Made by a program: the position numbers and the translations under genes. The notes under the pieces are model-generated. The model was not told the origin of the DNA. It made no database searches and saw only the letters and a program-made list of their open reading frames with translations. A DNA stretch of 64,000 bases from Treponema sp. (GTDB lineage: Bacteria > Spirochaetota > Spirochaetia > Treponematales > Treponemataceae). Positions 1 through 64,000 of the stretch are shown here, in pieces. The stretch covers positions 1 through 64,000 of the forward strand of contig JAILIC010000008.1 of the NCBI GenBank assembly GCA_024695475.1, read 5' to 3'. Within the stretch, counting starts at the first letter, position 1. Every line of letters begins with the position of its first letter.

Positions 1-62
1 ATATGTAAGTGATTCTGTTAGTAACTAATCATGAATTATATTCGTGAACTTCTTTACAAGTG

Positions 63-90
63 CGTAAAACAAATTTTAAGCTGTTTTACG
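63..90. repeat. 8-bp inverted repeat, hairpin-forming
   Basis: CGTAAAAC (63-70) and GTTTTACG (83-90) are perfect reverse complements around a 12-base spacer. No T-run follows, so a simple terminator is unlikely. It lies just before the C39-like fragment, at the edge of the visible part of the island. Its role is unknown. Confidence 0.45.
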
Positions 91-127
91 GAGCCAGAGA
101 GATAATGCCGGAGATTCTGCAAAAGGT

Positions 128-409
128 GTGTATGGCTGGAATATGTGCCAGCTGACAAGTTTAGCAATGGTAATGAACGCCATGGGAATAAAAAGAAAAC
201 GATCCAATTGTCAGTTTGAAGATGAGCTTTATAATATTGCTAATTTAGCAGGATATGGCGGAAGCCCTCCCCTCGATGCACGAAAATCACTTGAAAAGCG
301 AGGCGGAAAAGCGATTTCTTCAAAAAATGCCAAAGAGCTTGGCACCCAACGCTTATCAATTGACGGAAAAATCTGTTCAAATAGAAGTAAACCGAGGAAA
401 AACAGATGA
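128..409 (+). pseudogene. C39-like cysteine peptidase fragment
   Basis: The reading frame is open from about base 80, and GTG at 128 is the first plausible start. The encoded start, YGWNMCQLTSLAMVMNAMG, has the Cys-containing helix of C39-like (papain-fold) peptidases, with Gln directly after the putative nucleophile Cys. The remaining sequence of about 75 residues lacks a recognisable catalytic His/Asp block and ends in a basic tail, so the domain looks truncated or frame-shifted. Its stop overlaps the next start by four bases (ATGA), implying translational coupling. It could be the end of a secreted effector whose 5' part lies outside the window, or a decayed gene. The family call rests on one motif. 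Confidence 0.45.
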
Positions 410-735
410 AAGTAGATCATTATAAAATAATAAAAGATTCAAAAAAAATAAGTATACGAGCGTATGCATTTCCTAAGGAAGATTATGGAATTATTTATAT
501 ACAAATCAAATTGGCTGATTTACCTGCTGTTCTGGAAACATTAAAGAACATAGATCATGACCCTTCAAAAGAAGGTGTTGATGAAGAAGGGGATGGAAGG
601 TTTGTGAATGAACTGTTTTATAAGGAGGATGACGATTATCTATTATGTATAGAAACTAAATATGATTATTATGGGTACCATACTCCACTAGAGCTAAGAA
701 TTATGGCATTATGGGAAGATAAGAGCTCACTTTAA
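406..735 (+). CDS. small acidic protein of unknown family, probably truncated
   Basis: This encodes 109 residues and starts inside the stop codon of the C39-like fragment (ATGA overlap). No family was recognised. It has alternating beta-strand and helix pattern and an acidic centre (DEEGDGR, KEDDD). The frame stops at 733-735 directly after the first copy of a 37-bp direct repeat. Beyond the second copy the same frame continues with a sensible C-terminus to 891, so the ancestral protein was probably longer. A coupled partner of a peptidase-like effector could be an immunity protein, but that is inferred only from the arrangement. Confidence 0.5.
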   Translation: MKVDHYKIIKDSKKISIRAYAFPKEDYGIIYIQIKLADLPAVLETLKNIDHDPSKEGVDEEGDGRFVNELFYKEDDDYLLCIETKYDYYGYHTPLELRIMALWEDKSSL

Positions 736-792
736 TGTTGATCCTAACTCTGAAGAGAGCTAAGAATTATGGCATTATGGGAAGATAAGAGC
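690..792 (+). repeat. 37-bp direct repeat with 66-bp period
   Basis: Bases 690-726 recur exactly at 756-792, separated by 29 bases that contain stop codons. Both copies encode ELRIMALWEDKS in the same frame as the gene starting at 406. The period is 22 codons. It looks like a local duplication or recombination that broke the gene's 3' end. Confidence 0.85.
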
Positions 793-891
793 ATTAATAG
801 CCATGTATTTACAATTTCATATTGGACCTATGAAGAATTAAAGAACGAAGTGTGCAGATTAATAGATGAAATAGAAGAAGCTACTTCTTGA
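757..891 (+). pseudogene. displaced C-terminal segment of the gene at 406
   Basis: After the second repeat copy, the frame of the gene at 406 continues through ELRIMALWEDKS and then about 32 further residues, including TYEELKNEVCRLIDEIEE, to TGA at 889-891. It has no start codon or ribosome-binding site of its own. Removing the 66-base unit would restore one open frame from 406 to 891, so this is best read as the cut-off end of that gene. Confidence 0.6.
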
Positions 892-916
892 AGTAAAATT
901 CTGCTATACTGTCCGA

Positions 917-1150
917 GTGAAAATTCTTCTCGTTTCTGTAAATGCAAGTTACATGCATACAAACATCACTATCCGTGATTTTAAAACAATAAATCCGTCG
1001 CTTTCTAAAACAGAACAGCGGAAGGCAATTTGTAATGCCTCAAAATCTCTATGCAATAAAAATCCTGCATATGACAATTGTTTTGAAAACCGTGGAGAAG
1101 AAATATCAGAAAAGAATTTTGATATCGCATTAAAAAAGGCGGGGATATAA
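917..1150 (+). pseudogene. chimeric stub: radical SAM N-terminus joined to unknown sequence
   Basis: The first residues, VKILLVSVNASYMHTN, match how B12-binding-domain radical SAM proteins (the type with a C-terminal DUF4080) commonly begin. After about residue 20 the similarity stops and the sequence becomes a Lys/Asn-rich segment of about 55 residues ending KKAGI, with no radical SAM CxxxCxxC motif. The GTG start lies 6 bases after a TATACT box (905-910), so the stub may carry the promoter of the original gene. It looks like a recombination joint between a core gene's 5' end and island sequence. The family call for the first 16-20 residues comes from memory of the family, not an alignment. 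Confidence 0.5.
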
Positions 1151-1181
1151 TAAAGTTAAATACTAACAGGAGAAAAATGTT

Positions 1182-3458
1182 ATGTCAGATATTCCATGGT
1201 CAAAAATCATTGCAGAAAGTTTTTATTACGATACATTCTATGCTTATATTATAGAAGAAATTTCAGAAGGAATCATTCTTCATGGCTGGTCAAAAAGTTA
1301 CGACAACACGGCTTACAGGGAAGGTTCTCTTTTTCTTAAACCTGAATGGGTAGTTCAAGTAATCAACTTGATTCGCTCAGTTCCAAAAAAAGTTCTTGAT
1401 CGTGGAGACGGTCCTGAAGGAACTTATGGCGGTGAATGGGATCGAAGCCTTGAAATTCCTGCTGATGATTTAGAAAAGTATGAAATCAATCTTTATGCAA
1501 AAAATGTATATTACGAACGCTCTTCACCAAAACTTGAAATCAACATTATTGTTACAGATCCAGCAGTAAGTGATGAATTTAGCGACGACTATTTCCCGGA
1601 ATATCCGCTTTTAAAAGACAGAGATAGAATCGGGATTAAACATGGATATGATGTTGAAGGTTATGTCCGCGATGTAGAGCCTGTCCTCCATGAGCTTGAA
1701 AAATATGTTCCAGAGAGTAACAAATCAAAAATCCTTGAGCCCATTGGAAAAATCAAAACTGAGCTTGAAGAAAAATTTGAATGGTATCTTGAAAAATGCC
1801 GCAAAGATAAAGACATCATAAAAATCCCTGAAATCAGATGGATTAAAAAACAAGTTGGAGATAAAAATTACGAAGTTACTATGGCCATTTTTTATGATAA
1901 AAAAATTGACAGTCAGAAAACAATAACATGCACTGCAAAAGAAATGGCCATGGCTTCAAAATATTTTGCAACCTGGGTACTTGATATAGAAACAATTCCG
2001 TATAAAAAAAGCAATCAGTTTATAGAACTTGAAATTTCTGAAAGCAGCCGTTATAAAAAACATAAAAACGTAAAACTTCTGATCAAAAACATAAATGATT
2101 TTTTTGAAGTTCCATTTATGTATGATAAAGAAAATATGAATCCCATCCGTCATCCTTTTTATGACTTTATAAATTATACGGAAGCAGAAAAAATACACCT
2201 TCATTATCCAAGAAAACTTCATGCATTTTTTATTGATGAATACTTTGCCCTAAAATGGAATACAGATGAATCGGCAAAAATAGATGAAGAACATTCAAGA
2301 AGACTTTATGTTTCCCTGCATGGTTTTGTTCAGTTCTATCATGTTCTTATGTATATTAAGTCAATAGAAACTGATATCAAAGAAATTGAAGCTAAAAAAG
2401 CCGGTCCCTTTAGATTCTGGTATAGTAAAGATGAAAACGAAGGAACAGTTTATTTTTCAATCACAAATGAAGACGTTCATAACAGCTACAATAACAGGAT
2501 TGATTTTACCTGTTTCCCGGAAGAGTTTGCTCAGGAATTTGAAAAGATTTATATGCTCGTTGAAGCAAACTGCTTAAGATATTCCTTTGAACATCCGAAC
2601 TTTGGAATAAAAACTGATTTCAACCGGATTAAGTGGGATACTCTTTACAACAGTGCAAATAAATTTTGGTTTTTTACCTGGAATTTTGAAGGCGAAGACA
2701 CAAAACACGAAATAAATCTTTCTAAAGAAAAAATCTATAAGATACAGGAATACGCCTTCTGGTGGTGGCGCGCAACAGAGCACAAAACAGAACTTTCTTT
2801 TGAAGATGAAAAAATTTATTTTGAGATAAATCCGAAATCCGATAATCCAAAACTTGGAAGAATATTTTTAAAATTCAAAGATAAGAAAAAATCAAATGTA
2901 GACGCATATTTTGATCTTGCAACCGGCTGCAATCTGCCAAAAGATTTTTGCAGCTGCCAGTATAACGAAATAGTGCGCCGTGTTCAGCTTGATACAGATC
3001 CTGATTTAACTGACAGAATACAGGATTACCACAAGGAAGATTTTAAGTCTAAATCTGATTATGTGTGCTTTAATTATTGGGACAGCAAATACAATGTTTA
3101 TGACCAGACAACTGAGCATTTTTTTGCACTGGATAAATCAGAATTCGCAGATTTTCTTGAATCAATAAAAGAACTGTATGAATTTCTGAGTAACACAAAA
3201 AATAAGATTTCTTTCTTACTCGATAAAGAAGTTGAAAAAAAATATGACAGAGAAGGCTATTCAATCAGTATTTATAAAAAAGGACTTGATACAGATGAAG
3301 CTGACATTACTAATGATGACGATCTTCCCCTGTATTTTATAATCAGCTCAAGATGCAGAATAATCCGTTGTGACAGTTTTTCAATAGTTGGTACACGCAA
3401 AATCCTGCTTTCACAGTTCAAAGAATTATTAACTGCACTGGAATCTGTATCAGAATAA
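1182..3458 (+). CDS. large modular protein of unknown function (758 aa)
   Basis: An AGGAG-type ribosome-binding site precedes the ATG by a few bases, and the frame is long and uninterrupted. There is no signal peptide or clear membrane segment, so it is probably cytoplasmic. The protein is rich in Lys, Glu, Tyr, Phe and Trp. It appears to repeat a beta-strand plus amphipathic-helix module; helix-like elements include LKPEWVVQVINLI, CTAKEMAMASKYFATWV, CFPEEFAQEFEKIYMLV, LSKEKIYKIQEYAFWWW and LDKSEFADFLESIKELYEFL. No enzymatic motif was found. Codon and base use are A-rich on the coding strand, unlike lysS next to it, which suggests transfer. A multi-domain immunity-type protein is one possibility; no function can be assigned. 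Confidence 0.8.
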   Translation: MSDIPWSKIIAESFYYDTFYAYIIEEISEGIILHGWSKSYDNTAYREGSLFLKPEWVVQVINLIRSVPKKVLDRGDGPEGTYGGEWDRSLEIPADDLEKYEINLYAKNVYYERSSPKLEINIIVTDPAVSDEFSDDYFPEYPLLKDRDRIGIKHGYDVEGYVRDVEPVLHELEKYVPESNKSKILEPIGKIKTELEEKFEWYLEKCRKDKDIIKIPEIRWIKKQVGDKNYEVTMAIFYDKKIDSQKTITCTAKEMAMASKYFATWVLDIETIPYKKSNQFIELEISESSRYKKHKNVKLLIKNINDFFEVPFMYDKENMNPIRHPFYDFINYTEAEKIHLHYPRKLHAFFIDEYFALKWNTDESAKIDEEHSRRLYVSLHGFVQFYHVLMYIKSIETDIKEIEAKKAGPFRFWYSKDENEGTVYFSITNEDVHNSYNNRIDFTCFPEEFAQEFEKIYMLVEANCLRYSFEHPNFGIKTDFNRIKWDTLYNSANKFWFFTWNFEGEDTKHEINLSKEKIYKIQEYAFWWWRATEHKTELSFEDEKIYFEINPKSDNPKLGRIFLKFKDKKKSNVDAYFDLATGCNLPKDFCSCQYNEIVRRVQLDTDPDLTDRIQDYHKEDFKSKSDYVCFNYWDSKYNVYDQTTEHFFALDKSEFADFLESIKELYEFLSNTKNKISFLLDKEVEKKYDREGYSISIYKKGLDTDEADITNDDDLPLYFIISSRCRIIRCDSFSIVGTRKILLSQFKELLTALESVSE

Positions 3459-3486
3459 TTTTTTTTAAGGAGAAAAAATACAGCTT

Positions 3487-3600
3487 TTGGTTGATGACAA
3501 AAATAATGTCCGGGATTTTAATATTCTGGATTTACGTGATAATGAAGTCTACACTCTTGAAGATTTAATCGGCGCAATACAATTTTCGCATGAGCGTTGA
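3487..3600 (+). pseudogene. short orphan fragment after the modular protein
   Basis: A good Shine-Dalgarno (AAGGAG, 3467-3472) follows the stop of the 758-aa gene, but no ATG follows in register. The open frame reads LVDDKNNVRDFNILDLRDNEVYTLEDLIGAIQFSHER from a possible TTG at 3487. A second tiny frame (ATG 3590, MSVDKGGFPDPDSRNSLNTN) overlaps its end, consistent with a frameshift in a formerly longer gene. It is too short to classify and is probably a remnant of another island gene. Confidence 0.4.
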
Positions 3601-3817
3601 CAAAGGTGGTTTCCCGGATCCTGACTCAAGAAATAGTCTGAACACAAATTAAAAACTAAACTTTCCTTCTTCGGTTCACGCAAAGCCTTCAGAAGCAACT
3701 CACCAAAAGAAAATTGTGATTTTTACTCTAAAAATATATGGAATTTTGTGATAAGGCGTGATCTTCTCAATTCATGGAATATACACTTCGTAGAAAGATT
3801 GAAGCTTTTTCTATTCC
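3601..3817. other. non-coding tail of the accessory island
   Basis: Apart from the small overlapping frame ending at 3652, no gene, tRNA or strong hairpin is visible here. Bases 3617-3632 (GATCCTGACTCAAGAA) resemble 740-755 (GATCCTAACTCTGAAG), another hint of shuffled fragments. Confidence 0.4.
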
Positions 3818-3846
3818 TTGTATAAACCTGTGTATATCTATATAAT
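3818..3846 (+). promoter_or_regulatory. lysS promoter, probably leaderless
   Basis: TTGTAT (3818-3823), a 17-base spacer and a perfect TATAAT (3841-3846). The lysS ATG at 3856 follows 9 bases after the -10 box, so transcription should start at or within a few bases of the ATG. There is no Shine-Dalgarno. Confidence 0.8.
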
Positions 3847-3855
3847 AGAAAAACT

Positions 3856-6045
3856 ATGAGTACTAATGAAAAGAATCCGCTCCTGTGTCATTGGGCTGAT
3901 CAGGTTGCAGAAAAAATTATCAAAGAACGTGGCGATCTTGATTTGTATACATGTGCTTCCGGTATTACACCTTCCGGAACTGTCCATATTGGTAATTTCC
4001 GTGAAATTATGACAGTTGATTTGATCGTTCGTGCTTTGCGTGATCGTGGTAAGAATGTCCGATTTATTTATTCCTGGGATGATTATGATGTATTCCGTAA
4101 AGTACCGGCTAATATGCCCAATCCTGAAATTTTGCAGAATTACTTGCGCTATCCTATAACAATGGTTCCTGATACAACAGGTCGTAATGAAAATTATGCT
4201 CGTCATCATGAGGTTGATATCGAGCAGGAACTGCCTCGTGTTGGTATCCATCCAGAGTTTTTATATCAGGCTTCACGCTATCGTGCAAACCGCTATACCG
4301 AGGGCATGAAAAAGGCTATGCAGAATCGTGAGCTCATCAAGCAGTGCCTGAATGAGTATCGTGATGAGCAGCATAAAATGAAAGCGGAAGATGAATACTG
4401 GCCAGTAAGCGTTTTCTGCTCAAAGTGTAATAAGGATACAACCCAGATTACCGGTTATGATGGTGAGTATGGTATTTCATATAAGTGTGAGTGTGGTAAC
4501 GAAGAAACTGGCGATTTGCGTACATTTAAAGGCTTTAAGCTCGGTTGGCGAGTTGACTGGCCGATGAGATGGAACGAAGAAAAAGTTACTTTTGAGCCAG
4601 GTGGCAAGGATCATATCAGTCCTGGTGGTTCATACGATACTGCTAAATTGGTTTCTAAGCGTATTTATAACTGGCAGGCACCTGTTACCATGAAATACGA
4701 CTTTGTTTCATTGAAAGGTATTCCTGGTAAGATGTCTTCATCAAAGGGTAAGGTTATTGCATTGCCAGATGCATTAAAAGTATATCAGCCGGAATTGCTG
4801 CGTTATATTTTTGCTGTAAATAAAGTTGATCATGAGTTTGCCATTAGCTTTGACCTTGATGTTATTACTATGTATGAAGCTTATGATCGTACCGAGCGTA
4901 TTGCATGGGGTATCGATAAGGCAAAATCTGAAGATTTGGCTAATAAAGAAAAGAGAATTTACATCTTGTCACAGGTAGAGCCAGGTATGCCAAAGGTTAT
5001 GCCATATCAGGTTCCATTCCGTCAGTTGACAACATTGTTACAGACATATTCTGGTAACATTGATGCTGTTATTAAAGCATTGGGTAATGTAAAACCTGAG
5101 CAGGAAGAAACCTTACGCCATCGTTGTGAATGTGCATGGTACTGGATTCAGCATTCAGCTCCTGATTGTGCTCCTGAGTTCTGCTTTGCACTCCGCAAGG
5201 AGGGTACTAAAGCTAAGTTGCCACAGGATTTAGCTAAGGCTGTTGCTAAAGTTTTGAGTGATGTTGTGCCAAAGATTGACACGTTCCAGGTTGATAAAGA
5301 CTGTCAGGAAGCAATTTATGCTGTTGCAAAAGAACTTGATATTGATCCAAAAGCTTTGTTTACCGCTTTGTATCAGGCTTTGATTGGTAAAGATCAGGGA
5401 CCTCGTCTTGGAAGCTTTATGCGAATTATCGGCAAGGCTCAGCTTGAAAAGCTTTTGTCAAGCGTTGAAGGTGTTTCTGAGGACGAACTTAAAAAAGTTG
5501 CTTCTAATAAAAAGCTTACTCCAGCCGAAATTGACAAATTGCCATTGGCAGAACGTTTTAGTCGCCGTGTAATTCTTAAGGTTAGCAAAATTGAAAAAGT
5601 GGAGCAGCATCCAGGTGGAAGCTTCCTTTATATACTGACCTTAAACTGTGGTGATGATGAGCCTCGTCAGATTGTAAGTTCAATCGTTAAGTTCTATAAG
5701 CCTGAGGAACTTTTAAATCGTAATATTGTTCTTGTTTACAATTTAAAACCTGCTAACTTCCGTGGTGTTCGTAGTAACGGCATGCTTCTTGCAGCAAGCG
5801 AAGGTGGTGCAGATGACCATGACACCTGCGAGGTTATCTTTGCTGATGACTTTGAAGTGGGAACTGTGCTTGAACCAGAAGGATTTTCTGTTCCAGAAGA
5901 AGAGCTTTGTTTTGTAAAGCCTGATAAGTTTGCTGAAATGTCACTTTGTACAAAAGATGGTTTTGTAGAAATTGATGGTAAAAAAATTGGAGCAAACGGA
6001 AAATATATCAGCGTAGAAAAATATAAAAACGGTTCGATACATTAA
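3856..6045 (+). CDS. lysS: class I lysyl-tRNA synthetase with C-terminal tRNA-binding domain
   Basis: This cytoplasmic enzyme charges tRNA-Lys using ATP. Visible class I signatures are HIGN (residues 44-47) and KMSSS (about 292-296), plus a Cys cluster CxxC...CxC near residues 188-215 that probably binds zinc. Spirochaetes are known to use the class I (archaeal-type) LysRS. At 729 residues it is about 200 longer than a typical class I LysRS. From about residue 565 an OB-fold tRNA-binding domain (EMAP-II/Trbp111 type, as at the end of MetG) follows, with FSRRVILKVSKIEKVEQHP and LKPANFRGVRSNGMLLAA. It has its own promoter and ends at a strong bidirectional terminator, so it is a single-gene unit. 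The start is fixed by the promoter and the family N-terminus. Confidence 0.95.
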   Translation: MSTNEKNPLLCHWADQVAEKIIKERGDLDLYTCASGITPSGTVHIGNFREIMTVDLIVRALRDRGKNVRFIYSWDDYDVFRKVPANMPNPEILQNYLRYPITMVPDTTGRNENYARHHEVDIEQELPRVGIHPEFLYQASRYRANRYTEGMKKAMQNRELIKQCLNEYRDEQHKMKAEDEYWPVSVFCSKCNKDTTQITGYDGEYGISYKCECGNEETGDLRTFKGFKLGWRVDWPMRWNEEKVTFEPGGKDHISPGGSYDTAKLVSKRIYNWQAPVTMKYDFVSLKGIPGKMSSSKGKVIALPDALKVYQPELLRYIFAVNKVDHEFAISFDLDVITMYEAYDRTERIAWGIDKAKSEDLANKEKRIYILSQVEPGMPKVMPYQVPFRQLTTLLQTYSGNIDAVIKALGNVKPEQEETLRHRCECAWYWIQHSAPDCAPEFCFALRKEGTKAKLPQDLAKAVAKVLSDVVPKIDTFQVDKDCQEAIYAVAKELDIDPKALFTALYQALIGKDQGPRLGSFMRIIGKAQLEKLLSSVEGVSEDELKKVASNKKLTPAEIDKLPLAERFSRRVILKVSKIEKVEQHPGGSFLYILTLNCGDDEPRQIVSSIVKFYKPEELLNRNIVLVYNLKPANFRGVRSNGMLLAASEGGADDHDTCEVIFADDFEVGTVLEPEGFSVPEEELCFVKPDKFAEMSLCTKDGFVEIDGKKIGANGKYISVEKYKNGSIH

Positions 6046-6062
6046 TCGACTGTATCTGTAAC

Positions 6063-6110
6063 AAAAAAAAGGTCTGCTTTGCACGAGATGCATTGCAGAC
6101 CTTTTTTTTT
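6063..6110. terminator. bidirectional terminator between lysS and the cupin gene
   Basis: GGTCTGC (6071-6077) pairs with GCAGACC (6095-6101), flanked by an A-run (6063-6070) and a T-run (6102-6110), so it can stop transcription from both convergent units. Confidence 0.9.
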
Positions 6111-6121
6111 ATAGGGTGCGG

Positions 6122-6475
6122 TTAATCCAGTTTTGGATTTTCCACTTCTGTCTTGTCTTGCTGTTGGTATGGAGCAAGTGAAGATACCATTCTCATAACA
6201 GCTGAAGATCTGTTAATGACGTAATGCACTTCTTTTGGCTCAATGTGTATAAACTGTCCTCTTGTGAGATGATGAACAACGTTATCTACAACGATATCAA
6301 CTTCTCCTTCGAGGATGTAAAAGTTTTCTTCCATGATATCATGATAATGTGCTCTAAAGTCCTGTCCTGGTTGAAACTGTACTATTGCAAAATTCATGCG
6401 TGGTCCCTTCATTAGGTACTTTGGACCGCTATCTCCAAATCGATATTCTTTGTCTTTTTCGTCAACGATATACAT
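6122..6475 (-). CDS. cupin-domain protein of the Lsr operon
   Basis: A 117-residue single-domain cupin, last gene of the leftward lsrR-lsrK-cupin unit. Metal ligands fit the cupin pattern: H43 and H45 (AHYH), E49 or E50, and H84 (KEVHYV), with the LEGEVDIVV strand between. Cupins are beta-barrel enzymes or binding proteins, often isomerases or dioxygenases. The gene follows lsrK by 35 bases. No lsrG homologue, which would isomerise phospho-AI-2, is present in the cluster. A role in handling phospho-AI-2 is therefore plausible but inferred. There is no signal peptide, so it should be cytoplasmic. Confidence 0.85.
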   Translation of the reverse strand: MYIVDEKDKEYRFGDSGPKYLMKGPRMNFAIVQFQPGQDFRAHYHDIMEENFYILEGEVDIVVDNVVHHLTRGQFIHIEPKEVHYVINRSSAVMRMVSSLAPYQQQDKTEVENPKLD

Positions 6476-6510
6476 AATAAAACCTCCGTAATAATGCTTG
6501 TCTAGTCGTA

Positions 6511-8088
6511 TTAGTTATGTTTTGCACTGCCTGGTGCTGCCCACATGTATTTTGTTGCACCGGCATCTGCAAGATCGAGTTGTGCTTTGTATACAGTACG
6601 CCATGTGTCATAGAGTTTCATGTACAATGAATGGTTATTCATGTCTGGTTGTAATGTGGTTTCTATTTTTACCATAGCCTGAGCTGCTTCGTCGATGTTT
6701 TTGTATATACCGACACCAGTTGCTGCTATCATGGCAGCTCCGAGAGCTGTTGCTTCTTTTACGACTGGTACACGAACTGGTAATCCGATTACGTCTGCGA
6801 CTATCTGGCTCCAGAGCTTGCTTTGTGCAACGCCACCGCCAATTGAGATTGTTTTTGGTAGCTTGCCCGTTGCTTTTTGGATTTGTAAAATGTGTCCATA
6901 AGTAATCAGTGCTGTGTTTTCCAAAATGGCTCGATAGAATGTGTATTTATTGTATTTGTCGCTGTCGAGTTCAAAGTTGGTAAATGTTGGTGCTGCATGG
7001 CGCCATGAACCAAAGTCCATGATGTCACTGAATGTACACATCATGCCATAACTGCCAACAGGTATTTTTGCGGCGTGCTCGTCCATAATGCAATAGGTAC
7101 TTGTATTTTTTTCTTTGGCGAGTTTCTTTTCTTCTTGACAGAATGCGTCACGGAACCAGCGCATGACGAGTCCTGGTTTAAATGCAAGTGCTTCGTATTG
7201 CCAAAGATTTGGTTGTACGTGACAGTTAACACGAATAGAAAAATTATCAGCAATCTTTGGAGAGTCGGTATTATATTCATATTGCCAGAAGGAGCCTCCA
7301 AAAATGGCACCTTCATTAGCTTGTGTGATACCTACTCCGATGGTACCGAGTTGTGCGTCTCCTCCGCCAACGATCAATGGGGTGCCTTCTGCCAGTCCTG
7401 TTTCAGTTGCTGCTTGTTTGCTTACGACACCTGCAGTTGTACCGCTCTCTTGTATGTCTGGAAAGATATCATTGCGCAGATTACAGCGGTCTGCTATTGT
7501 GGTATCCCATTTGCGTGTTGCAAGTGAAAAGAAACCATTTGTTGAGCCGTTGCTTGGCTCTACAATAAGTTTACCGCTCATTTTGTAGATAAGCCAGTCA
7601 TTGAACATACCTACTTTTGCTGTTTTTTTATAAATCTCAGGTGCATTGTTTTTGACCCAGAGTATACGAGGTATGGCGCTGAGTGAGTATGTCTGTCCTG
7701 ATTCAAGGTACAGGTCGTGCTCAAGTGCTGGTGACATGTTTTTGAGTTGCAAAACTTCATCAGTGCTACGGGCGTCTACGTTTGCACATGCCCAGATTTC
7801 TTTGCCTTGTGCATCATAGAGTATAATGCCTTCTCTCATGCATGTTGTAGAAATTGCTGCAATGTCAGTATTGCTAATTCCTGTTTCTTTTAATACTGCG
7901 GAAATGCATGATTTTGCCAAATTCCAGTTTGTTTCCCAGTCAAAATTCATGCTTCCTGGATATCGAGGATCTTCTGTATGTGTCCATTCTCTTTGTGAAC
8001 ATCCGATTTGATTGCCTTTTGTGTCGAAAATGACAGCTCGTACTGAACCAGTTCCGGCATCGATGGCCATAACATATGAACCAGCCAT
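6511..8088 (-). CDS. lsrK: autoinducer-2 kinase LsrK
   Basis: This FGGY-family sugar kinase phosphorylates imported AI-2 (DPD), trapping it in the cytoplasm and producing the ligand that relieves LsrR repression. The 525 residues match LsrK of E. coli (about 530) throughout: AIDAGTGSVRAVIFD at the N-terminus, then CMREGI, IWACANVDAR, VEPSNGSTN, VGGGDAQLG, TMRWFRDAF-like MRWFRDAFC and SIGGGVAQSKLWSQ. Both actin-like halves and the ATP-binding loops are complete. It lies 17 bases downstream of lsrR in the same operon. A ribosome-binding site (AAGGAGA) precedes the ATG. Confidence 0.95.
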   Translation of the reverse strand: MAGSYVMAIDAGTGSVRAVIFDTKGNQIGCSQREWTHTEDPRYPGSMNFDWETNWNLAKSCISAVLKETGISNTDIAAISTTCMREGIILYDAQGKEIWACANVDARSTDEVLQLKNMSPALEHDLYLESGQTYSLSAIPRILWVKNNAPEIYKKTAKVGMFNDWLIYKMSGKLIVEPSNGSTNGFFSLATRKWDTTIADRCNLRNDIFPDIQESGTTAGVVSKQAATETGLAEGTPLIVGGGDAQLGTIGVGITQANEGAIFGGSFWQYEYNTDSPKIADNFSIRVNCHVQPNLWQYEALAFKPGLVMRWFRDAFCQEEKKLAKEKNTSTYCIMDEHAAKIPVGSYGMMCTFSDIMDFGSWRHAAPTFTNFELDSDKYNKYTFYRAILENTALITYGHILQIQKATGKLPKTISIGGGVAQSKLWSQIVADVIGLPVRVPVVKEATALGAAMIAATGVGIYKNIDEAAQAMVKIETTLQPDMNNHSLYMKLYDTWRTVYKAQLDLADAGATKYMWAAPGSAKHN

Positions 8089-8105
8089 TATATTCTCCTT
8101 ACTAT

Positions 8106-9032
8106 TTATTTACTATTGTGCAATAACCATGTTGCAGTTGCTTCATCAGTAATCAAAATACTCAAATACTTTGCCTTTATTGCTGCTTTTATGGCTTGGT
8201 ATTTTGTCTCTCCTCCTGCAATCGCAATGACATTTTGCAATTGCTTTAGATCTTCCAAGGAGTAGGTGATGAGGTGTTCTTCTGCACTTGTGGTTATAGG
8301 TTTGCCGTCCTTGTCAAAGAACTGAGCCAATACATCTCCTACTGCACCACGTATTTTGAGAAAATCAAAATCGGTTTTTGGAATGATACTTGATTTTATA
8401 ACTGTTGCTCCCTCGTCCATGCCGCCGACGCCGATAATTGAGCATGTTGCATTTTTGTGCATCTGAGAGATTTCTATAACTGCTGCTTCTGATTTTATGG
8501 CCTCAACCATCTCTTTGGTAGAGGCTTTTAACGGAGCAGGAATTAAATACATGTTTGAGTTATTGATAGGTATCTGGGTATTGAGTAGATAAATGCTTGC
8601 TCCCCCAGTGAGAGATACATATGTAGGTTTTTTTTCTGAAATTTTAGAAAAATAGTTCATTACCTGACAGGTTGTATTACCATATCCTACATTGATGAGA
8701 GGGTTATCGGAAAAGTATTCATCTAAATATAATGCTCCAGCGTGTGCTAGTGCATCTGTCAGTTTTGTGCTATCGGTATCGTTATCATTTGGTATGACAA
8801 AGGCATCCTTTAAGTTATACGTTTGGATCAAGTCTTGTTCAACTTGTACACGATCATTATATTGGCTTTTAATTTTGATCTGTATAACGCCCTCTTGTTC
8901 TGCTTTTTCAAGTAATCGAAGCACGCGCATGCGAGATATGTTCAGTTTTTCTGCAATCTCTTTTTGAGTCTTTTTTTGAACATAATAGTACCACGCTGAG
9001 CGTATGACTAGTTCCTTTTCACTATCTATCAT
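8106..9032 (-). CDS. lsrR: LsrR, SorC/DeoR-type repressor of the lsr genes
   Basis: A 308-residue regulator with an N-terminal winged helix-turn-helix (about residues 20-55; KTQKEIAEKLNISRMRVLRLL) and a C-terminal sugar-binding SorC domain that would bind phospho-AI-2. Motifs shared with LsrR of E. coli include SLTGGASIYLL, NMYLIPAPLKAS, IRGAVGDVLAQFFD and IAGGETKYQAI. It is divergent from lsrA and heads the lsrR-lsrK-cupin unit. A palindrome (9072-9083) just downstream of its own promoter suggests autorepression. LsrR normally represses both arms of the system until phospho-AI-2 accumulates. Confidence 0.93.
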   Translation of the reverse strand: MIDSEKELVIRSAWYYYVQKKTQKEIAEKLNISRMRVLRLLEKAEQEGVIQIKIKSQYNDRVQVEQDLIQTYNLKDAFVIPNDNDTDSTKLTDALAHAGALYLDEYFSDNPLINVGYGNTTCQVMNYFSKISEKKPTYVSLTGGASIYLLNTQIPINNSNMYLIPAPLKASTKEMVEAIKSEAAVIEISQMHKNATCSIIGVGGMDEGATVIKSSIIPKTDFDFLKIRGAVGDVLAQFFDKDGKPITTSAEEHLITYSLEDLKQLQNVIAIAGGETKYQAIKAAIKAKYLSILITDEATATWLLHNSK

Positions 9033-9071
9033 TATAGGGTTTCACTCACCTTTTAAATTTGTTTCATTGAT

Positions 9072-9083
9072 GAACAAAAGTTC
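9072..9083. promoter_or_regulatory. candidate LsrR operator, lsrR side
   Basis: The palindrome GAAC-AAAA-GTTC lies about 5-16 bases downstream of the predicted lsrR transcription start. An identical 12-mer occurs in the same relation to the lsrA promoter, so both arms probably share one repressor. Confidence 0.7.
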
Positions 9084-9094
9084 GTTTTATGAAT

Positions 9095-9123
9095 ATAATA
9101 ACATGACAATTTCAAATCTGCAA
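9095..9123 (-). promoter_or_regulatory. lsrR-lsrK-cupin promoter
   Basis: On the minus strand: TTGCAG (9118-9123), 17-base spacer, TATTAT (9095-9100). The predicted start is near 9088, about 56 bases before the lsrR ATG. Confidence 0.65.
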
Positions 9124-9207
9124 TAAAATATTTTATTTTTTTTATCCCCGATTTTTGGATATAAATCCCTGCTGCTGTAAATTTATGTAATTTTTTCTAT
9201 TTTTAAT

Positions 9208-9236
9208 TTGACAATTTGAAATTTCGGATTTACACT
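9208..9236 (+). promoter_or_regulatory. lsrACDBF promoter
   Basis: TTGACA (9208-9213), 17-base spacer, TACACT (9231-9236); expected start near 9243. Of the 307-base lsrR-lsrA intergenic region, only this promoter, the opposing one and two palindromes are recognisable. Confidence 0.8.
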
Positions 9237-9259
9237 TAAAATGAAAATGTTCTTATGTT

Positions 9260-9271
9260 GAACAAAAGTTC
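9260..9271. promoter_or_regulatory. candidate LsrR operator, lsrA side
   Basis: A second exact GAAC-AAAA-GTTC palindrome, about 18 bases downstream of the predicted lsrA start. It fits a repressor that blocks promoter clearance. Confidence 0.7.
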
Positions 9272-9345
9272 ATTTTTATATCTGGTTTGTAACACAAGCA
9301 AGGCAGGTTGCAACCGGGCGTATTGAAAAAAATGGGAGAATGAAC

Positions 9346-10863
9346 ATGGCTGAAGAAAAAGCTTTGCCAATGCTTTCTGTAAAAAATGTACATAAAAGTT
9401 TTGGATCCAATGCGGTTCTAAAAGGAATAGACTTGGATGTATATCCTGGTGAAGTGCTTGCCATGATTGGCGGCAACGGTGCCGGTAAAAGTACATTGGT
9501 TAAATGTATTATGGGTATACATCGTCCAGATGAAGGCTCGATTTTTATTGATGGTAAACAGTTGCGGGCTGGTGTTCCTTCTGCTGCTTTGGATGTTGGT
9601 GTCTATCTTATCCCGCAGGAACCGATGTTGTTTCCAAATATGACTTTGGAAGAAAATGTTCTTATGGGAATTAAAGGTGATGCAAAAGAGCTTCATAAAA
9701 AGTTGCTTGGCATTTTGGATCAGTTAAAGTGGAAGCTTGATTTGTGTCGTAGTGCCCGTACGCTTTCTATTGCAGAGCAACAGCTTGTTGAGATCCTTCG
9801 TGGCTTGATGAGAGAAGCTCGTGTCATGTTCTTTGATGAGCCTACATCATCATTAACTTTTGATGAAGTTAATTCATTGTTTTCTATTATAAAAGATTTG
9901 CAGAAGAAAAAAGTAAGCATTATTTATATCACGCACCGTATGAATGAAGTATTTGAAATTGCAAACAGTATTTGTTTGTTGGTTGACGGTGTTATTACCA
10001 TGAAAGGTGATGTTAAAGATTTTACCTATGACATGCTCTTGAAAGGTTTAATGCAGAAAAACAAAGAACAGAAGGTATCTACAGTTGTAGAAGCTGGAGG
10101 TTCCGCCGGGCCTTGTAAAAAAGAACTGGTAATGTCCTTAAAGAATTTTACTGGCTATGGTTTTGCTGATGTTAATCTTGATATTTATTCTGGCGAAATA
10201 CTTGGAATGGCAGGCGTTGTCGGTGCAGGTCGTACAGAACTTGCAACAACGTTGTTTGGTAGAGATAAGGTACTTTCTGGACAAGTCACTCTTAATGGCG
10301 AGGATGTTACCGGTCTTGGTACCAAGGCAATGATTGCTAAGGGTGTCAATTATTTGCCGGAAGATCGCTTTTTGAATGGTATTTTTAAGTTGTCAACAGT
10401 ACGCAACAATGTCATCTCTGCATGTATTAATAAAGAAAAAGGTGTTTTCGTAAAACCTGCAGAAGAAAAACGGGTGGCACAAAAGTATATCGGAGATTTC
10501 CATATAAAAGTAACTGGTGATGATCAGATTATGGGTTCTTTGTCTGGTGGTAATCAGCAAAAGGTTATTTTAGGGCGATGTTTTTCTACAACTCCAAAGG
10601 TTGTTATCCTTGATGAGCCTACGCGCGGTGTTGATGCTGGAGCCCGTAGTGATGTCTATGCGATTATTCAGGAATTAAAGAAAACTGGAATTGCAATTGT
10701 TCTTATTAGTTCCGATATGGAAGAAATTATGGCTTTGAGTGATCGCGTTGTAACTATGTATCGCGGTAGGATCAATCACGAGTTTATGAAAGATCAAATC
10801 AATGAAGATAATTTGATGGCCGCATCATTTGGAGTTACAAAAACTAAGGAGATTTCAAAATGA
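9346..10863 (+). CDS. lsrA: LsrA, AI-2 importer ATPase
   Basis: This is the energy-coupling ATPase of the AI-2 ABC importer, at the inner face of the membrane. It has two fused nucleotide-binding domains like RbsA. The first has Walker A GGNGAGKST, signature LSIAEQQLVEIL and Walker B VMFFDEPTS; the second has the degenerate loop GVVGAGRTE, signature LSGGNQQK and VVILDEPTRGVDAG. An in-frame ATG lies at 9340, but the GGGAG ribosome-binding site (9334-9338) leaves only one base before it, whereas ATG 9346 has a 7-base spacing and is preferred (505 aa). It overlaps lsrC by four bases. Confidence 0.93.
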   Translation: MAEEKALPMLSVKNVHKSFGSNAVLKGIDLDVYPGEVLAMIGGNGAGKSTLVKCIMGIHRPDEGSIFIDGKQLRAGVPSAALDVGVYLIPQEPMLFPNMTLEENVLMGIKGDAKELHKKLLGILDQLKWKLDLCRSARTLSIAEQQLVEILRGLMREARVMFFDEPTSSLTFDEVNSLFSIIKDLQKKKVSIIYITHRMNEVFEIANSICLLVDGVITMKGDVKDFTYDMLLKGLMQKNKEQKVSTVVEAGGSAGPCKKELVMSLKNFTGYGFADVNLDIYSGEILGMAGVVGAGRTELATTLFGRDKVLSGQVTLNGEDVTGLGTKAMIAKGVNYLPEDRFLNGIFKLSTVRNNVISACINKEKGVFVKPAEEKRVAQKYIGDFHIKVTGDDQIMGSLSGGNQQKVILGRCFSTTPKVVILDEPTRGVDAGARSDVYAIIQELKKTGIAIVLISSDMEEIMALSDRVVTMYRGRINHEFMKDQINEDNLMAASFGVTKTKEISK

Positions 10864-11864
10864 ATTGCTTTCAGAATGTAAAACGTTTTTTAAAAATACG
10901 TGAAGTGTTTTCTCTGATAGTTGTTGTTGTTTTGTTTTTAATTGTTGGTCTTGTAAATCCCGACTTTTTACAAAAACGTAATTTGATGCAGACTATCAAT
11001 TCCAGTGTTGTTTTTGGTTTGCTGTCCATAGGTATTTCATTTGTTCTTATCATTGGTGAAATTGACGTATCTATCGGTGCTGTTATGGGATTGACTGCTG
11101 CTATAAGTGCAACAATGATACGTGATGGTTCTCCTGTATTTTTGGCTGTCATCGTAGCTATTTGTGTTGGAGCATTGTGCGGTTTGTTTAACGGTATTGG
11201 CCTTATGTATCTCAAGATACCGTCAATCATTATTACTCTAGGTACCAATGGTATTATCCGTGGTCTCATTTATGTGTATACAAACGGTAAGTGGGTAGAG
11301 AATGTTCCCTATGATTACAAGGCTTTGAGTCAGATTACCTGTGGTGGTATTACCCTTTTTTATTGGGGAACCATACTTGTCGCTCTACTGGGTACATTCT
11401 TCTTGAAAAAGGTACCTCGTGGCCGTAATTATGCAGCAGTTGGAGATAACGTCGGTGGCGCCACTTTGATAGGTATTCCTATCTATTTTACTAAGATTAG
11501 TGCATTTGTGCTTTCTTCGGTTTTTGCTTCAATAGCTGGTCTTATTTATGTCAGCCGAATCGGATTTGTAACACCAATTGCTGGTAACGGATATGAGATG
11601 AAAGCTATAGCTGCTTGTGTTCTTGGTGGTATAAGTCTTTCTGGTGGTGTGGGATCACTGGTTGGTGCAATGATTGGTGCTATTATTATGGCTTCTATCG
11701 ATCGTATTTTGGTATTCCTTAAGTTTTCTTCTGATTTTGATGGAACAATTACAGGTATTTTGTTGATCACCATTGTTGCAGTAGATGCTTTGTTGCAACA
11801 CCACGCAATAGAAAAATCTCGTCGTATGCGATTGCTTGCAAAAACGGCGCAGGAGGATAAGTAA
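10860..11864 (+). CDS. lsrC: LsrC, AI-2 importer permease
   Basis: A 334-residue polytopic membrane protein of the RbsC-type branched permease family, one half of the AI-2 channel. About nine or ten hydrophobic segments are visible, beginning VFSLIVVVVLFLIVGLVNP. Family motifs include SIGISFVLIIGEIDVSIGAVMGL and GNGYEMKAIAACVLGG. The start overlaps lsrA (ATGA) and the stop is two bases before lsrD, so the importer subunits are co-translated. Assignment as LsrC rather than LsrD follows gene order. Confidence 0.9.
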   Translation: MNCFQNVKRFLKIREVFSLIVVVVLFLIVGLVNPDFLQKRNLMQTINSSVVFGLLSIGISFVLIIGEIDVSIGAVMGLTAAISATMIRDGSPVFLAVIVAICVGALCGLFNGIGLMYLKIPSIIITLGTNGIIRGLIYVYTNGKWVENVPYDYKALSQITCGGITLFYWGTILVALLGTFFLKKVPRGRNYAAVGDNVGGATLIGIPIYFTKISAFVLSSVFASIAGLIYVSRIGFVTPIAGNGYEMKAIAACVLGGISLSGGVGSLVGAMIGAIIMASIDRILVFLKFSSDFDGTITGILLITIVAVDALLQHHAIEKSRRMRLLAKTAQEDK

Positions 11865-11866
11865 AA

Positions 11867-12850
11867 ATGACACTTTCTGATATCCGAAAAAAGATAAACT
11901 TTGGCAACGAGTTGATGCTTGTTTGCGTTATTGTCTGTGAAATAGTTTTATTTGGTTTTTTAAATCCTCGCTTTTTGCGTCCTGTTGTCCTTTGTGGTTC
12001 AATAAATGACTTTATTTCTATTTGTATCATAGCGCTCTTTGAGACAATGGTTATTATTGCCGGTGGTATGGATATCCAGGCAGGCTCTATTGTGGGATTG
12101 TCTTCGATTGTTGTTGGTGTTGTCTGGCAGCAATGTGGTCTTAATATCTGGGCGGCCTGTGTTGTAGCAATTATCGCGGGTGCAATATGTGGTTTGTTTA
12201 GTGGTTTTATTATTGCGTATGCTAAAGTACAACCAATGGTTGTTACTTTAGGTGGCTCTTTCTTGTATTCTGGTTTGGCAATTTCTATTACCCGATTGGC
12301 AAAGGTTGAGTTGTATAAAGGAATCGGAGGTTTTCCTGAGGTATTTACTGGATTTACCAAATTCCGATTTTTTAAGGTTATTCCATTTCAGATTTTGCTC
12401 TTTCTTGTATTGATTGCTATCGCTTATGTCATCCTGCATAAGACTAAGTATGGCAGATACATTTATATGTGCGGTATCAATCCAAATGCGGCTGAGTTTT
12501 CAGGAATTAATACAAAGGTTGTCATTATGACGACATACGCATTGTGTGGTATGGGTGCTGCGTTGGCTGGCATTGTATTGACTTCTTATTTGGGTACTGC
12601 AAAGGCCGATTTTGGTAAGGAATTGACGCTTCCTATTATCACTGCTGTTGTTTTAGGTGGCACGTCTATTACAGGAGGTGTTGGTACAATTGTCGGTACG
12701 GCGCTGTCTGCTCTTGTAATAGGTATTATGCGTTTTGGTTTGTCTATGGCAGGTCTGAATACGCAATATCTGGATATTCCAGTTGGTATTCTTCTTATTA
12801 TTATCGTTGCATTCCGTGCTCTGTCTGGAAAAGAAAGAGCTGGAAAATAA
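11867..12850 (+). CDS. lsrD: LsrD, AI-2 importer permease
   Basis: A 327-residue paralogue of LsrC with the same topology; together they should form the transmembrane heterodimer. It shows FETMVIIAGGMDIQAGSIVGL, GINPNAAEFSGINTK and LTLPIITAVVLGGTSITGGVGT, all typical of this permease family. It follows lsrC with a two-base gap and precedes lsrB, in the order used by the enteric operon. Confidence 0.9.
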   Translation: MTLSDIRKKINFGNELMLVCVIVCEIVLFGFLNPRFLRPVVLCGSINDFISICIIALFETMVIIAGGMDIQAGSIVGLSSIVVGVVWQQCGLNIWAACVVAIIAGAICGLFSGFIIAYAKVQPMVVTLGGSFLYSGLAISITRLAKVELYKGIGGFPEVFTGFTKFRFFKVIPFQILLFLVLIAIAYVILHKTKYGRYIYMCGINPNAAEFSGINTKVVIMTTYALCGMGAALAGIVLTSYLGTAKADFGKELTLPIITAVVLGGTSITGGVGTIVGTALSALVIGIMRFGLSMAGLNTQYLDIPVGILLIIIVAFRALSGKERAGK

Positions 12851-12889
12851 ATTGGTGTATATTTCTTAGAAGAAATAGGAGGAAAAAAC

Positions 12890-13966
12890 ATGAAAAAGTT
12901 GTTGTTGGCTGCATTGACAGTAATGTTAGCGGGCAGTATGGTTTTTGCTGGTGGAAAATCTGATGGTTCATCTGGCGGAAAAAAGAAGGATGTTGTTGTT
13001 GTCTTTATTCCAAAAATCAGTGGCAATGCTTTCTTTGAAGTAGCTAATGAAGGTGCTCAGGAACTCGCAAAGAAAGTTGGTTTTACAATTAAATATGATG
13101 GTAGCCCAGACGCAGCTGTTGCTAACCAGGTTAATATCATTAACAATGCGGTACAGCAGGGTGCTGATGCAATTGTTATATCAACACTTGATGCAGGTGG
13201 TGTTGATCAGGCTTTGAAGGCTGCTCGTAATGCTGGTGTAGCAGTTATGACATGGGACTCTGATGCTGTTGCTTCAACTCGTCAGCTGATGACATCTCAG
13301 GGTACCCCTGAGATTCTTGGAAAGATGCTCGTTGACATGGGTGTTGATTCTTTGAAGGAACGTGGTAAGGATCCTAAATCTGCTATCAAGTACTGCTGGC
13401 ACTATTCACAGGCAACAGTAACTGATCAGAACTCTTGGCAGGTTGCTGGTGAAGAGTACATTAGAAAGAACTATCCATCTTGGGTAAATGTTGCTCCAGA
13501 TAACTACTATAGCAATCAGGATGCTGAAAAAGCTATCACTGTTGGTGAAGCAGTTCTTTCTGCTCACAAAGATATCGATTTGATTATCTGTAACGATTCA
13601 ACTGCATTGCCAGGACAGTTGCAGGCAGCTCAGAACCTTGGTTTAAACAAAGATAAGGTATCTATTACCGGTTTTGCAACTCCAAATGCTATCAAAGATT
13701 ACTGCCGTGCAGGTATCTTGACCAGATGGGGTCTGTGGGATGTTAAGATTCAGGGTGGAATCGCTTGTTACTTGGCATACTGGGCAGCAACTGGCCACAC
13801 AATGAAAGTTGGTGACACTATCAATATCCCAACTATCGGTGATGTTAAGATTGAACCAAATACCGTTCTTGAACCTGGTGCTTATACTGCATCTGATTCT
13901 GGTGTTGTTCTTTTGCCAGAGCGCGCAGTCTTTACAAAAGACAATATGGATAACTATAATTTCTAA
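12890..13966 (+). CDS. lsrB: LsrB, AI-2-binding periplasmic protein
   Basis: A secreted substrate-binding protein of the periplasmic-binding-protein I fold that delivers AI-2 to LsrACD. A signal peptide covers about residues 1-20 (MKKLLLAALTVMLAGSMVFA) with no lipobox Cys. Residues aligning with the known ligand contacts of enteric LsrB are K42 (FIPKISG), D123 (MTWDSD), D179 and Q180 (TVTDQNSW). The enteric Pro and Ala contacts appear as N235 and S237 (ICNDSTALPG). The C-terminus, VVLLPERAVFTKDNMDNYNF, matches LsrB closely. The AGGAGG ribosome-binding site is strong, as expected for an abundant binding protein. Confidence 0.92.
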   Translation: MKKLLLAALTVMLAGSMVFAGGKSDGSSGGKKKDVVVVFIPKISGNAFFEVANEGAQELAKKVGFTIKYDGSPDAAVANQVNIINNAVQQGADAIVISTLDAGGVDQALKAARNAGVAVMTWDSDAVASTRQLMTSQGTPEILGKMLVDMGVDSLKERGKDPKSAIKYCWHYSQATVTDQNSWQVAGEEYIRKNYPSWVNVAPDNYYSNQDAEKAITVGEAVLSAHKDIDLIICNDSTALPGQLQAAQNLGLNKDKVSITGFATPNAIKDYCRAGILTRWGLWDVKIQGGIACYLAYWAATGHTMKVGDTINIPTIGDVKIEPNTVLEPGAYTASDSGVVLLPERAVFTKDNMDNYNF

Positions 13967-13982
13967 ATTAGTATAGTACGAT

Positions 13983-14085
13983 GTACGGCTGTAATAGCGG
14001 TGCACCGTACTAGAAAGCGACTGAGTCAAGAGCTTGCGCAGGAGCAGATACGTTTTTTTGTTCTGCGCAGTATCTTAACCAGTCG
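13983..14085 (+). promoter_or_regulatory. structured RNA element between lsrB and lsrF
   Basis: In the 146-base gap, GTACGG (13983-13988) pairs with CCGTAC (14005-14010). Then CGACTG (14018-14023) pairs with CAGTCG (14080-14085), enclosing TGCGCAG (14035-14041) paired with CTGCGCA (14063-14069). No terminal T-run follows, so it is more likely an mRNA processing or stabilising element, or a weak attenuator lowering lsrF relative to lsrB. Confidence 0.6.
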
Positions 14086-14112
14086 TATTTTATATTTATA
14101 GGGAGAAAAAAA

Positions 14113-14997
14113 ATGGCAGATTTAGACGGTCTCAAGGTTGCCCATGATTATCATGTAGATACCCCGTTTGCAATTGATGGAAGTTTTCATGTAAAAGGTG
14201 CTGGAAATTTGGATTGGGGAATGAAAAAGCATTTGTCCAATATCTTTAATCCTGTCTCTGGCAACACGGTGATGTTTGCTTTTGATCATGGATATTTCAT
14301 GGGATCTGTATCAGGATTGGAACGTTTGGATTTATTAATTCAAACATTATCTCCTCATGTTGATGTTCTTATGGCTACTCGTGGGGCTTTACGTACTAGT
14401 GTCCGTCCTGATTGTAAAAAAGCTGTTGCATTACGTATTAGTTCTGGTTCATCAATGCTTAATGAAGATTTGAGCCATGAAGTTATCGCTGTTAATATTG
14501 AAGATGCTATACGTATGAATGCAGATTGTGTAGCAGTTCAGACTTTTATAGGTGCAGATGGACAGTTAGAGAGTATCGATAATCTTTCACATGCTATCAA
14601 TGCGGCAATGCGTTATAGTATTCCAACTTTGGGTGTTGTAGCTGTCGGAAAGAATATGGAGAGAACTCCTAAATATTTTAAATTGGCAACTCGTATTATA
14701 GCAGAGCTTGGTGCCAATATGGTAAAAACATATTATTGTGAAAATTTTGATGAAGTTGTAGCTGCATGTCCTGTTCCTATCGTTGTAGCTGGTGGTAAAA
14801 AATTGCCAGAAAATGAAGCATTGACTATGGCATATCAAGCTATTAGTCAGGGAGCACATGGACTTGATATGGGACGTAATATTTTCCAGAGTTTACATCC
14901 TGTACAGATGGCTGATGCTATCGGTAAGATTGTTCATGAAAAATATACCGATAAAGAGGCTTTTGAATATTTTACTGAGCAAATTAATAAAAAATAA
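14113..14997 (+). CDS. lsrF: LsrF, phospho-AI-2 thiolase
   Basis: A cytoplasmic enzyme of the DhnA/class I aldolase-like TIM-barrel family. In E. coli LsrF transfers the acetyl group of the isomerised phospho-AI-2 to CoA, ending the signal. The 294 residues fit LsrF (about 291) along the whole length: MADLDGLKVAHDYHVD start, VMFAFDHGYFMG, VDVLMATRGALRTSV, GANMVKTYYCENF and PVPIVVAGGKKLPE. Last gene of the rightward operon, after a structured 146-base gap and a GGGAG ribosome-binding site, and followed by a terminator. Confidence 0.93.
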   Translation: MADLDGLKVAHDYHVDTPFAIDGSFHVKGAGNLDWGMKKHLSNIFNPVSGNTVMFAFDHGYFMGSVSGLERLDLLIQTLSPHVDVLMATRGALRTSVRPDCKKAVALRISSGSSMLNEDLSHEVIAVNIEDAIRMNADCVAVQTFIGADGQLESIDNLSHAINAAMRYSIPTLGVVAVGKNMERTPKYFKLATRIIAELGANMVKTYYCENFDEVVAACPVPIVVAGGKKLPENEALTMAYQAISQGAHGLDMGRNIFQSLHPVQMADAIGKIVHEKYTDKEAFEYFTEQINKK

Positions 14998-15022
14998 GTA
15001 AATATCTCCTATTCCTATTTGG

Positions 15023-15058
15023 GCGGCTTACCTTTTTTAAGATAGGCCGCTTTTTTTT
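15023..15058 (+). terminator. terminator of the lsrACDBF operon
   Basis: GCGGC (15023-15027) pairs with GCCGC (15046-15050), supported by TTA/TAA inside, followed by eight T (15051-15058). Confidence 0.85.
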
Positions 15059-15091
15059 AATTGTCTTTTATTTTTTTAAGGTTTTATTAAT

Positions 15092-15120
15092 TTGCCATGT
15101 CAAATATGCCGTGGTATACT
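15092..15120 (+). promoter_or_regulatory. promoter of the 15164 chemoreceptor gene
   Basis: TTGCCA (15092-15097), 17-base spacer, TATACT (15115-15120): a standard housekeeping promoter, not a flagellar sigma-28 one. It gives a leader of about 37 bases. Confidence 0.7.
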
Positions 15121-15163
15121 ATTTTAATATAGAATAGTATTTCAGAAAAAAGGAGTGAAAAAA

Positions 15164-17170
15164 ATGAAGCTGAGGTCTAAGTTCTTTCTGCTATCATTAA
15201 TGATAGTTGTTATGATGAGTTTACTTTCATTTGGACTTATGCTCGTTACAACTCGTCTCGTTTCATTAAAAAACTATCAGTATGTATTAACACGAGTTCA
15301 GTATGATATTGCTGATATTTCTGATTATATTAATAAATTGATGTATATTGGTGCTGATATTGATACGATGTATGAAGATTGGCAGCGAAAATATGAATCG
15401 ACAACTGTTGATTTTGATTTTTTGCAGAATAGTCCTACACGAAAACAGTTGCCAAGCGAAGATGAGGAATTGCTTAGCCAACAGGCTGCGTTTTGGATTA
15501 TACTTCAAACTCGTTTTAATTCGTTTGATCAGCATCTTAAGGCTATCCGCGGTTTGGATATCGTAAAAAAGTTAAAGTATCCTATTATGTCTAAAGGTTT
15601 GATGTTGGATACTTCTGGTATGGAAGGTACGGCAAATCTTAATTTTGAGACGCTGGTGTTGCAATCTGAAATGAATACATTGCGTACTGCAAAGGATAGC
15701 GTTACGCAGGTTGTAGATTTGCTGTCTGAAGATATTAAAAATATTGTTGACTTACAGACTAAGCAGGTGTTTATTAGTGCTGTTATTGTTTGTGTTTTAT
15801 GTTCAGCTTTAGTTTTGTTCTTGATTGCTATGATAACTGGTCGCATTGTAAAACGTGTTGGTCATGTTAATCAATTGTCGACTGAATTGTCTCAGAAGGA
15901 TTTGACTCAACGGACGTTGGTTAGTGGACATGATGAAATTGCTGTTATGATGAAAAATCTTAATAGTACGGTCTCTGAGTTAAACCACTTTATTATTATT
16001 GCTCAACAAAGTGCATCTCGTGCCTTGTTGTCTAGTTCCGAAATTAATGATTCTACTACTGATACGGCTGCTGCTATTACTGAGATTACTAAGAGTGTTG
16101 AATTGATGAGTCAGCAGTTTGAAAAACTTGCAAAATCAGTACAAAGTACTGTTGACTCAACTGGAAGTATTGGTAGTGGCGTTAATACATTGGTGCAGAA
16201 AAATAGTGAACAGACACATGCTATTTCTGAAACTGATACGGCTGTACATGAAGTTGCAAATACACTAGAAACAATCAGTCAAAATGCACAACAATTGACG
16301 CATCATGCAGAGGCTATGCAAGATTTGGTAAATGATGGTGATAGTAAAATTGCCTCTACCAATGAAATTTTGAGTCGTATTACTGGTCAACTTGATGAAG
16401 TTAGTGAGATTGTTACGATTATCAATGCAATTGCACAACAAACCAATATGTTGTCTATGAATGCAGCTATTGAGTCAGCTCATGCTGGTGAGGCTGGAAA
16501 GGGCTTTAGTGTTGTTGCTGATGAAATTAGAAAGCTTGCTGAGTCTACAAGTGAAAATGCTAAACAAATCAATACATCAATTAATGGTATTGTCGAAAAA
16601 GTAAAAGAAGCAAATGGATCAAGTAATACTGCAGCTCAGGCTTTTGAACGGGTAAGTGAAAGTGCAAGAGTAATGTTAAACTCTTCAAAAGATATTTCTT
16701 TGGGTATTGATCGCATTGATGAGCGGACTAAACGAATTACAGAAAACACTTCTAATATTGCTGCTACTGCTGATCAAATTAATGGATACTGTGATAATCT
16801 TGCGGTTCAACAGGAAAATATTACTCGTAATGTTACATTGATGAGTGATATTTTTGAGCAGTCTAAGAGTGGTATAAAGGAAATAAGTCTCGGCACTGAA
16901 GATATTGTTGCAATGATGTCTGACGTTAGTGCTCAAAGTTCTGAAAGTTATCAAAAGATGGAAGAATTACGTCAGCTATTGGATACTTTCAAGACTGATC
17001 AAGTTGCTGATGAGGAAGAACAGTCGGCAAAACTTGCTTCTGAAGAAGGAGAAAGTTCGGAGAATGCTTCTTCAGATACGATCTCTGCTGATGGTGAGGC
17101 AAGTCAGCTGGAACAGGCAGAAAAAACTGAAGAAGTAATTACTGTCGATTCACTTTCTGAGGGGCAATGA
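15164..17170 (+). CDS. methyl-accepting chemotaxis protein (canonical tip)
   Basis: A membrane chemoreceptor of 668 residues. TM1 lies at about residues 5-27, followed by about 150 residues of mostly helical periplasmic sensor, TM2 (VFISAVIVCVLCSALVLFLIA), a HAMP linker, and a long coiled-coil signalling domain whose tip is canonical (INAIAQQTNMLSMNAAIESA, then GKGFSVVADEIRKLAE). The Glu/Ser-rich tail lacks a clear CheR-tethering pentapeptide. A GTG at 15155 is in frame but overlaps the AAGGAG ribosome-binding site, so ATG 15164 is chosen. It sits next to the lsr operon but has its own promoter; AI-2 sensing is possible but not shown. Its 3' end overlaps the convergent permease gene by 32 bases. 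Confidence 0.93.
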   Translation: MKLRSKFFLLSLMIVVMMSLLSFGLMLVTTRLVSLKNYQYVLTRVQYDIADISDYINKLMYIGADIDTMYEDWQRKYESTTVDFDFLQNSPTRKQLPSEDEELLSQQAAFWIILQTRFNSFDQHLKAIRGLDIVKKLKYPIMSKGLMLDTSGMEGTANLNFETLVLQSEMNTLRTAKDSVTQVVDLLSEDIKNIVDLQTKQVFISAVIVCVLCSALVLFLIAMITGRIVKRVGHVNQLSTELSQKDLTQRTLVSGHDEIAVMMKNLNSTVSELNHFIIIAQQSASRALLSSSEINDSTTDTAAAITEITKSVELMSQQFEKLAKSVQSTVDSTGSIGSGVNTLVQKNSEQTHAISETDTAVHEVANTLETISQNAQQLTHHAEAMQDLVNDGDSKIASTNEILSRITGQLDEVSEIVTIINAIAQQTNMLSMNAAIESAHAGEAGKGFSVVADEIRKLAESTSENAKQINTSINGIVEKVKEANGSSNTAAQAFERVSESARVMLNSSKDISLGIDRIDERTKRITENTSNIAATADQINGYCDNLAVQQENITRNVTLMSDIFEQSKSGIKEISLGTEDIVAMMSDVSAQSSESYQKMEELRQLLDTFKTDQVADEEEQSAKLASEEGESSENASSDTISADGEASQLEQAEKTEEVITVDSLSEGQ

Positions 17171-17975
17171 GTATAAGGAATAATGCTGTAAAATAAGGTA
17201 GTGCAAGTAGTATAAAAGAAGGTATTGCTTGCAGTGTTGAAATATTTTGCAGGTTATTTGCTCCGTACTGTGCTATGGCAAAGATACATACCGCAACGAT
17301 AACTGTTGCGGTATTTTTTTTGCCTAAAAAAACTGCGGCAAGTGCGGTCCATCCTATACCACTGGCAATGTTTGGTACAAATGAGGAGAGTCGCAGTGAA
17401 AGGATGATACCAGTTAATGAAGCAAAAAAGGCAGCTATAGACCAAGATGCAATTCGTAATAATGCAACGTTAACGCCTTTTGCTTGTAATACGTCTGGAT
17501 TTGTACCGGTGATTCTAATATATAGTCCAATTTTTGAGGTTTTTAGTGCAAAAGCCCCTGCAAGTGTACAAATAAGAGCCATTATGGTTGTATAAAGTCT
17601 CATATGTGCGGTATTGAACATAAAAACTTCTGAGGTGAGTACTCCTCGTGTATGGAAGATTGATGCTGATGCTGCTGAGACAATTCCTGTGGCAATCATA
17701 CTGAGTGCAAGTGCTGCAAGAAAAAAATTGGCATGAATCTTTTCTGTTATAAAGGCGATGACCGTAACGAAAAGAACAGTAAAGCTTATGCTTAATATGA
17801 TCCCCCACAAGAGAGAATGCGTAATAATGGTGAATGTGTAACAAAAGAATGCAGAAAAATTAACGATACCGTCTAAAAAGAGGGCCATACATCCTGCGTA
17901 TTCACTAATAAGTGCTCCAAGTGAAATGAGTAATAAAGGTGTGGCTATTGCAATAATACCATACAGTGTGTTCAT
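17139..17975 (-). CDS. BMP-family ABC transporter permease (second subunit)
   Basis: A 278-residue polytopic membrane protein with about eight hydrophobic segments, of the branched permease family used with BMP/PnrA nucleoside-binding lipoproteins. A family-like motif is GIGWTALAAVFLGKKN. ATG 17975 is chosen because GGAG lies 9 bases upstream and because the start overlaps the preceding stop as ATGA; a longer frame starting at 18014 would overlap more. Last gene of the lipoprotein-ATPase-permease-permease operon. The coding strand is poor in G and T, typical of genes on this strand. Confidence 0.88.
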   Translation of the reverse strand: MNTLYGIIAIATPLLLISLGALISEYAGCMALFLDGIVNFSAFFCYTFTIITHSLLWGIILSISFTVLFVTVIAFITEKIHANFFLAALALSMIATGIVSAASASIFHTRGVLTSEVFMFNTAHMRLYTTIMALICTLAGAFALKTSKIGLYIRITGTNPDVLQAKGVNVALLRIASWSIAAFFASLTGIILSLRLSSFVPNIASGIGWTALAAVFLGKKNTATVIVAVCIFAIAQYGANNLQNISTLQAIPSFILLALPYFTALFLILIAPQKVNRQ

Positions 17976-18985
17976 GTGTGTCTTCTCCGAGATATATACG
18001 TGCAGGATATACAAAAAAGAATTATTCCCTGTAAAAGTGAACTGATATCAAAACCAAAATTCTGCAACAAAGCGGTTCTGTCAGCTGAAGTAACAAGCCA
18101 AGCTATAATAATGCTTGCTGGTATGAGATGGAGTGGTGATTTATTTGCTATTAAGGCACAGGTTAACGCACTCCAGCCGATACCTGAGTAAAAACCGGAG
18201 TGACAAGTATAATAGGTACCACAGATTGCAAAAAAACCTGTGAGCCCGTGTAAAGCTCCAGAAAAGGCAAGGGGTATATATAATGAAGCCGGGAGTGAAT
18301 AACCACAGTATAAAGCAAATTCTGGTGCTATACCCCATATTGTACATTTTTTTCCAGCTGTTGTTTTACATAAAAAGTACCAAAGCGCTATACAAAAGAG
18401 TGGTGCAATAAAAATGGTAATCGATAGCGGTGATGGTGATAAAAGCAATGGAAATTGAAGTGACTCGGGAATGGGCACTGTCGCTAAAAGATTACCTCGT
18501 GTGTCTCTGAATGGACCAGCAATTAAAGCATCTATACAGGGGATGATAGCAGCTGAAACAAGATATGATGTAAGCAGTATGTTAGCCTTTTTTTTCAGAC
18601 GCAGAAAAGAAGAAAAACAGGTTAATAGACTGCATAAAAGAATAACAGCTGCTATTGCGATGAAAAATGAGAGTGGTGCAGGTAAAAATGAAGTGGCAGT
18701 TAGGAGTGTACAACCAATAAAACCTCCTGTATAAATTTGTCCTTCGCCTCCTAAATTGAGATTTCCGCTTTTGATGGCTAATACTGCACCAGTTCCTGCT
18801 ATCATATATAGAGATGCCATATTAAGCATGGTGCCAAAATAGTAGAGCGATGTAAAAGTGCTCCCTATAAAATCAGAGATTGCAGCAATAGGATTCTGTG
18901 CTTGTAAGAGGATGATGATAAGTGAAAGTGAAATTCCTATCGCAGGAATGGTTATGGTAGGATAGGGAAATGATTTATATTTCAT
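17972..18985 (-). CDS. BMP-family ABC transporter permease (first subunit)
   Basis: A 337-residue polytopic membrane protein pairing with the downstream permease. Motifs typical of this branch are GTGAVLAIKSGNLNLGGEGQIYTGG and YSGIGWSALTCALIANKSP. ATG 18985 (AAAGGA six bases upstream) is preferred over an in-frame ATG at 19039 that lies well inside the ATPase gene; the chosen start overlaps that gene by 11 bases. It probably transports purine nucleosides or a related solute, judged by the binding protein. Confidence 0.88.
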   Translation of the reverse strand: MKYKSFPYPTITIPAIGISLSLIIILLQAQNPIAAISDFIGSTFTSLYYFGTMLNMASLYMIAGTGAVLAIKSGNLNLGGEGQIYTGGFIGCTLLTATSFLPAPLSFFIAIAAVILLCSLLTCFSSFLRLKKKANILLTSYLVSAAIIPCIDALIAGPFRDTRGNLLATVPIPESLQFPLLLSPSPLSITIFIAPLFCIALWYFLCKTTAGKKCTIWGIAPEFALYCGYSLPASLYIPLAFSGALHGLTGFFAICGTYYTCHSGFYSGIGWSALTCALIANKSPLHLIPASIIIAWLVTSADRTALLQNFGFDISSLLQGIILFCISCTYISRRRHT

Positions 18986-20420
18986 GGTGAGTCCTTTCAA
19001 GTGTGAGTTTACCTCTATGAAGCTTATAGATAGCATCACATTGTGATGTTGGAAAATCTGCGGTTGTTAATACAAGAACTCCTGTGCCTCGATGTACTAA
19101 TGATACGAGCCTGTTATAGATATCCCCAGCTCGTTTTGAGTCAATACCTTGCAATGGTTCTGTCAAAATAAGGAAGTCCGGGTTTGTTGCAAGTTCACGT
19201 TCGATGATAAGTCTTTGTAGCATACCTCCTGATAAATTTGCACCTAGTTCCTCTGGGGTAATGATGATATTGGCTTTTTTGATAAGCTCCTGTGCGTGTA
19301 CATGTGCTTGTTGTGCACTTGTATACACACTTGCAATTTGTTCTACAGTAAGATGAGGATTAGAACCTCTAAAAGTACGATTTGAAGGTATAATGGCGGC
19401 ACAAATACCACTTCTATCTCTGAGAATGCGTGGTGTTAGTGGTTTTTGAGCGAGGTTGATGGTTGTAGTTCCACACCTGACACTTCCTTTACAGGGGGAT
19501 TCTTCCATTCCTGTAACAAGGTGTTCCAATGTGTCTAAGCCATCTTCTGTTAATCCTTGTATGAGGATGAGTTGACCTTTTGTAACTGAAAATGAGATAT
19601 CAGATAATGCAGGCCTTTTGAGTGGTTTTACGGTAATATGTGAAAAACTTAGCTTTTTTTCTGTTTTTTGATCAAACTCCGCATTTTTATGTGATGGCGC
19701 AGTGATTGGATCTTTTAGTGTATCAAAGGTTATATATCCAGGACTTCCTTTATTAAAAGCTTTGCTGTTGGAATAAAAAGCTTGTATGGTTCCCTTTTCA
19801 AGTACAGTTACGGTATCGCTATAGTTTGTTGCTTCATCCATACTATGGGTGATGATAATGATATTTACCCCTGTACGAGCAAGATCCCGTAAGTTTGTAT
19901 AAAGTGTTATCCTTTGATTGTCGTTAAGCAATGATGTAGGCTCGTCTAAGAGGAGTACTTTTGGATTTCTACAGAGTGCACTGAGTAGTGCTGTATAAAA
20001 ACGATCGTCACCGCCAATGTTATAAACAAATGACGATAAAGTGAGTTGCGGTGCCCATTTTTGGTGAAGTGTATGTAAATGGTCTAGAAAGTTTTGTTTT
20101 TTTTCAAATACATCTGATCCTAGAAAGATATTTTCTTGTACGGTGATACTATCCGCTAACAGAGGTCGTTGTCTTACTGTAACAATGCCAAGTTTGATTG
20201 CATCGTGTTGATTTTTTAGTGTTACTGGTTGTCCATCTAAAAGAATTTTTCCATTAGTTGGAGAGATGTCGCCACAAAGTATTTTTGCTAAAGTAGATTT
20301 GCCTGCTCCATTTTCTCCGACAATGGAATGAATTGCTCCGCCTGAAAACGTGGTGTTTATGTGTAGCAGAGCAGTTTTTCGTGTATATATTTTACTGATG
20401 GATTCTAAAGTAATAGTCAT
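18975..20420 (-). CDS. BMP-family ABC transporter ATPase, one domain degenerate
   Basis: A 481-residue double nucleotide-binding-domain ATPase (RbsA/YufO type). Domain 1 has an intact Walker A (GENGAGKST, residues 35-43) and Walker B (VLLLDEPTS), but its signature region reads NIGGDDRFYTALL instead of LSxGxxQ. Domain 2 keeps LSGGMLQR and LILTEPLQGID, while its P-loop region reads GLTEDGLDTLEHLVTG and lacks the GxxGxGKS/T pattern. The two composite sites are therefore unequal: one combines the intact Walker A of domain 1 with the good signature of domain 2. It lies 13 bases after the lipoprotein gene. Confidence 0.9.
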   Translation of the reverse strand: MTITLESISKIYTRKTALLHINTTFSGGAIHSIVGENGAGKSTLAKILCGDISPTNGKILLDGQPVTLKNQHDAIKLGIVTVRQRPLLADSITVQENIFLGSDVFEKKQNFLDHLHTLHQKWAPQLTLSSFVYNIGGDDRFYTALLSALCRNPKVLLLDEPTSLLNDNQRITLYTNLRDLARTGVNIIIITHSMDEATNYSDTVTVLEKGTIQAFYSNSKAFNKGSPGYITFDTLKDPITAPSHKNAEFDQKTEKKLSFSHITVKPLKRPALSDISFSVTKGQLILIQGLTEDGLDTLEHLVTGMEESPCKGSVRCGTTTINLAQKPLTPRILRDRSGICAAIIPSNRTFRGSNPHLTVEQIASVYTSAQQAHVHAQELIKKANIIITPEELGANLSGGMLQRLIIERELATNPDFLILTEPLQGIDSKRAGDIYNRLVSLVHRGTGVLVLTTADFPTSQCDAIYKLHRGKLTLERTHHEI

Positions 20421-20433
20421 GTAAAGATGACGC

Positions 20434-21456
20434 TTATTGTGTCATAGAAATTGATATCTTGCCAGTCTTGATATCTTGTATTGTATTTGCAACTTGTGTA
20501 CGTATTGCTTCTGGAACAGTTTGCTGATACAAAGGGTCATCTTGAATAAAGATAAGACTATCATCTTCAAAGCCTACTATTTTTGCTGTACCCCAAGGTA
20601 TGGTTTTATTTAAAAAATCTTTTGTTACAGAATAACTCATTTGCTGCTGTCTGTTTGTTGTACTTGAAATAATAGTACCAGGGGCTTTGTTATATGCGTT
20701 GCTGTCAAACCATGCAACATATTGATGATTTTCTATGGCTGTAGCGATAACTCCTTGGCTTGCTCCTCCGCAAATAGGAAGAATGACGTCTACTTGAGAG
20801 TCTGCCATTGCTCGGGTGAGTTCTGCACCTTTTGAAGCGTCATACCAATTACCGACAATACGATAATCGACTGTTGTTTCTGGATTAGCATATGCTGCAC
20901 CTTCTTTATAGCCTGGCAGTATATCATTGTCCATGATGGGGTATTGTTGTGCTGCTATAAGACCAATTCTATGAGTTTTTGACATAAGGGCAGCAATATA
21001 TCCTGTTATAAAGGCTTGTTGATGTTGATTATATAGTACCGTATACATGTTTGTATTTTGGTTTCGATATGCGTCTAAAAAAATAAACTTTTGATCCGGA
21101 AATTGTTTTAAAACCGTATCTGCAATTTCTGGCATTGACGGATTGGAGGAAATAATTACTGAATAGTTTCGGGTTGCCGCAAGAGCGGTGAGTTTGTTGC
21201 CCCATTCTGCTTGGTTAGTACCAGCTTCAAGTACGGTCAGTTTGACTGAATCTTTTCCATTGGGTAGTTGAGAAGTGTGTTCATCAACAGCTTGTTGTGC
21301 GCCTTTAACCAATTGATCGTAAATTGGACTATCTGAAAGAATCCCTGGAACAAAAACAGCAATCGATACTGATTGTTTGTTTGTGTTGCCACAAGATGTA
21401 ATACCCAACGCAAAAACTGCATACAATATATAGATACATGATTTGAAAAGTTTCAT
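20434..21456 (-). CDS. BMP/PnrA-like substrate-binding lipoprotein
   Basis: A lipoprotein of 340 residues with signal peptide and lipobox LGITSCG (Cys about residue 22), a periplasmic-binding-protein I fold and BMP-family features (GILSDSPIYDQLVKGAQQAVDE, YNQHQQAFITGYIAALMS, GGASQGVIATAIEN). In Treponema pallidum the related TmpC/PnrA binds purine nucleosides, so a nucleoside importer is the best guess for this operon. First gene of the operon. The ligand cannot be fixed from sequence alone. Confidence 0.88.
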   Translation of the reverse strand: MKLFKSCIYILYAVFALGITSCGNTNKQSVSIAVFVPGILSDSPIYDQLVKGAQQAVDEHTSQLPNGKDSVKLTVLEAGTNQAEWGNKLTALAATRNYSVIISSNPSMPEIADTVLKQFPDQKFIFLDAYRNQNTNMYTVLYNQHQQAFITGYIAALMSKTHRIGLIAAQQYPIMDNDILPGYKEGAAYANPETTVDYRIVGNWYDASKGAELTRAMADSQVDVILPICGGASQGVIATAIENHQYVAWFDSNAYNKAPGTIISSTTNRQQQMSYSVTKDFLNKTIPWGTAKIVGFEDDSLIFIQDDPLYQQTVPEAIRTQVANTIQDIKTGKISISMTQ

Positions 21457-21539
21457 AATTCCTCTTGTGTTAATATAGTTTTATATAAAAACGATGTCAA
21501 GAGTTATGATAACTTTATTCATATGCGAAGGTAGCAGTG

Positions 21540-22328
21540 CTAGTCTTTCCAGGGGAAGATAAATGATCGGATGTTACGGGGACCGAGGGTTTCTTTATCT
21601 TGTTGTAATAAAGCTTTCCATGGAATATTTTTTTGATCTTTTCTGGATGTTAATTCTGGATGCTGTTCAATCCAGTCATATTTATAGAGTCGTAGTCGTA
21701 ATGCATTTATTTGTGCAAGAGTGATGCCGGTAAATGATGGCATTAAAAACACTAATACTGTTGAGGCGGTGAGTAATACAATGGTGTAAAGTGCCATAAA
21801 CAGGGTAAATCCTGGATTGTCAAAAAACAGAATAAAGCATTTCTTTAGTGTTTTTTTGAATGAATTATTCATTAAAAACATGACAGGTATAAACCATTGC
21901 AATGCCAGTAGTGTGATGACTTCAACCCAAAATAAAAAGAGACCTAACATGGTTCCTATAAATGAATGCATGGAAAAGTACATAGGAATGCCAAAAAAAC
22001 AGCCTATTATGAGTATTCCTAATAGTAATCCAAATAAAAAACCTTCTTTTGCCTTTTTTAAGATTGAAGTAAAGAATAGTCCGATAGATGGAGAGCCAAA
22101 ATCAGAAATAATGGCGGCACAATGTGCATAACCAAACAAAAGGACCATAAATCCTCCTGTTGCCACAGTTGCAAGGATAAGACCGAGGCCCATATTTGCA
22201 CTCGAAAAGGCATTAATTAAAAACCAAGTTGTCAGAATATATATAAGAAGCGTAACATTACCAACAAGTAATGAAAGCATGTTGTCCCAGCAGTCACAAA
22301 AGTTTTTCTTTAGATAAAAATCGATCAT
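21540..22328 (-). CDS. integral membrane protein, unknown function
   Basis: A 262-residue protein with about six hydrophobic segments and a basic hydrophilic C-terminal tail of about 60 residues (YDWIEQHPELTSRKDQKN). The topology resembles uncharacterised treponemal YesL/DUF624-like proteins, but no family motif is certain. ATG 22328 is chosen because a promoter's -10 box ends 7 bases upstream; the in-frame TTG at 22364 falls inside that promoter's -35 region. It is divergent from the marR gene, with only 70 bases between starts. Confidence 0.7.
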   Translation of the reverse strand: MIDFYLKKNFCDCWDNMLSLLVGNVTLLIYILTTWFLINAFSSANMGLGLILATVATGGFMVLLFGYAHCAAIISDFGSPSIGLFFTSILKKAKEGFLFGLLLGILIIGCFFGIPMYFSMHSFIGTMLGLFLFWVEVITLLALQWFIPVMFLMNNSFKKTLKKCFILFFDNPGFTLFMALYTIVLLTASTVLVFLMPSFTGITLAQINALRLRLYKYDWIEQHPELTSRKDQKNIPWKALLQQDKETLGPRNIRSFIFPWKD

Positions 22329-22335
22329 AAATCGT

Positions 22336-22364
22336 ATGATATCGGCAAAGGGTAATAAGTGCAA
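22336..22364 (-). promoter_or_regulatory. promoter of the 22328 membrane protein gene, leaderless
   Basis: On the minus strand: TTGCAC (22359-22364), 17-base spacer, TATCAT (22336-22341), then 7 bases to the ATG. No ribosome-binding site. Confidence 0.65.
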
Positions 22365-22398
22365 GTCAAAATGAGAGTTTTATGATATTATAGAAATT

Positions 22399-22830
22399 AT
22401 GGAATATGATATTAGTTCTACAATAACATTGGTTTCGCATGTACATTCTGCGGCGGCAGATTTTTTAAATAGTAAATTAATTCAGCTAGGAATGCCAGAG
22501 TTTGTATCATCACATGGATTTATTCTTTTTTTATTGTCAAAAAAAGATAAAATGACCATGTCTGAAATTGCTACTGAAATAAATAGAGATAAGTCAACTA
22601 CAACGGTTCTTGTTCGAAAACTCTTGAAGGCTGGACTTGTGATGTCAAAAACTTCAGAAAAGGATAGCCGCAGTAAATATATTATATTAACTGATAAAGG
22701 CAGGGAGTATAATACAGTCACTTCTCGGTTATCAGCAGAGTTAATAAATACGTTTTATGAAGGTTTTTCTGATGCTGAAAAACAGCAATTATGCCAATTA
22801 CTTACACGGGTTCTACACAATTTTACTTGA
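22399..22830 (+). CDS. MarR-family transcriptional regulator
   Basis: A 143-residue winged helix-turn-helix protein. The core MTMSEIATEINRDKSTTTVLVRKLLKAGLV is followed by the wing KTSEKDSRSKYIILTDKGRE, both typical of MarR dimers that respond to small ligands. A TATTAT box (22386-22391) ends 7 bases before the ATG and there is no ribosome-binding site, so translation is probably leaderless. Its short divergent spacing to the membrane protein gene makes that gene a likely target. Followed by a strong terminator. Confidence 0.88.
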   Translation: MEYDISSTITLVSHVHSAAADFLNSKLIQLGMPEFVSSHGFILFLLSKKDKMTMSEIATEINRDKSTTTVLVRKLLKAGLVMSKTSEKDSRSKYIILTDKGREYNTVTSRLSAELINTFYEGFSDAEKQQLCQLLTRVLHNFT

Positions 22831-22837
22831 AAAAAAT

Positions 22838-22870
22838 AAAAGCCATGACAAGATATCTGTCATGGCTTTT
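22838..22870. terminator. bidirectional terminator between marR and the RecA-like gene
   Basis: A 13-bp perfect stem, AAAAGCCATGACA (22838-22850) with TGTCATGGCTTTT (22858-22870), and a 7-base loop. A and T tracts on either side serve both convergent genes. Confidence 0.9.
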
Positions 22871-22892
22871 TGGATAACACTACATGTCTAAT

Positions 22893-23573
22893 TTATTTCT
22901 GTGTCATCAACAGAGTTTTTGAATCAAGCTTGATAGTAGCTGATGATGCATCGGCTGCTGTTGATTTCAGAATAGAAATGTATACACCGTCTGATTTTGG
23001 TCCAAGGTGTGCTACAACTGCAAAGTAATCCTGCAGTTCAGCTGGTACATTATCCTTTAATTGGTCGCTTTCATTAGTGGCACTTAACCAAGCGGTAATG
23101 CCTTCAGCTTTTACAAATTCAGAAACAGCCTTTACATCGTCAGCTGTAACTTTTGCAAAATCCAAACCATCAATAACTAACGCTGCAACTTTTATGCCAC
23201 CTTCTTTAAGGGCTTTCAAAGTATTGATTACCTTTGGAAGGGTAAAGGTTTCTTGGTTAAAGTTAAGAATTGTACGATCACGAACAATCTGATCTTTTAA
23301 TTCAGAGGCATTAGAAATGTTTCTCTTCTTGGCGATTTCGTTGAAAATACTTTCATACCAAGTGATAACATTAGAAGAATGTTGATCAAATGATACGTGT
23401 ACCAACTGCTTACCAGCAAGAAGGGCATCCATTCCAAACTGAACTAAAACGGATGTCTTACCTAAACCTTTTTTTGAAGTGATAAGACCAATTTCACCCT
23501 GTTTGAGACTGCTGTTAGTAGCAGAGTCAAAAATGCGAACGGGACTGTGATTAAAAAGATCCTGTTTATCCAT
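22893..23573 (-). CDS. RecA/KaiC-like P-loop ATPase beside fusA
   Basis: A 226-residue protein with a clear Walker A (SKKGLGKTS, residues 33-41) and a Walker B-like strand (VAALVIDGLDFAK). It looks like a single RecA-fold domain of the KaiC/GvpD type without a DNA-binding or partner domain. It follows fusA by 12 bases, so the two are probably cotranscribed. The function is unknown; proximity to EF-G hints at a translation- or ribosome-linked role but proves nothing. The coding is well formed and the start has a GGAGA ribosome-binding site. Confidence 0.75.
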   Translation of the reverse strand: MDKQDLFNHSPVRIFDSATNSSLKQGEIGLITSKKGLGKTSVLVQFGMDALLAGKQLVHVSFDQHSSNVITWYESIFNEIAKKRNISNASELKDQIVRDRTILNFNQETFTLPKVINTLKALKEGGIKVAALVIDGLDFAKVTADDVKAVSEFVKAEGITAWLSATNESDQLKDNVPAELQDYFAVVAHLGPKSDGVYISILKSTAADASSATIKLDSKTLLMTQK

Positions 23574-23585
23574 GGTGTCTCCTGT

Positions 23586-25682
23586 CTATTTATCAGCCTT
23601 TTTCTTTTCCTGATATTCTTTGATAAGAGTTTCCGCAACATTGTTTGGAACCTTACCATATTTCAGGAATTCCATAGTGAACTCAGCTTTTCCCTGTGTT
23701 GAAGAACGGAGAATAGTTGAGAAGCCAAACATTTCACTTAGTGGAACTTCAGCATTAACAGTAGATGAATTGTTTTCATCTGTACTATCGATTATAACAC
23801 CACGTCTCTGATTTATCAAACCAAACATGTTACCTTGGAATTCTGTTGGACCTTCAATAGAAACCTTCATGATAGGTTCAAGAATAACAGGTTTTGCTTT
23901 TTCATAGCCTTCGCGGAAAGCACCAATAGCTGCTGTCTGGAATGCGATATCTGAAGAGTCAACTGGGTGGTACTGACCATCGTTGATTGTGATTTTTACG
24001 CCAACGATTGGGAATCCAATAAGAGAACCCTTTTCCATTGCACGTTTGAAACCTTTATCACAAGATGGAATGTATTCGTTAGGAATTGCACCACCTTTGA
24101 TTGCGTCTACAAATTCGTAGTCTTTGCCTTCAAGTGGCTCCATGAAACCTGCAACACGACCGTACTGACCAGAACCACCAGTCTGTTTCTTGTGAGTGTA
24201 GTTAAATTCTGCACGCTGAGTGATTGATTCACGGTAAGCTACTTCTGGCTGACCAGAGATAACTTCACAGTTGTATTCACGTTTCATACGTTCGATATAA
24301 ACAGCAAGGTGAAGCTCACCCATACCCTTGATAATACACTGATTTGATTCTGGATCAACGTAAGTCTGGAATGTTGGGTCTTCTTTTGTGAAGCGGTTCA
24401 ATGCTTTAGACATCTGAGCTGCATCTTGTTTATCTTTTGGAGTAATAGCAAGAGAGATTACAGGGTTTGGAACATACATTGAAGCCATAGAGTAGTTAAG
24501 ACCACCAGAGGTAAATGTATCACCAGAAGCACAATCGATACCAAACAATGCAACGATGTCACCTGGAGTACCGACATCGATATCTTCCATGGCTGCTGCA
24601 TTCATACGTACCAAACGTCCGACCTTAAACTTCTTGCGAGAGCGTGTATTGTAAAGTTCTGCGCCTTTAGCAATGGTACCCTGGTAAATACGAACATAAG
24701 TCAACTGACCATACTGTCCATCATCAAGCTTGAATGCAAGAGCAACAGTTGGTTTTTGATCTGAACTTTCGAGTTCAACTGGAGCTTCATTGTTGTCCAA
24801 ATCAAGTGCAGTATTTTTGATTTCTGTTGGATTTGGCAGATAGCGTGTAACACCGTCCAACAAAGGCTGAATACCTTTGTTCATATGAGCTGAACCACAG
24901 AATACACCAACAAACTGTTCAGCAAGAGTTGCCTTACGGATTGCTGCGATTACTTTTTCCTGAGGAACTGTATCATAACCGTTGTCTTCCATCAAAGCTT
25001 CCATCAGTTCGTCATCAAACATAGAAGCTGCATCAAGAAGTTCTGTACGATATTTCTTTGCTTCATCAACCATGTGTGCAGGAATTTCTGCGACACGAAC
25101 GTCAGTACCATCATGGCCTTCAAAGTACAAGGCTTTCATGGCGATAAGATCAACAACGCCTTCCAATTTGTCTTCGAGACCGATAGGAAGCTCAAGCATG
25201 TATGCATTTAAGCCGAGTTTTTCACGCAACTGCATACGAACACGCAGAGGGTTTGCACCTTGGCGGTCACATTTGTTAACGAATGCGATACGAGGTACAT
25301 GATAGCGTTTGAGCTGACGGTCAACGGTAATAGACTGGGACTGAACACCTGCAACAGCACAAAGAACAAGAATAGCTCCATCAAGAACACGAAGAGCACG
25401 TTCTACTTCAATTGTAAAGTCTACGTGTCCTGGAGTATCGATCAAGTTAATGGTGTAGTCTTTCCACTGAACCTGAGTAGCTGCTGACTGGATAGTGATA
25501 CCACGTTCACGTTCCAGATCCATAGAGTCCATCACAGCACCGACACCATCTTTGCCGCGAACTTCATGAATCTGATGAATTTTGTTACAGTAGAACAAAA
25601 TACGTTCTGACAGAGTGGTTTTACCCGAGTCAATGTGGGCACTAATACCGATATTCCTCATTTTGGAAATATCAAAGTCCAT
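23586..25682 (-). CDS. fusA: elongation factor G, mitochondrial EF-G1-like (spdEFG1 type)
   Basis: A ribosomal translocase GTPase of 698 residues with all five EF-G domains. G-motifs are AHIDSGKTT (G1), RGITIQSA (G2), DTPGH (G3) and NKCD (G4). The sequence is strikingly like mitochondrial GFM1: [31 protein letters not shown] and [14 protein letters not shown]. Spirochaetes are known to carry two EF-Gs of this lineage, one for translocation and one for ribosome recycling; this resembles the translocation type. The GAGAGGT ribosome-binding site is strong. The RecA-like gene follows closely. Confidence 0.95.
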
Positions 25683-25796
25683 ATTGTTTACCTCTCATAA
25701 AAAATTTCGAAGGAAGAAAGGCGTGGCTTTAAAAAATTAGCCTTTCGATGTATTTTGACATAATAATGTAATTACTTCTATTATTCAACTCCTTTT

Positions 25797-27134
25797 TCAA
25801 TAAAAGGTTAGATTTAGCATAAAATTCACGGCATATGTAAGGTGTTTTGTCTTTTGATGAGCACTAATACTCGAGGTGAATTCTTTTTGCGTTATGTCAT
25901 TCTTTGTATATGTCCATGCATATTTTATATCTGCCGAAAGAACTGGCACTTTTTTTGTATGAGCTGTACAGGATACGGCATATGTTATTTTTGACTGCAA
26001 TGGTTTATACGTTTCTTGTAATTTTACCGTTGGAGCACATAATAGTTTTGATGCGGAAAAAGATTGTTGGAACGCATATTCGCTCTGTTCTTTTGATGAA
26101 AGCTTTATATTTCCATTAATCGTAATCTGGAATGATGGTGCATATATCATATAGAACGCATTATAGGTTTTGTTTGTATATAGCTCTTGATCTTGTTTAA
26201 GTGTATATAAAGTTCCAGTGCCTATGCGTGTGAGTATTTTTTTATTTGTATGAGTTTGTCTTGTATAGATGATAGACCCTAATCCTTGGGCTATTGTATG
26301 TAAGCGGACACTGTGTGTTAATACTAATTCCTCATGGTATTGCTGTGAGAGATACGTATCTTGGGCAAAAGCTGATAGCTCTAAACGTAACGGTCCTGCT
26401 GTTATTATTGATTCCTGGCGCATCCAGTAGCGTTCTGGTTCTGCAAAAGGAGACTGATGTATACCGCCATAGGTAGTGGATACTATTTGAAAGTTTTGAA
26501 GTGGCGAGGTGGTAAAGTGTATGCACAATATGCCTGCTTGTGTCCATGTTTCTGAAAAATATCGTGTTGTTGTATACCATGTTGATGGTTCTGGTGCTTT
26601 AAGTTTAAATCTTCCAAATACGGTAGAGATGAGAAAAGCTGTAGTCTTGAAAGTAATGGAGCCAATAGCAGTGCCATCGTCAAAGCTGGAACAAGAAGCT
26701 TCAAAAGCTGGTGTATGGACACGCATAGCTGTCGAAAAAGGTTGTGGAGTACTTCCATTGTATAAGCTGACTGCAAGTCCCGGTTTGACTGTGGTTGTTG
26801 TACTAGTCAGTGCATTTGCAGTAAAGGCCGGGCTCTTTAGTTTTGTATAAATACCGCTGTAATATAATTGTCCCATATAAAAGGTGATAGGTAGTGTTGT
26901 TCTTTGTTGTAAAGAATAAAATGCATTATATATCAGTGGTTTAGAACTGGTGACATCGCCTGTGTATGTGAGGCCTGTTGCAAGTGTGGCTTTATACTCT
27001 TTAGATTGTTCTGTTGTAAAGGTGATTTGTAAGTCACTTTTTATTGTGTGACTAGATTGTCCCCATATGCCTGTTGGTTTACTGATTCCCAAAAAAATAC
27101 CGAGTAATACATAAGTATATATATGTTGTTTCAC
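25797..27134 (-). CDS. probable outer-membrane beta-barrel protein
   Basis: Residues after GTG 27134 read VKQHIYTYVLLGIFLGISKPTGIWGQ, a good signal peptide. The body of about 420 residues alternates polar and hydrophobic residues, is rich in Thr, Ser and Tyr, and ends NLMLNLTFY-like with an aromatic terminal residue (FMLNLTFY), as many outer-membrane barrels do. The open frame extends upstream to 27221, but that part is encoded by the 18-bp terminator hairpin, so an upstream start is rejected. No ribosome-binding site is obvious. No family was recognised; it is probably treponeme-specific. Surface exposure is possible. Confidence 0.6.
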   Translation of the reverse strand: MKQHIYTYVLLGIFLGISKPTGIWGQSSHTIKSDLQITFTTEQSKEYKATLATGLTYTGDVTSSKPLIYNAFYSLQQRTTLPITFYMGQLYYSGIYTKLKSPAFTANALTSTTTTVKPGLAVSLYNGSTPQPFSTAMRVHTPAFEASCSSFDDGTAIGSITFKTTAFLISTVFGRFKLKAPEPSTWYTTTRYFSETWTQAGILCIHFTTSPLQNFQIVSTTYGGIHQSPFAEPERYWMRQESIITAGPLRLELSAFAQDTYLSQQYHEELVLTHSVRLHTIAQGLGSIIYTRQTHTNKKILTRIGTGTLYTLKQDQELYTNKTYNAFYMIYAPSFQITINGNIKLSSKEQSEYAFQQSFSASKLLCAPTVKLQETYKPLQSKITYAVSCTAHTKKVPVLSADIKYAWTYTKNDITQKEFTSSISAHQKTKHLTYAVNFMLNLTFY

Positions 27135-27170
27135 ATATATGTAATAATCAATACTTGTTATTTTTAGGAC

Positions 27171-27218
27171 ATAAAAAAAGGGAATTCCAAAAAATAATTT
27201 ATTTTTTGGAATTCCCTT
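27171..27218 (-). terminator. terminator of the SPOR-protein gene
   Basis: An 18-bp perfect stem (27178-27195 with 27201-27218) and a 5-base loop. On the minus strand a T-run (27171-27177) follows. It separates the SPOR gene from the outer-membrane gene, which therefore needs its own promoter. Confidence 0.92.
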
Positions 27219-27238
27219 CAAAAACTATGGTTTAAGGA

Positions 27239-28087
27239 TTAGCTGTTTTTAGGAGCAGAAGAGTTTGTAACATAACTTTGTGAAGATGCAAACTCTGGTA
27301 TTTCCATAATTCGTGTTTTCCAATATTCAGCTTCGCTTTTTGTGGTGTAAGGGCCTACACGTACGCGATAGAATACTTGTCCTTTTGCATCTTTATAGGT
27401 AAAGACTTCTGATGAAATTCTGTTTTCATCAAGTACAGAGCGTGCATTGTCTGCACTTTTCTTTGATGTTACAGAAACTGCCTGTACCCAGTACTTTGGT
27501 GTAAGTGGCGCTTGCGTAGGAGAGGCAACTTTAGGTGCGGCGTTTTGCTTTTTTGCAGCAGGTGCTTGTGTCTTTTGTGCAGGCTTTTTGACTGTACTTG
27601 CAGTCGTAGTACTTGGTTTGTTGTATGTATTTTTCTGTACAGATGCCTGAGCTATTTCTTTTGAACTATATTCATTGTTTGGAGTAACAGTAACTTCAGT
27701 TTGAGGTACTGACTTTAGTGTATTTAAGTCGATGGTTGTTGTCGTTGGCTGTACTGCCAATCCTGTGGAGTTATTTTCTGATGTATTGGTAAATCCATAG
27801 ACATTTGTTGTTCCTGAAATAACGGTCATCTGATCTACGGTAGTTGGCTGAGGCTGAGTAACAGCAACCGGTGGGACTGTATTCTGCAACTGTTGGTCTG
27901 ACAGTGTATCTGAGATAGTAGAAACAGTCTGATAATCCATTTGATTTGGTTGGACGATAGGTGTTACAGCTGCAACAGCTGGTGTACTATTTCCCGGAGT
28001 TGAATAGAGAATCATTGCTGCACCGATTACGACGCAGAGAAAGAGACCTACGGCAGCTACAATCCATAAAATTTTTTTCTGTTCCAT
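27239..28087 (-). CDS. membrane-anchored SPOR-domain protein
   Basis: A 282-residue protein with one N-terminal membrane segment (ILWIVAAVGLFLCVVIGAAMIL), a long low-complexity periplasmic linker rich in Thr, Val, Pro and Gln, and a C-terminal SPOR domain of about 75 residues (KYWVQAVSV, VFYRVRVGPYTTKSEAEYWK). SPOR domains bind glycan strands stripped of stem peptides and usually direct proteins to the division septum, so a cell-wall or division role is likely. It lies 13 bases downstream of coaE in the polA-coaE-SPOR cluster. Confidence 0.88.
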   Translation of the reverse strand: MEQKKILWIVAAVGLFLCVVIGAAMILYSTPGNSTPAVAAVTPIVQPNQMDYQTVSTISDTLSDQQLQNTVPPVAVTQPQPTTVDQMTVISGTTNVYGFTNTSENNSTGLAVQPTTTTIDLNTLKSVPQTEVTVTPNNEYSSKEIAQASVQKNTYNKPSTTTASTVKKPAQKTQAPAAKKQNAAPKVASPTQAPLTPKYWVQAVSVTSKKSADNARSVLDENRISSEVFTYKDAKGQVFYRVRVGPYTTKSEAEYWKTRIMEIPEFASSQSYVTNSSAPKNS

Positions 28088-28100
28088 AAATAGTTCCTTG

Positions 28101-28703
28101 TTATCGGCAGGTGCGCAGGAACTTGTCTATTTTTTGTTCCAATATTTTACGATTGCCGATATTCCATACTCTCTTAATATCGGCATGTAAAATGCTATAT
28201 TTAGCAAAAAGGTTACGTTGTGACAAAAAACGTGCAATAATATGGGAACAGGGCATACCGTCACGTTTTTTTGCACGTATAAATCGTTGGACTACAGGTG
28301 CATCGACGTATAAAACCATTGTACATAGGGCTAATAAGCTGGGGATTTTATATAATACCGTTGCATTGATGATGATGTCGGAGTTTTTATGGTGCGCTAT
28401 AAAATGAGTGATGAGCTCTATGACTTTGGGATATACTAAGTCTTCTTGTTTTTTTAGGAGCACTGGATTTGAAAATATAAGTGCTCCTAATGCTCTTCTG
28501 TTTAATGAGCCATCGCTGTTTTGTAGTGCAATATGCTTTTCCTGTGCGTCATGAGCAAATGTTTGGATGATGACTGGCGAAAGCTCTTGTATTGCCTGAT
28601 GGGTAAGTGTATCTGCATCGGTAGAAACAAACCCTTTTTGTTCAAGAATGCTTGATACGGCATTTTTGCCCGCAGCCATAGGACCGGTAACGCAAAGTAT
28701 CAA
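28101..28703 (-). CDS. coaE: dephospho-CoA kinase
   Basis: This catalyses the last step of coenzyme A synthesis, phosphorylating the ribose 3'-hydroxyl of dephospho-CoA. The 200 residues include the P-loop GPMAAGKNAV (an unusual Asn replaces the Ser/Thr that normally follows GK), STDADTLTHQAIQ, RRALGALIFSNP and VLYVDAPVVQRFIRAKKRDG. The start overlaps the polA stop by four bases. The polA-coaE pairing is seen in many bacteria. Because of the unusual P-loop residue, activity is probable rather than certain. Confidence 0.9.
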   Translation of the reverse strand: MILCVTGPMAAGKNAVSSILEQKGFVSTDADTLTHQAIQELSPVIIQTFAHDAQEKHIALQNSDGSLNRRALGALIFSNPVLLKKQEDLVYPKVIELITHFIAHHKNSDIIINATVLYKIPSLLALCTMVLYVDAPVVQRFIRAKKRDGMPCSHIIARFLSQRNLFAKYSILHADIKRVWNIGNRKILEQKIDKFLRTCR

Positions 28704-31558
28704 TGGAATTCTCCCCAGTTTTTACCATATTCAACTGAAACTCTTAGAGGAATGCGCAACTGTACGGCATGTTCCATACAACTCTGAACGAGGCTGACTG
28801 TTTGCTGTATAATTTCGGGCTTATCAGGACACTCCAGTATAAGTTCATCATGTACTTGCAGTAATAAGTGGGCTCCATTGTTTTGTTTTCTCAATGCGGT
28901 ATCTACATCAAGCATGGCTTTTTTGACTATGTCAGCGGCACTACCTTGAACAGGTGTGTTGACGGCAATGCGTTCTGCGGCTGTTTTTTCAAGCTTGTTG
29001 CGGCTGTTGATGTTCATGATTGGGCGCTTACGGCCAAAAATGGTCTCTACGTATCCACGTGACTCAGCCTGACTTACTGTTTCTGATATAAAGTTTTGGA
29101 TCGAAGCATACGTTTTAAAATAGCTTTCTATAAAGCTTGCAGCTTGTGCACGAGGAATACCGAGCTCATTTGACAAACGAAATGCAGACATGCCGTAGAT
29201 GACTCCAAAGTTAATTGTTTTGGCGGTTCGACGCATGTCGGCAGTAACTTGCTCAGTTGGTACAGAAAATATCATGGATGCAGTTGCCTTGTGGACATCG
29301 ACACCATCTGAAAACGCTTTGCACATATTGGGATCTGCTGATAGATGAGCTAAGACAACAAGTTCAATCTGTGAGTAATCTGCAGAAATAAGTACTGTAC
29401 CAGGAACAGCGGTAAAGGCTGTCCTTATTCGTCTGCCGGCATCATTGCGGATAGGTATGTTTTGTAGATTTGGATCCCTGCTCGATAATCGTCCTGTCGC
29501 AGTGCCTGTTTGCATAAAAGAAGTGTGAATTCTGCTGTCGATGTCACATAATTTAGGAAGGGCTTCTACATAGGTTGATTGTAATTTAGCCAGTTCACGA
29601 TATTCGAGTATTTTTTTTGGTACAGGATCCCAAGCTGCCAATTCTTCAAGAACAGCGGTGTCAGTGGAATAGCCCGTTTTTGTTTTTTTACCAGGGGTGA
29701 GCTTGCGTTCTGTAAATAGTACTTCCTGTAGTTGTTTTGTCGAGGCAATGTTAAATTCATGGCCTACGAGCTGGTATATGTCTTGTTTTGTTGTTTCGAT
29801 ATTGTTGAGTAGTTCGGCATTGTATGTTGCCAATGCCTCTGAATCTAAGTGAATGCCCCGTAACTCCATCTCTGCAAGGATAGGCAGAATTTTCATTTCT
29901 GTATCTGTAAACAGGGCATACAGCTTTTTTTGATCCAGTTGTGGTTTAAAGAGGTACCAAAGTTGAAGCGTAAAATCTGCATCCTCTGCTGCATAATTTG
30001 CAGCTGTATCAATCGAAACATCTGCAAAGGTTTGATTTTTTTGCACGATGTCGTTGTATTCGGTACCAGCAAGAGCGAGTTTACTTTCTGCCAGATATTC
30101 TAAAGAATAGGGTGTTTTTCCTTGTTTGTCAGGTTCTAATAACCAGGCGGCGATCATTGTATCAGCAATGGTACACAGCGGCTGTGGATATGTAGTATCT
30201 GCAAAAAGACTGTCACTGGGAGTAAATGAGATACCTGCAGTACGAAGTACTTCATAATCAAATTTGCCGTTGTGCATAACAACAGTGACTTCTGGTGTAG
30301 AAAATAGTCGAGACAGTTGTTCCAATGCCTGTGTTTGTGTTATAAGTGGACCTGCAAACAATGCATCTGTTAAAATGAGAGGTATATACACACCGCTACC
30401 AGCTTCTGTCGAAATACTAAAACCAACTAAGTGAGCTTCTCTGGTATTGAGGCTGTCTGTCTCGGTATCAAATGCACACAGTTTTGTTTTGTGTATTATG
30501 GTATCGATAATCGAAGTGAGTTCTTGTATATCGGTAACAGCATGATAGTTTCCTGTGTTTTTGGAGAGAGGTTTTAATGGCTCGATAGAATTTTGAGAAG
30601 TTAAGTCATACGTTTGTTTTTGCGCTATGCTGTCAGTGGTAGTGGTATCATTGTTGCTACCCAGTGCCATTTCTGCATATTGTTTTGCAACAGCCGGTGT
30701 TCCATATTGTTTGAGCAGATCTGCTGCTCCTTTATAATCAAGTGTGACAGGTTGTATGTTATCTATAGATATGATTTCTGTTGAGTTTTCATAAGGAACC
30801 GTCGTGCAGAGTTTTATAAGGTCTTTTGAAAAGTATGCGTCCTGTTTACCGGCTCGGATTTTTTCTCCTATGGAGCCTTTGATTTCATCTGCATGTGCAA
30901 AAAGATCATCAAGCGTACCATATTGATCCAGATATTTACAGGCGGTCTTTGGTCCAACACCTTTGACACCAGGAATGTTATCAGCGGTGTCACCGATGAG
31001 AGAGAGTAAGTCTTGCATTCTTTCTGGTTCGACACCCCAGTCAGCTTTTACACCTTCAGCTCCTACAACTTTCCAAACTTCACCTTTGTCAGGTTTGAGA
31101 ATTTGCGTCGTATCATTGACTAATTGCATCAGGTCTTTATCTCCAGAGAGAATACGGCAAGGTCGTCCTTGTTTGCTGCACTGGGCTGCGATTGTTGCGA
31201 TGACATCATCTGCCTCGTATCCGTCACTGCGTAATACGGGGATACCGAGCTTTATGAGTATGTCTTCGATCCAAGGTACTTGAGCATGGAGATCTTCAGG
31301 TGTTTTTTGTCGGGTTGCCTTATAGTCAGCATACATTTTATGTCTAAATGTAGGTGTTCTCGAATCAAAAGCTGCTATGAGATAGGCTGGTTTATAATGT
31401 ACTAACAAGGCATGGAGATTTCTAAAAAAGCCAAATACGGCAGAAATATTTTGTCCTGATTGATTGGTGAGCGGTCTTGAGATAAAGGCAAAATAACAGC
31501 GGTAGATAAGACCGTAGGAATCAAGTATATATACGGTTTTGTCATCAAATTGGGTCAT
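28700..31558 (-). CDS. polA: DNA polymerase I
   Basis: A repair and Okazaki-fragment-maturation polymerase of 952 residues. In order: the 5'-3' exonuclease domain (VYILDSYGLIYRCYFAF, DGYEADDVIATIA, GDKDLMQLV), a 3'-5' exonuclease domain with the acidic pair intact (FDTETDSL, MHNGKFDYEVL, YAAEDADFTLQL), and the polymerase domain (ADYSQIELVVLAHLS, RRTAKTINFGVIYG, LQVHDELILE). Proofreading is therefore likely retained. ATG 31558 (MTQFDDKTVY) matches the family N-terminus; upstream in-frame ATGs at 31585 and 31606 lie inside a 10-bp inverted repeat. It overlaps coaE by four bases. Confidence 0.95.
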   Translation of the reverse strand: MTQFDDKTVYILDSYGLIYRCYFAFISRPLTNQSGQNISAVFGFFRNLHALLVHYKPAYLIAAFDSRTPTFRHKMYADYKATRQKTPEDLHAQVPWIEDILIKLGIPVLRSDGYEADDVIATIAAQCSKQGRPCRILSGDKDLMQLVNDTTQILKPDKGEVWKVVGAEGVKADWGVEPERMQDLLSLIGDTADNIPGVKGVGPKTACKYLDQYGTLDDLFAHADEIKGSIGEKIRAGKQDAYFSKDLIKLCTTVPYENSTEIISIDNIQPVTLDYKGAADLLKQYGTPAVAKQYAEMALGSNNDTTTTDSIAQKQTYDLTSQNSIEPLKPLSKNTGNYHAVTDIQELTSIIDTIIHKTKLCAFDTETDSLNTREAHLVGFSISTEAGSGVYIPLILTDALFAGPLITQTQALEQLSRLFSTPEVTVVMHNGKFDYEVLRTAGISFTPSDSLFADTTYPQPLCTIADTMIAAWLLEPDKQGKTPYSLEYLAESKLALAGTEYNDIVQKNQTFADVSIDTAANYAAEDADFTLQLWYLFKPQLDQKKLYALFTDTEMKILPILAEMELRGIHLDSEALATYNAELLNNIETTKQDIYQLVGHEFNIASTKQLQEVLFTERKLTPGKKTKTGYSTDTAVLEELAAWDPVPKKILEYRELAKLQSTYVEALPKLCDIDSRIHTSFMQTGTATGRLSSRDPNLQNIPIRNDAGRRIRTAFTAVPGTVLISADYSQIELVVLAHLSADPNMCKAFSDGVDVHKATASMIFSVPTEQVTADMRRTAKTINFGVIYGMSAFRLSNELGIPRAQAASFIESYFKTYASIQNFISETVSQAESRGYVETIFGRKRPIMNINSRNKLEKTAAERIAVNTPVQGSAADIVKKAMLDVDTALRKQNNGAHLLLQVHDELILECPDKPEIIQQTVSLVQSCMEHAVQLRIPLRVSVEYGKNWGEFH

Positions 31559-31565
31559 GCCTGTA

Positions 31566-31606
31566 GTGTATCCGCAAATAGGCATTTTCGCAATGAGCGG
31601 ATACAC
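31566..31606. repeat. 10-bp inverted repeat directly before polA
   Basis: GTGTATCCGC (31566-31575) and GCGGATACAC (31597-31606), with a 21-base loop, lie between the chemoreceptor stop and the polA ATG. No T-run follows on the minus strand. In mRNA the hairpin would end 7 bases before the polA start, so it could limit translation or mark the end of the chemosensory transcript. Confidence 0.75.
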
Positions 31607-31624
31607 GAGTGCTGCAAATAAACG

Positions 31625-33148
31625 TTACAGTAAACTGGCAATTTCCCTGACATTTTCTGATGCGGATGAAACACTGGTGATGTTTTGCGAAAAGTGTTCA
31701 ATTCCCTTTGCGATATCCTGCAATGTAATAAAAATCTGCTCGCTCGCCCCTGTAAGCTGTTCAACATTGCTTAAAATCTGGTGGGAACTTTCTGCCGTGA
31801 TTTGTGAGGACTGCATGATGCTTTCAAATTCATTTTCCAGAGAACGTGCACTTTGATAGCCACTGTCAATCTGGGTGGTTCCTTTCTCGCTGTCTTGAAT
31901 CAACATGTCAGACGCTTTTTGAATCTCTGTGATTATTTCTTTAATTGTTTTGATGCTGTCAATAATATTATCTGAGAGACGGCGAATTTCTGTTGCAACA
32001 ACATGAAAATTCTTGCCTGCTTCGCCTGAGTTAGAAGCTTCAAGCTCGGCATTAAAGGCAATGATTTTTGTTTTATCTGCAACACCATTGATGATGCCTA
32101 TGATATCCCAAATGCCATTGATTTTGGTATTTAGTTCCTTGATACCATCAATGGTAAGCATATTGGTATTTTTGATATTCTGCAGTTCTTCGACGTTTTT
32201 CTGCAAGGCTTGATTACCAGAAACAACTGCATCTCGTGATTGTTCTGCCAGTGTTGTTACTTCTTTAATTTTTTCACCAATATTATTGGCAAGCATTGTA
32301 GAATCCTGCATAGTTGCAACAATCTCTTTTACAGCTGCACTTTGATTCTGGCTTGTTTCTGCACTTTGCTTTGTTGCTTCGGCCAGAGTGGTCGATTCTG
32401 CAAGAAGATTATCGCTTACACTCTTTTGCGTATTTTGAATTCTCTTTGTAATGACTTTGAATACAATAAGGAACTCGATAAGACTTGTGAACCAGCCGAT
32501 AATACAATATTTGAGGAACGTATCATAGCTACCTGCTTTTGTATTAAGAATAATAGCATAAGGTACGGTAATCATATTGACTATCGCAGTGTTAAGCGAA
32601 GCCCACATGGCAATATTCTGCACGCCTTGCAGGTTTTCGCTCAACTTTATGCCTATCTGTCGCATCTCATTTGCCATGTGGATTCTTTTTACAAGTACAT
32701 AATTAATGGTATAACACATAAAACCGGTGGCAAGCGACTGAATCTCTATCAGAATGAATGTTATCATATTAAAGGGAGCAATTCCTTTTACAGAGGTAAT
32801 TATTGCAGTTGAGCCTGCTCCTACCAGAAATCCTATTGCATTTGCGATTACGATAACAATGTCATAGTCGTGGTACGCTTTCATGCATTTTTTTATGTCT
32901 TTTTTTGTGAGTGCATTTCTGTCTTTTTTGCCCTTTGCTATGATTTTGTCAAATCCATTAAGGATCGGCCATTCAAAAAACGAGGCACAGGCAATAAGTA
33001 TAAAGGCAATCAAAACAGTTGGAACGCAACCAGTAAGTATATATATTGGATGCTCATAGATGAATCCGTAATGAAAGATTCGTAAGAAAAATATACCCGT
33101 GTATGTGGCAGCTAATATAGTTACAAAATATTTCTTAAAAGATGTCAT
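31625..33148 (-). CDS. chemoreceptor with polytopic N-terminus and atypical tip
   Basis: A 507-residue receptor-like protein. The first about 235 residues contain about six hydrophobic segments and no large periplasmic sensor, so it may sense membrane state or partner proteins. The C-terminal coiled coil has the tip VADKTKIIAFNAELEASNSG, clearly different from the canonical QTNxLxxNAAIEAA, but shared with the MCP at 39954. It is the last gene of the chemosensory operon, 22 bases after the cyclase. A ribosome-binding site (AGGAG) precedes the start. Confidence 0.9.
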   Translation of the reverse strand: MTSFKKYFVTILAATYTGIFFLRIFHYGFIYEHPIYILTGCVPTVLIAFILIACASFFEWPILNGFDKIIAKGKKDRNALTKKDIKKCMKAYHDYDIVIVIANAIGFLVGAGSTAIITSVKGIAPFNMITFILIEIQSLATGFMCYTINYVLVKRIHMANEMRQIGIKLSENLQGVQNIAMWASLNTAIVNMITVPYAIILNTKAGSYDTFLKYCIIGWFTSLIEFLIVFKVITKRIQNTQKSVSDNLLAESTTLAEATKQSAETSQNQSAAVKEIVATMQDSTMLANNIGEKIKEVTTLAEQSRDAVVSGNQALQKNVEELQNIKNTNMLTIDGIKELNTKINGIWDIIGIINGVADKTKIIAFNAELEASNSGEAGKNFHVVATEIRRLSDNIIDSIKTIKEIITEIQKASDMLIQDSEKGTTQIDSGYQSARSLENEFESIMQSSQITAESSHQILSNVEQLTGASEQIFITLQDIAKGIEHFSQNITSVSSASENVREIASLL

Positions 33149-33170
33149 ATCTCCTCCTTATTAAACTTCA

Positions 33171-35021
33171 CTATTTAGTCATAAATGCAATCGCACCGTC
33201 CCAGTTTTCGGGTGGATTGATTATAAAGTCAGTACAACGCTCAAGCATAAGTTTTGCAGCTTTATCACCTGCTGCTTGATCCAATGCTTTTGAAAAATAA
33301 TCTTTTGCAAGATGCCAAATTCCTTGTTTGTATAGTTCCATGCCTTTGATATATGCATTTTTGTATTCTGTAGAAAATTCATTTTCATTACGATCTACCG
33401 CATAAATAGCAACAGCATTCTTTTTGCCTTTTACACGTACATCATCAAGATGTCGAAAGCAAAAAGAGTTTTCTCCGGCATCGGAGCGAACACTGTCACT
33501 TACAAGAATTTGAGTACCATATGTTTTTGTAAGCCCCTCAAGGCGGGATGCAAGGTTTACATTATCTCCAATGACAGAGTAATCCGTCTTATCTTTAGAA
33601 CCGATGGAACCTACAATGACATCTCCATAATGTATGCCGATGCCAATGTTAAATGTCATTCCTTCTGGCATGATGAGCTCGCCCATTTCTACAGAAGAAA
33701 GGGCATCTCGCATTTCGTAGGCAGCCATAATAGCGCGGCGGCAGTTATCATCATAACTTACCGGAGTGCCAAATTCTGCCATAATTGCATCTCCAATAAA
33801 CTTATCTATTGTACCTCCGTGTTTTTTGATAATGTCTACCATTGTAGAAAAATAGCGGTTTAAAAAGGCAACAAGAACATCTGGTCTGTTTTTTTCGCTT
33901 ATATTGGTAAATGAACGGATATCGCTAAAAAGAATTGCAACGGAACGAGTTTCTCCGACGCCAAGTTTTTTATTTGTTTCGTCTGATTGGAGTACAAGAC
34001 TGTCGATAATTTGCTCTGGCACAAAGCGGCTAAACGCACGACGAATACGTTTTTCAAAGAATATCTTTTTTTCGACAATCAACGCTTTATCAAAGACTTT
34101 TGCGGCATGGCGGACACAATAATCAAAAAAGGAGTAGTTATCGCTGATAATGTTGCCTTGAGCTACGATATGAACAGTGCCAAGGACCGTTTTTTCAGTC
34201 TTGATGACCCCATATTCATAGCTAGAAAGTTGAATGCTGTCATTATAAAACGTTTCCAGAATGCCATCAGAAGAAAGTATTTTTGCTTTTATGTTGGATA
34301 TAGTGCCTTTGTTTTGATTTTTTTCATAATCGGTCGAGCAGACAGTTAAAAAATCGATAACATCTTTTTGTGCAATAGTATCTGCACAGACATAATACCC
34401 ATGTGCACCGTCATTTTGGGTAATGTACATAGCTGCAAGGGGAACTTCAGAAACTTGGGCAACTAATAGCAGATAGTCTTGGATCATGTCTTCGATAGTT
34501 TCGAGCATTCCTACAAGATCATTCATTTTTGTAAGCATGAGATTTTTGTATGAACTGCTTTGTAGTAAAAAAGTGGCTTTTCCCAAAAGCATGGTTTTAT
34601 CAACAGTATATTTGCTCTTATTGTTTTGTGTTGGTTCTTTTGATTGAGTTTCGATTTTTGCAAGGTCTGCAATATTTTGGACAAGTGTTTGATCACTAAG
34701 CCGTATAAACGCATTGGCACCACATTCCTTTGCAAAATACTCGTCCAAAGCCGATTGTGTAGTTGCATACATTCCAATGGCAAGATTTTTGAAAAGTGGC
34801 AGCTCAAGTGAACGCATAATTTTTATGAGCTCAAAACTTCTTATCTCATTAGTATTGCAATTTATCAAAAAGAGATCTGGCATTAAATCTGATATAGTAG
34901 TAAAAATGTTTTTTTCGTTGTTTTCAAACGTGATTGCATATTCCTGTGAGTCTAGCGTATTGGTAAAGAGCTTTTGAATAGTTGCTGAAGTTTCAAGAAT
35001 AAGAATTTTCTTTGACATCAT
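33171..35021 (-). CDS. class III adenylate/guanylate cyclase with degenerate receiver
   Basis: A soluble signalling enzyme of 616 residues. Residues 1-125 form a receiver-like fold that lacks key residues: N54 replaces the phospho-Asp (PDLFLIN), only E10 remains of the acidic pair, and R replaces the conserved Lys. About 150-330 is a GAF-like region. About 360-555 is a complete class III cyclase domain with metal Asp (LFSDIRSF), KFIGDAIMAEF, TDYSVIGDNVNLASRLE and the transition-state Asn/Arg. The C-terminal about 45 residues are TPR-like. It follows cheA with a four-base overlap and would be the output of this chemosensory cluster. cAMP is more likely than cGMP given the Lys in KFIGD, but this needs testing. 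Confidence 0.9.
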   Translation of the reverse strand: MMSKKILILETSATIQKLFTNTLDSQEYAITFENNEKNIFTTISDLMPDLFLINCNTNEIRSFELIKIMRSLELPLFKNLAIGMYATTQSALDEYFAKECGANAFIRLSDQTLVQNIADLAKIETQSKEPTQNNKSKYTVDKTMLLGKATFLLQSSSYKNLMLTKMNDLVGMLETIEDMIQDYLLLVAQVSEVPLAAMYITQNDGAHGYYVCADTIAQKDVIDFLTVCSTDYEKNQNKGTISNIKAKILSSDGILETFYNDSIQLSSYEYGVIKTEKTVLGTVHIVAQGNIISDNYSFFDYCVRHAAKVFDKALIVEKKIFFEKRIRRAFSRFVPEQIIDSLVLQSDETNKKLGVGETRSVAILFSDIRSFTNISEKNRPDVLVAFLNRYFSTMVDIIKKHGGTIDKFIGDAIMAEFGTPVSYDDNCRRAIMAAYEMRDALSSVEMGELIMPEGMTFNIGIGIHYGDVIVGSIGSKDKTDYSVIGDNVNLASRLEGLTKTYGTQILVSDSVRSDAGENSFCFRHLDDVRVKGKKNAVAIYAVDRNENEFSTEYKNAYIKGMELYKQGIWHLAKDYFSKALDQAAGDKAAKLMLERCTDFIINPPENWDGAIAFMTK

Positions 35022-37117
35022 ATATCTCCCAAAAGTTCATGGAGTACTTGGAGGAGTTTTCCTCGTTTAAAATCACTTTTTGCAATAATTGCACCAGCTT
35101 TTAAACGCTGAAAGTCTTCAATAAGGGTACGGCTTTGATCTGCAGAAACTACTATGACAGGAGTTTCTTTGTATTGTTCAAGACGTCGCAGGTTATCAAG
35201 CAAGATAAGTCCCGTCATACGAGGCATTTCTTGATCGGTGAGGATCATGTCATACTGTTTTTCTTTTGCTTTTTCCAGTCCGTCTAATCCATCAAAGGCA
35301 TCATCGACTACATAGCCTGCCCCTTCAAGTATAGATTTTTCAATTTCACGGGAAGTTGTTGAGTCGTCTACAACAAGAATACGGATTGTTTTCTTTTGTG
35401 TTGCCGCTTCATATTTTTTTATGTCATATCCACGTAATGCCTTAAATCTTTGCAAAATATCAGGTACATACAGAATAGGTACAATATCATAATGCTCATC
35501 AAATACAATGCCTTGCAGAATTGAACATCCTCTCAGACCTGTAGGCATTGGCTTAACAACCAAAGAAACATACTGTTCAATCTGTTCTACAATAATTCCG
35601 ATTCGTTGTTCCATATATTCAGCAATAAGAATAGGTTCCTCATCTTGAATAAGTCCTGATTTACGATCTTTAAAAAGCGAAGAAAGCGGAAAACACGGAA
35701 TAAGTTGATTATCAAATTTAATATAGTTTTGATTTTGCAAAACAGTATAATCAATTCTCTTTCGATAAATAATATCAATGATATGTTGAGATGGAATAAG
35801 ATACTTATCTTTATTTGAAAAAACAAAAAGTCCTTGCAACGTTGAAAGGGAAAGTGGAAAGTGCAGAATAAACGAGGTACCTTTGCCTTGTATGCTTTCG
35901 ATTTTTATGCGGCCTTTAATTTTTTCCATCTTTGACCAAACAACATCAAGACCTACACCCCGTCCCGAAAGTGCCGTAACTTCTTCCTTAGTAGAAAAAC
36001 CAGACTGGAAAAGAAACTGTGACAGTTCTTTTTCGGTCATCTGTTTAATTTCTTCGATTTGGTCTGAGTACAGTCGCATTGCTTTTGCTCGAATTTTTTC
36101 ATAATTAAGTCCACGACCGTCATCTGAGATCTGTAACTCAATATAACGTGCCTCACGCACACAGTTTATACGTATAGTACCTTGTTCCTTTTTTCCAGCT
36201 TTTATACGATCTTCTGGATATTCTATTCCATGGTCCAATGCATTTCTAACCAGATGCATGAGAATGTCACCGAGCTCTTCCAGAATAACCTTATCAATAG
36301 CAATATCAGTTTCTGGAATTTCGCATTTGACTTGTTTATTAAGATTAATGGCTTCTAATGCAATGGTTGTTTCAAGCGGTTGGAGCACGAGATTTAGCGG
36401 AAGCATACGCAGGTCAAATGCTTTTTCCTGCACAGAAAAGATTGAAGTTTCTAGAGAATAAATATCGTTTTCAAATTGTTTGCGGATTTTGGAAAGTTCG
36501 CGGTTGCCTGTTTGTTCTTCCAGTTTTTTTAACGCATCAAGCTGCGCTTTGAGATGAAACTCACGGGTTATCATTGTATCAAAAGCAGCAATAATTTCGT
36601 TTACACGCGAAAGCTTGATTCTTATTGATTGGATGTCACTTAGTTTTTCAGATGAGGCTTTTTCATCATCGTTTTTGATTTTTTCGTTTTTGTTGTTAAT
36701 TTCGGCGATAAATGAATCAATGTCAATAAGTTCACCAGCGGCAAGTTTATCGCAATATTGCAGATAGCTATCTATATTTGTACTGTCTGTTCCTTTTTTT
36801 TGGATTATCGAAATACATTCCTGTATTTTATCAGCAACGGTAAAAACAAGTTTTACAAGCCTGTCAGAAACCTTTATTTTTGAGTCTTTGACGCTTTTAA
36901 AAATATCTTCTACAGCATGAGAAAGCTTTTCAATGTTGGTGTATCTCAACATTCTTGAATTACCTTTTATGGTATGAAGATTTCTGAGCAGACGATGTAG
37001 TGCTTCTGTATCATCTTTATTTGTTTTGAGTGTAATAATATCTTTTCGAATGTCTTCCAAGAGTTCTTTTACTTCTGAAATGTAGCTTTCGGTTATATCA
37101 TTACTATTGTTAGCCAT
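35018..37117 (-). CDS. CheA-type histidine kinase fused to a receiver
   Basis: The cytoplasmic kinase of the cluster, 699 residues. It has an N-terminal Hpt domain with phospho-His H48 (LHTIKGNSRML), then dimerisation helices, the HATPase domain (HLVRNALDHGIEYPEDR, SDDGRGLNYEKI, GRGVGLDVVWSKME), a CheW-like domain, and a C-terminal receiver with all key residues (ILVVDDS, ILTDQEMP, IIAKSD). It lacks a clear P2 domain for CheY/CheB docking. CheA-receiver hybrids such as FrzE and WspE work in alternative chemosensory pathways. It lies between cheR and the cyclase, with a three-base gap and a four-base overlap. Confidence 0.93.
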   Translation of the reverse strand: MANNSNDITESYISEVKELLEDIRKDIITLKTNKDDTEALHRLLRNLHTIKGNSRMLRYTNIEKLSHAVEDIFKSVKDSKIKVSDRLVKLVFTVADKIQECISIIQKKGTDSTNIDSYLQYCDKLAAGELIDIDSFIAEINNKNEKIKNDDEKASSEKLSDIQSIRIKLSRVNEIIAAFDTMITREFHLKAQLDALKKLEEQTGNRELSKIRKQFENDIYSLETSIFSVQEKAFDLRMLPLNLVLQPLETTIALEAINLNKQVKCEIPETDIAIDKVILEELGDILMHLVRNALDHGIEYPEDRIKAGKKEQGTIRINCVREARYIELQISDDGRGLNYEKIRAKAMRLYSDQIEEIKQMTEKELSQFLFQSGFSTKEEVTALSGRGVGLDVVWSKMEKIKGRIKIESIQGKGTSFILHFPLSLSTLQGLFVFSNKDKYLIPSQHIIDIIYRKRIDYTVLQNQNYIKFDNQLIPCFPLSSLFKDRKSGLIQDEEPILIAEYMEQRIGIIVEQIEQYVSLVVKPMPTGLRGCSILQGIVFDEHYDIVPILYVPDILQRFKALRGYDIKKYEAATQKKTIRILVVDDSTTSREIEKSILEGAGYVVDDAFDGLDGLEKAKEKQYDMILTDQEMPRMTGLILLDNLRRLEQYKETPVIVVSADQSRTLIEDFQRLKAGAIIAKSDFKRGKLLQVLHELLGDI

Positions 37118-37120
37118 TAA

Positions 37121-37981
37121 CTACACCTCCTGCTTTTTTTTGTGAAAATAAAAAATACTTCCATCAGAGACTCTTTCAAGACACTTTGGAACAATTGATG
37201 AGTCTAATTGTGCAATTTCACTCATTGAAACAAAAAGATAGCCGTCTTCTGCAAGACAGGTATCAGCAATGGTACGAAGTATATGTGTTCTCAATTCCAT
37301 TGAAAAATAGATGAATACATTTCGTATAAAAATTAAATTCTGTTGTTTTGGTAGTAGGGGACTGTTTAATAAAGACTGTAACTCGGCAAGGTTTAATCGT
37401 CTTGTTTTTATGCACTTTTTTATAGTATCTGGAAAAGCAAATTTTCCATCTTCTCGTCTGTAAGGCAAAATCATAGTATGAAACGCAGCCCCATCAATAG
37501 AACGAAGGGAAGTACCCAAAAAGACTCCGCTTGAACAGTGTTCCAATACTTTTGAATTAATATCGCTTGCAGTAACAAGAGGATTAATACCACAACGTAA
37601 TGCCATGACTGTCAGTGAATATGCTTCTTCTCCATAAGAACAGGCAGCGCTCCAAATTTTCATTTCTTCTTTAGGATTATTCATTTTCCATAATGGAAAC
37701 AGTTTTTCTTTAAGAAGTGAAAACTGTTTTTCTTCTCTAAAAAAGTATGTTTCGTTTATAGTACTCTGATTTACAAATTCTGATATGATGTTTTTGTCTT
37801 TTATCAGCAATGATTTGTATTGCTCTATAGAATATTTATTTTGTAAGATTTTACGCTCAATATAACTTTTAATGCCATCGCGATGACTTGCACGAGGAAC
37901 AATACCAGTGTACTCCGTCAGTATTGTGATAAATGGTTCGAGAATATCTTCTGTTAAAATAAGAGATGATTTATTTCCCAT
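37121..37981 (-). CDS. CheR-type chemoreceptor methyltransferase
   Basis: It transfers methyl groups from S-adenosylmethionine to receptor glutamates. The 286 residues include an N-terminal helical domain and the SAM-binding domain with WSAACSYGEEAYSL, TASDINSKVLE and NLIFIRNVFIYFS. There is no C-terminal TPR. It overlaps cheB by 11 bases and precedes cheA, so it should serve the two receptors of this operon. Confidence 0.92.
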   Translation of the reverse strand: MGNKSSLILTEDILEPFITILTEYTGIVPRASHRDGIKSYIERKILQNKYSIEQYKSLLIKDKNIISEFVNQSTINETYFFREEKQFSLLKEKLFPLWKMNNPKEEMKIWSAACSYGEEAYSLTVMALRCGINPLVTASDINSKVLEHCSSGVFLGTSLRSIDGAAFHTMILPYRREDGKFAFPDTIKKCIKTRRLNLAELQSLLNSPLLPKQQNLIFIRNVFIYFSMELRTHILRTIADTCLAEDGYLFVSMSEIAQLDSSIVPKCLERVSDGSIFYFHKKKQEV

Positions 37982-38963
37982 GTGTTTTTACCAGTTCAAT
38001 TATTCTTTTTGCAATTTCTGTGCGTGGTAAAACCTCTTTTGCACCGCCAGCTTCTATTGCTGCAGCTGGCATACCAAAAACTGCACATGTAGATTTATCT
38101 TCTACGATGGTCCATCCGCCTTTATCGCATATTTCTTTACAACCGGCTGCTCCATCAGCACCCATTCCAGTAAGGAGGACGGCAAGTACATTATTTTTTA
38201 ATTGTGTTGCTGCACTTTTAAATAGTTTATTTACTGCTGGCCGCAGATAATGTTCTGGAGGCTCGTCAGAAAGCTGCAATACAGGTGTTCCGTCTGATTT
38301 TATGAACCTGATGATAAGATGCGTATCGGCAGGGGCCATGTATACAACGCCTGGGTGTGCTTCTTCTCCATCTTCGGCAAGTTTAATTTTGATATTTTCA
38401 CATACACTGTTAAGCCAGTCGACAAGCGGTTTATCTTTATCAATTTCAATATGTTGAGTATACAGAATTGGTAGCGGAAAATGACTGCCAAGCGAACTTA
38501 AAATGGTGCAAACTGCAGTAGGACCTCCGGTAGAAGATCCAATACACAGGACCTTATATGTTTTTAAATCGTCTTGTATGACAGTTTTTTTTGTATTTTT
38601 TTTAATAAGAATCGAAAGCTTTTCTATAAGTGTAGTGAAAAATTCTGATGAATAATTATTTAACCCTGGCTTTTCCATTTTGTCGATAAGACTTGTAAAA
38701 AAAGGCAGAGGAGCATCAGTATGTACTAAGAGCATAACTGGAATTTTCATCTCATTGCAGATGAAGCTGAGAGCATCATGTTCGCTTTTATCCTGTACAT
38801 CAACACCACAAATAACAGCATCTGGAGTATCAGAAAGTGTCTGTTTTATAATTTTATTACAGTTGGAAAATGAATGCAGTATCTGCATGTTTGATAGGTT
38901 TGAGAGATTTTGTTCAAGTATTGTGCGCACAACTGCAGAGCTATCCACTATTACAATCTTCAT
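37971..38963 (-). CDS. CheB-type methylesterase with degenerate receiver
   Basis: It removes receptor methyl groups or deamidates receptor glutamines. The C-terminal catalytic domain (from about residue 135) has Ser144 in IGSSTGGP, His in TQHIEID and Asp in GMGADGAAG. The N-terminal receiver is altered: G53 stands where the phospho-Asp belongs (DAVICGVD) and the acidic pair is D7-S8. Activation by phosphorylation therefore seems unlikely. The start overlaps the CheW-like gene by four bases. Confidence 0.9.
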   Translation of the reverse strand: MKIVIVDSSAVVRTILEQNLSNLSNMQILHSFSNCNKIIKQTLSDTPDAVICGVDVQDKSEHDALSFICNEMKIPVMLLVHTDAPLPFFTSLIDKMEKPGLNNYSSEFFTTLIEKLSILIKKNTKKTVIQDDLKTYKVLCIGSSTGGPTAVCTILSSLGSHFPLPILYTQHIEIDKDKPLVDWLNSVCENIKIKLAEDGEEAHPGVVYMAPADTHLIIRFIKSDGTPVLQLSDEPPEHYLRPAVNKLFKSAATQLKNNVLAVLLTGMGADGAAGCKEICDKGGWTIVEDKSTCAVFGMPAAAIEAGGAKEVLPRTEIAKRIIELVKTHGK

Positions 38964-39445
38964 GAGTTCACTCCAATGACAGTTCGGATTAAATTATCTG
39001 GCGTTATAAGGATCATGCGCTGCTTTGCAAAGCCAATTGCATGTACTCCACATTTTTTCTGTTTTTCTCGGATTCCTTTTGGTATTAATTTTAAAATCGA
39101 GAGATCAATCTCTTTTGTTGCAATATCAGAATTTACAGAAAGTGCAAAAGTACCGCTGGCAGGAAAATCGGTTCCTGTATAATGCACGATCTTTTTTTGT
39201 AATGACGTGTCAAAATCGTTTTTTTTCATGACGAGCATAATATTGCAATCATGGATACTTTTGCATACAAAATGCTCTTCGAGAAAAGGTCCTAAATTAA
39301 TATGAGGTAAAACTTCATTTTCAAAAGTAATGTGAGCATCATTGACTTTATCTGGCAGGTGAATTCCAAAAAGAACATATTTACTGTGGATGAGAAAATC
39401 AATGGTGTTATATGATAAACAGGTAAAATGATTAATTGCTACCAC
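38960..39445 (-). CDS. divergent CheW-like protein
   Basis: A 161-residue protein whose position and pattern (CLSYNTIDFLIHSKYVLFGI, LPHINLGPFLEEHF, GIREKQKKCGVHAIGFAKQRMILITPD) resemble the CheW SH3-like fold, though poorly. It lacks the usual GxxxxRG motif. It overlaps the standard CheW gene (14 bases) and cheB (4 bases). It may be a second adaptor, like FrzB beside FrzA. Confidence is moderate. Confidence 0.6.
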   Translation of the reverse strand: MVAINHFTCLSYNTIDFLIHSKYVLFGIHLPDKVNDAHITFENEVLPHINLGPFLEEHFVCKSIHDCNIMLVMKKNDFDTSLQKKIVHYTGTDFPASGTFALSVNSDIATKEIDLSILKLIPKGIREKQKKCGVHAIGFAKQRMILITPDNLIRTVIGVNS

Positions 39446-39938
39446 AATCTTTCCTTATCAGTAATTCAAAAGCATTTTGATTGAGAACGGGAATTTCTTC
39501 AGCTTCATACTCAACTGTTCCAAGAAGAAAACTTTCTTCTGTTGCATTAGGTATAAGCTTGAGATGTGAATCTTCAATTTTTGTAAACAAGAGAATATCC
39601 GAAATGTGGAGCGACAACTGATCGTCTGTCCTTTTAAAAATCATATATAGCAATTTTTCTGGGGGAGCAGCATTTGGATTATCTTGAATAATGGGATTTG
39701 GATTTACGACGGTAAAAGGCTCACCGCGTCGGTTCAGAACCCCTTCTATATATGTTGGCATAAAGGGCAGCTTATACACAGAAAGATCACTTATAATTTC
39801 TACGACATCACTGGAGCGTATGGCATATTTTTTATCAGAAATGAGAAATATGAGCCAGGTTGTCATTGCTTTTTGTTCTTCAATGTCTGCCTTTTGAGTA
39901 GTATTTTCTTGTAATTCTTCAATTATATCTTCATTCAT
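39432..39938 (-). CDS. CheW-type coupling protein
   Basis: A 168-residue scaffold linking receptors to CheA. About 35 acidic N-terminal residues precede a normal CheW domain: WLIFLISDKKYAIRSSDVVEII, LPFMPTYIEGVLNRRGEPFTVVN and the C-terminal GTVEYEAEEIPVLNQNAFE. The receptor/CheA-binding RRG turn is intact. It has a good AGAGG-type ribosome-binding site and lies 15 bases after the MCP gene. Confidence 0.92.
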   Translation of the reverse strand: MNEDIIEELQENTTQKADIEEQKAMTTWLIFLISDKKYAIRSSDVVEIISDLSVYKLPFMPTYIEGVLNRRGEPFTVVNPNPIIQDNPNAAPPEKLLYMIFKRTDDQLSLHISDILLFTKIEDSHLKLIPNATEESFLLGTVEYEAEEIPVLNQNAFELLIRKDCGSN

Positions 39939-39953
39939 GCTCTGCCTCTGGTA

Positions 39954-41780
39954 TTACTCGTCTGATTCTTCATCAGCATTATCTTCATCCGTATCGTTAG
40001 CGTCATCATCAGACTGAGTACTGTCACTCAGTTCTGTTGCGACGCGCTTAAGGTTTTCAGAAGCTTTTGAAATATATTCGGTTGCCATCGAAAAATTAGA
40101 GACACCAGAAGAAATTTGCTTTAATGTGACAAGAATCTGTTCGCTTGCGGAAGTTTGTTGTTGTATTGTGGTAGTGATTTTTTGTGCACTTTCAGCAGTG
40201 ATTTCAGAAGCATTTCGTATACTTTCAAAGCTGGTCTCAAGATTTTTTGCATTTTCTACACCTGACTGAATTTTATCTGTTCCATTTTCACTGGAAAGAA
40301 TAAGATCATCAGAAGATTCTTGAATCTCGTTGATTTTGTTTTTTATTTCTTTTGTACTTTCAATAATGCCATCTGCCAGTCGTCTGATTTCGTTAGCAAC
40401 AATATGAAAGTTTTTACCAGAACTGTTTGTGCTATTTGCTTCAAGTTCTGCATTAAATGCAATGATTTTTGCTTGATCTGCAACCGAATTAATAAGCGAA
40501 ACTATGCTCCAGATGTTTTCGATTTTTTCGCCTAAAGCTTTGATGCCTTCAATTGTGTTCATGTTGGTTGTGGCAATTTCTTCAAGCTGTTTCATGTTTG
40601 CTTCAATAAAAGAAACTCCCTCGAAAACAGTGGTATTTGTTTTTATAGCGACTTCCGATACATCTTTAATTCTTTGCGCGATATCTTCACTTAATGCGGT
40701 GTTGTCTTCCATTGTGGCAACGATTTCTTTTACTGCTGCGCTCTGATCCTGTGCAGTTGCTGCGTTTTCTTTTGCAGATACTACAAGGCTTTGGGCATCT
40801 TGAAAAAGTTGTTCTGCAAGTATTTGTTCTTCCTTTTTCAGTTTTTTGGTCATGGTAATATTGCAGATAGAAACGATTATGCTGAAAATGATCAGCATAA
40901 TCTCAAAAATAACAGTAAAACGCGAAAGTTTACTTTTAAAATCTTTGACAGGCCCCTCAACGACTATATACCAGGGAGCATATCCAATTTTGCAGACAGC
41001 ATAATAGTTTTTACTATTTAAATATGTTTTTGTCTCGCCGTTTAGCCATTGTGTTTTATCTCCTGAATACGAGGTTTCATCAAGCCAGTTTGCAGACATT
41101 ACTTTAGTCTGATCGTCATTTGTAAGAAAAAATCCATTAGAAGTTATTATGTTTAATTTTGCATGTTTTGAGATTTGTACTTCTTTTATTTCAGCTATCA
41201 GGTTATCTAAAAGAATATCGCTGCCAATAACACCTTTTAATGTTTTATGAGTATCATACACAGCCTGAGATATGGTCACACAAAGAGAATTGGTATTTGC
41301 ATCAACGTAAGGTGTAGAAAAAGTAGTTTTGTCTGGATTGTTTGCCGCTTCTGTAAACCAAGATCGTTCGGATGGTTCAAAGTCTTTTGGTGCCTGCCAG
41401 CCTATGTTATTAATAAAGTGACCGCCGTTAGAAATTTTTGTTACTGGAGCGTAATATAACATGGATACATATTCATCAAGTTTTTTTGCAAAAACATTCA
41501 AAAGCTGTTCAAGTGGTTTGTCATCATTATATCCAGCTGCAAATAAGGCAAAGTTGTCTACATTTAAAATGATAGGCTCCATGCTTTCAACAACTGCGGA
41601 ACTTAGTTTTTCAACAGAAAGCTCCAGTTGGCTTTTCATATATGACTTTAAGATTTGATTTGTAACATAATAGAAAAAAGCACCGGCACCAAATGTGATA
41701 ACAAGAAGGGGCGCAAACATTCCCCAAAATAGTTTTCGTGATTTTTTATTACTATGTGTACCTAAATCATTTTTTGCCAT
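39954..41780 (-). CDS. chemoreceptor with Cache-type sensor and atypical tip
   Basis: A 608-residue membrane receptor and first gene of the operon. TM1 (LFWGMFAPLLVITFGAGAFFYYV) is followed by a large periplasmic double-Cache-like sensor (WFTEAANNPDKTTFSTPYVDANT, GVIGSDILLDNL, YAPWYIVVEGPV), TM2 near residue 300, and a signalling coiled coil with the tip VADQAKIIAFNAELEANSTN. An acidic tail of about 20 Asp/Glu-rich residues ends the protein. ATG 41780 has GGGG six bases upstream and is chosen over TTG 41792. Cache domains usually bind amino acids, organic acids or polyamines; the ligand here is unknown. Confidence 0.92.
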   Translation of the reverse strand: MAKNDLGTHSNKKSRKLFWGMFAPLLVITFGAGAFFYYVTNQILKSYMKSQLELSVEKLSSAVVESMEPIILNVDNFALFAAGYNDDKPLEQLLNVFAKKLDEYVSMLYYAPVTKISNGGHFINNIGWQAPKDFEPSERSWFTEAANNPDKTTFSTPYVDANTNSLCVTISQAVYDTHKTLKGVIGSDILLDNLIAEIKEVQISKHAKLNIITSNGFFLTNDDQTKVMSANWLDETSYSGDKTQWLNGETKTYLNSKNYYAVCKIGYAPWYIVVEGPVKDFKSKLSRFTVIFEIMLIIFSIIVSICNITMTKKLKKEEQILAEQLFQDAQSLVVSAKENAATAQDQSAAVKEIVATMEDNTALSEDIAQRIKDVSEVAIKTNTTVFEGVSFIEANMKQLEEIATTNMNTIEGIKALGEKIENIWSIVSLINSVADQAKIIAFNAELEANSTNSSGKNFHIVANEIRRLADGIIESTKEIKNKINEIQESSDDLILSSENGTDKIQSGVENAKNLETSFESIRNASEITAESAQKITTTIQQQTSASEQILVTLKQISSGVSNFSMATEYISKASENLKRVATELSDSTQSDDDANDTDEDNADEESDE

Positions 41781-41818
41781 AATGGACCCCAAATTGAAAT
41801 AGTATGAAGCTATATATT

Positions 41819-41846
41819 ATTGTATCACAGGTTTGTGTGTTTACAA
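41819..41846 (-). promoter_or_regulatory. promoter of the chemosensory-cyclase operon
   Basis: On the minus strand: TTGTAA (41841-41846), 16-base spacer, TACAAT (41819-41824), about 33 bases before the MCP ATG. It looks like a housekeeping rather than a flagellar sigma-28 promoter. Confidence 0.6.
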
Positions 41847-41876
41847 GAAAAAGGTTGCTTGTTGCAGTCTATATGA

Positions 41877-41978
41877 ATGACAAAAGATATTGCTGAAGGA
41901 GACTATCATGTTATTGTACGTACTACATATTCAACTGCTAATAAACTTGGTAAAACGATAACAGTTATCGTAGGATAG
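41877..41978 (+). CDS. 33-residue orphan reading frame
   Basis: ATG 41877 to TAG 41978 encodes MTKDIAEGDYHVIVRTTYST and 13 more residues ending TVIVG. It looks like the last beta-strands of a larger domain, not a free peptide. There is no clear ribosome-binding site. It could be a gene remnant in the 250-base gap between the two minus-strand operons, or a chance frame. Confidence 0.25.
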   Translation: MTKDIAEGDYHVIVRTTYSTANKLGKTITVIVG

Positions 41979-42033
41979 TAGGGCCTGATTGAGATGATTG
42001 CTTTGTGTTGATATATTTGTATACAATATGGCT

Positions 42034-42522
42034 TTAGATTTGGACTTCAACAATTTGTCCGGTAACAGCGCCTTGTGCATACACGCTTCGTGCCATTTTG
42101 TAGGGACTTTGTTTTATTGCTGTTAATCTGGCTTTAATGTCAAGCATGTGAGAACGTAGTAGCTGCTGGTTCTTTTTATTTTGAGCAATAACTTTGTCTT
42201 GAAGGTTATCAAGTTCGTTTTGCAAAGAGAGTATTTCTGTATCTTCTGCAGGTGATATATGTTTACCCTTGCTGAGATCCTGATACATAGTATGTATAGG
42301 TACAATTACTTTTCTTAGATTTGCTATATTTGATACTACTTGCTGTTCTAATTCTGTATGGGAGAACATAGCATCAGTATCTTCTGTTGCTATAGACAAC
42401 TGTTGTTTTTCTAGGACATTCAAATATTCTTGAAATTTATTTCGTTGCTGCTGTAATAAAGAGCGAAAGTGTTTAAGAATGGCAACTCGTTCATCTATTT
42501 CTTGCTGAGTTACTTCTCCCAT
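42034..42522 (-). CDS. FlgN-like flagellar export chaperone
   Basis: A 162-residue, mostly alpha-helical, Gln-rich protein (LKHFRSLLQQQRNKFQEYLNVLEKQQLSI, LEQQVVSNIANLRKVI). Length, helical pattern and position directly behind fliS fit FlgN, the chaperone for hook-filament junction proteins, but the family is poorly conserved so the call is tentative. It starts 5 bases after the fliS stop and should share its sigma-28 promoter. Confidence 0.7.
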   Translation of the reverse strand: MGEVTQQEIDERVAILKHFRSLLQQQRNKFQEYLNVLEKQQLSIATEDTDAMFSHTELEQQVVSNIANLRKVIVPIHTMYQDLSKGKHISPAEDTEILSLQNELDNLQDKVIAQNKKNQQLLRSHMLDIKARLTAIKQSPYKMARSVYAQGAVTGQIVEVQI

Positions 42523-42527
42523 AATGA

Positions 42528-42965
42528 TTATCCTTCTATGTTAAGGGCTTTAGGTACATATCCAGCAGGCGCATTTGCAGTACTATTTGCGGCCTGTCTC
42601 CAAGAATCGAGCAGTTCTGTCATCATTTCAAGAACAAACTGTATCTTTTTTTGATCTTTAGAGATGTTGGCTGTTGTCAATTCGCTGTTGAAATAAACGT
42701 ACAAAGACATAAGGTTATGGGCAATTTCACCTGCTTCCATATTCAGTGATACCTGTAACTCGGTGATGATTTCCTGTGTTTTTAAAATGGTGGAACCGAA
42801 GTGCTCTATGTCTGATGGTTTGATTCTACCAGATTCATCAAAAAGAGAATAAGCTTCGTTGAGTTTTTTTACAGCACCTTCATAAAGTAAAACAACCAGT
42901 TTTCCTTGACTTGCTGTTTTTACGTTGGTGTCGCGGTATGCGTTGTATGCTTGTGAATATACCAT
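42528..42965 (-). CDS. fliS: flagellin export chaperone FliS
   Basis: A 145-residue cytoplasmic four-helix chaperone that holds flagellin unfolded for export. The N-terminal signature MVYSQAYNAYRDTNVKTAS, QGKLVVLLYEGAVKKLNEA, and the C-terminal ISKDQKKIQFVLEMMTELLDSWRQA are typical. A GGGAGG ribosome-binding site precedes the ATG. A near-perfect sigma-28 promoter lies 60-85 bases upstream, as expected for a late flagellar gene. Confidence 0.95.
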   Translation of the reverse strand: MVYSQAYNAYRDTNVKTASQGKLVVLLYEGAVKKLNEAYSLFDESGRIKPSDIEHFGSTILKTQEIITELQVSLNMEAGEIAHNLMSLYVYFNSELTTANISKDQKKIQFVLEMMTELLDSWRQAANSTANAPAGYVPKALNIEG

Positions 42966-43024
42966 ACTTTGTACCTCCCATTACAAATGTAGTATGACAG
43001 AATTTTAGCAATCTATCGTCATAA

Positions 43025-43051
43025 TTATCGGAGATATCAAAAAAAACTTAA
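43025..43051 (-). promoter_or_regulatory. sigma-28 (FliA) promoter of fliS-flgN
   Basis: On the minus strand: TTAAGTTT (43044-43051), exactly 11 bases, TCCGATAA (43025-43032). The consensus is TAAAGTTT-N11-GCCGATAA; each half matches at 7 of 8 positions. Confidence 0.88.
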
Positions 43052-43117
43052 GGAAAAGCACCGTTTTTTATCGACTAATTCGTAGAAAATGCGTATATTC
43101 AGATAAGAGGTTTTAGA

Positions 43118-45178
43118 GTGAGCGATCAGAATAACGACGAGCGTAAAGACAACAAGAATAATTCCGATGACCCATTTAATTTCTTTAAATTGTCAACTGA
43201 ACCAGAAGACGATAAAGATAAAAAAGATAGAAAGGGACCTCGTATCCCTTTTTGGTCAATAATGGTATTGGTGCTGGGAATACTGTTGATTTTTAATCAG
43301 TTTTTTTCAGCAAGGCCTGAGAATCTTATCGATTTTTCTGCTTTTAGACAGAAGATCCAAGATGGGCAAATTGTGTATGTAGAGATTGGAGAAACATATT
43401 TTACGGGTTATGGCAGTGTAGAATCTATTTCTTCTGAATCTTCTGGAAATAAGCTGTTCCCATGGGTTCGAGTACCATCGGTAACTCGTTCTGAGTTTAA
43501 GACAACAGGTGTTTTATTTCCTAAGTTTATAGACTTGCTTGATGAAAAAGGTGTTGAGTATAAATTTGTAACCAAGCAGAATGGGTATTTAACACAACTA
43601 TTGATGAATCTTGTGTTGCCATTTGGTTTGATCTTCTTAATGTATTTTTTCATCTTCCGCAAAATGGGCGGAGGTATGGGTGGTGGCATGGGCTCTATCT
43701 TTAGTGCCGGTCAGTCACGTGCTCGTGCTGTAGAAGAAGGTAAAGTCAAGACACGCTTTAATGATGTTGCCGGTGTTGATGAAGCAAAGGCTGAACTTGT
43801 TGAGGTTGTGGACTTTTTGAAATATCCTAAAAAGTACACCGATATAGGTGGTAAAATCCCTAAGGGTGTGCTGTTGGTAGGACCGCCAGGAACCGGTAAG
43901 ACGTTGCTTGCTCGTGCTGTAGCAGGAGAAGCAGGGGTCCCGTTCTTTAGAATCAGTGGTTCTGATTTTGTTGAAATGTTTGTTGGTGTTGGTGCAAGTC
44001 GTGTACGTGATTTGTTCAGACAGGCTCGAGAAAAAGCGCCTTGTATCATCTTTATAGATGAGCTTGATGCCATTGGTAAGAGCCGTATGAATAATCTTGG
44101 TGGTAACGATGAGCGAGAGCAGACATTGAATCAGTTGCTGGTTGAAATGGATGGATTTGATAATGAAAAAGGTTTGATCCTTCTTGCGGCTACAAACCGT
44201 CCTGATATTCTTGATCCAGCGCTGTTACGACCAGGTCGTTTTGACCGACAGGTCGCTGTTGATCGTCCGGATGTCAAAGGTCGAGAGGCTATTTTACGTA
44301 TCCATGCAAAGAATGTTAAAATCGATAATACTGTTGATTTTGATTCTATTGCACATGCAACAGCAGGTTTTAGTGGTGCCGATCTTGCAAATATCGTAAA
44401 TGAAGCTGCATTATTGGCTGTTCGTGGTGGTCGTAAAAAAGTAACGATGCCTGATTTTGATGAGGCTATTGAAAAGACTGTTGTAGGTCTGGAACGTAAA
44501 ACACGCGTTATGAGTGAAAAGGAACGTAAGAGTGTTGCTGTACATGAAACTGGTCATGCGCTTGTTGCCGTGTTTACGAAAGGATCTGCTCCTGTACATA
44601 AGATTTCTATTATTCCACGTGGTATGGGTGCTCTCGGGTATACTATGCAGCGTTCTGAAGAAGAGAAATTTTTAAATACTGAAACTGATTTGCTTAATGA
44701 AGTTGATGTATTGCTGGGAGGCCGTGCTGCAGAGCAAATTTCACTTGGAGTAGTGGATACTGGTGCTGCTAATGATATCCAACGGGCTACTGATATTCTG
44801 CGTCGCATGATTACAGAATATGGTATGAGTAAGCGTTTTTATAATGTTACATTAGGCAAAAGTGGTCGTGGATATGGTTCTGGCGATCCTCAGCTTGTGC
44901 GCGAGTTTAGTGAAGAAACTCAGAAGTATATTGATGATGAAATTGCCCGCATGATGGCAGAGCGTTATGAACATGTACTTGGGTTGCTTACCGCTCATAA
45001 AGATCTTTTACAGTGTATTTCCGATCGTTTGCTTGAAAAAGAAACAATGGATGGTAAAGAATTTGATGAATTGGTAAAAGCTGAGTCTCATTGTGCTGAG
45101 TTGACGCAGAATGCGGTCGCAGGTCAGTTACCACCAGCTGCTGACGCGGAAAATACTGATTCTGAAAAAAATAGTTAA
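43118..45178 (+). CDS. ftsH: membrane-bound ATP-dependent zinc protease FtsH
   Basis: A hexameric AAA+ protease for quality control of membrane proteins. The 686 residues hold TM1 (about 43-62), a small periplasmic domain, TM2 (about 148-168), an AAA domain with GPPGTGKT (about 255), Walker [12 protein letters not shown] and the second region of homology, and the zinc site HETGH (about 476). It starts at GTG with AGAGG seven bases upstream. In T. pallidum ftsH also sits near a conserved unknown gene and an EF-G gene. The C-terminal tail of about 40 residues is Asn/Ala/Glu-rich. Confidence 0.97.
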
Positions 45179-45216
45179 GCCATAAATCTTTTGTGCCGAT
45201 ATCCTGAATAGGGAAT

Positions 45217-45810
45217 ATGGCACAAAAATCAATTCGTTTACGTGTGTCGGATGCCTTTACTTCTTTTGAAAAGCAGTTACAGCGTTTTACTTCAAAAGAA
45301 GATAAGGCGGTGGCACCAATAGTCACATCTCAAACTCTCATTAATCAAAAACATATTGGTGAATTTAACGAGCGTTATAAAAAAGCCATAGTAAAAATCT
45401 ATAAAAAGTTTTTAAGTCCCTATGAGGTATTAGGAAAAACCTCGTCGGAAGCGGATGAAATAACAAAAGATAAGCATAACCTTGTTGCTGCGTATAATCT
45501 GTATAAGGCAATGCAAGATTTAAATGCCCAGTTTGGTACAGATGAAACCTATCTAAAAGCATTGTCTATTGAGAGCCCGCTTATTCATCGTGATAGATAT
45601 ACTATTGGTGATCAGTTTATATATCTATTGTGCTGGTTTATGTTTGAAAATCATATTACTGATTATCTGCCTCGTATTACGGTAAAACATCAGGTTGGTC
45701 AAAAGGACGTATATGAGTTGGAATTTATTAGTGCAGAAAGCTATCGCCTTAATTATCGTTATAAAGAAATTAAAACGATAATTGGTACATGTTTTTATCC
45801 TGGTTCATAA
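45217..45810 (+). CDS. conserved unknown protein downstream of ftsH
   Basis: A 197-residue soluble protein of unrecognised family, 38 bases after ftsH and probably cotranscribed with it. It is mostly helical in the N-terminal two thirds (SDAFTSFEKQLQRFTSKED, HIGEFNERYKKAIVKIYKKFLSPYEVLG) and beta-rich at the end (ITVKHQVGQKDVYELEFISAES). No catalytic motif or membrane segment is clear. Its gene end is 6 bases from the convergent GGDEF gene. Confidence 0.7.
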   Translation: MAQKSIRLRVSDAFTSFEKQLQRFTSKEDKAVAPIVTSQTLINQKHIGEFNERYKKAIVKIYKKFLSPYEVLGKTSSEADEITKDKHNLVAAYNLYKAMQDLNAQFGTDETYLKALSIESPLIHRDRYTIGDQFIYLLCWFMFENHITDYLPRITVKHQVGQKDVYELEFISAESYRLNYRYKEIKTIIGTCFYPGS

Positions 45811-45816
45811 GTGGTG

Positions 45817-47484
45817 TTATTGGGTTGATTTCATTGCTCGTTTATGGTCATACATGTGTTTATCTGCATCTTCTTGTGCGTTGATAAAGTCTTCTGTTGT
45901 CCTTGGGGTAAACAGGGAGTAGCCATAAGCGACGGTAAAGCGTAGTGAAGTTTCTCTCTGATTTTTAACCAATGAGTCAAAGCGTGCAAGCATTTTTTTT
46001 ACTTTATCTTCTTTTGTGTTGCGGCAGAGGCAGATAAACTCATCTCCACCGATGCGGTATATATTACCGTAGTCCATAAAAGCCGTTTTGAGACATGAAC
46101 TGAAAGTAGAAATTACTTTATCACCAGTGAGATGTCCATATGTGTCATTTAAGTCTTTGAGATTGTTCATGTCAAATAAAATAAGACAAGCTGTTTCTTT
46201 GTTGTTTGGGATTGGGGTAAATTGCTCAATAAGTGAAAACCATGCTGTCTTACTGTTTACACCTGTTGCAAAATCAATGAGTGCTAAGTGTTGATAGAGT
46301 TGTGCTTCTTTTATGGCATCAAATTTCTGGATTGTTTTTTGATATATAATAATACTAAGCGAAGAAAACATCGGTATGAGACATGTCGTCATGAGAAGAT
46401 CTGTGTTTTTATGACGTAAGTGACCTACAATAATTGCCATAAATAAGAATATGCTCGCACCCATTCCAATGATAAATAAAATACCAAAAACGTTGTTTTT
46501 GAAGTTTGTCGTTTTTATGATGATGATAAAAACGGCAATAAGGGTACATAACAGTAATAAGTGGGTGATGAATATTGTCGATGTCAGTTGTAAAGTACCG
46601 GTGAGCTGTAATGCTGTTTGTATGATACAAGTTGTGATATCTGCCCAGAATAAAAGAGAGAGAATGATATGTCTTTTTTTATTCATTAAGTTTTGGATAA
46701 ATAAAAAAGAGGTGAGCAATATAATCTGTTGTATAGGGTATTCTAAAATCCAATGTATTGCAGAATTACCGATGAATAGTTGTAAAATTCTTGATTCTTC
46801 TAATTGCCATAGTCCTACCAGTATTGTGATGAAAGAGAGATAGGAAAGCTCGGTATTTTTTTCGACATATGAGATGAATAAGGTGCTGATACAAAATAAG
46901 AATAATCCGCTGATTAATAATATAAATCCCAAGATGAGTTTTGCGCTGCGTTCTCGTACTATCGTGTATATTATGTTTGTTTTGTTACTTGTGATGACGG
47001 TATAAAAAGTAACGCTATCTTGTGATAAAAGTGGTGATTCCTTAATTTGTAATTCTCCATTACGTATGACAGGAATCCTGACTATATGATAGAGTGCTCT
47101 AAAACTTTTAAGCCAGGGTATGAGTTTAGGCATTGTGTATCGGTATATTGTGGTACCGTTAATAGTGATCTCTATGTTTTGATGGTGTGAATAAAAACTG
47201 ATATATTGAAAATAGTCAGCTGCTGTGGTTATTCTTCGATAGATACTTGCAGATCCAGTTTGATCTACAGGTAGTGATATGGGTAATGATTGTATGGATA
47301 CTTGTTTGCCTGTGGCATCATAATAGTACCAGCCTGTATTTACGATATCTGCAGTTTCTTTTATAAGCGAAACACTTTTTGCTCTGTTAGTTTTTATGAG
47401 GACAAATAAGGAGATACCGAATAAAATAGTATAGAGGATGGTAAATATGATGCTTCTGTTTTTAAATGAAGTGTCCTCTCTCAT
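45817..47484 (-). CDS. membrane diguanylate cyclase (7TMR-DISM-like, GGDEF)
   Basis: A 555-residue protein: TM1, an extracytoplasmic beta-rich region of about 140 residues, seven or so membrane segments (7TMR-DISM-like layout), and a C-terminal GGDEF domain. The active-site motif IYRIGGDEFICL and the metal-binding FDMNNLKDLNDTYGHLTGD are intact, so it should make cyclic di-GMP. The inhibitory RxxD site expected five residues before GGDEF is absent (FMDYGNIYR). A TATAAT box lies about 15 bases before the ATG. Confidence 0.9.
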   Translation of the reverse strand: MREDTSFKNRSIIFTILYTILFGISLFVLIKTNRAKSVSLIKETADIVNTGWYYYDATGKQVSIQSLPISLPVDQTGSASIYRRITTAADYFQYISFYSHHQNIEITINGTTIYRYTMPKLIPWLKSFRALYHIVRIPVIRNGELQIKESPLLSQDSVTFYTVITSNKTNIIYTIVRERSAKLILGFILLISGLFLFCISTLFISYVEKNTELSYLSFITILVGLWQLEESRILQLFIGNSAIHWILEYPIQQIILLTSFLFIQNLMNKKRHIILSLLFWADITTCIIQTALQLTGTLQLTSTIFITHLLLLCTLIAVFIIIIKTTNFKNNVFGILFIIGMGASIFLFMAIIVGHLRHKNTDLLMTTCLIPMFSSLSIIIYQKTIQKFDAIKEAQLYQHLALIDFATGVNSKTAWFSLIEQFTPIPNNKETACLILFDMNNLKDLNDTYGHLTGDKVISTFSSCLKTAFMDYGNIYRIGGDEFICLCRNTKEDKVKKMLARFDSLVKNQRETSLRFTVAYGYSLFTPRTTEDFINAQEDADKHMYDHKRAMKSTQ

Positions 47485-47591
47485 ATAGTAACCATTCTAA
47501 TTATAACATAATTTTATGTAAACTTAAATAATAAAATATATGTAGTATTTGAATTTATCTAAAAGTAATAGTAGTAAACTGGCAGTGGTAC

Positions 47592-47621
47592 TTGAGTTTT
47601 AAATTTTTATGTGTTTACAAT
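47592..47621 (+). promoter_or_regulatory. promoter of the 47644 HAD gene
   Basis: TTGAGT (47592-47597), 18-base spacer, TACAAT (47616-47621); an AAAGGGGA ribosome-binding site follows before the ATG. Confidence 0.5.
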
Positions 47622-47643
47622 GTAAGTAAAGGGGAAGATTAGT

Positions 47644-48261
47644 ATGATAAAAAATGTAATTTTCGATATTGGTGGTGTGCTTATTGATTTTAGACCTGAA
47701 TATGTTTTAAAAGAGTTACATATTGATTCTCCTCATTATGATCAAATATTGGCGGCAACGGTTTATAACACGGTTGTATGGAATGAGTTTGATCGAGGTG
47801 TGCTGCCTGAATCTGATGTTATTGCTCAAATGCGGGAATGTGTTCCTGATGATTGTAAGACAGATTTTGATCGTTTTATTACCGAAGGACTTCCTATGGT
47901 GGTTAAGCCATATGAGTATGCTGATGGCTGGATAAAAGAATTAAAAGAAAAAGGGTATCACGTCTATTTATTGTCAAATTATCCCAAATCTTTGTTTAAG
48001 ATGCATAGCGAAGCATCTTTTACATTTATTCAGTATGTCGACGGTAAAATTGTATCGGGCTATGAAAAAGTAGTAAAGCCAGATGCTGTAATATATAATT
48101 TGTTGCTTTCGCGATACAATCTTGTTGCAAATGAATGCGTGTTTATTGATGATCGTGAAAAGAATGTTCTTGGCGCAGAAGCTGCGGGTATTCGTGGTAT
48201 ACAGTTTTTAAACTATGACGATGCTCGTCGACGTTTAGACGCTGTGTTATCTAGTACCTGA
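47644..48261 (+). CDS. HAD-superfamily hydrolase (YihX/HAD-IA type)
   Basis: A 205-residue cytoplasmic phosphatase-like protein. Motif I is FDIGGVLIDF, in which the usual second Asp of DxD is Gly; the DxGGV form is normal for the YihX/epoxide-hydrolase-N branch. Motif II is LLSNYP, followed by the conserved Lys (VKPDAVIY) and motif IV FIDDREKNVLGAEAAG. The substrate is probably a small sugar phosphate. Its last 15 bases overlap the end of the convergent HAD gene. Confidence 0.85.
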   Translation: MIKNVIFDIGGVLIDFRPEYVLKELHIDSPHYDQILAATVYNTVVWNEFDRGVLPESDVIAQMRECVPDDCKTDFDRFITEGLPMVVKPYEYADGWIKELKEKGYHVYLLSNYPKSLFKMHSEASFTFIQYVDGKIVSGYEKVVKPDAVIYNLLLSRYNLVANECVFIDDREKNVLGAEAAGIRGIQFLNYDDARRRLDAVLSST

Positions 48262-48903
48262 TAATATGTCGGGGAGCATGTAAACGTCTTTTACCCCTGT
48301 TACTTCGATGGCTCCCATTCCCAGTGCGAGCGGTAGTGCAAGGTCAACATCATATCTATCGCCGACACTGAGACACTCCTCTGGTTGAGCACCTGTTTTT
48401 TCTGCAGCTAGTAAAAATGGTTCTGGAGCAGGTTTTGATACATGACAAACATCGATACCGATTACTGTCGGAATAAGATGGTCTATTCCGATAGCCTTAA
48501 GTGTTTTTGTGGCTGGTAGCACTGGATTATTAGTAACGCAGATAAGTTGATAGCGTTTGCGTAAGGTCTGTACTGTTTTTATTAAACAATCGTCTTTTGA
48601 CAAGAATGCTTCAGGTGTAAATAGCGTGCGTCTCCAGTCGATTGAGGTTTCGATGCTGATGCCAAAGAGCTGCAGCATTGTGTTTGCAAGTGTTAGTATT
48701 TTTCCGCCATGTTGTTTTGACCATTCTTTTTGATAGTTTTCTACTTTTTGCTTTATTTCAGGATATGGCTGATTTGTTAATTGTGCATAATGGCGGAGTT
48801 GTGCCTGTATTAATTCTCTTGCATAGGTATCGTTTGTATAAAGAGTAGAGTCAATGTCAAAAATAATAGTACGAATATGAGACGGTAATCTGTGTATTTT
48901 CAT
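48247..48903 (-). CDS. HAD-superfamily hydrolase, pyrimidine 5'-nucleotidase-like
   Basis: A 218-residue protein with motif I FDIDSTLYTND, motif II VTNNP, motif III Lys (SKPAPEPFLLAA) and motif IV SVGDRYDVDLALPLALG. The DIDxTLY form is typical of YjjG/SDT1-like nucleotidases, but phosphoglycolate-type substrates cannot be excluded. Its start is 8 bases after the sugar-kinase stop, so the two are probably in one operon with prs upstream. Confidence 0.82.
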   Translation of the reverse strand: MKIHRLPSHIRTIIFDIDSTLYTNDTYARELIQAQLRHYAQLTNQPYPEIKQKVENYQKEWSKQHGGKILTLANTMLQLFGISIETSIDWRRTLFTPEAFLSKDDCLIKTVQTLRKRYQLICVTNNPVLPATKTLKAIGIDHLIPTVIGIDVCHVSKPAPEPFLLAAEKTGAQPEECLSVGDRYDVDLALPLALGMGAIEVTGVKDVYMLPDILSGTR

Positions 48904-48911
48904 AGTTATTT

Positions 48912-50129
48912 TTAATTCCTTGGTTTGTAGATTATCTTATATTTTACCATGTTTTCTGCTGCGTGGGTGATACTTTGATAAACTTGTAGTCCAACCCAGC
49001 CGAGTATGGCGTCTCCAATTAATTCTGCATCGTTGCAACTAGTAATACCTAGTGGCTGTGATATCAAATCTGCTTTTAATTGCATCCATTCTTGACTTTT
49101 TGTTTGTCCACCAGTGATAGAAATGACAGGGGCAATAGTTATATGTGCTTCAAGGGCTTTTGCTTGCAGTAATTGTAAGCCTTCTTTCGTTTTTTGTGCT
49201 AACGTCTGTAAGATGCTATAACCGGGACTATGTGTATCCTGGTAGCTGTTTTTGACGAGTTCATCGTATGAAATTGATCGCTGTGTTTCCTGTTCAATGT
49301 GCTGCTTGTATTCTGCAAAATAGACTCCGCTTGCGGGAAGTAAGACGCTTGCATTCCATAAATCAGGAATGATAGATGGAAGCGTACGTATACGAGAATC
49401 TGATAATGGCGTATTAGTGCAGAGGTTGAGTCCCTCGCTGGAGCCAGCTCTGTCGCAGATAGCTCCAGCGTGTAATGTGTTTGTTCCTACGAGGGCAACG
49501 ACAAAATCTGGTGCGCCACTAAAGACGGGTATAGCTTTTGGGAGTCCAAGGGAGTGTGTCGCCTCTGGTGTAGTGAGTCCTATATATTGGGCAGGTGCAA
49601 TGTAAGGCGGTAGCTTTGTTGTAGGAATGTTGTTTTGTTGCAAATCATCTTTTGACCAATAGGCAGGCTTATATCGTATTTCTGGGAGAATGGTTATTGC
49701 CTGCTTTGTTAATGCATATATGACAAATTCGGGACCTGATAATAAAAATGGTGTTGCATTCCATTGCTCTGGAAATAATTCCCGGTATGCGAGGATTCGG
49801 GGCAAAAAAAGCGATGGTGAATGTAAAGCTTGTATTTTATCAGTAATTGCAGCTGGTAAGGTATGATTCCATAAAAGGGTTGTACCGTTTTGAGATACAA
49901 GTGTTGGTCCATTGCCTGATATACAGATTCCTTGTATGGTTGTGCGTAAGTGAACAAAAGACTCTGCAGCTTTATATAAAGCTGAGAGCCATTGTAATGC
50001 AATGGTCTCTGACTTAGCTGTAAAATACTGCTGGGAAAAAGCTTTGACACTACCATCACTAGAAACAAGAGCTGCCTTTAGTGACGATGTACCGATATCA
50101 ACACTTAGAACAGTAGCGTCAAGAGTCAT
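48912..50129 (-). CDS. FGGY-family carbohydrate kinase, short form
   Basis: A 405-residue kinase, shorter than xylulokinase or LsrK (about 480-530). It keeps the N-terminal phosphate-binding loop LSVDIGTSSLKAALV, SGNGPTLV, SGAPDFVVALVGTNT, DRAGSSEGLN and the C-terminal ISITGGQTKSQEWMQLKAD. The shortening lies mostly in the middle insertion region. The substrate is unknown, perhaps a pentulose given the nearby PRPP synthetase. The start is 13 bases after the prs stop. Confidence 0.85.
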   Translation of the reverse strand: MTLDATVLSVDIGTSSLKAALVSSDGSVKAFSQQYFTAKSETIALQWLSALYKAAESFVHLRTTIQGICISGNGPTLVSQNGTTLLWNHTLPAAITDKIQALHSPSLFLPRILAYRELFPEQWNATPFLLSGPEFVIYALTKQAITILPEIRYKPAYWSKDDLQQNNIPTTKLPPYIAPAQYIGLTTPEATHSLGLPKAIPVFSGAPDFVVALVGTNTLHAGAICDRAGSSEGLNLCTNTPLSDSRIRTLPSIIPDLWNASVLLPASGVYFAEYKQHIEQETQRSISYDELVKNSYQDTHSPGYSILQTLAQKTKEGLQLLQAKALEAHITIAPVISITGGQTKSQEWMQLKADLISQPLGITSCNDAELIGDAILGWVGLQVYQSITHAAENMVKYKIIYKPRN

Positions 50130-50142
50130 TGCATTTAAAGTT

Positions 50143-51375
50143 TTATTTTAAAAGCTTTTCTATCAGATCGCGGTTTTCAAGTAAACCACCAACTGATTGG
50201 TCATGATGAATGCGCATAATGACGTTTGCAAACAGACCGCTTACATCTGTACTTATATACCACTCTCTCTTGAGGAGATCTGAGTGATAGACGGCATTTG
50301 TACCGATGATACGATAGAATAATCCCTGTTTGTAAGCTTCATCAAATTGCTCAACAGCATTACCGGTAAAGAATGGCAAACTAATAGCTGCAATAACTTT
50401 TGTAGCTCCCTGTTCTTTGAGGAATCCCATAGCTTTTAGCAAGGTGCCTCCAGTGCCGAGCATATCATCAGCAAGGAATGCTACTTTACCATGAACGTCA
50501 CCGAGTAATTTGATAGACTTAATATTGGTGCTATGTGCATCTTGTGTAACGATAGAATAGTCACGTTCTTTATAGATCATTGCTAGTGGTAATTTAAGAC
50601 CAGCAGCATAGAATTTATTGCGATCGATGGCACCCGTATCTGGTGAAACGACTACTAAGTCTTCTGTTCCATTCTTTAGATCAACGATCTTACCTAGCTC
50701 TCGTATAATTTGATAACTGCCATGAAGGTTTTCAAGGTGGGTAAGGCTAAATGCGTTTTCTATTTCACGAGAATGCAAATCTAATGTTATGATTCGGTTT
50801 ACACCAAGATTTTCATAGATGTGACCGAGCATTCGGGCTGTTAGACCTTCACGTCCTTTCTTTTTATGTTGTCTACTATATGGGTATGCAGGAACAACGA
50901 TAGTAATTCTTTTTGCTCCAGCTTGCTGTACTGCATCAATAGTTACAAGTAAGGACATTACATGATCATTGACAGACAGTGATAATGTATTTTTTCCATC
51001 GTTAAGGGTAAGTGGTTCATGATTTTCTACATCTTGGAAAATATAGATGTCCTTACCTCTGACGGTGTCTTGTAATTCAGTCTTAAATTCACCGTTCATA
51101 AAGTAGGTGAATCGTGCATTTACTTTGAATACTGGCGGACGGAATGCATCGATATCACCTCTCATACATACGTCAGACATGAACAAATCATTGTACAAGT
51201 TCATGTTTTTGATGAGAGAGTTTTTTTCGATTTCATAACGTTTGGAAATAACATCGTTTTTTAGGGTGAAACGATGTTTGTACATGTTTCTTAGATGTGC
51301 GATGACAGCTTCTGCAAAAGACTCACCGCCCGGACAGGCAATAATACCGAGATTAGTCGGTTCTGAATACGGCAT
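50143..51375 (-). CDS. prs: ribose-phosphate pyrophosphokinase, long form
   Basis: This makes PRPP from ribose 5-phosphate and ATP for nucleotide, His and Trp synthesis. Motifs: RITIVVPAYPYSRQHKK (catalytic loop), LDLHSREIENAF, VVVSPDTGAIDRNKFYA and the PRPP-binding loop AFLADDMLGTGGTLLKA. At 410 residues it is about 95 longer than the usual 315, mostly in the N-terminal third (about 50-130). ATG 51375 is chosen for its AGAGGT site seven bases upstream; the frame continues to 51420. It heads the prs-sugar kinase-HAD unit. Confidence 0.9.
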   Translation of the reverse strand: MPYSEPTNLGIIACPGGESFAEAVIAHLRNMYKHRFTLKNDVISKRYEIEKNSLIKNMNLYNDLFMSDVCMRGDIDAFRPPVFKVNARFTYFMNGEFKTELQDTVRGKDIYIFQDVENHEPLTLNDGKNTLSLSVNDHVMSLLVTIDAVQQAGAKRITIVVPAYPYSRQHKKKGREGLTARMLGHIYENLGVNRIITLDLHSREIENAFSLTHLENLHGSYQIIRELGKIVDLKNGTEDLVVVSPDTGAIDRNKFYAAGLKLPLAMIYKERDYSIVTQDAHSTNIKSIKLLGDVHGKVAFLADDMLGTGGTLLKAMGFLKEQGATKVIAAISLPFFTGNAVEQFDEAYKQGLFYRIIGTNAVYHSDLLKREWYISTDVSGLFANVIMRIHHDQSVGGLLENRDLIEKLLK

Positions 51376-51477
51376 GATACAGACCTCTGTTTTAGAATGA
51401 CAGTGCCATAATAGTATCATTTATAAATGGTAAAAGCAAGGCTTTGCAGAATTTGATGTTGTACAGGATGTACGTAT

Positions 51478-51870
51478 TTATACTGCGATACTAAACAGAG
51501 CACCTGCTTCCGGTTGTACACCTGCGAGAGCATAGGGGGCAGATTTTGCTGCCTGTACGGTACTTTCTATTTGAGATTGATAGTTATGGATTAAAGCATC
51601 GGCATATTCATCAGAGATGCCAGTGAGTTTTATTTCTGGTTGTGGTTGCGTCTGGATTTTTGAAAGTCTGTCTATCAAAGTATTGAGTATTTGTATCTTG
51701 CTTATTGAAACGCCTTGTTGTCCGCTTTTTGCAGCTACGCCTGAAATATGGTCAAATTGTGCATAGACAACAGACATCGGTTTTACAGGAACGTATAATT
51801 TACCAGTTGCGTTTGCAGAAACGAAGCTGTTATAGGAATATGCATTTAGTGAACCGAGATTGCTGATCAT
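51478..51870 (-). CDS. small unknown protein
   Basis: A 130-residue protein starting MISNLGSLNAYSYNSFVSAN. No family was recognised. There is no signal peptide or membrane segment. It contains a helical middle (KIQILNTLIDRLSKIQ) and an Ala-rich end. The Ser/Asn-rich start and lack of Cys resemble proteins exported by the flagellar secretion route, but this is weak. It lies between prs and a binding-protein gene, on the same strand. Confidence 0.6.
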   Translation of the reverse strand: MISNLGSLNAYSYNSFVSANATGKLYVPVKPMSVVYAQFDHISGVAAKSGQQGVSISKIQILNTLIDRLSKIQTQPQPEIKLTGISDEYADALIHNYQSQIESTVQAAKSAPYALAGVQPEAGALFSIAV

Positions 51871-51938
51871 ATTACAGCCTCCTGATACTTTATTTTCTAT
51901 CTAGAATATCGGAAGGCCGTAATAAAAGTTTAGAAAAA

Positions 51939-53225
51939 TTAAAAGTTCTGCTTATCCCACTCTGATATACGTTTTGATATGGACGGAATGGATTGTTGGT
52001 CTTCTATGCCTGTGTTGACACTTTCTGATATGTATGGTATGACCGCTTTTTCTTTTAAAAGCTCCCATTGGATAGGCATGGCTGGTAAAGGATAAAGGTA
52101 AGTATCTACAGGCATGTTTGTAAGCAAGGCATTGTAGTAGACAGGAAATATGTGTTCATTTACCCCTTTTAGAGATGAAAAACCACCTGCTATACCAAAA
52201 TCAGTGGTATTAAGATGCATTGACTGAATGTGCTCAAGCATTTGTTTTTGAGCCATTTCTGTAAAAAACCATTTGATGAATGTTTCTGCACCTTTTTTGT
52301 TTTTAGTCCTTCTATATATACCAAGCGTCAGCATCGGATTTGCGATAGGGATCTTATTGTCATTGTGTATCCAGCGAAAATCAATATTGTCTATTTGTTC
52401 TGGAGTAAGGAGGAATAACTCATTGCTCTGCATGTAGTTGAATAAACATCTTCCATTGATGATTTGTTGATACTTTGGGGTATATAAGTATTTAAAAGCA
52501 AAATCTCTTTCATCTGTAGAGGAGGTATTTGTTTCAGTAATCCATTGACGGAGATAGGTTATGCTATTGGAAAGAGCCTCTTCATTCCAATTGAGGACAT
52601 CTTTTTTTTCATGAAAATATGCGCCTTTGAGTATTGTTGATAAAAATAAAAACTGATCATCCCACTCTGGAGCAAAGCCCATTTTTGTATAGAGTCCGTT
52701 TTCATTTTTTTCATTATATGCCTGTCCAAGAGAACGGATTTGATCTAATGAGAGCATATAATTATCTGTGATAAGAGACTCGTTTGTCTGTGAAAAGATA
52801 ATGGCGGGTAGATTAAAACTGACAGGAATGCATTTTATATAGCCATTTTTTTTGCAGGCTTCTAATAGTTGTGGATAAAAGGCATTTTTGTTTATTTCTT
52901 TTGATGAAAATAAGTAGTTAAGAGACTTAAAGTATTTGAGGGTACTTTCAGTTCTCAGAGAATTTCCTACAATAATATCCGGTTGAGATTCATTTTTTAT
53001 AAGAGGAAGCAGTGTTCCTGGGTTTTCTTTATAAAGAACAACAACTTTTACATTGTCTTGTATGGTATTAAAAAACTCTGCATAAGGAACAAAATCTCTA
53101 CTGCTTGACCATACTGTAACAACGGAGTCTATTTTTTTATTGGCACAAGCAGAAAAGATAGTGAGTGTGATTGCTATAAGTGGCAGTTTAATGAGATTGT
53201 GAATATAATTTTTCTGCAGTTTCAT
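51939..53225 (-). CDS. extracellular solute-binding lipoprotein (sugar-type)
   Basis: A lipoprotein of 428 residues with signal peptide and lipobox IFSAC (ending near residue 27). The mature part fits the family 1 extracellular solute-binding fold: VVTVWSSSRDFVPYAEFFN, PDIIVGNSLRTES and GAETFIKWFFTEMAQKQML. No permease or ATPase gene is adjacent, so it is an orphan binding protein that may use a shared transporter or serve in sensing. ATG 53225 is preferred over 53243; even so it overlaps the aminotransferase gene end by 38 bases, so the two are cotranscribed. Confidence 0.82.
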   Translation of the reverse strand: MKLQKNYIHNLIKLPLIAITLTIFSACANKKIDSVVTVWSSSRDFVPYAEFFNTIQDNVKVVVLYKENPGTLLPLIKNESQPDIIVGNSLRTESTLKYFKSLNYLFSSKEINKNAFYPQLLEACKKNGYIKCIPVSFNLPAIIFSQTNESLITDNYMLSLDQIRSLGQAYNEKNENGLYTKMGFAPEWDDQFLFLSTILKGAYFHEKKDVLNWNEEALSNSITYLRQWITETNTSSTDERDFAFKYLYTPKYQQIINGRCLFNYMQSNELFLLTPEQIDNIDFRWIHNDNKIPIANPMLTLGIYRRTKNKKGAETFIKWFFTEMAQKQMLEHIQSMHLNTTDFGIAGGFSSLKGVNEHIFPVYYNALLTNMPVDTYLYPLPAMPIQWELLKEKAVIPYISESVNTGIEDQQSIPSISKRISEWDKQNF

Positions 53226-54489
53226 ATACTGCAGAATATACATCGTTTATTTTGTCTTCATCAAGACTGCTAAATGCAATACGTAATGTTTTTTCATCGA
53301 TAGAGATAGTTCCGATACCTTTTTCGTTTAATAATGTAGTACGCAGTAGTTCTGCGTTTACTCCATTAAGTGACAGGCTCATAAAATATCCAGAGTTAAA
53401 TGGTAACGGGCGTATCACTTTTGATGAGTGTGTATCTACAAAAGCTCGTACAAGTGCATAGCGGCGTTCGAGTACTTTTCTAAAAAATGCTTTCTGATGC
53501 TCGATAGCTGGGTTAATAAATGCTCTTTGCAGCATAGTTTGTGCAGGTGTTGAAGAACATGATACAGATGATCGTATGATACCCATCAATTTTGTTGATA
53601 ATGCTACATACTGTTCTCCTGTCATGCCTTTACAACCGAATGTTATGAATCCACAACGATATCCCCATGCAAAATCTTCTTTTGTAGGGCCGTCGATTTT
53701 GAGAGCAAGTACATTTTCACTGATGTCGGCAAGATATGCAAATAATGACTGCTTTTCAATTGCCTCTTCGTAATTAAGACCGAAATAGGCATCGTCACAG
53801 ACGACAAGCATTTTTGTACCACTATCTGCGGCTCGTTTTATAATTTCACATATTGCAAGAGCTTCATCATGAGTAGGGCTGTATCCTGAAGGATTTTGTG
53901 GAAAGTTTAAAAGTACAGCTACCGTACCTTTCTTTGCCTGCTTTTGTATAGCTTCTTCAAATGACTTCAGGTTAAATCCGTTTTCATTAAATAAGGTAAA
54001 TCTCTTGAGTTCCGCATTTCGTCGGGCTTCAACAATCAATGCGTAGTTATCCCATGAAGGATCGGCGACCAGTAAGGGGTGATCTTTGTCGATGAACATA
54101 TCAGCCATATAGGAGATACCGGCTGTTAGTCCTGGTACAACTACAGGCAGTGAAATATATTTTCGTTCTAGCAATGGATTCTTTAATAGAATTTTATCTT
54201 TCCATGTAGTACGAAGTTCAGGTTGTCCTGCGGTTGGTGCATATGCTACCAACTCCCGAGGAGTGAAACTTGGAGCGGTTTCCTGAATACATGGAAGAAT
54301 TACAGGAGATCCGTTTACCACAGTCATTCCAATTGTTGCATTTGCTGTTTTTCCTAATTTTTTGGCCTCGGCGCTTTGTGCGATAATGCCTTTTGGAAAA
54401 TACATTCTTTTCCCAAGATCGGAAAGAAGTGCATCTGCTACAGTATTTTTTAATACGTTGTTTAATTCTTGTGCTAAAGGGTTTAACAT
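53188..54489 (-). CDS. class I/II PLP-dependent aminotransferase
   Basis: A 433-residue aminotransferase. Motifs: SWDNYALIVEARRN, LLNFPQNPSGYSPTHDEA (substrate/PLP-contact Asn), VVCDDAYFGLNYEE (Asp and Tyr for the PLP ring) and ALKIDGPTKEDFAWGYRCGFI, in which a Lys of the KxDGPTKE segment should form the Schiff base. It contains an unusual N-terminal segment of about 70 residues. The specific amino acid is unknown. ATG 54489 is chosen because a TTGACA promoter leaves no room for the in-frame start at 54528. Confidence 0.88.
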   Translation of the reverse strand: MLNPLAQELNNVLKNTVADALLSDLGKRMYFPKGIIAQSAEAKKLGKTANATIGMTVVNGSPVILPCIQETAPSFTPRELVAYAPTAGQPELRTTWKDKILLKNPLLERKYISLPVVVPGLTAGISYMADMFIDKDHPLLVADPSWDNYALIVEARRNAELKRFTLFNENGFNLKSFEEAIQKQAKKGTVAVLLNFPQNPSGYSPTHDEALAICEIIKRAADSGTKMLVVCDDAYFGLNYEEAIEKQSLFAYLADISENVLALKIDGPTKEDFAWGYRCGFITFGCKGMTGEQYVALSTKLMGIIRSSVSCSSTPAQTMLQRAFINPAIEHQKAFFRKVLERRYALVRAFVDTHSSKVIRPLPFNSGYFMSLSLNGVNAELLRTTLLNEKGIGTISIDEKTLRIAFSSLDEDKINDVYSAVYETAEKLYSQSH

Positions 54490-54499
54490 GATACAGTAA

Positions 54500-54528
54500 A
54501 TTATTAACAAATATATACGTTGTGTCAA
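54500..54528 (-). promoter_or_regulatory. promoter of the aminotransferase gene, leaderless
   Basis: On the minus strand: a perfect TTGACA (54523-54528), 17-base spacer, AATAAT (54500-54505), then 10 bases to the ATG at 54489. No ribosome-binding site. Confidence 0.8.
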
Positions 54529-54566
54529 GCTAATTATGCATAAATATGCATTTTTGAGGTAAGAAG

Positions 54567-55589
54567 ATGGAAAAAAATGATATTACACAGGCTGATTTGA
54601 ACGAATGCCGTGCACTTATTGATCAGTGTCGCAGGGAAGTATCGAAAAGACTGGTGGGTCAATTGGCTGTGATTGAAGGTATTCTTACTGCGTTTGTTGC
54701 TGGAGGACATGTTCTTTTGGAGGGTGTTCCTGGACTTGCAAAAACTTTGGCAATAAAGACTTTTTCTGAAGTATCTGGATTAGATTTTAAGCGGGTTCAG
54801 TTTACTCCTGACTTATTACCTGCAGATGTCTCTGGTACTTTAATTTATGATCGAAGTAATGGTTCTTTCACGGTACGTAAAGGACCCGTATTTACTAACG
54901 TACTTTTAGCAGATGAAATTAACAGAGCTCCTGCAAAAGTACAATCAGCGTTACTTGAAGCTATGGCGGAACATCAGGTGACCATAGGCGAGGAAACGTA
55001 TCCTCTCCCTGATCCATTTTTTGTACTTGCAACACAAAACCCTATAGAACAAGAGGGTACATACAGTTTGCCTGAAGCTGAGCTTGACCGTTTTTTATTG
55101 AAAATAACGGTTCCTTATCCGTCTCCTGCTGAAGAAATTTCTATTGTAAAGACATCTGGAAAAGCATCGGATATTCCAGTACAACCTATTTTTACGCCTG
55201 ATGTTTTAAAAAAGTTCCGCCAGTATTTGGATGCGATTGTCTGTGATGATGCAATTATTGAATATATTGTTTCATTGATAACGGTAACACGCCCTGTTGT
55301 TGAGCATAAGGATTCAATGCATCGATCTGTGAATGTTTTGAAATCTCAGGATGATATAACAAAGTATATTTCTTACGGGGCTTCTCCTCGTGCAGGTATT
55401 GCTTTATTGTTGTGCGCAAAAGTAACTGCTCTTTTTGCAGGACGTTCATTTGTCCTGCCTGAAGATATTAAGTCTGTTGCAGCTCCTGTGTTGCGTCATC
55501 GACTGGTACTTTCATATGAGGCTGCTGCTGATGGTGTAACAACTGATGATCTTATTGCTAAGATATTGGATTTAATGCCGGTTCCGTAA
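54567..55589 (+). CDS. MoxR-family AAA+ ATPase (Bat operon)
   Basis: A 340-residue AAA+ chaperone-like ATPase with Walker A GVPGLAKT (residues 53-60), Walker B LLADEINRAP, sensor 1 ATQNPIEQEGTYSLPEAELDRF and arginine-finger region SPRAG. MoxR proteins act with VWA-domain proteins, probably in metal insertion or protein-complex assembly. It is the first gene of the Bat (Bacteroides aerotolerance) operon and is divergent from the aminotransferase. GAGG precedes the ATG. Confidence 0.93.
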   Translation: MEKNDITQADLNECRALIDQCRREVSKRLVGQLAVIEGILTAFVAGGHVLLEGVPGLAKTLAIKTFSEVSGLDFKRVQFTPDLLPADVSGTLIYDRSNGSFTVRKGPVFTNVLLADEINRAPAKVQSALLEAMAEHQVTIGEETYPLPDPFFVLATQNPIEQEGTYSLPEAELDRFLLKITVPYPSPAEEISIVKTSGKASDIPVQPIFTPDVLKKFRQYLDAIVCDDAIIEYIVSLITVTRPVVEHKDSMHRSVNVLKSQDDITKYISYGASPRAGIALLLCAKVTALFAGRSFVLPEDIKSVAAPVLRHRLVLSYEAAADGVTTDDLIAKILDLMPVP

Positions 55590-55592
55590 TCT

Positions 55593-56486
55593 ATGAAACG
55601 CTCTCTTTTTATTGGACATGAGTCTCTGGTCCGACGGGCTACTTTATTACGATTGACTGCTCGTACTCTTGCAGAAAGTATGCGAGGTGGTGGATTTAAG
55701 TCATTGTATAAAGGACAGGGAATTACCTTTGATGGGGTACGTGAATATTTACCTGGTGATGATGTACGTTCTATTGATTGGAATGTTACTGCTCGTATGG
55801 ACAAACCTTTTGTTAAGCAATTTGAGGAAGAAAAAGAGTTACCTGTTTTTTTGGTTGTCGATTGTTCTTTGTCTATGGATACAGGGGGGGGCGGATGTTC
55901 TCGTTTACAGACTGCTTGCGAAACAGGAGCTTTGTTGACGCTTGCTGCGGAGCTTAATTCCAGTCCTGTTGGGGCTGTTTTTTTTGACGGATCCATACTT
56001 TATTCTGTATCACCTAAAAGGGGATTTGAACAAACAATGGCATTGCTTAAGCGTTTTGATACAATTCCTGCTCGAAAAGAGCGTGGCTCATTTTTGGGGA
56101 AGGCATTGACCGGAACTGGAAAGTTGTTGCGTCAGAGATCGCTTGTATTTATTCTTTCTGATTTTCGTTGTACGGGATGGGAACAACCTTTTGCTCTGCT
56201 TGCGTCAAAACATGATGTTGTTGCCATTTGTATTACCGATGAGCAAGATAAAGCGTTACCAGATTGTGGTACCGTATCTTTTTATGATGTGGAATCGGAA
56301 AAAGGTGTTTTATTGCCGACATCGGTAGATGATTTTAAAACTGCCTGGTCAACTACATATCGTAAGCGTATTGATGCCTGGAAAAAACTTTGTAGGCGTA
56401 GAGCTGGATTCCCTGTTGTACTGTCAACTTCAGACTCAATTGATCAGACACTTGCTGCCTTTTTTAGCCAACGGGAACGGGTTTGA
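55593..56486 (+). CDS. DUF58 protein (Bat operon)
   Basis: A 297-residue cytoplasmic protein of the DUF58 family, with the hallmark DGVREYLPGDDVRSIDWNVTAR and an incomplete VWA-like domain starting FLVVDCSLSMD. DUF58 genes almost always follow moxR. It starts 3 bases after moxR and ends one base before the next ATG. Its biochemical role is unknown. Confidence 0.92.
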   Translation: MKRSLFIGHESLVRRATLLRLTARTLAESMRGGGFKSLYKGQGITFDGVREYLPGDDVRSIDWNVTARMDKPFVKQFEEEKELPVFLVVDCSLSMDTGGGGCSRLQTACETGALLTLAAELNSSPVGAVFFDGSILYSVSPKRGFEQTMALLKRFDTIPARKERGSFLGKALTGTGKLLRQRSLVFILSDFRCTGWEQPFALLASKHDVVAICITDEQDKALPDCGTVSFYDVESEKGVLLPTSVDDFKTAWSTTYRKRIDAWKKLCRRRAGFPVVLSTSDSIDQTLAAFFSQRERV

Positions 56487-56487
56487 T

Positions 56488-57489
56488 ATGAAAACTAAAA
56501 GTAAAAAATGGTATTTTATATACATCATTTTTGCAGTTATGCTTTTTCCGGCTTCGTATGTCTCTGCTCTGGATCTTGAAAAGGTTTCTCAGATAGTCAT
56601 GCCTAAAGATATTTATGTGGGAGACCCTGCTGAAATACACTTTTCATTTGAATCACCAGAATCTCTATTGCAAGAAGGGGTATCTTTAGTGACGTTACAC
56701 AACGATGCTCATTTTTTTGCAGGGTTGGTTGATGATTGTTCGATTAAAACTATGACGTTGCAAAGAACAAATAGATATTATGTGCTTGTTATCCAGTTTG
56801 TCCCTTGGAGAACGGGTAATATTACCATTCCTGCCTTTGATTTGTGTGATATGATTCCGGCAGAAAGTAGAGCGTATGATGCATCTGTTTTTGTAAAACT
56901 GGAGCCTGTTACTATAGCTTCGCTTGCAGAAAAGGGGGGCTATACGACATTACGACCTGTTTTTCCTCCCTTGTTGCTGCCTGGTACGAGTTATATTGTT
57001 TATGTATGTGTCATTGTCCTTATAATACTGTGCATAATAGTGGTACGTATTTTATTACATTTTCATCATATCATGGCTAAAATGCGCAGTTTGATTACTC
57101 TCATGAAGTATCGCCATAATGCAGCCGGCGCGGTTCGTGAATTACGAAAAACGTCACGGCTTGGTACTTCTGTGTCTGAATCTGTTGTGTGCGAACGCAT
57201 TGAAAAAACGCTTCGAGGGTATCTGTCGTATCGTTTTGCGTATCCTTTTGAAAGTGTCACAGCAGATCGGCTGTCGGGCTGTTTTACGGAAGATATTATG
57301 GCCGGCATGATATCAGAAGAACAGCTTGCGGGCATAGAACATCTTTGTGCCTTATTTGCTCGTTGTGACTATATCAGGTTTGCTCAAAACTCCGTGCAAC
57401 AACCTGAGCTACAAGAGCATGAGCGATCTTTGCTGCTTACAGAAGCAATTGGTTGTATCCGTTTTTTTGAAGGTGGTAGTAATGCCTGA
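56488..57489 (+). CDS. DUF4381-like membrane protein (Bat operon)
   Basis: A 333-residue protein with signal peptide (about residues 1-28), an extracytoplasmic beta-rich domain of about 135 residues, one membrane segment (YIVYVCVIVLIILCIIVVRILL) and a cytoplasmic helical domain (AAGAVRELRKTSR, ERIEKTLRGYLSYRFAYP, ESVTADRLSG). The last part resembles DUF4381 proteins that occupy this position in other Bat operons. ATG 56488 is chosen; the frame is open further upstream but only within the DUF58 gene. It overlaps batA by 8 bases. Confidence 0.8.
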   Translation: MKTKSKKWYFIYIIFAVMLFPASYVSALDLEKVSQIVMPKDIYVGDPAEIHFSFESPESLLQEGVSLVTLHNDAHFFAGLVDDCSIKTMTLQRTNRYYVLVIQFVPWRTGNITIPAFDLCDMIPAESRAYDASVFVKLEPVTIASLAEKGGYTTLRPVFPPLLLPGTSYIVYVCVIVLIILCIIVVRILLHFHHIMAKMRSLITLMKYRHNAAGAVRELRKTSRLGTSVSESVVCERIEKTLRGYLSYRFAYPFESVTADRLSGCFTEDIMAGMISEEQLAGIEHLCALFARCDYIRFAQNSVQQPELQEHERSLLLTEAIGCIRFFEGGSNA

Positions 57490-58483
57490 TTTTATTTATC
57501 CAGGAGCCTTCGCGTTGCTGCTGGGCATACCATTTGTCTATATATTGCGTTCTCTAAAATTATTTTCACGTATATCATTTCCTTTGATACTCCAGGATTG
57601 GGGTGGTAAATTATTTGTTTGGAATAATCGTCCTGCTGCATTCGCGCGTTTGCTTTCTTCTGGCTGTGTAATCATTGGGTATATATGTCTGGTAATTGCA
57701 GTAGCTAATCCTGTCATACATCATGAGGAGCGTGTATATACTTCGCGTGGTGCGGACATTGTTTTTGTGTTGGATACAAGCCCCTCTATGGCTGCCAGGG
57801 ATATTGGTTCTATGACACGTCTGGATAATGCACGACAGGCGATACATACGTTTGTTGAACAAAATACCGGTGTGTCGTTTGGACTTGTTGTTATGGCTAG
57901 CGAGGCTGCGGTAGTAGTTCCTCCGACAATGGATACACTGTCGTTTTTTGATAAACTTGATAGTATTGTTGTTGGAGAGTGGGGATCAGGTTCTGCTATT
58001 GGTACGGGGCTTTCGACGGCTGTATATCATTTGGTAGCATCTCAGGCCCCAAAAAAATGTATTGTTCTTATTACAGATGGCGAAAATAATGCTGGCTTTA
58101 TTCATCCTGAGACAGCGGCTTTATTAGCTTCTAAATATGAAATTGCGGTCTATTTACTTGGTATTGGAACTAACGGAAGTGTTCCGTTTGAATATGTTGA
58201 TCCGACGACGGGCAGAGTATATTCGGGAATGTTTGACTCATCTTTTGATACACGTTCTCTGGAACAAATTGCGCTCGCCGGTAATGGTAGATATTACAAC
58301 GTGCAGAATGTAGAAGATTTATCTTCTGTGTTGGGTACAATTGCGCGTCATGAGCGGGTGGTACAGTCTTATTATATGAAAGTAAATGATTTTTACTATT
58401 ATGATAGGTTTGTTTTAATAGCTTTGATAGCCTTTTCTTTAGCATGGTGTATAAGACGTCTCTATTTAAAGGAGGTCGTGTAA
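57482..58483 (+). CDS. batA: BatA-type membrane VWA protein
   Basis: A 333-residue protein with two N-terminal membrane segments, a von Willebrand A domain facing the periplasm with a complete MIDAS (D98-T-S-P-S102, then TDGEN), and a C-terminal membrane segment (DRFVLIALIAFSLAWCIRRLYL). BatA proteins are thought to assemble with BatB and MoxR in envelope stress or aerotolerance. The start at 57482 follows GGTGG; the open frame upstream lies inside the previous gene. It ends directly before the next ATG (TAA-ATG). Confidence 0.9.
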   Translation: MPDFIYPGAFALLLGIPFVYILRSLKLFSRISFPLILQDWGGKLFVWNNRPAAFARLLSSGCVIIGYICLVIAVANPVIHHEERVYTSRGADIVFVLDTSPSMAARDIGSMTRLDNARQAIHTFVEQNTGVSFGLVVMASEAAVVVPPTMDTLSFFDKLDSIVVGEWGSGSAIGTGLSTAVYHLVASQAPKKCIVLITDGENNAGFIHPETAALLASKYEIAVYLLGIGTNGSVPFEYVDPTTGRVYSGMFDSSFDTRSLEQIALAGNGRYYNVQNVEDLSSVLGTIARHERVVQSYYMKVNDFYYYDRFVLIALIAFSLAWCIRRLYLKEVV

Positions 58484-60085
58484 ATGAGTATTAGCGTTGA
58501 ACGTTCGTATGCTTTTTTTGCCTTGTTAGTACTGCCTCCTGTGCTGTTGTATGTGATATATCGATATTCGGTAATTGTCAAAGCTTTTGGTGGGCTTTTG
58601 GGTACTCATTCGTTGTCACGTTTTATGCATGTATATAAAATACGAACTTTTTGTTTTGTATTTTGCTGGTGTATGTTGGTGTGTGCTTATGCTGGTATTT
58701 CTTGGGGAACAGTATCGGTGCCAGTACAACGTGGTGGTAATGCAGTTGTATTTGTGTTTGATATTTCGCATAGTATGGAAGCTCCTGATATGCCAGGAAG
58801 AGCAACACGCCTTTCTGCAGCATCGCAATATGCACGTATGCTGCTTCCCAAGCTGAAAGGAAACGCTGTCGCAGTTATCGTCACTAAGGGTGATGGTATA
58901 CAGATGCTTCCTCTGACAGAAGATATGGTTGCATTGGATAATCTGTTAGCCAATTTGAGCCCTAATATGAGTTCTGCCGTTGGATCGAGTTTGGGAAAGG
59001 GTATAAAAGCTGCTATACGTGCTTTTCCGGCTAATATAGCACAAAAGCAATCGATCTGGGTATTTACTGATGGTGATGAGACTGATGGGGCATTGGTAGG
59101 TGCATTACACGAGGCGGTGACGTATGGTATTTCTGTATCAATAGTAGGTTTTGGGCAAGAAAAAGAAACTGAGGTACTTGCTGGAGATGGTGTTACAAAA
59201 GTGAAGACAGCGTTGCGCTCTGATCGTATTCAGAAAAGTATAGAAAGCATACAAAAAAATACAGTTTCGTCTATCAGATATATAGGTGCATTACATGACG
59301 GTTCTGCTCTGACACTGCTGCAGGATATATCATCGGATACGACAGATGGTGTTGTTGGCTTTGAAACGGAACGTGTTGATAGACATGGCATATTTCTGGT
59401 TCTAGCATTGATTTCTTTTATTGTTGGTTGCATTAGTAATGAACTGGATGTTAGTGCGGTGGCTCGTAAATTAAAATCAGTACTTTCTATAGGAACTGTC
59501 TTTACTATTTTGGTACTGTTTACTTCTTGTCGTATTGATGTGCCTGCTTCAACGAAAATATTGCAAAGCTCGTGGAACTGGCATCAAAAAAAATATCGTC
59601 AAGCAACTTCTTGTTTTTTGCAAGCAAAGGAAAATGCTTTGGAAATGAATAATGAAGAAGTACTCCTTTATGCGCGTTACGGTTTGGGTACTACCTATAT
59701 CATGATGAATGAAGATGCCGCGGCTTATGATTACTTTACTTCCATATCAGAGCAGGCTCCTGATTCATTGCGATTTGCTTCGTTTTATAATTTGGGAATT
59801 ATAGCATATCGCAAAGGTGATTTTACTACTGCTGTAAATTGTTTTAAGGCTGCATTACGTATTAATAATACAAATACCAATGCAAAAATTAATTTAGAAT
59901 TAGCCGAGGGACAGATGGTTTCAAAACGTTCACAGGGAGAAAATTCTGTTGCTCGAAGTGTTTCTGAAAATAAAGAGCAAGCCTCGCTTGAGGAAAATGT
60001 ACTTTTTTCTAGAATACGAGAAAGTGAGAATAAACAATGGAAAAATCAAGATCCGATACCTCAGACTTCTGCACTCGATTACTAA
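58484..60085 (+). CDS. BatB-BatC fusion: VWA domain plus TPR
   Basis: A 533-residue protein. Two N-terminal membrane segments, a VWA domain with MIDAS D93-I-S-H-S and FTDGDETDG, a membrane segment near residue 300, then a second hydrophobic stretch ending ILVLFTSCRIDV (C349), which resembles a lipobox. After this come about 130 residues of TPR-like repeats (YNLGIIAYRKGDFTTAVNCFKAALRINNTN), as in BatC, and a polar tail. In most Bat operons BatB and BatC are separate. The AAAGGAGGT ribosome-binding site is very strong. It overlaps batD by 49 bases. Confidence 0.88.
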   Translation: MSISVERSYAFFALLVLPPVLLYVIYRYSVIVKAFGGLLGTHSLSRFMHVYKIRTFCFVFCWCMLVCAYAGISWGTVSVPVQRGGNAVVFVFDISHSMEAPDMPGRATRLSAASQYARMLLPKLKGNAVAVIVTKGDGIQMLPLTEDMVALDNLLANLSPNMSSAVGSSLGKGIKAAIRAFPANIAQKQSIWVFTDGDETDGALVGALHEAVTYGISVSIVGFGQEKETEVLAGDGVTKVKTALRSDRIQKSIESIQKNTVSSIRYIGALHDGSALTLLQDISSDTTDGVVGFETERVDRHGIFLVLALISFIVGCISNELDVSAVARKLKSVLSIGTVFTILVLFTSCRIDVPASTKILQSSWNWHQKKYRQATSCFLQAKENALEMNNEEVLLYARYGLGTTYIMMNEDAAAYDYFTSISEQAPDSLRFASFYNLGIIAYRKGDFTTAVNCFKAALRINNTNTNAKINLELAEGQMVSKRSQGENSVARSVSENKEQASLEENVLFSRIRESENKQWKNQDPIPQTSALDY

Positions 60086-61491
60086 TTGTCTGTGGATTGT
60101 TTTTTTTGCTGTTTTCTCAACAACCCTTTGCTCAACGGATAAATAAACGTGTCATCAGGGCTTTGAGAATAACACCTATTTCGACTTCTGGTTTTACGGA
60201 CACGCAAAATGGATTTGCTATTTCTATTCCAGGGGCGATGCCAGAAGATATACAATTGGGACCACAATCATTACCGGAGGGGGTATCCTTAGTTTCTTCA
60301 AGGCAATCGGTGTATTCTACAGGAACAGAATCGGTAATGGGTACTCAGGTGACATTATTGTATGTGTTTTCAGAGCCTGGAGAATATGTGCTGTCTCCTA
60401 TAATTTTTTATATCAGAGGTGAAAAGTATCAATTTCCTTTTGATCCTATTAAGATTACAGAAGATCCTGCTACGGTTATGCCTCGCTTATTTATTCATTT
60501 TACTCATGGTGTGTATTCTGATGATGCAGAATACGAGGTGGTAAAGGAAATTTCTGATAGGACACCGATAAAAGGTGCTCATGCGGTAGTAGGTACCCCC
60601 GTTAAGTTTGTTATTTATATTCAGTATGCCGTACAAATTCTAAAATGTGATTGGAAATTGCAAAAAGGTGCTCTTTGTACACAAACTAATGAATATGAAA
60701 TAACAAAAGGCCACAATCGTGGGTCTATATTTTCAGAACAAAAAATTCCTGTGGCAGAGTTTGAGTGGGAACCTTTGACAGAAGGTGACTGGAATTTACC
60801 GCCAATGGTTATTACAGCCAGTGCATATAATGGTTCTCGTGTGGAACTGACGTTGCCAAGATCTGTGATACCTGTTGTGCAAAATGCAAATCAGGATACT
60901 GCTCAAACACAAGTGACAACTACCAATCTGCAAAATATACCTGAGATGTTTTCTTCTGCATTTGTTGAAGAAGAACATCCAGTGCCTGCTATTGTTGTAT
61001 CAGATAATGGGTTGGATTGTGCTAATCTTGCAGCGCTGCGTATTGAAGAACGCCACTCCTTGCCATTTTCGTCTGTGGTTTACCGCAGAAAACAGCTTGA
61101 AAAAGATGCAGGTATCGTTTCTTCTGAAAATGAAACAAGTGTATTGTTACGTACTATTGTCATATGTGTTTTTATTATATGTGGTATAGCGTGTGTGCTT
61201 TCAGTAGTTGCTAAAAAATTGCATTTTATCGTAATAACATTTGTTCTGTTATTATGTTTGTGTACTGGTATTGCCTATTTACAGATACAACTGCACCATA
61301 CCTATGGTATTTTTGCAGGTGGCTCATTGTATTCAATACCAGAAGAAACTGCCTCTGAAGCTTCTGATTTTACAGCAATAACAGTTGGCTCCCGTGTTGA
61401 AATATTGGAACATCCAGGAGCTTGGATGTATATACAATTTAATGGTACTGGTGGCTGGGTAAAAAGCAATCAGATATATGTTATTAAGTAG
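60037..61491 (+). CDS. BatD-like protein with C-terminal SH3-type domain
   Basis: A 484-residue protein with signal peptide (LLIVCGLFFLLFSQQPFAQ), a large extracytoplasmic beta-rich region of about 330 residues including Ig-like strands typical of BatD (PGEYVLSPIIFYIRGEKYQFPFDPIKI), two membrane segments near residues 370-430, and a bacterial SH3-like domain of about 50 residues (TVGSRVEILEHPGAWMYIQF, GGWVKSNQIYVI). The last part may bind cell wall. Last gene of the Bat operon; 16 bases to the Smr gene. Confidence 0.8.
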   Translation: MEKSRSDTSDFCTRLLIVCGLFFLLFSQQPFAQRINKRVIRALRITPISTSGFTDTQNGFAISIPGAMPEDIQLGPQSLPEGVSLVSSRQSVYSTGTESVMGTQVTLLYVFSEPGEYVLSPIIFYIRGEKYQFPFDPIKITEDPATVMPRLFIHFTHGVYSDDAEYEVVKEISDRTPIKGAHAVVGTPVKFVIYIQYAVQILKCDWKLQKGALCTQTNEYEITKGHNRGSIFSEQKIPVAEFEWEPLTEGDWNLPPMVITASAYNGSRVELTLPRSVIPVVQNANQDTAQTQVTTTNLQNIPEMFSSAFVEEEHPVPAIVVSDNGLDCANLAALRIEERHSLPFSSVVYRRKQLEKDAGIVSSENETSVLLRTIVICVFIICGIACVLSVVAKKLHFIVITFVLLLCLCTGIAYLQIQLHHTYGIFAGGSLYSIPEETASEASDFTAITVGSRVEILEHPGAWMYIQFNGTGGWVKSNQIYVIK

Positions 61492-61507
61492 AAAGTAAGG
61501 ACGGTAC

Positions 61508-62074
61508 ATGATGGATTTTGGTGATATTTTATCACAGTGGGATACACAGCAGCGGGAGGCCAAAAAAAAGCCTAAACAAACACAGCCTCAGATATCGCAT
61601 AAAAAGCCAAATGCCCCTACAAAGGAAGAAAAGGAGGCGGCTCGTCAGGGCTATACATATGAGCAGCTGATGAAAAAGCAGGCAGAGACGTCCGTCACCC
61701 CTATGGAATTATGGTTGCGCCGATATGGTACGGTTGATAAAGATGCGGCTGCAGAAGAGTATTATGAACAGACTAAAATGGAAAGCCGTGAGTATCTGCG
61801 GGTGATGAAGCCTGAGGCTCGAATTGATTTACATGGTTTAACACGAGAAGAAGCATGGGCGCGCCTTGCAGCCTTTGTTACAGAGAGTAAGAATCGGGGC
61901 TTGAAAAAAATACTGATTATTCATGGTAAGGGTAATCACTCTCATGGCAGTGATCCTGTTTTAGGAGAAATGGTTCATACTTTTATAGAACAGGATAAGC
62001 GTTTGGGTAGTTCTGGACATCCAGACCGATCAATGGGTGGTACTGGTGCTACATGGGTTATCATAAAACGATAA
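61508..62074 (+). CDS. Smr-domain protein
   Basis: A 188-residue cytoplasmic protein. A basic, disordered N-terminal half ([17 protein letters not shown]) precedes an Smr domain with [15 protein letters not shown] and [11 protein letters not shown], the motifs of the nuclease/nucleic-acid-binding domain also found at the end of MutS2. Free-standing Smr proteins of this size have been linked to RNA or ribosome rescue. The GGTGATW end ([12 protein letters not shown]) is conserved in the family. Confidence 0.88.
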
Positions 62075-62100
62075 ATTTTTGTTTTTTGCGCTTTTTTTTG

Positions 62101-62129
62101 TTGTAACAAGTATAGGAATTGGGTATTTT
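62101..62129 (+). promoter_or_regulatory. promoter of the J-domain gene, leaderless
   Basis: TTGTAA (62101-62106), 17-base spacer, TATTTT (62124-62129), then 6 bases to ATG 62136. No ribosome-binding site. Confidence 0.6.
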
Positions 62130-62135
62130 TTAAGT

Positions 62136-62720
62136 ATGGAAGATTTATATCAGGTACTCGGAGTTTCAAAAACAGCATCTGCTGATGAAATAAAAAAAGC
62201 GTATCGTGATTTAGCATTCAAATATCATCCTGATAGAAATCCTGGTGATAAGGACGCTGAGGAACAATTCAAGAGTATTAGTGCTGCTTATTCAGTATTA
62301 GGGGATGAAGAAAAACGTGCCCAATATGATCAATACGGGCAATATGGTTCTCAAAATGCATATACGCAACAGAACGCATATACTCATGCATATTATGGTG
62401 GTTACAATACTCAGCAAGATGAAGATCCGTATTGGCAATGGTTTACTAATTTTCAAAACCAAGGTCGTCAGCAAAATAGTAATTACCGATATACCTATTC
62501 TTGGTCATCAGAACCTCCAAAAGCACCAACACGTTCAGAAGCTTTGGTGTCATTTGTAAGTAAAGCAGTGACATTTGCAATGGGATTATACTTATTCCGT
62601 TTTTCTTGGATTTTATTACCCATAGGACCATTTTTGTGCATTGCAGCTATTGTTAATGGTTTTACCGGTATGACAAGAGCATTTAAGTATATCTTTACGA
62701 GCGAAAATACAAAGAAATAA
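62136..62720 (+). CDS. J-domain protein with C-terminal membrane anchor
   Basis: A 194-residue co-chaperone. Residues 1-65 form a complete J-domain with HPD ([17 protein letters not shown]), which stimulates DnaK-type ATPases. A Gln/Asn/Tyr-rich linker follows, then two hydrophobic segments ([29 protein letters not shown]), so it is probably tail-anchored with the J-domain in the cytoplasm. It lacks the zinc and substrate-binding domains of DnaJ. ATG 62136 is preferred over a TTG-initiated frame from 62079, since a J-domain starts at once and a promoter lies in between. Confidence 0.88.
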
Positions 62721-62722
62721 AA

Positions 62723-62757
62723 AAAAGGAACCATGTTTACGGCAACAGGTTCCTTTT
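62723..62757. terminator. bidirectional terminator between J-domain gene and infA
   Basis: AAAAGGAACC (62723-62732) pairs with GGTTCCTTTT (62748-62757) across a 15-base loop, with A and T tracts at the ends. Confidence 0.88.
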
Positions 62758-62774
62758 GGACGTGTAAATAATAA

Positions 62775-62993
62775 TTACTTCTGTCTAAAAATGATACGAC
62801 CACGATTTAAATCGTATGGAGAGAGGGCAACTTTTACACTGTCACCGGGAACAATTCTGATATAGTGTTTTCTCATCTTACCAGAGAGATGAGCCATAAT
62901 AATATGGTCGTTCTGTAGTTTTACACGAAACATGGTATTAGGTAATGCTTCTGTTACAATCCCTTCAACCTCAATAGCCTCTTCTTTAGCCAC
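62775..62993 (-). CDS. infA: translation initiation factor IF-1
   Basis: A 72-residue OB-fold protein ([55 protein letters not shown]) that binds the ribosomal A site during initiation. Length and sequence are typical. It starts with GTG, preceded by a strong GGAGG five bases upstream. It has its own promoter and a terminator on the 3' side, and is divergent from the DksA-like gene. Confidence 0.97.
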
Positions 62994-63010
62994 ATTTCCT
63001 CCGAATTAAG

Positions 63011-63039
63011 TTGTCTTTTTAGGCAAATATGCGTATATT
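63011..63039 (+). promoter_or_regulatory. promoter of the DksA-like gene
   Basis: TTGTCT (63011-63016), 17-base spacer, TATATT (63034-63039). It interleaves with the opposing infA promoter, so the two probably interfere. Confidence 0.65.
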
Positions 63040-63068
63040 AGTATCTACAAAACTACTTATATTGTCAA
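63040..63068 (-). promoter_or_regulatory. promoter of infA
   Basis: On the minus strand: perfect TTGACA (63063-63068), 17-base spacer, GATACT (63040-63045). Confidence 0.6.
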
Positions 63069-63083
63069 CATCGGAGTTAAGAC

Positions 63084-63440
63084 ATGGAAAAAGAATTTGT
63101 CGAGCAAATGAAAGAAAAGCTCACCGCACAGAGAGATCAAATCCTCGCCTCCTTGGCTAGTCAGAGCGATGATATGAAAAACTTGGTTTCTCCGGTAGAG
63201 TCAGGCGATGAAGCTGATAAGGCGTCAGATGTAGTTGATCGTACGATGCTTGATTCTTTGGGCGCACAGGATGCTAATAGATTGCAGTTAATCAATAACG
63301 CTTTGGTTCGTATCCAGAGAGGTACATATGGTTTGTGTTTGAAGTGTAATAAAGAAATTCCAAAAGAGCGTCTTGAAGTATTGCCTTATGCTTTTCTCTG
63401 CATAAACTGCAAAAACCAAGAAGAACGTAAGAATCGCTAA
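63084..63440 (+). CDS. DksA/TraR-family zinc-finger protein
   Basis: A 118-residue protein with an N-terminal coiled coil, the acidic tip motif GDEADKASD and a four-Cys zinc finger (C85, C88, C106, C109). DksA proteins insert into the RNA polymerase secondary channel and adjust promoters to ppGpp and nutrients. It is shorter than E. coli DksA (151). A GGAG-type site precedes the ATG. Function as a true DksA is likely but shorter family members can differ. Confidence 0.9.
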   Translation: MEKEFVEQMKEKLTAQRDQILASLASQSDDMKNLVSPVESGDEADKASDVVDRTMLDSLGAQDANRLQLINNALVRIQRGTYGLCLKCNKEIPKERLEVLPYAFLCINCKNQEERKNR

Positions 63441-63454
63441 TACGATTTTTTATA

Positions 63455-63494
63455 TGTCAGGTTTTGTGACATCGTGTCATATTGCCTGACTTTT
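63455..63494. terminator. terminator after the DksA-like gene
   Basis: GTCAGG (63455-63460) pairs with CCTGAC (63484-63489), with TGAC/GTCA inside (stem-loop 63466-63478), followed by a T-run. On the other strand the hairpin overlaps the last codons of the PHP gene and is followed by T-rich sequence. Confidence 0.75.
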
Positions 63495-64000
63495 TATAGA
63501 ACCATTATCAAAATAGTGTATTTCTCTATATCCCGCATTTGTTGCTGCTGCTAGGGCTCTGTCAAAAGCACAATCTATATCTTGTGCTGTATGAGCATCG
63601 GAAGATATTGTTACGGGGACTCCTTCGTCATGAAGCAATTGCAAAAAGTAAGGAGACGGGTATACGTCATCCATTGCACCTCTTGCTATTGCTCCTGTAT
63701 TTATTTCAGCAATAACCTGTGCATGAGCTGCTGTTTTTGCAGTCTCTTTTAGTTGCTCGCAATACCAGTTGTCTTGTTCTGAAAAGAATTGTAGTGTTGC
63801 ATTTCTTTTTCGTACTAAATCAGGATGCCCCCAGATTAAGAAGTCACCTTTTTGTAACATGTGTCGTTGTGCTTCAAAATAATCACAGACAACTTGTTTA
63901 CCGTCATTATTGTATATGTTTTTGATACCATCGCGTACATTGTCTGTTGTGTCATCAATAGCAAACATGCCGCAGTCATTTTGTACAAAATGGACAGAGC
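63477..64000 (-). CDS. PHP-domain histidinol-phosphatase-like protein (5' end outside window)
   Basis: The C-terminal about 174 residues of a PHP-family metal-dependent phosphatase. The frame is open to the window edge (SVHFVQNDCGMFAIDD), so the start is missing. Visible family elements: SVHF, IWGHPDLVRKRNATL (metal-binding His/Asp), IAEINTGAIARG and VTISSDAHTAQDI (SDAH metal site). This fits the HisK/HisJ histidinol phosphatase branch. Whether a full His pathway is present cannot be seen here. Confidence 0.85.
   Translation of the reverse strand, partial: SVHFVQNDCGMFAIDDTTDNVRDGIKNIYNNDGKQVVCDYFEAQRHMLQKGDFLIWGHPDLVRKRNATLQFFSEQDNWYCEQLKETAKTAAHAQVIAEINTGAIARGAMDDVYPSPYFLQLLHDEGVPVTISSDAHTAQDIDCAFDRALAAATNAGYREIHYFDNGSIKSQAI

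Follow-up and report, generated by a model that had tools for sequence, protein, structure and literature searches.

A spirochaetal chemosensory operon that probably makes cAMP through a cyclase bearing a pseudo-receiver

The window analysed here is a stretch of 64,000 nucleotides from a Treponema genome of 3.17 Mb in 172 contigs. On its minus strand, at 41780-31625, lie eight open reading frames (ORFs) whose neighbours overlap or are at most 22 bases apart and which encode, in this order and all on one strand, an MCP, CheW, a CheW-like protein, CheB, CheR, CheA with a receiver (REC), a class III cyclase and another MCP. From the first MCP gene to the second, the junctions are a gap of 15 bases, overlaps of 14, 4 and 11, a gap of 3, an overlap of 4 and a gap of 22. 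An earlier note on this DNA had described such a cluster with tiny gaps and overlaps, and we recovered all eight ORFs where it had placed them, with Pfam in agreement for all but the CheW-like protein; the coordinates (37117-35018 for cheA and 35021-33171 for the cyclase gene) likewise bear out a cyclase directly behind cheA with a 4-base overlap. As the note had also said, neither CheY, CheX, CheD nor a motor gene is found within the cluster. Its features are:

39954..41780, minus strand: MCP1, 608 aa, with a periplasmic dCache_1 domain and an MCP signalling domain (Pfam dCache_1 63.5 bits, MCPsignal 72.3 bits)
39432..39938, minus strand: CheW coupling protein, 168 aa (Pfam CheW 38 bits)
38960..39445, minus strand: second, divergent protein of predicted CheW fold, 161 aa (structure model and Foldseek; no Pfam match)
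37971..38963, minus strand: CheB with intact methylesterase domain and degenerate receiver (Pfam CheB_methylest 186 bits; REC below cut-off)
37121..37981, minus strand: CheR methyltransferase, 286 aa (Pfam CheR 114.9 bits)
35018..37117, minus strand: CheA with Hpt, dimerisation region, ATPase, CheW domain and C-terminal receiver (Pfam, receiver alignment)
33171..35021, minus strand: predicted adenylate cyclase with N-terminal pseudo-receiver (Pfam Guanylate_cyc 99.7 bits; REC sub-threshold)
34860..34862, minus strand: codon for cyclase Asn54, which occupies the site of phospho-acceptor Asp57 in receivers (alignments)
31625..33148, minus strand: MCP2, 507 aa, with a hydrophobic, apparently multi-helix N-terminus (Pfam MCPsignal 76.8 bits alone)

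Pfam places dCache_1 in MCP1 only and returned no Cache match for MCP2. In a sequence comparison among solved structures, the Cache part of MCP1 (window 40955-41465) resembles PctA and PctB, which are amino-acid receptors. The flagellar chaperone genes fliS and flgN lie about 250 bases upstream of the operon; a flagellar link through them was considered and rejected, since fliS, flgN, polA and coaE are near none of 60 relative loci. On the other side polA (window 28700-31606, not conserved among relatives) begins 18 bases past MCP2 on the same strand, and read-through into polA and coaE may therefore occur. Promoter-like sites showed no excess over shuffles, and a plasmid origin was rejected for want of any match. 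The gene order, which the earlier note had suggested looking for in other genomes, recurs identically in dozens of spirochaete genomes, so that the eight-gene arrangement is not due to chance; close operon relatives are Treponema MAGs, several of them rumen-derived.

The third gene had been labelled CheW-like, a label that structure comparison upholds and sequence does not. The 161-aa protein has no Pfam match, its profile comparison with CheW was negative (probability 0.8%) and a sequence search against the PDB gave nothing useful. Its predicted model (pLDDT 90), in turn, matched CheW or CheA structures in 17 of 17 Foldseek matches at E<0.001 (TM 0.50-0.60), which assigns it to the CheW fold at the level of the model. 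Orthologues occur in clades A and C (defined below) and at some outlying loci; clade B is without one.

The predicted structure of the cyclase (mean pLDDT 78.6, pTM 0.46) comprises a (beta-alpha)5 receiver fold (residues 1-121), a GAF/PHY-like region (about 157-291), a long helix of 38 residues (293-330), a class III catalytic domain (357-542) and C-terminal helices (551-601), in an arrangement that is unsure because of the pTM value. The closest structural match of the catalytic domain is Pseudomonas aeruginosa CyaB (3r5g, Z 22.7); Cya2 and CyaC (1wc0, Z about 21) match as well. All six catalytic residues of a class III adenylate cyclase are present, namely two metal-binding Asp, the adenine-specifying Lys and Asp, and the transition-state Asn and Arg (D367, K407, D411, D480, N489 and R493). 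The window cyclase has the full sextet, as do 62 of the 91 cyclases compared, the others differing mostly at the second adenine-pair position. At the position of K407, Cya2, a guanylyl cyclase, carries Glu, and the phytochrome-fused form of Cya2 labelled adenylate/guanylate (6fht) carries Lys. Where the earlier note had left the product as cAMP or cGMP, the predicted product is cAMP because of the adenine pair Lys407/Asp480; the same pair disfavours cGMP.

The note had further spoken of a receiver-like domain in the cyclase. The fold is that of a receiver, but alignments place Glu10/Thr11 at the acidic pair, Asn54 at Asp57 and Leu108 at Lys109, the last position being taken from a separate alignment rather than the automatic one. 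Judged by these residues the N-terminal domain is a pseudo-receiver, not a phosphorylatable response regulator, and it therefore cannot be a conventional target of CheA phosphorylation, so that a conventional relay to the window cyclase was rejected. The CheB receiver has Gly at its phospho-Asp position, and the C-terminal receiver of CheA is intact in the alignment. With both other receivers broken, CheA's own receiver is thus the sole acceptor within the operon. CheA itself has the makings of a histidine kinase, with Hpt His48 and the ATPase boxes HTIKGN, VRNALDHG, DDGRG and GRGVGLD; no P2 domain was found in it, and its P3 region, missed by Pfam, can be aligned to relatives that do give a weak Pfam match for P3.

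Of 145 genomes searched within the family, 142 gave cyclase matches and fewer gave full-length relatives. We sampled 60 relative loci, 20 further stretches, the majority of which come from other families or orders, and 80 named loci from a genome scan, and took a score of >400 bits to define the full architecture, which yielded 96 spirochaetal cyclases, 91 of them distinct. cheA lies upstream in 95 of these 96 and, across spirochaete families, in 90 of the 91 distinct sequences; the lone exception begins at base 97 of its contig and is cut by the contig end. At two loci, L223 and L224, cheA and the cyclase are separated by a partner cyclase. As sampling started from the best matches to the window cyclase, the linkage applies to this architecture and does not extend to class III cyclases at large, many others of which are encoded elsewhere in the same genomes. 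Matches in other phyla (e.g. L148) do not represent this operon and were set aside. Frequent occurrence of the gene apart from the cluster, which the earlier note had named as evidence against its belonging with the pathway, was thus not seen; this supports the cyclase as a member of the pathway, and the che-cyclase system is a conserved module.

Several relatives deserve mention in their own right. The window's own genome carries a second che-cyclase operon of clade C on contig 3 (L039:1160-13600; genome G000), with a longer CheR (463 aa), three downstream MCPs and a cyclase receiver that has Phe at the first acidic position and Tyr at the phospho-Asp position. A further che cluster on contig 115 (L231:1440-9061) comprises cheA (705 aa), cheR, cheB, a CheY-sized receiver, an MCP and two CheW-like genes. 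The tandem cyclases behind cheA at L223:7864-11239 and L224:7312-10736 have complementary lesions, the upstream member keeping both metal Asp and lacking Asn/Arg, the downstream member having His for the first metal Asp and keeping Asp/Asn/Arg. From these residues the pairs are predicted to be obligate heterodimers; mammalian C1/C2 is a comparable cyclase pairing.

In a tree of the 91 cyclases the window falls in clade A (19 rows), which adjoins clade B (20 rows, SH-aLRT 84); L071 lies near the base of the two, and clade C and the loci of other families fall outside both. The clade B rows also stay together in a CheA tree computed without the ATPase columns, where the label changes number two because the truncated L229 is counted with clade B. 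Cyclase Asp57 is lost in every sequence of clades A and B and in L071, nearly always to Asn (His in L040, Thr in L057), and is kept, usually within DDDT or EDDT, by the majority of outlying loci (L122, L123, L212-L216, L218-L222 and L229); the outlying L217 has lost it. Since the cyclase receiver is still intact in most of the distant spirochaete relatives, the ancestral state was likely a relay from CheA to a receiver-cyclase.

The kinase boxes of the CheA relatives, scored by aligned columns, reveal a second kind of loss. The Hpt His, the N box, the G1 box and the CheA receiver survive in all complete CheAs of clade A. L041 reads DGPAGLD in place of GRGVGLD and keeps the remaining boxes. Clade B CheA (20 distinct loci) covers about 6% of the ATPase columns and lacks the Hpt His, and in six proteins tested Pfam found no Hpt or HATPase at E<=1, only CheW and receiver domains and chance matches, so that this protein lacks both the P1 His and the P4 ATPase of a CheA histidine kinase. 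Its receiver keeps the acidic residues, with a 9-residue gap from strand 4 to strand 5. The CheA receiver acceptor is kept throughout clades A and B. In L071 CheA the kinase boxes are dead, with the Hpt His replaced by Arg and the receiver Asp by Ala, and the Hpt His is also absent from L096 and L223. Cyclase catalytic residues are intact in clade B, L071 and L096, the exception being the split pair of L223. At L072:7824-13448 and L059:2923-8511 the operon is reduced to MCP, CheW, a kinase-less CheA and the cyclase, cheR and cheB being gone; L060, L062 and L064 have lost the CheB receiver. Clade B genomes also encode a main-type CheA of about 790-857 aa, and trans phosphorylation of the kinase-less CheA's receiver is therefore possible. 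Taken as sequence comparisons, these data suggest that the phosphate relay to the output enzyme was lost stepwise and that one sister lineage lost the kinase too; in the window's lineage the cyclase receiver likely ceased to accept phosphate before one branch deleted the kinase. A survey reports P1, P3, P4 and P5 in all 13,673 CheAs (PMC10782961), a rule that the clade B sequences appear to break, although the survey may have required those domains.

The operon thus probably makes cAMP rather than steering flagella, and the reading to which we incline, as slightly more likely than not, is that of an adenylate cyclase run by a receptor array. In it the cyclase is not itself phosphorylated, and control comes from contact of its pseudo-receiver with the receiver or the scaffold of CheA. 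MCP1 (and MCP2), together with CheW and the second CheW-fold protein, would control CheA, with the receptors tuned by CheR and CheB; CheA would autophosphorylate and pass phosphate to its own C-terminal receiver alone. The pseudo-receiver, taking no phosphate, would dock on that receiver or on the scaffold, and the contact would shift the packing of the GAF-like region and the long helix, which sets the cyclase dimer, and thereby convert receptor state into cAMP. The pseudo-receiver is placed at the contact point with CheA because the cyclase has been retained alongside CheW, the receptors and the CheA scaffold; like this contact, the direction of regulation, the downstream target and the cAMP product are what we infer. 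In clade A the signal probably still passes by way of the CheA receiver, and in clade B either a purely conformational path or trans-phosphorylation could serve.

Persistence of the clade B operon without a CheA kinase weakens the phosphate role assigned to clade A, and it speaks for a purely conformational device. In such a device the pseudo-receiver would be the handle by which receptors, CheW and CheA scaffold grip the cyclase, and clade A too could do without phosphotransfer. The clade B loci, L071 with kinase and CheA-receiver Asp gone beside an intact cyclase, and the four-gene remnants of L072 and L059 all favour it, but the retention of Hpt His, N and G1 boxes and receiver by every complete clade A CheA implies use, and the clade B receivers keep acidic residues that a main-type CheA could phosphorylate in trans; for clade A we regard it as rather unlikely. 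A looser formulation, with the array acting on the cyclase by direct conformational contact, no phosphotransfer to the cyclase, phosphorylation optional and clade B a kinase-free pathway from MCP through CheW and scaffold to cyclase, we put forward as a tentative possibility that we would not bet on.

Alternatively, the cyclase might merely be co-transcribed and run by its own GAF-like region, with the Che proteins feeding another output such as the main flagellar CheY. The GAF/PHY-like region does precede the catalytic domain, where it could be the main cyclase regulator, and there are other che clusters in the genome; but the pair of cyclase and cheA is tightly linked and has outlived loss of the kinase, cheB or cheR, and this linkage and survival make simple co-transcription improbable. 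Least credible of all, and in our estimate very nearly dismissible, is a conventional phosphorelay in which CheA switches the cyclase on by phosphorylating its receiver, as in WspR: the domain order and the intact receivers of most of the distant spirochaete relatives would suit it, but the window receiver has Asn for the acceptor Asp, Glu/Thr for the acidic pair and Leu for the Lys.

In the array-run cyclase that we favour, cAMP would act through the genome's cyclic-nucleotide-binding proteins, of which ten matches exceed the Pfam cut-off. Among them are a CRP-like regulator, two proteins with tandem domains and a BrkB fusion. The last (L103:487-1821), a BrkB-family membrane protein with a C-terminal cNMP-binding domain, is a candidate cAMP effector. 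In Leptospira kobayashii a cAMP-making photoreceptor rapidly alters swimming (PMC9043183), and the present family would tie chemoreceptors to cAMP in spirochaetes, where cAMP alters swimming quickly in that one species.

Among known systems, the Pil-Chp pathway of Pseudomonas aeruginosa signals through the adenylate cyclase CyaB and resembles the window's operon in that chemosensory proteins have a class III adenylate cyclase as an output and the CheA-type kinase ends in a receiver. To our knowledge, however, the CyaB gene lies away from the chp genes and its product has no receiver domain, whereas the window cyclase sits in the operon and bears a pseudo-receiver; Chp, moreover, drives type IV pili. 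No pil gene was recognised in the ORFs immediately flanking the window's operon. The Wsp system is alike in having a Che-like operon without flagellar output whose last component is a nucleotide cyclase with an N-terminal receiver. WspR, however, belongs to the GGDEF enzymes and its receiver can be phosphorylated, unlike the class III cyclase with pseudo-receiver of the window's operon, which is therefore not a Wsp system. Cyanobacterial CyaC is likewise a class III adenylate cyclase, working in a two-component setting and not in a chemoreceptor system.

The earlier note had called a pathway ending in a class III cyclase with a receiver-like domain less common, which understated the precedents: regulators joining REC to a mononucleotidyl cyclase, the same pairing as here, were listed in 2012 in ACF-type che clusters (PMC3447774), and with Pil-Chp using CyaB the output class was already known. 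Those regulators are treated there as ordinary receivers in cheR-TPR clusters (PMC3447774), as against the pseudo-receiver here, and the main text of that article holds no match for Treponema or spirochaet. The multidomain output regulator of the window's operon and its want of a CheY would fit the ACF class. For a CheA with degraded kinase domain, Rhodobacter sphaeroides CheA3/CheA4 provides a precedent (PMC10782961), but CheA3 keeps its Hpt and works with CheA4, whereas clade B CheA lacks both Hpt His and ATPase. As far as the literature consulted shows, what is new is the spirochaete operon with a pseudo-receiver cyclase, the gradual loss of its relay parts and the CheA homologues without ATPase.

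The closest mechanistic model is Caulobacter PleD, whose cyclase is activated when a receiver, once phosphorylated, works on its pseudo-receiver partner (review PMC12632262). There too a true receiver paired with a pseudo-receiver controls a cyclase, but PleD is a single polypeptide making c-di-GMP, whereas here the true receiver would be CheA's, acting in trans. The same 2025 review calls pseudo-receiver switching a mystery (PMC12632262). The relatives form a graded series of one operon, from an intact receiver in distant spirochaetes through pseudo-receiver plus kinase in the window to pseudo-receiver without kinase in clade B, and these three variants could reveal what a pseudo-receiver does.
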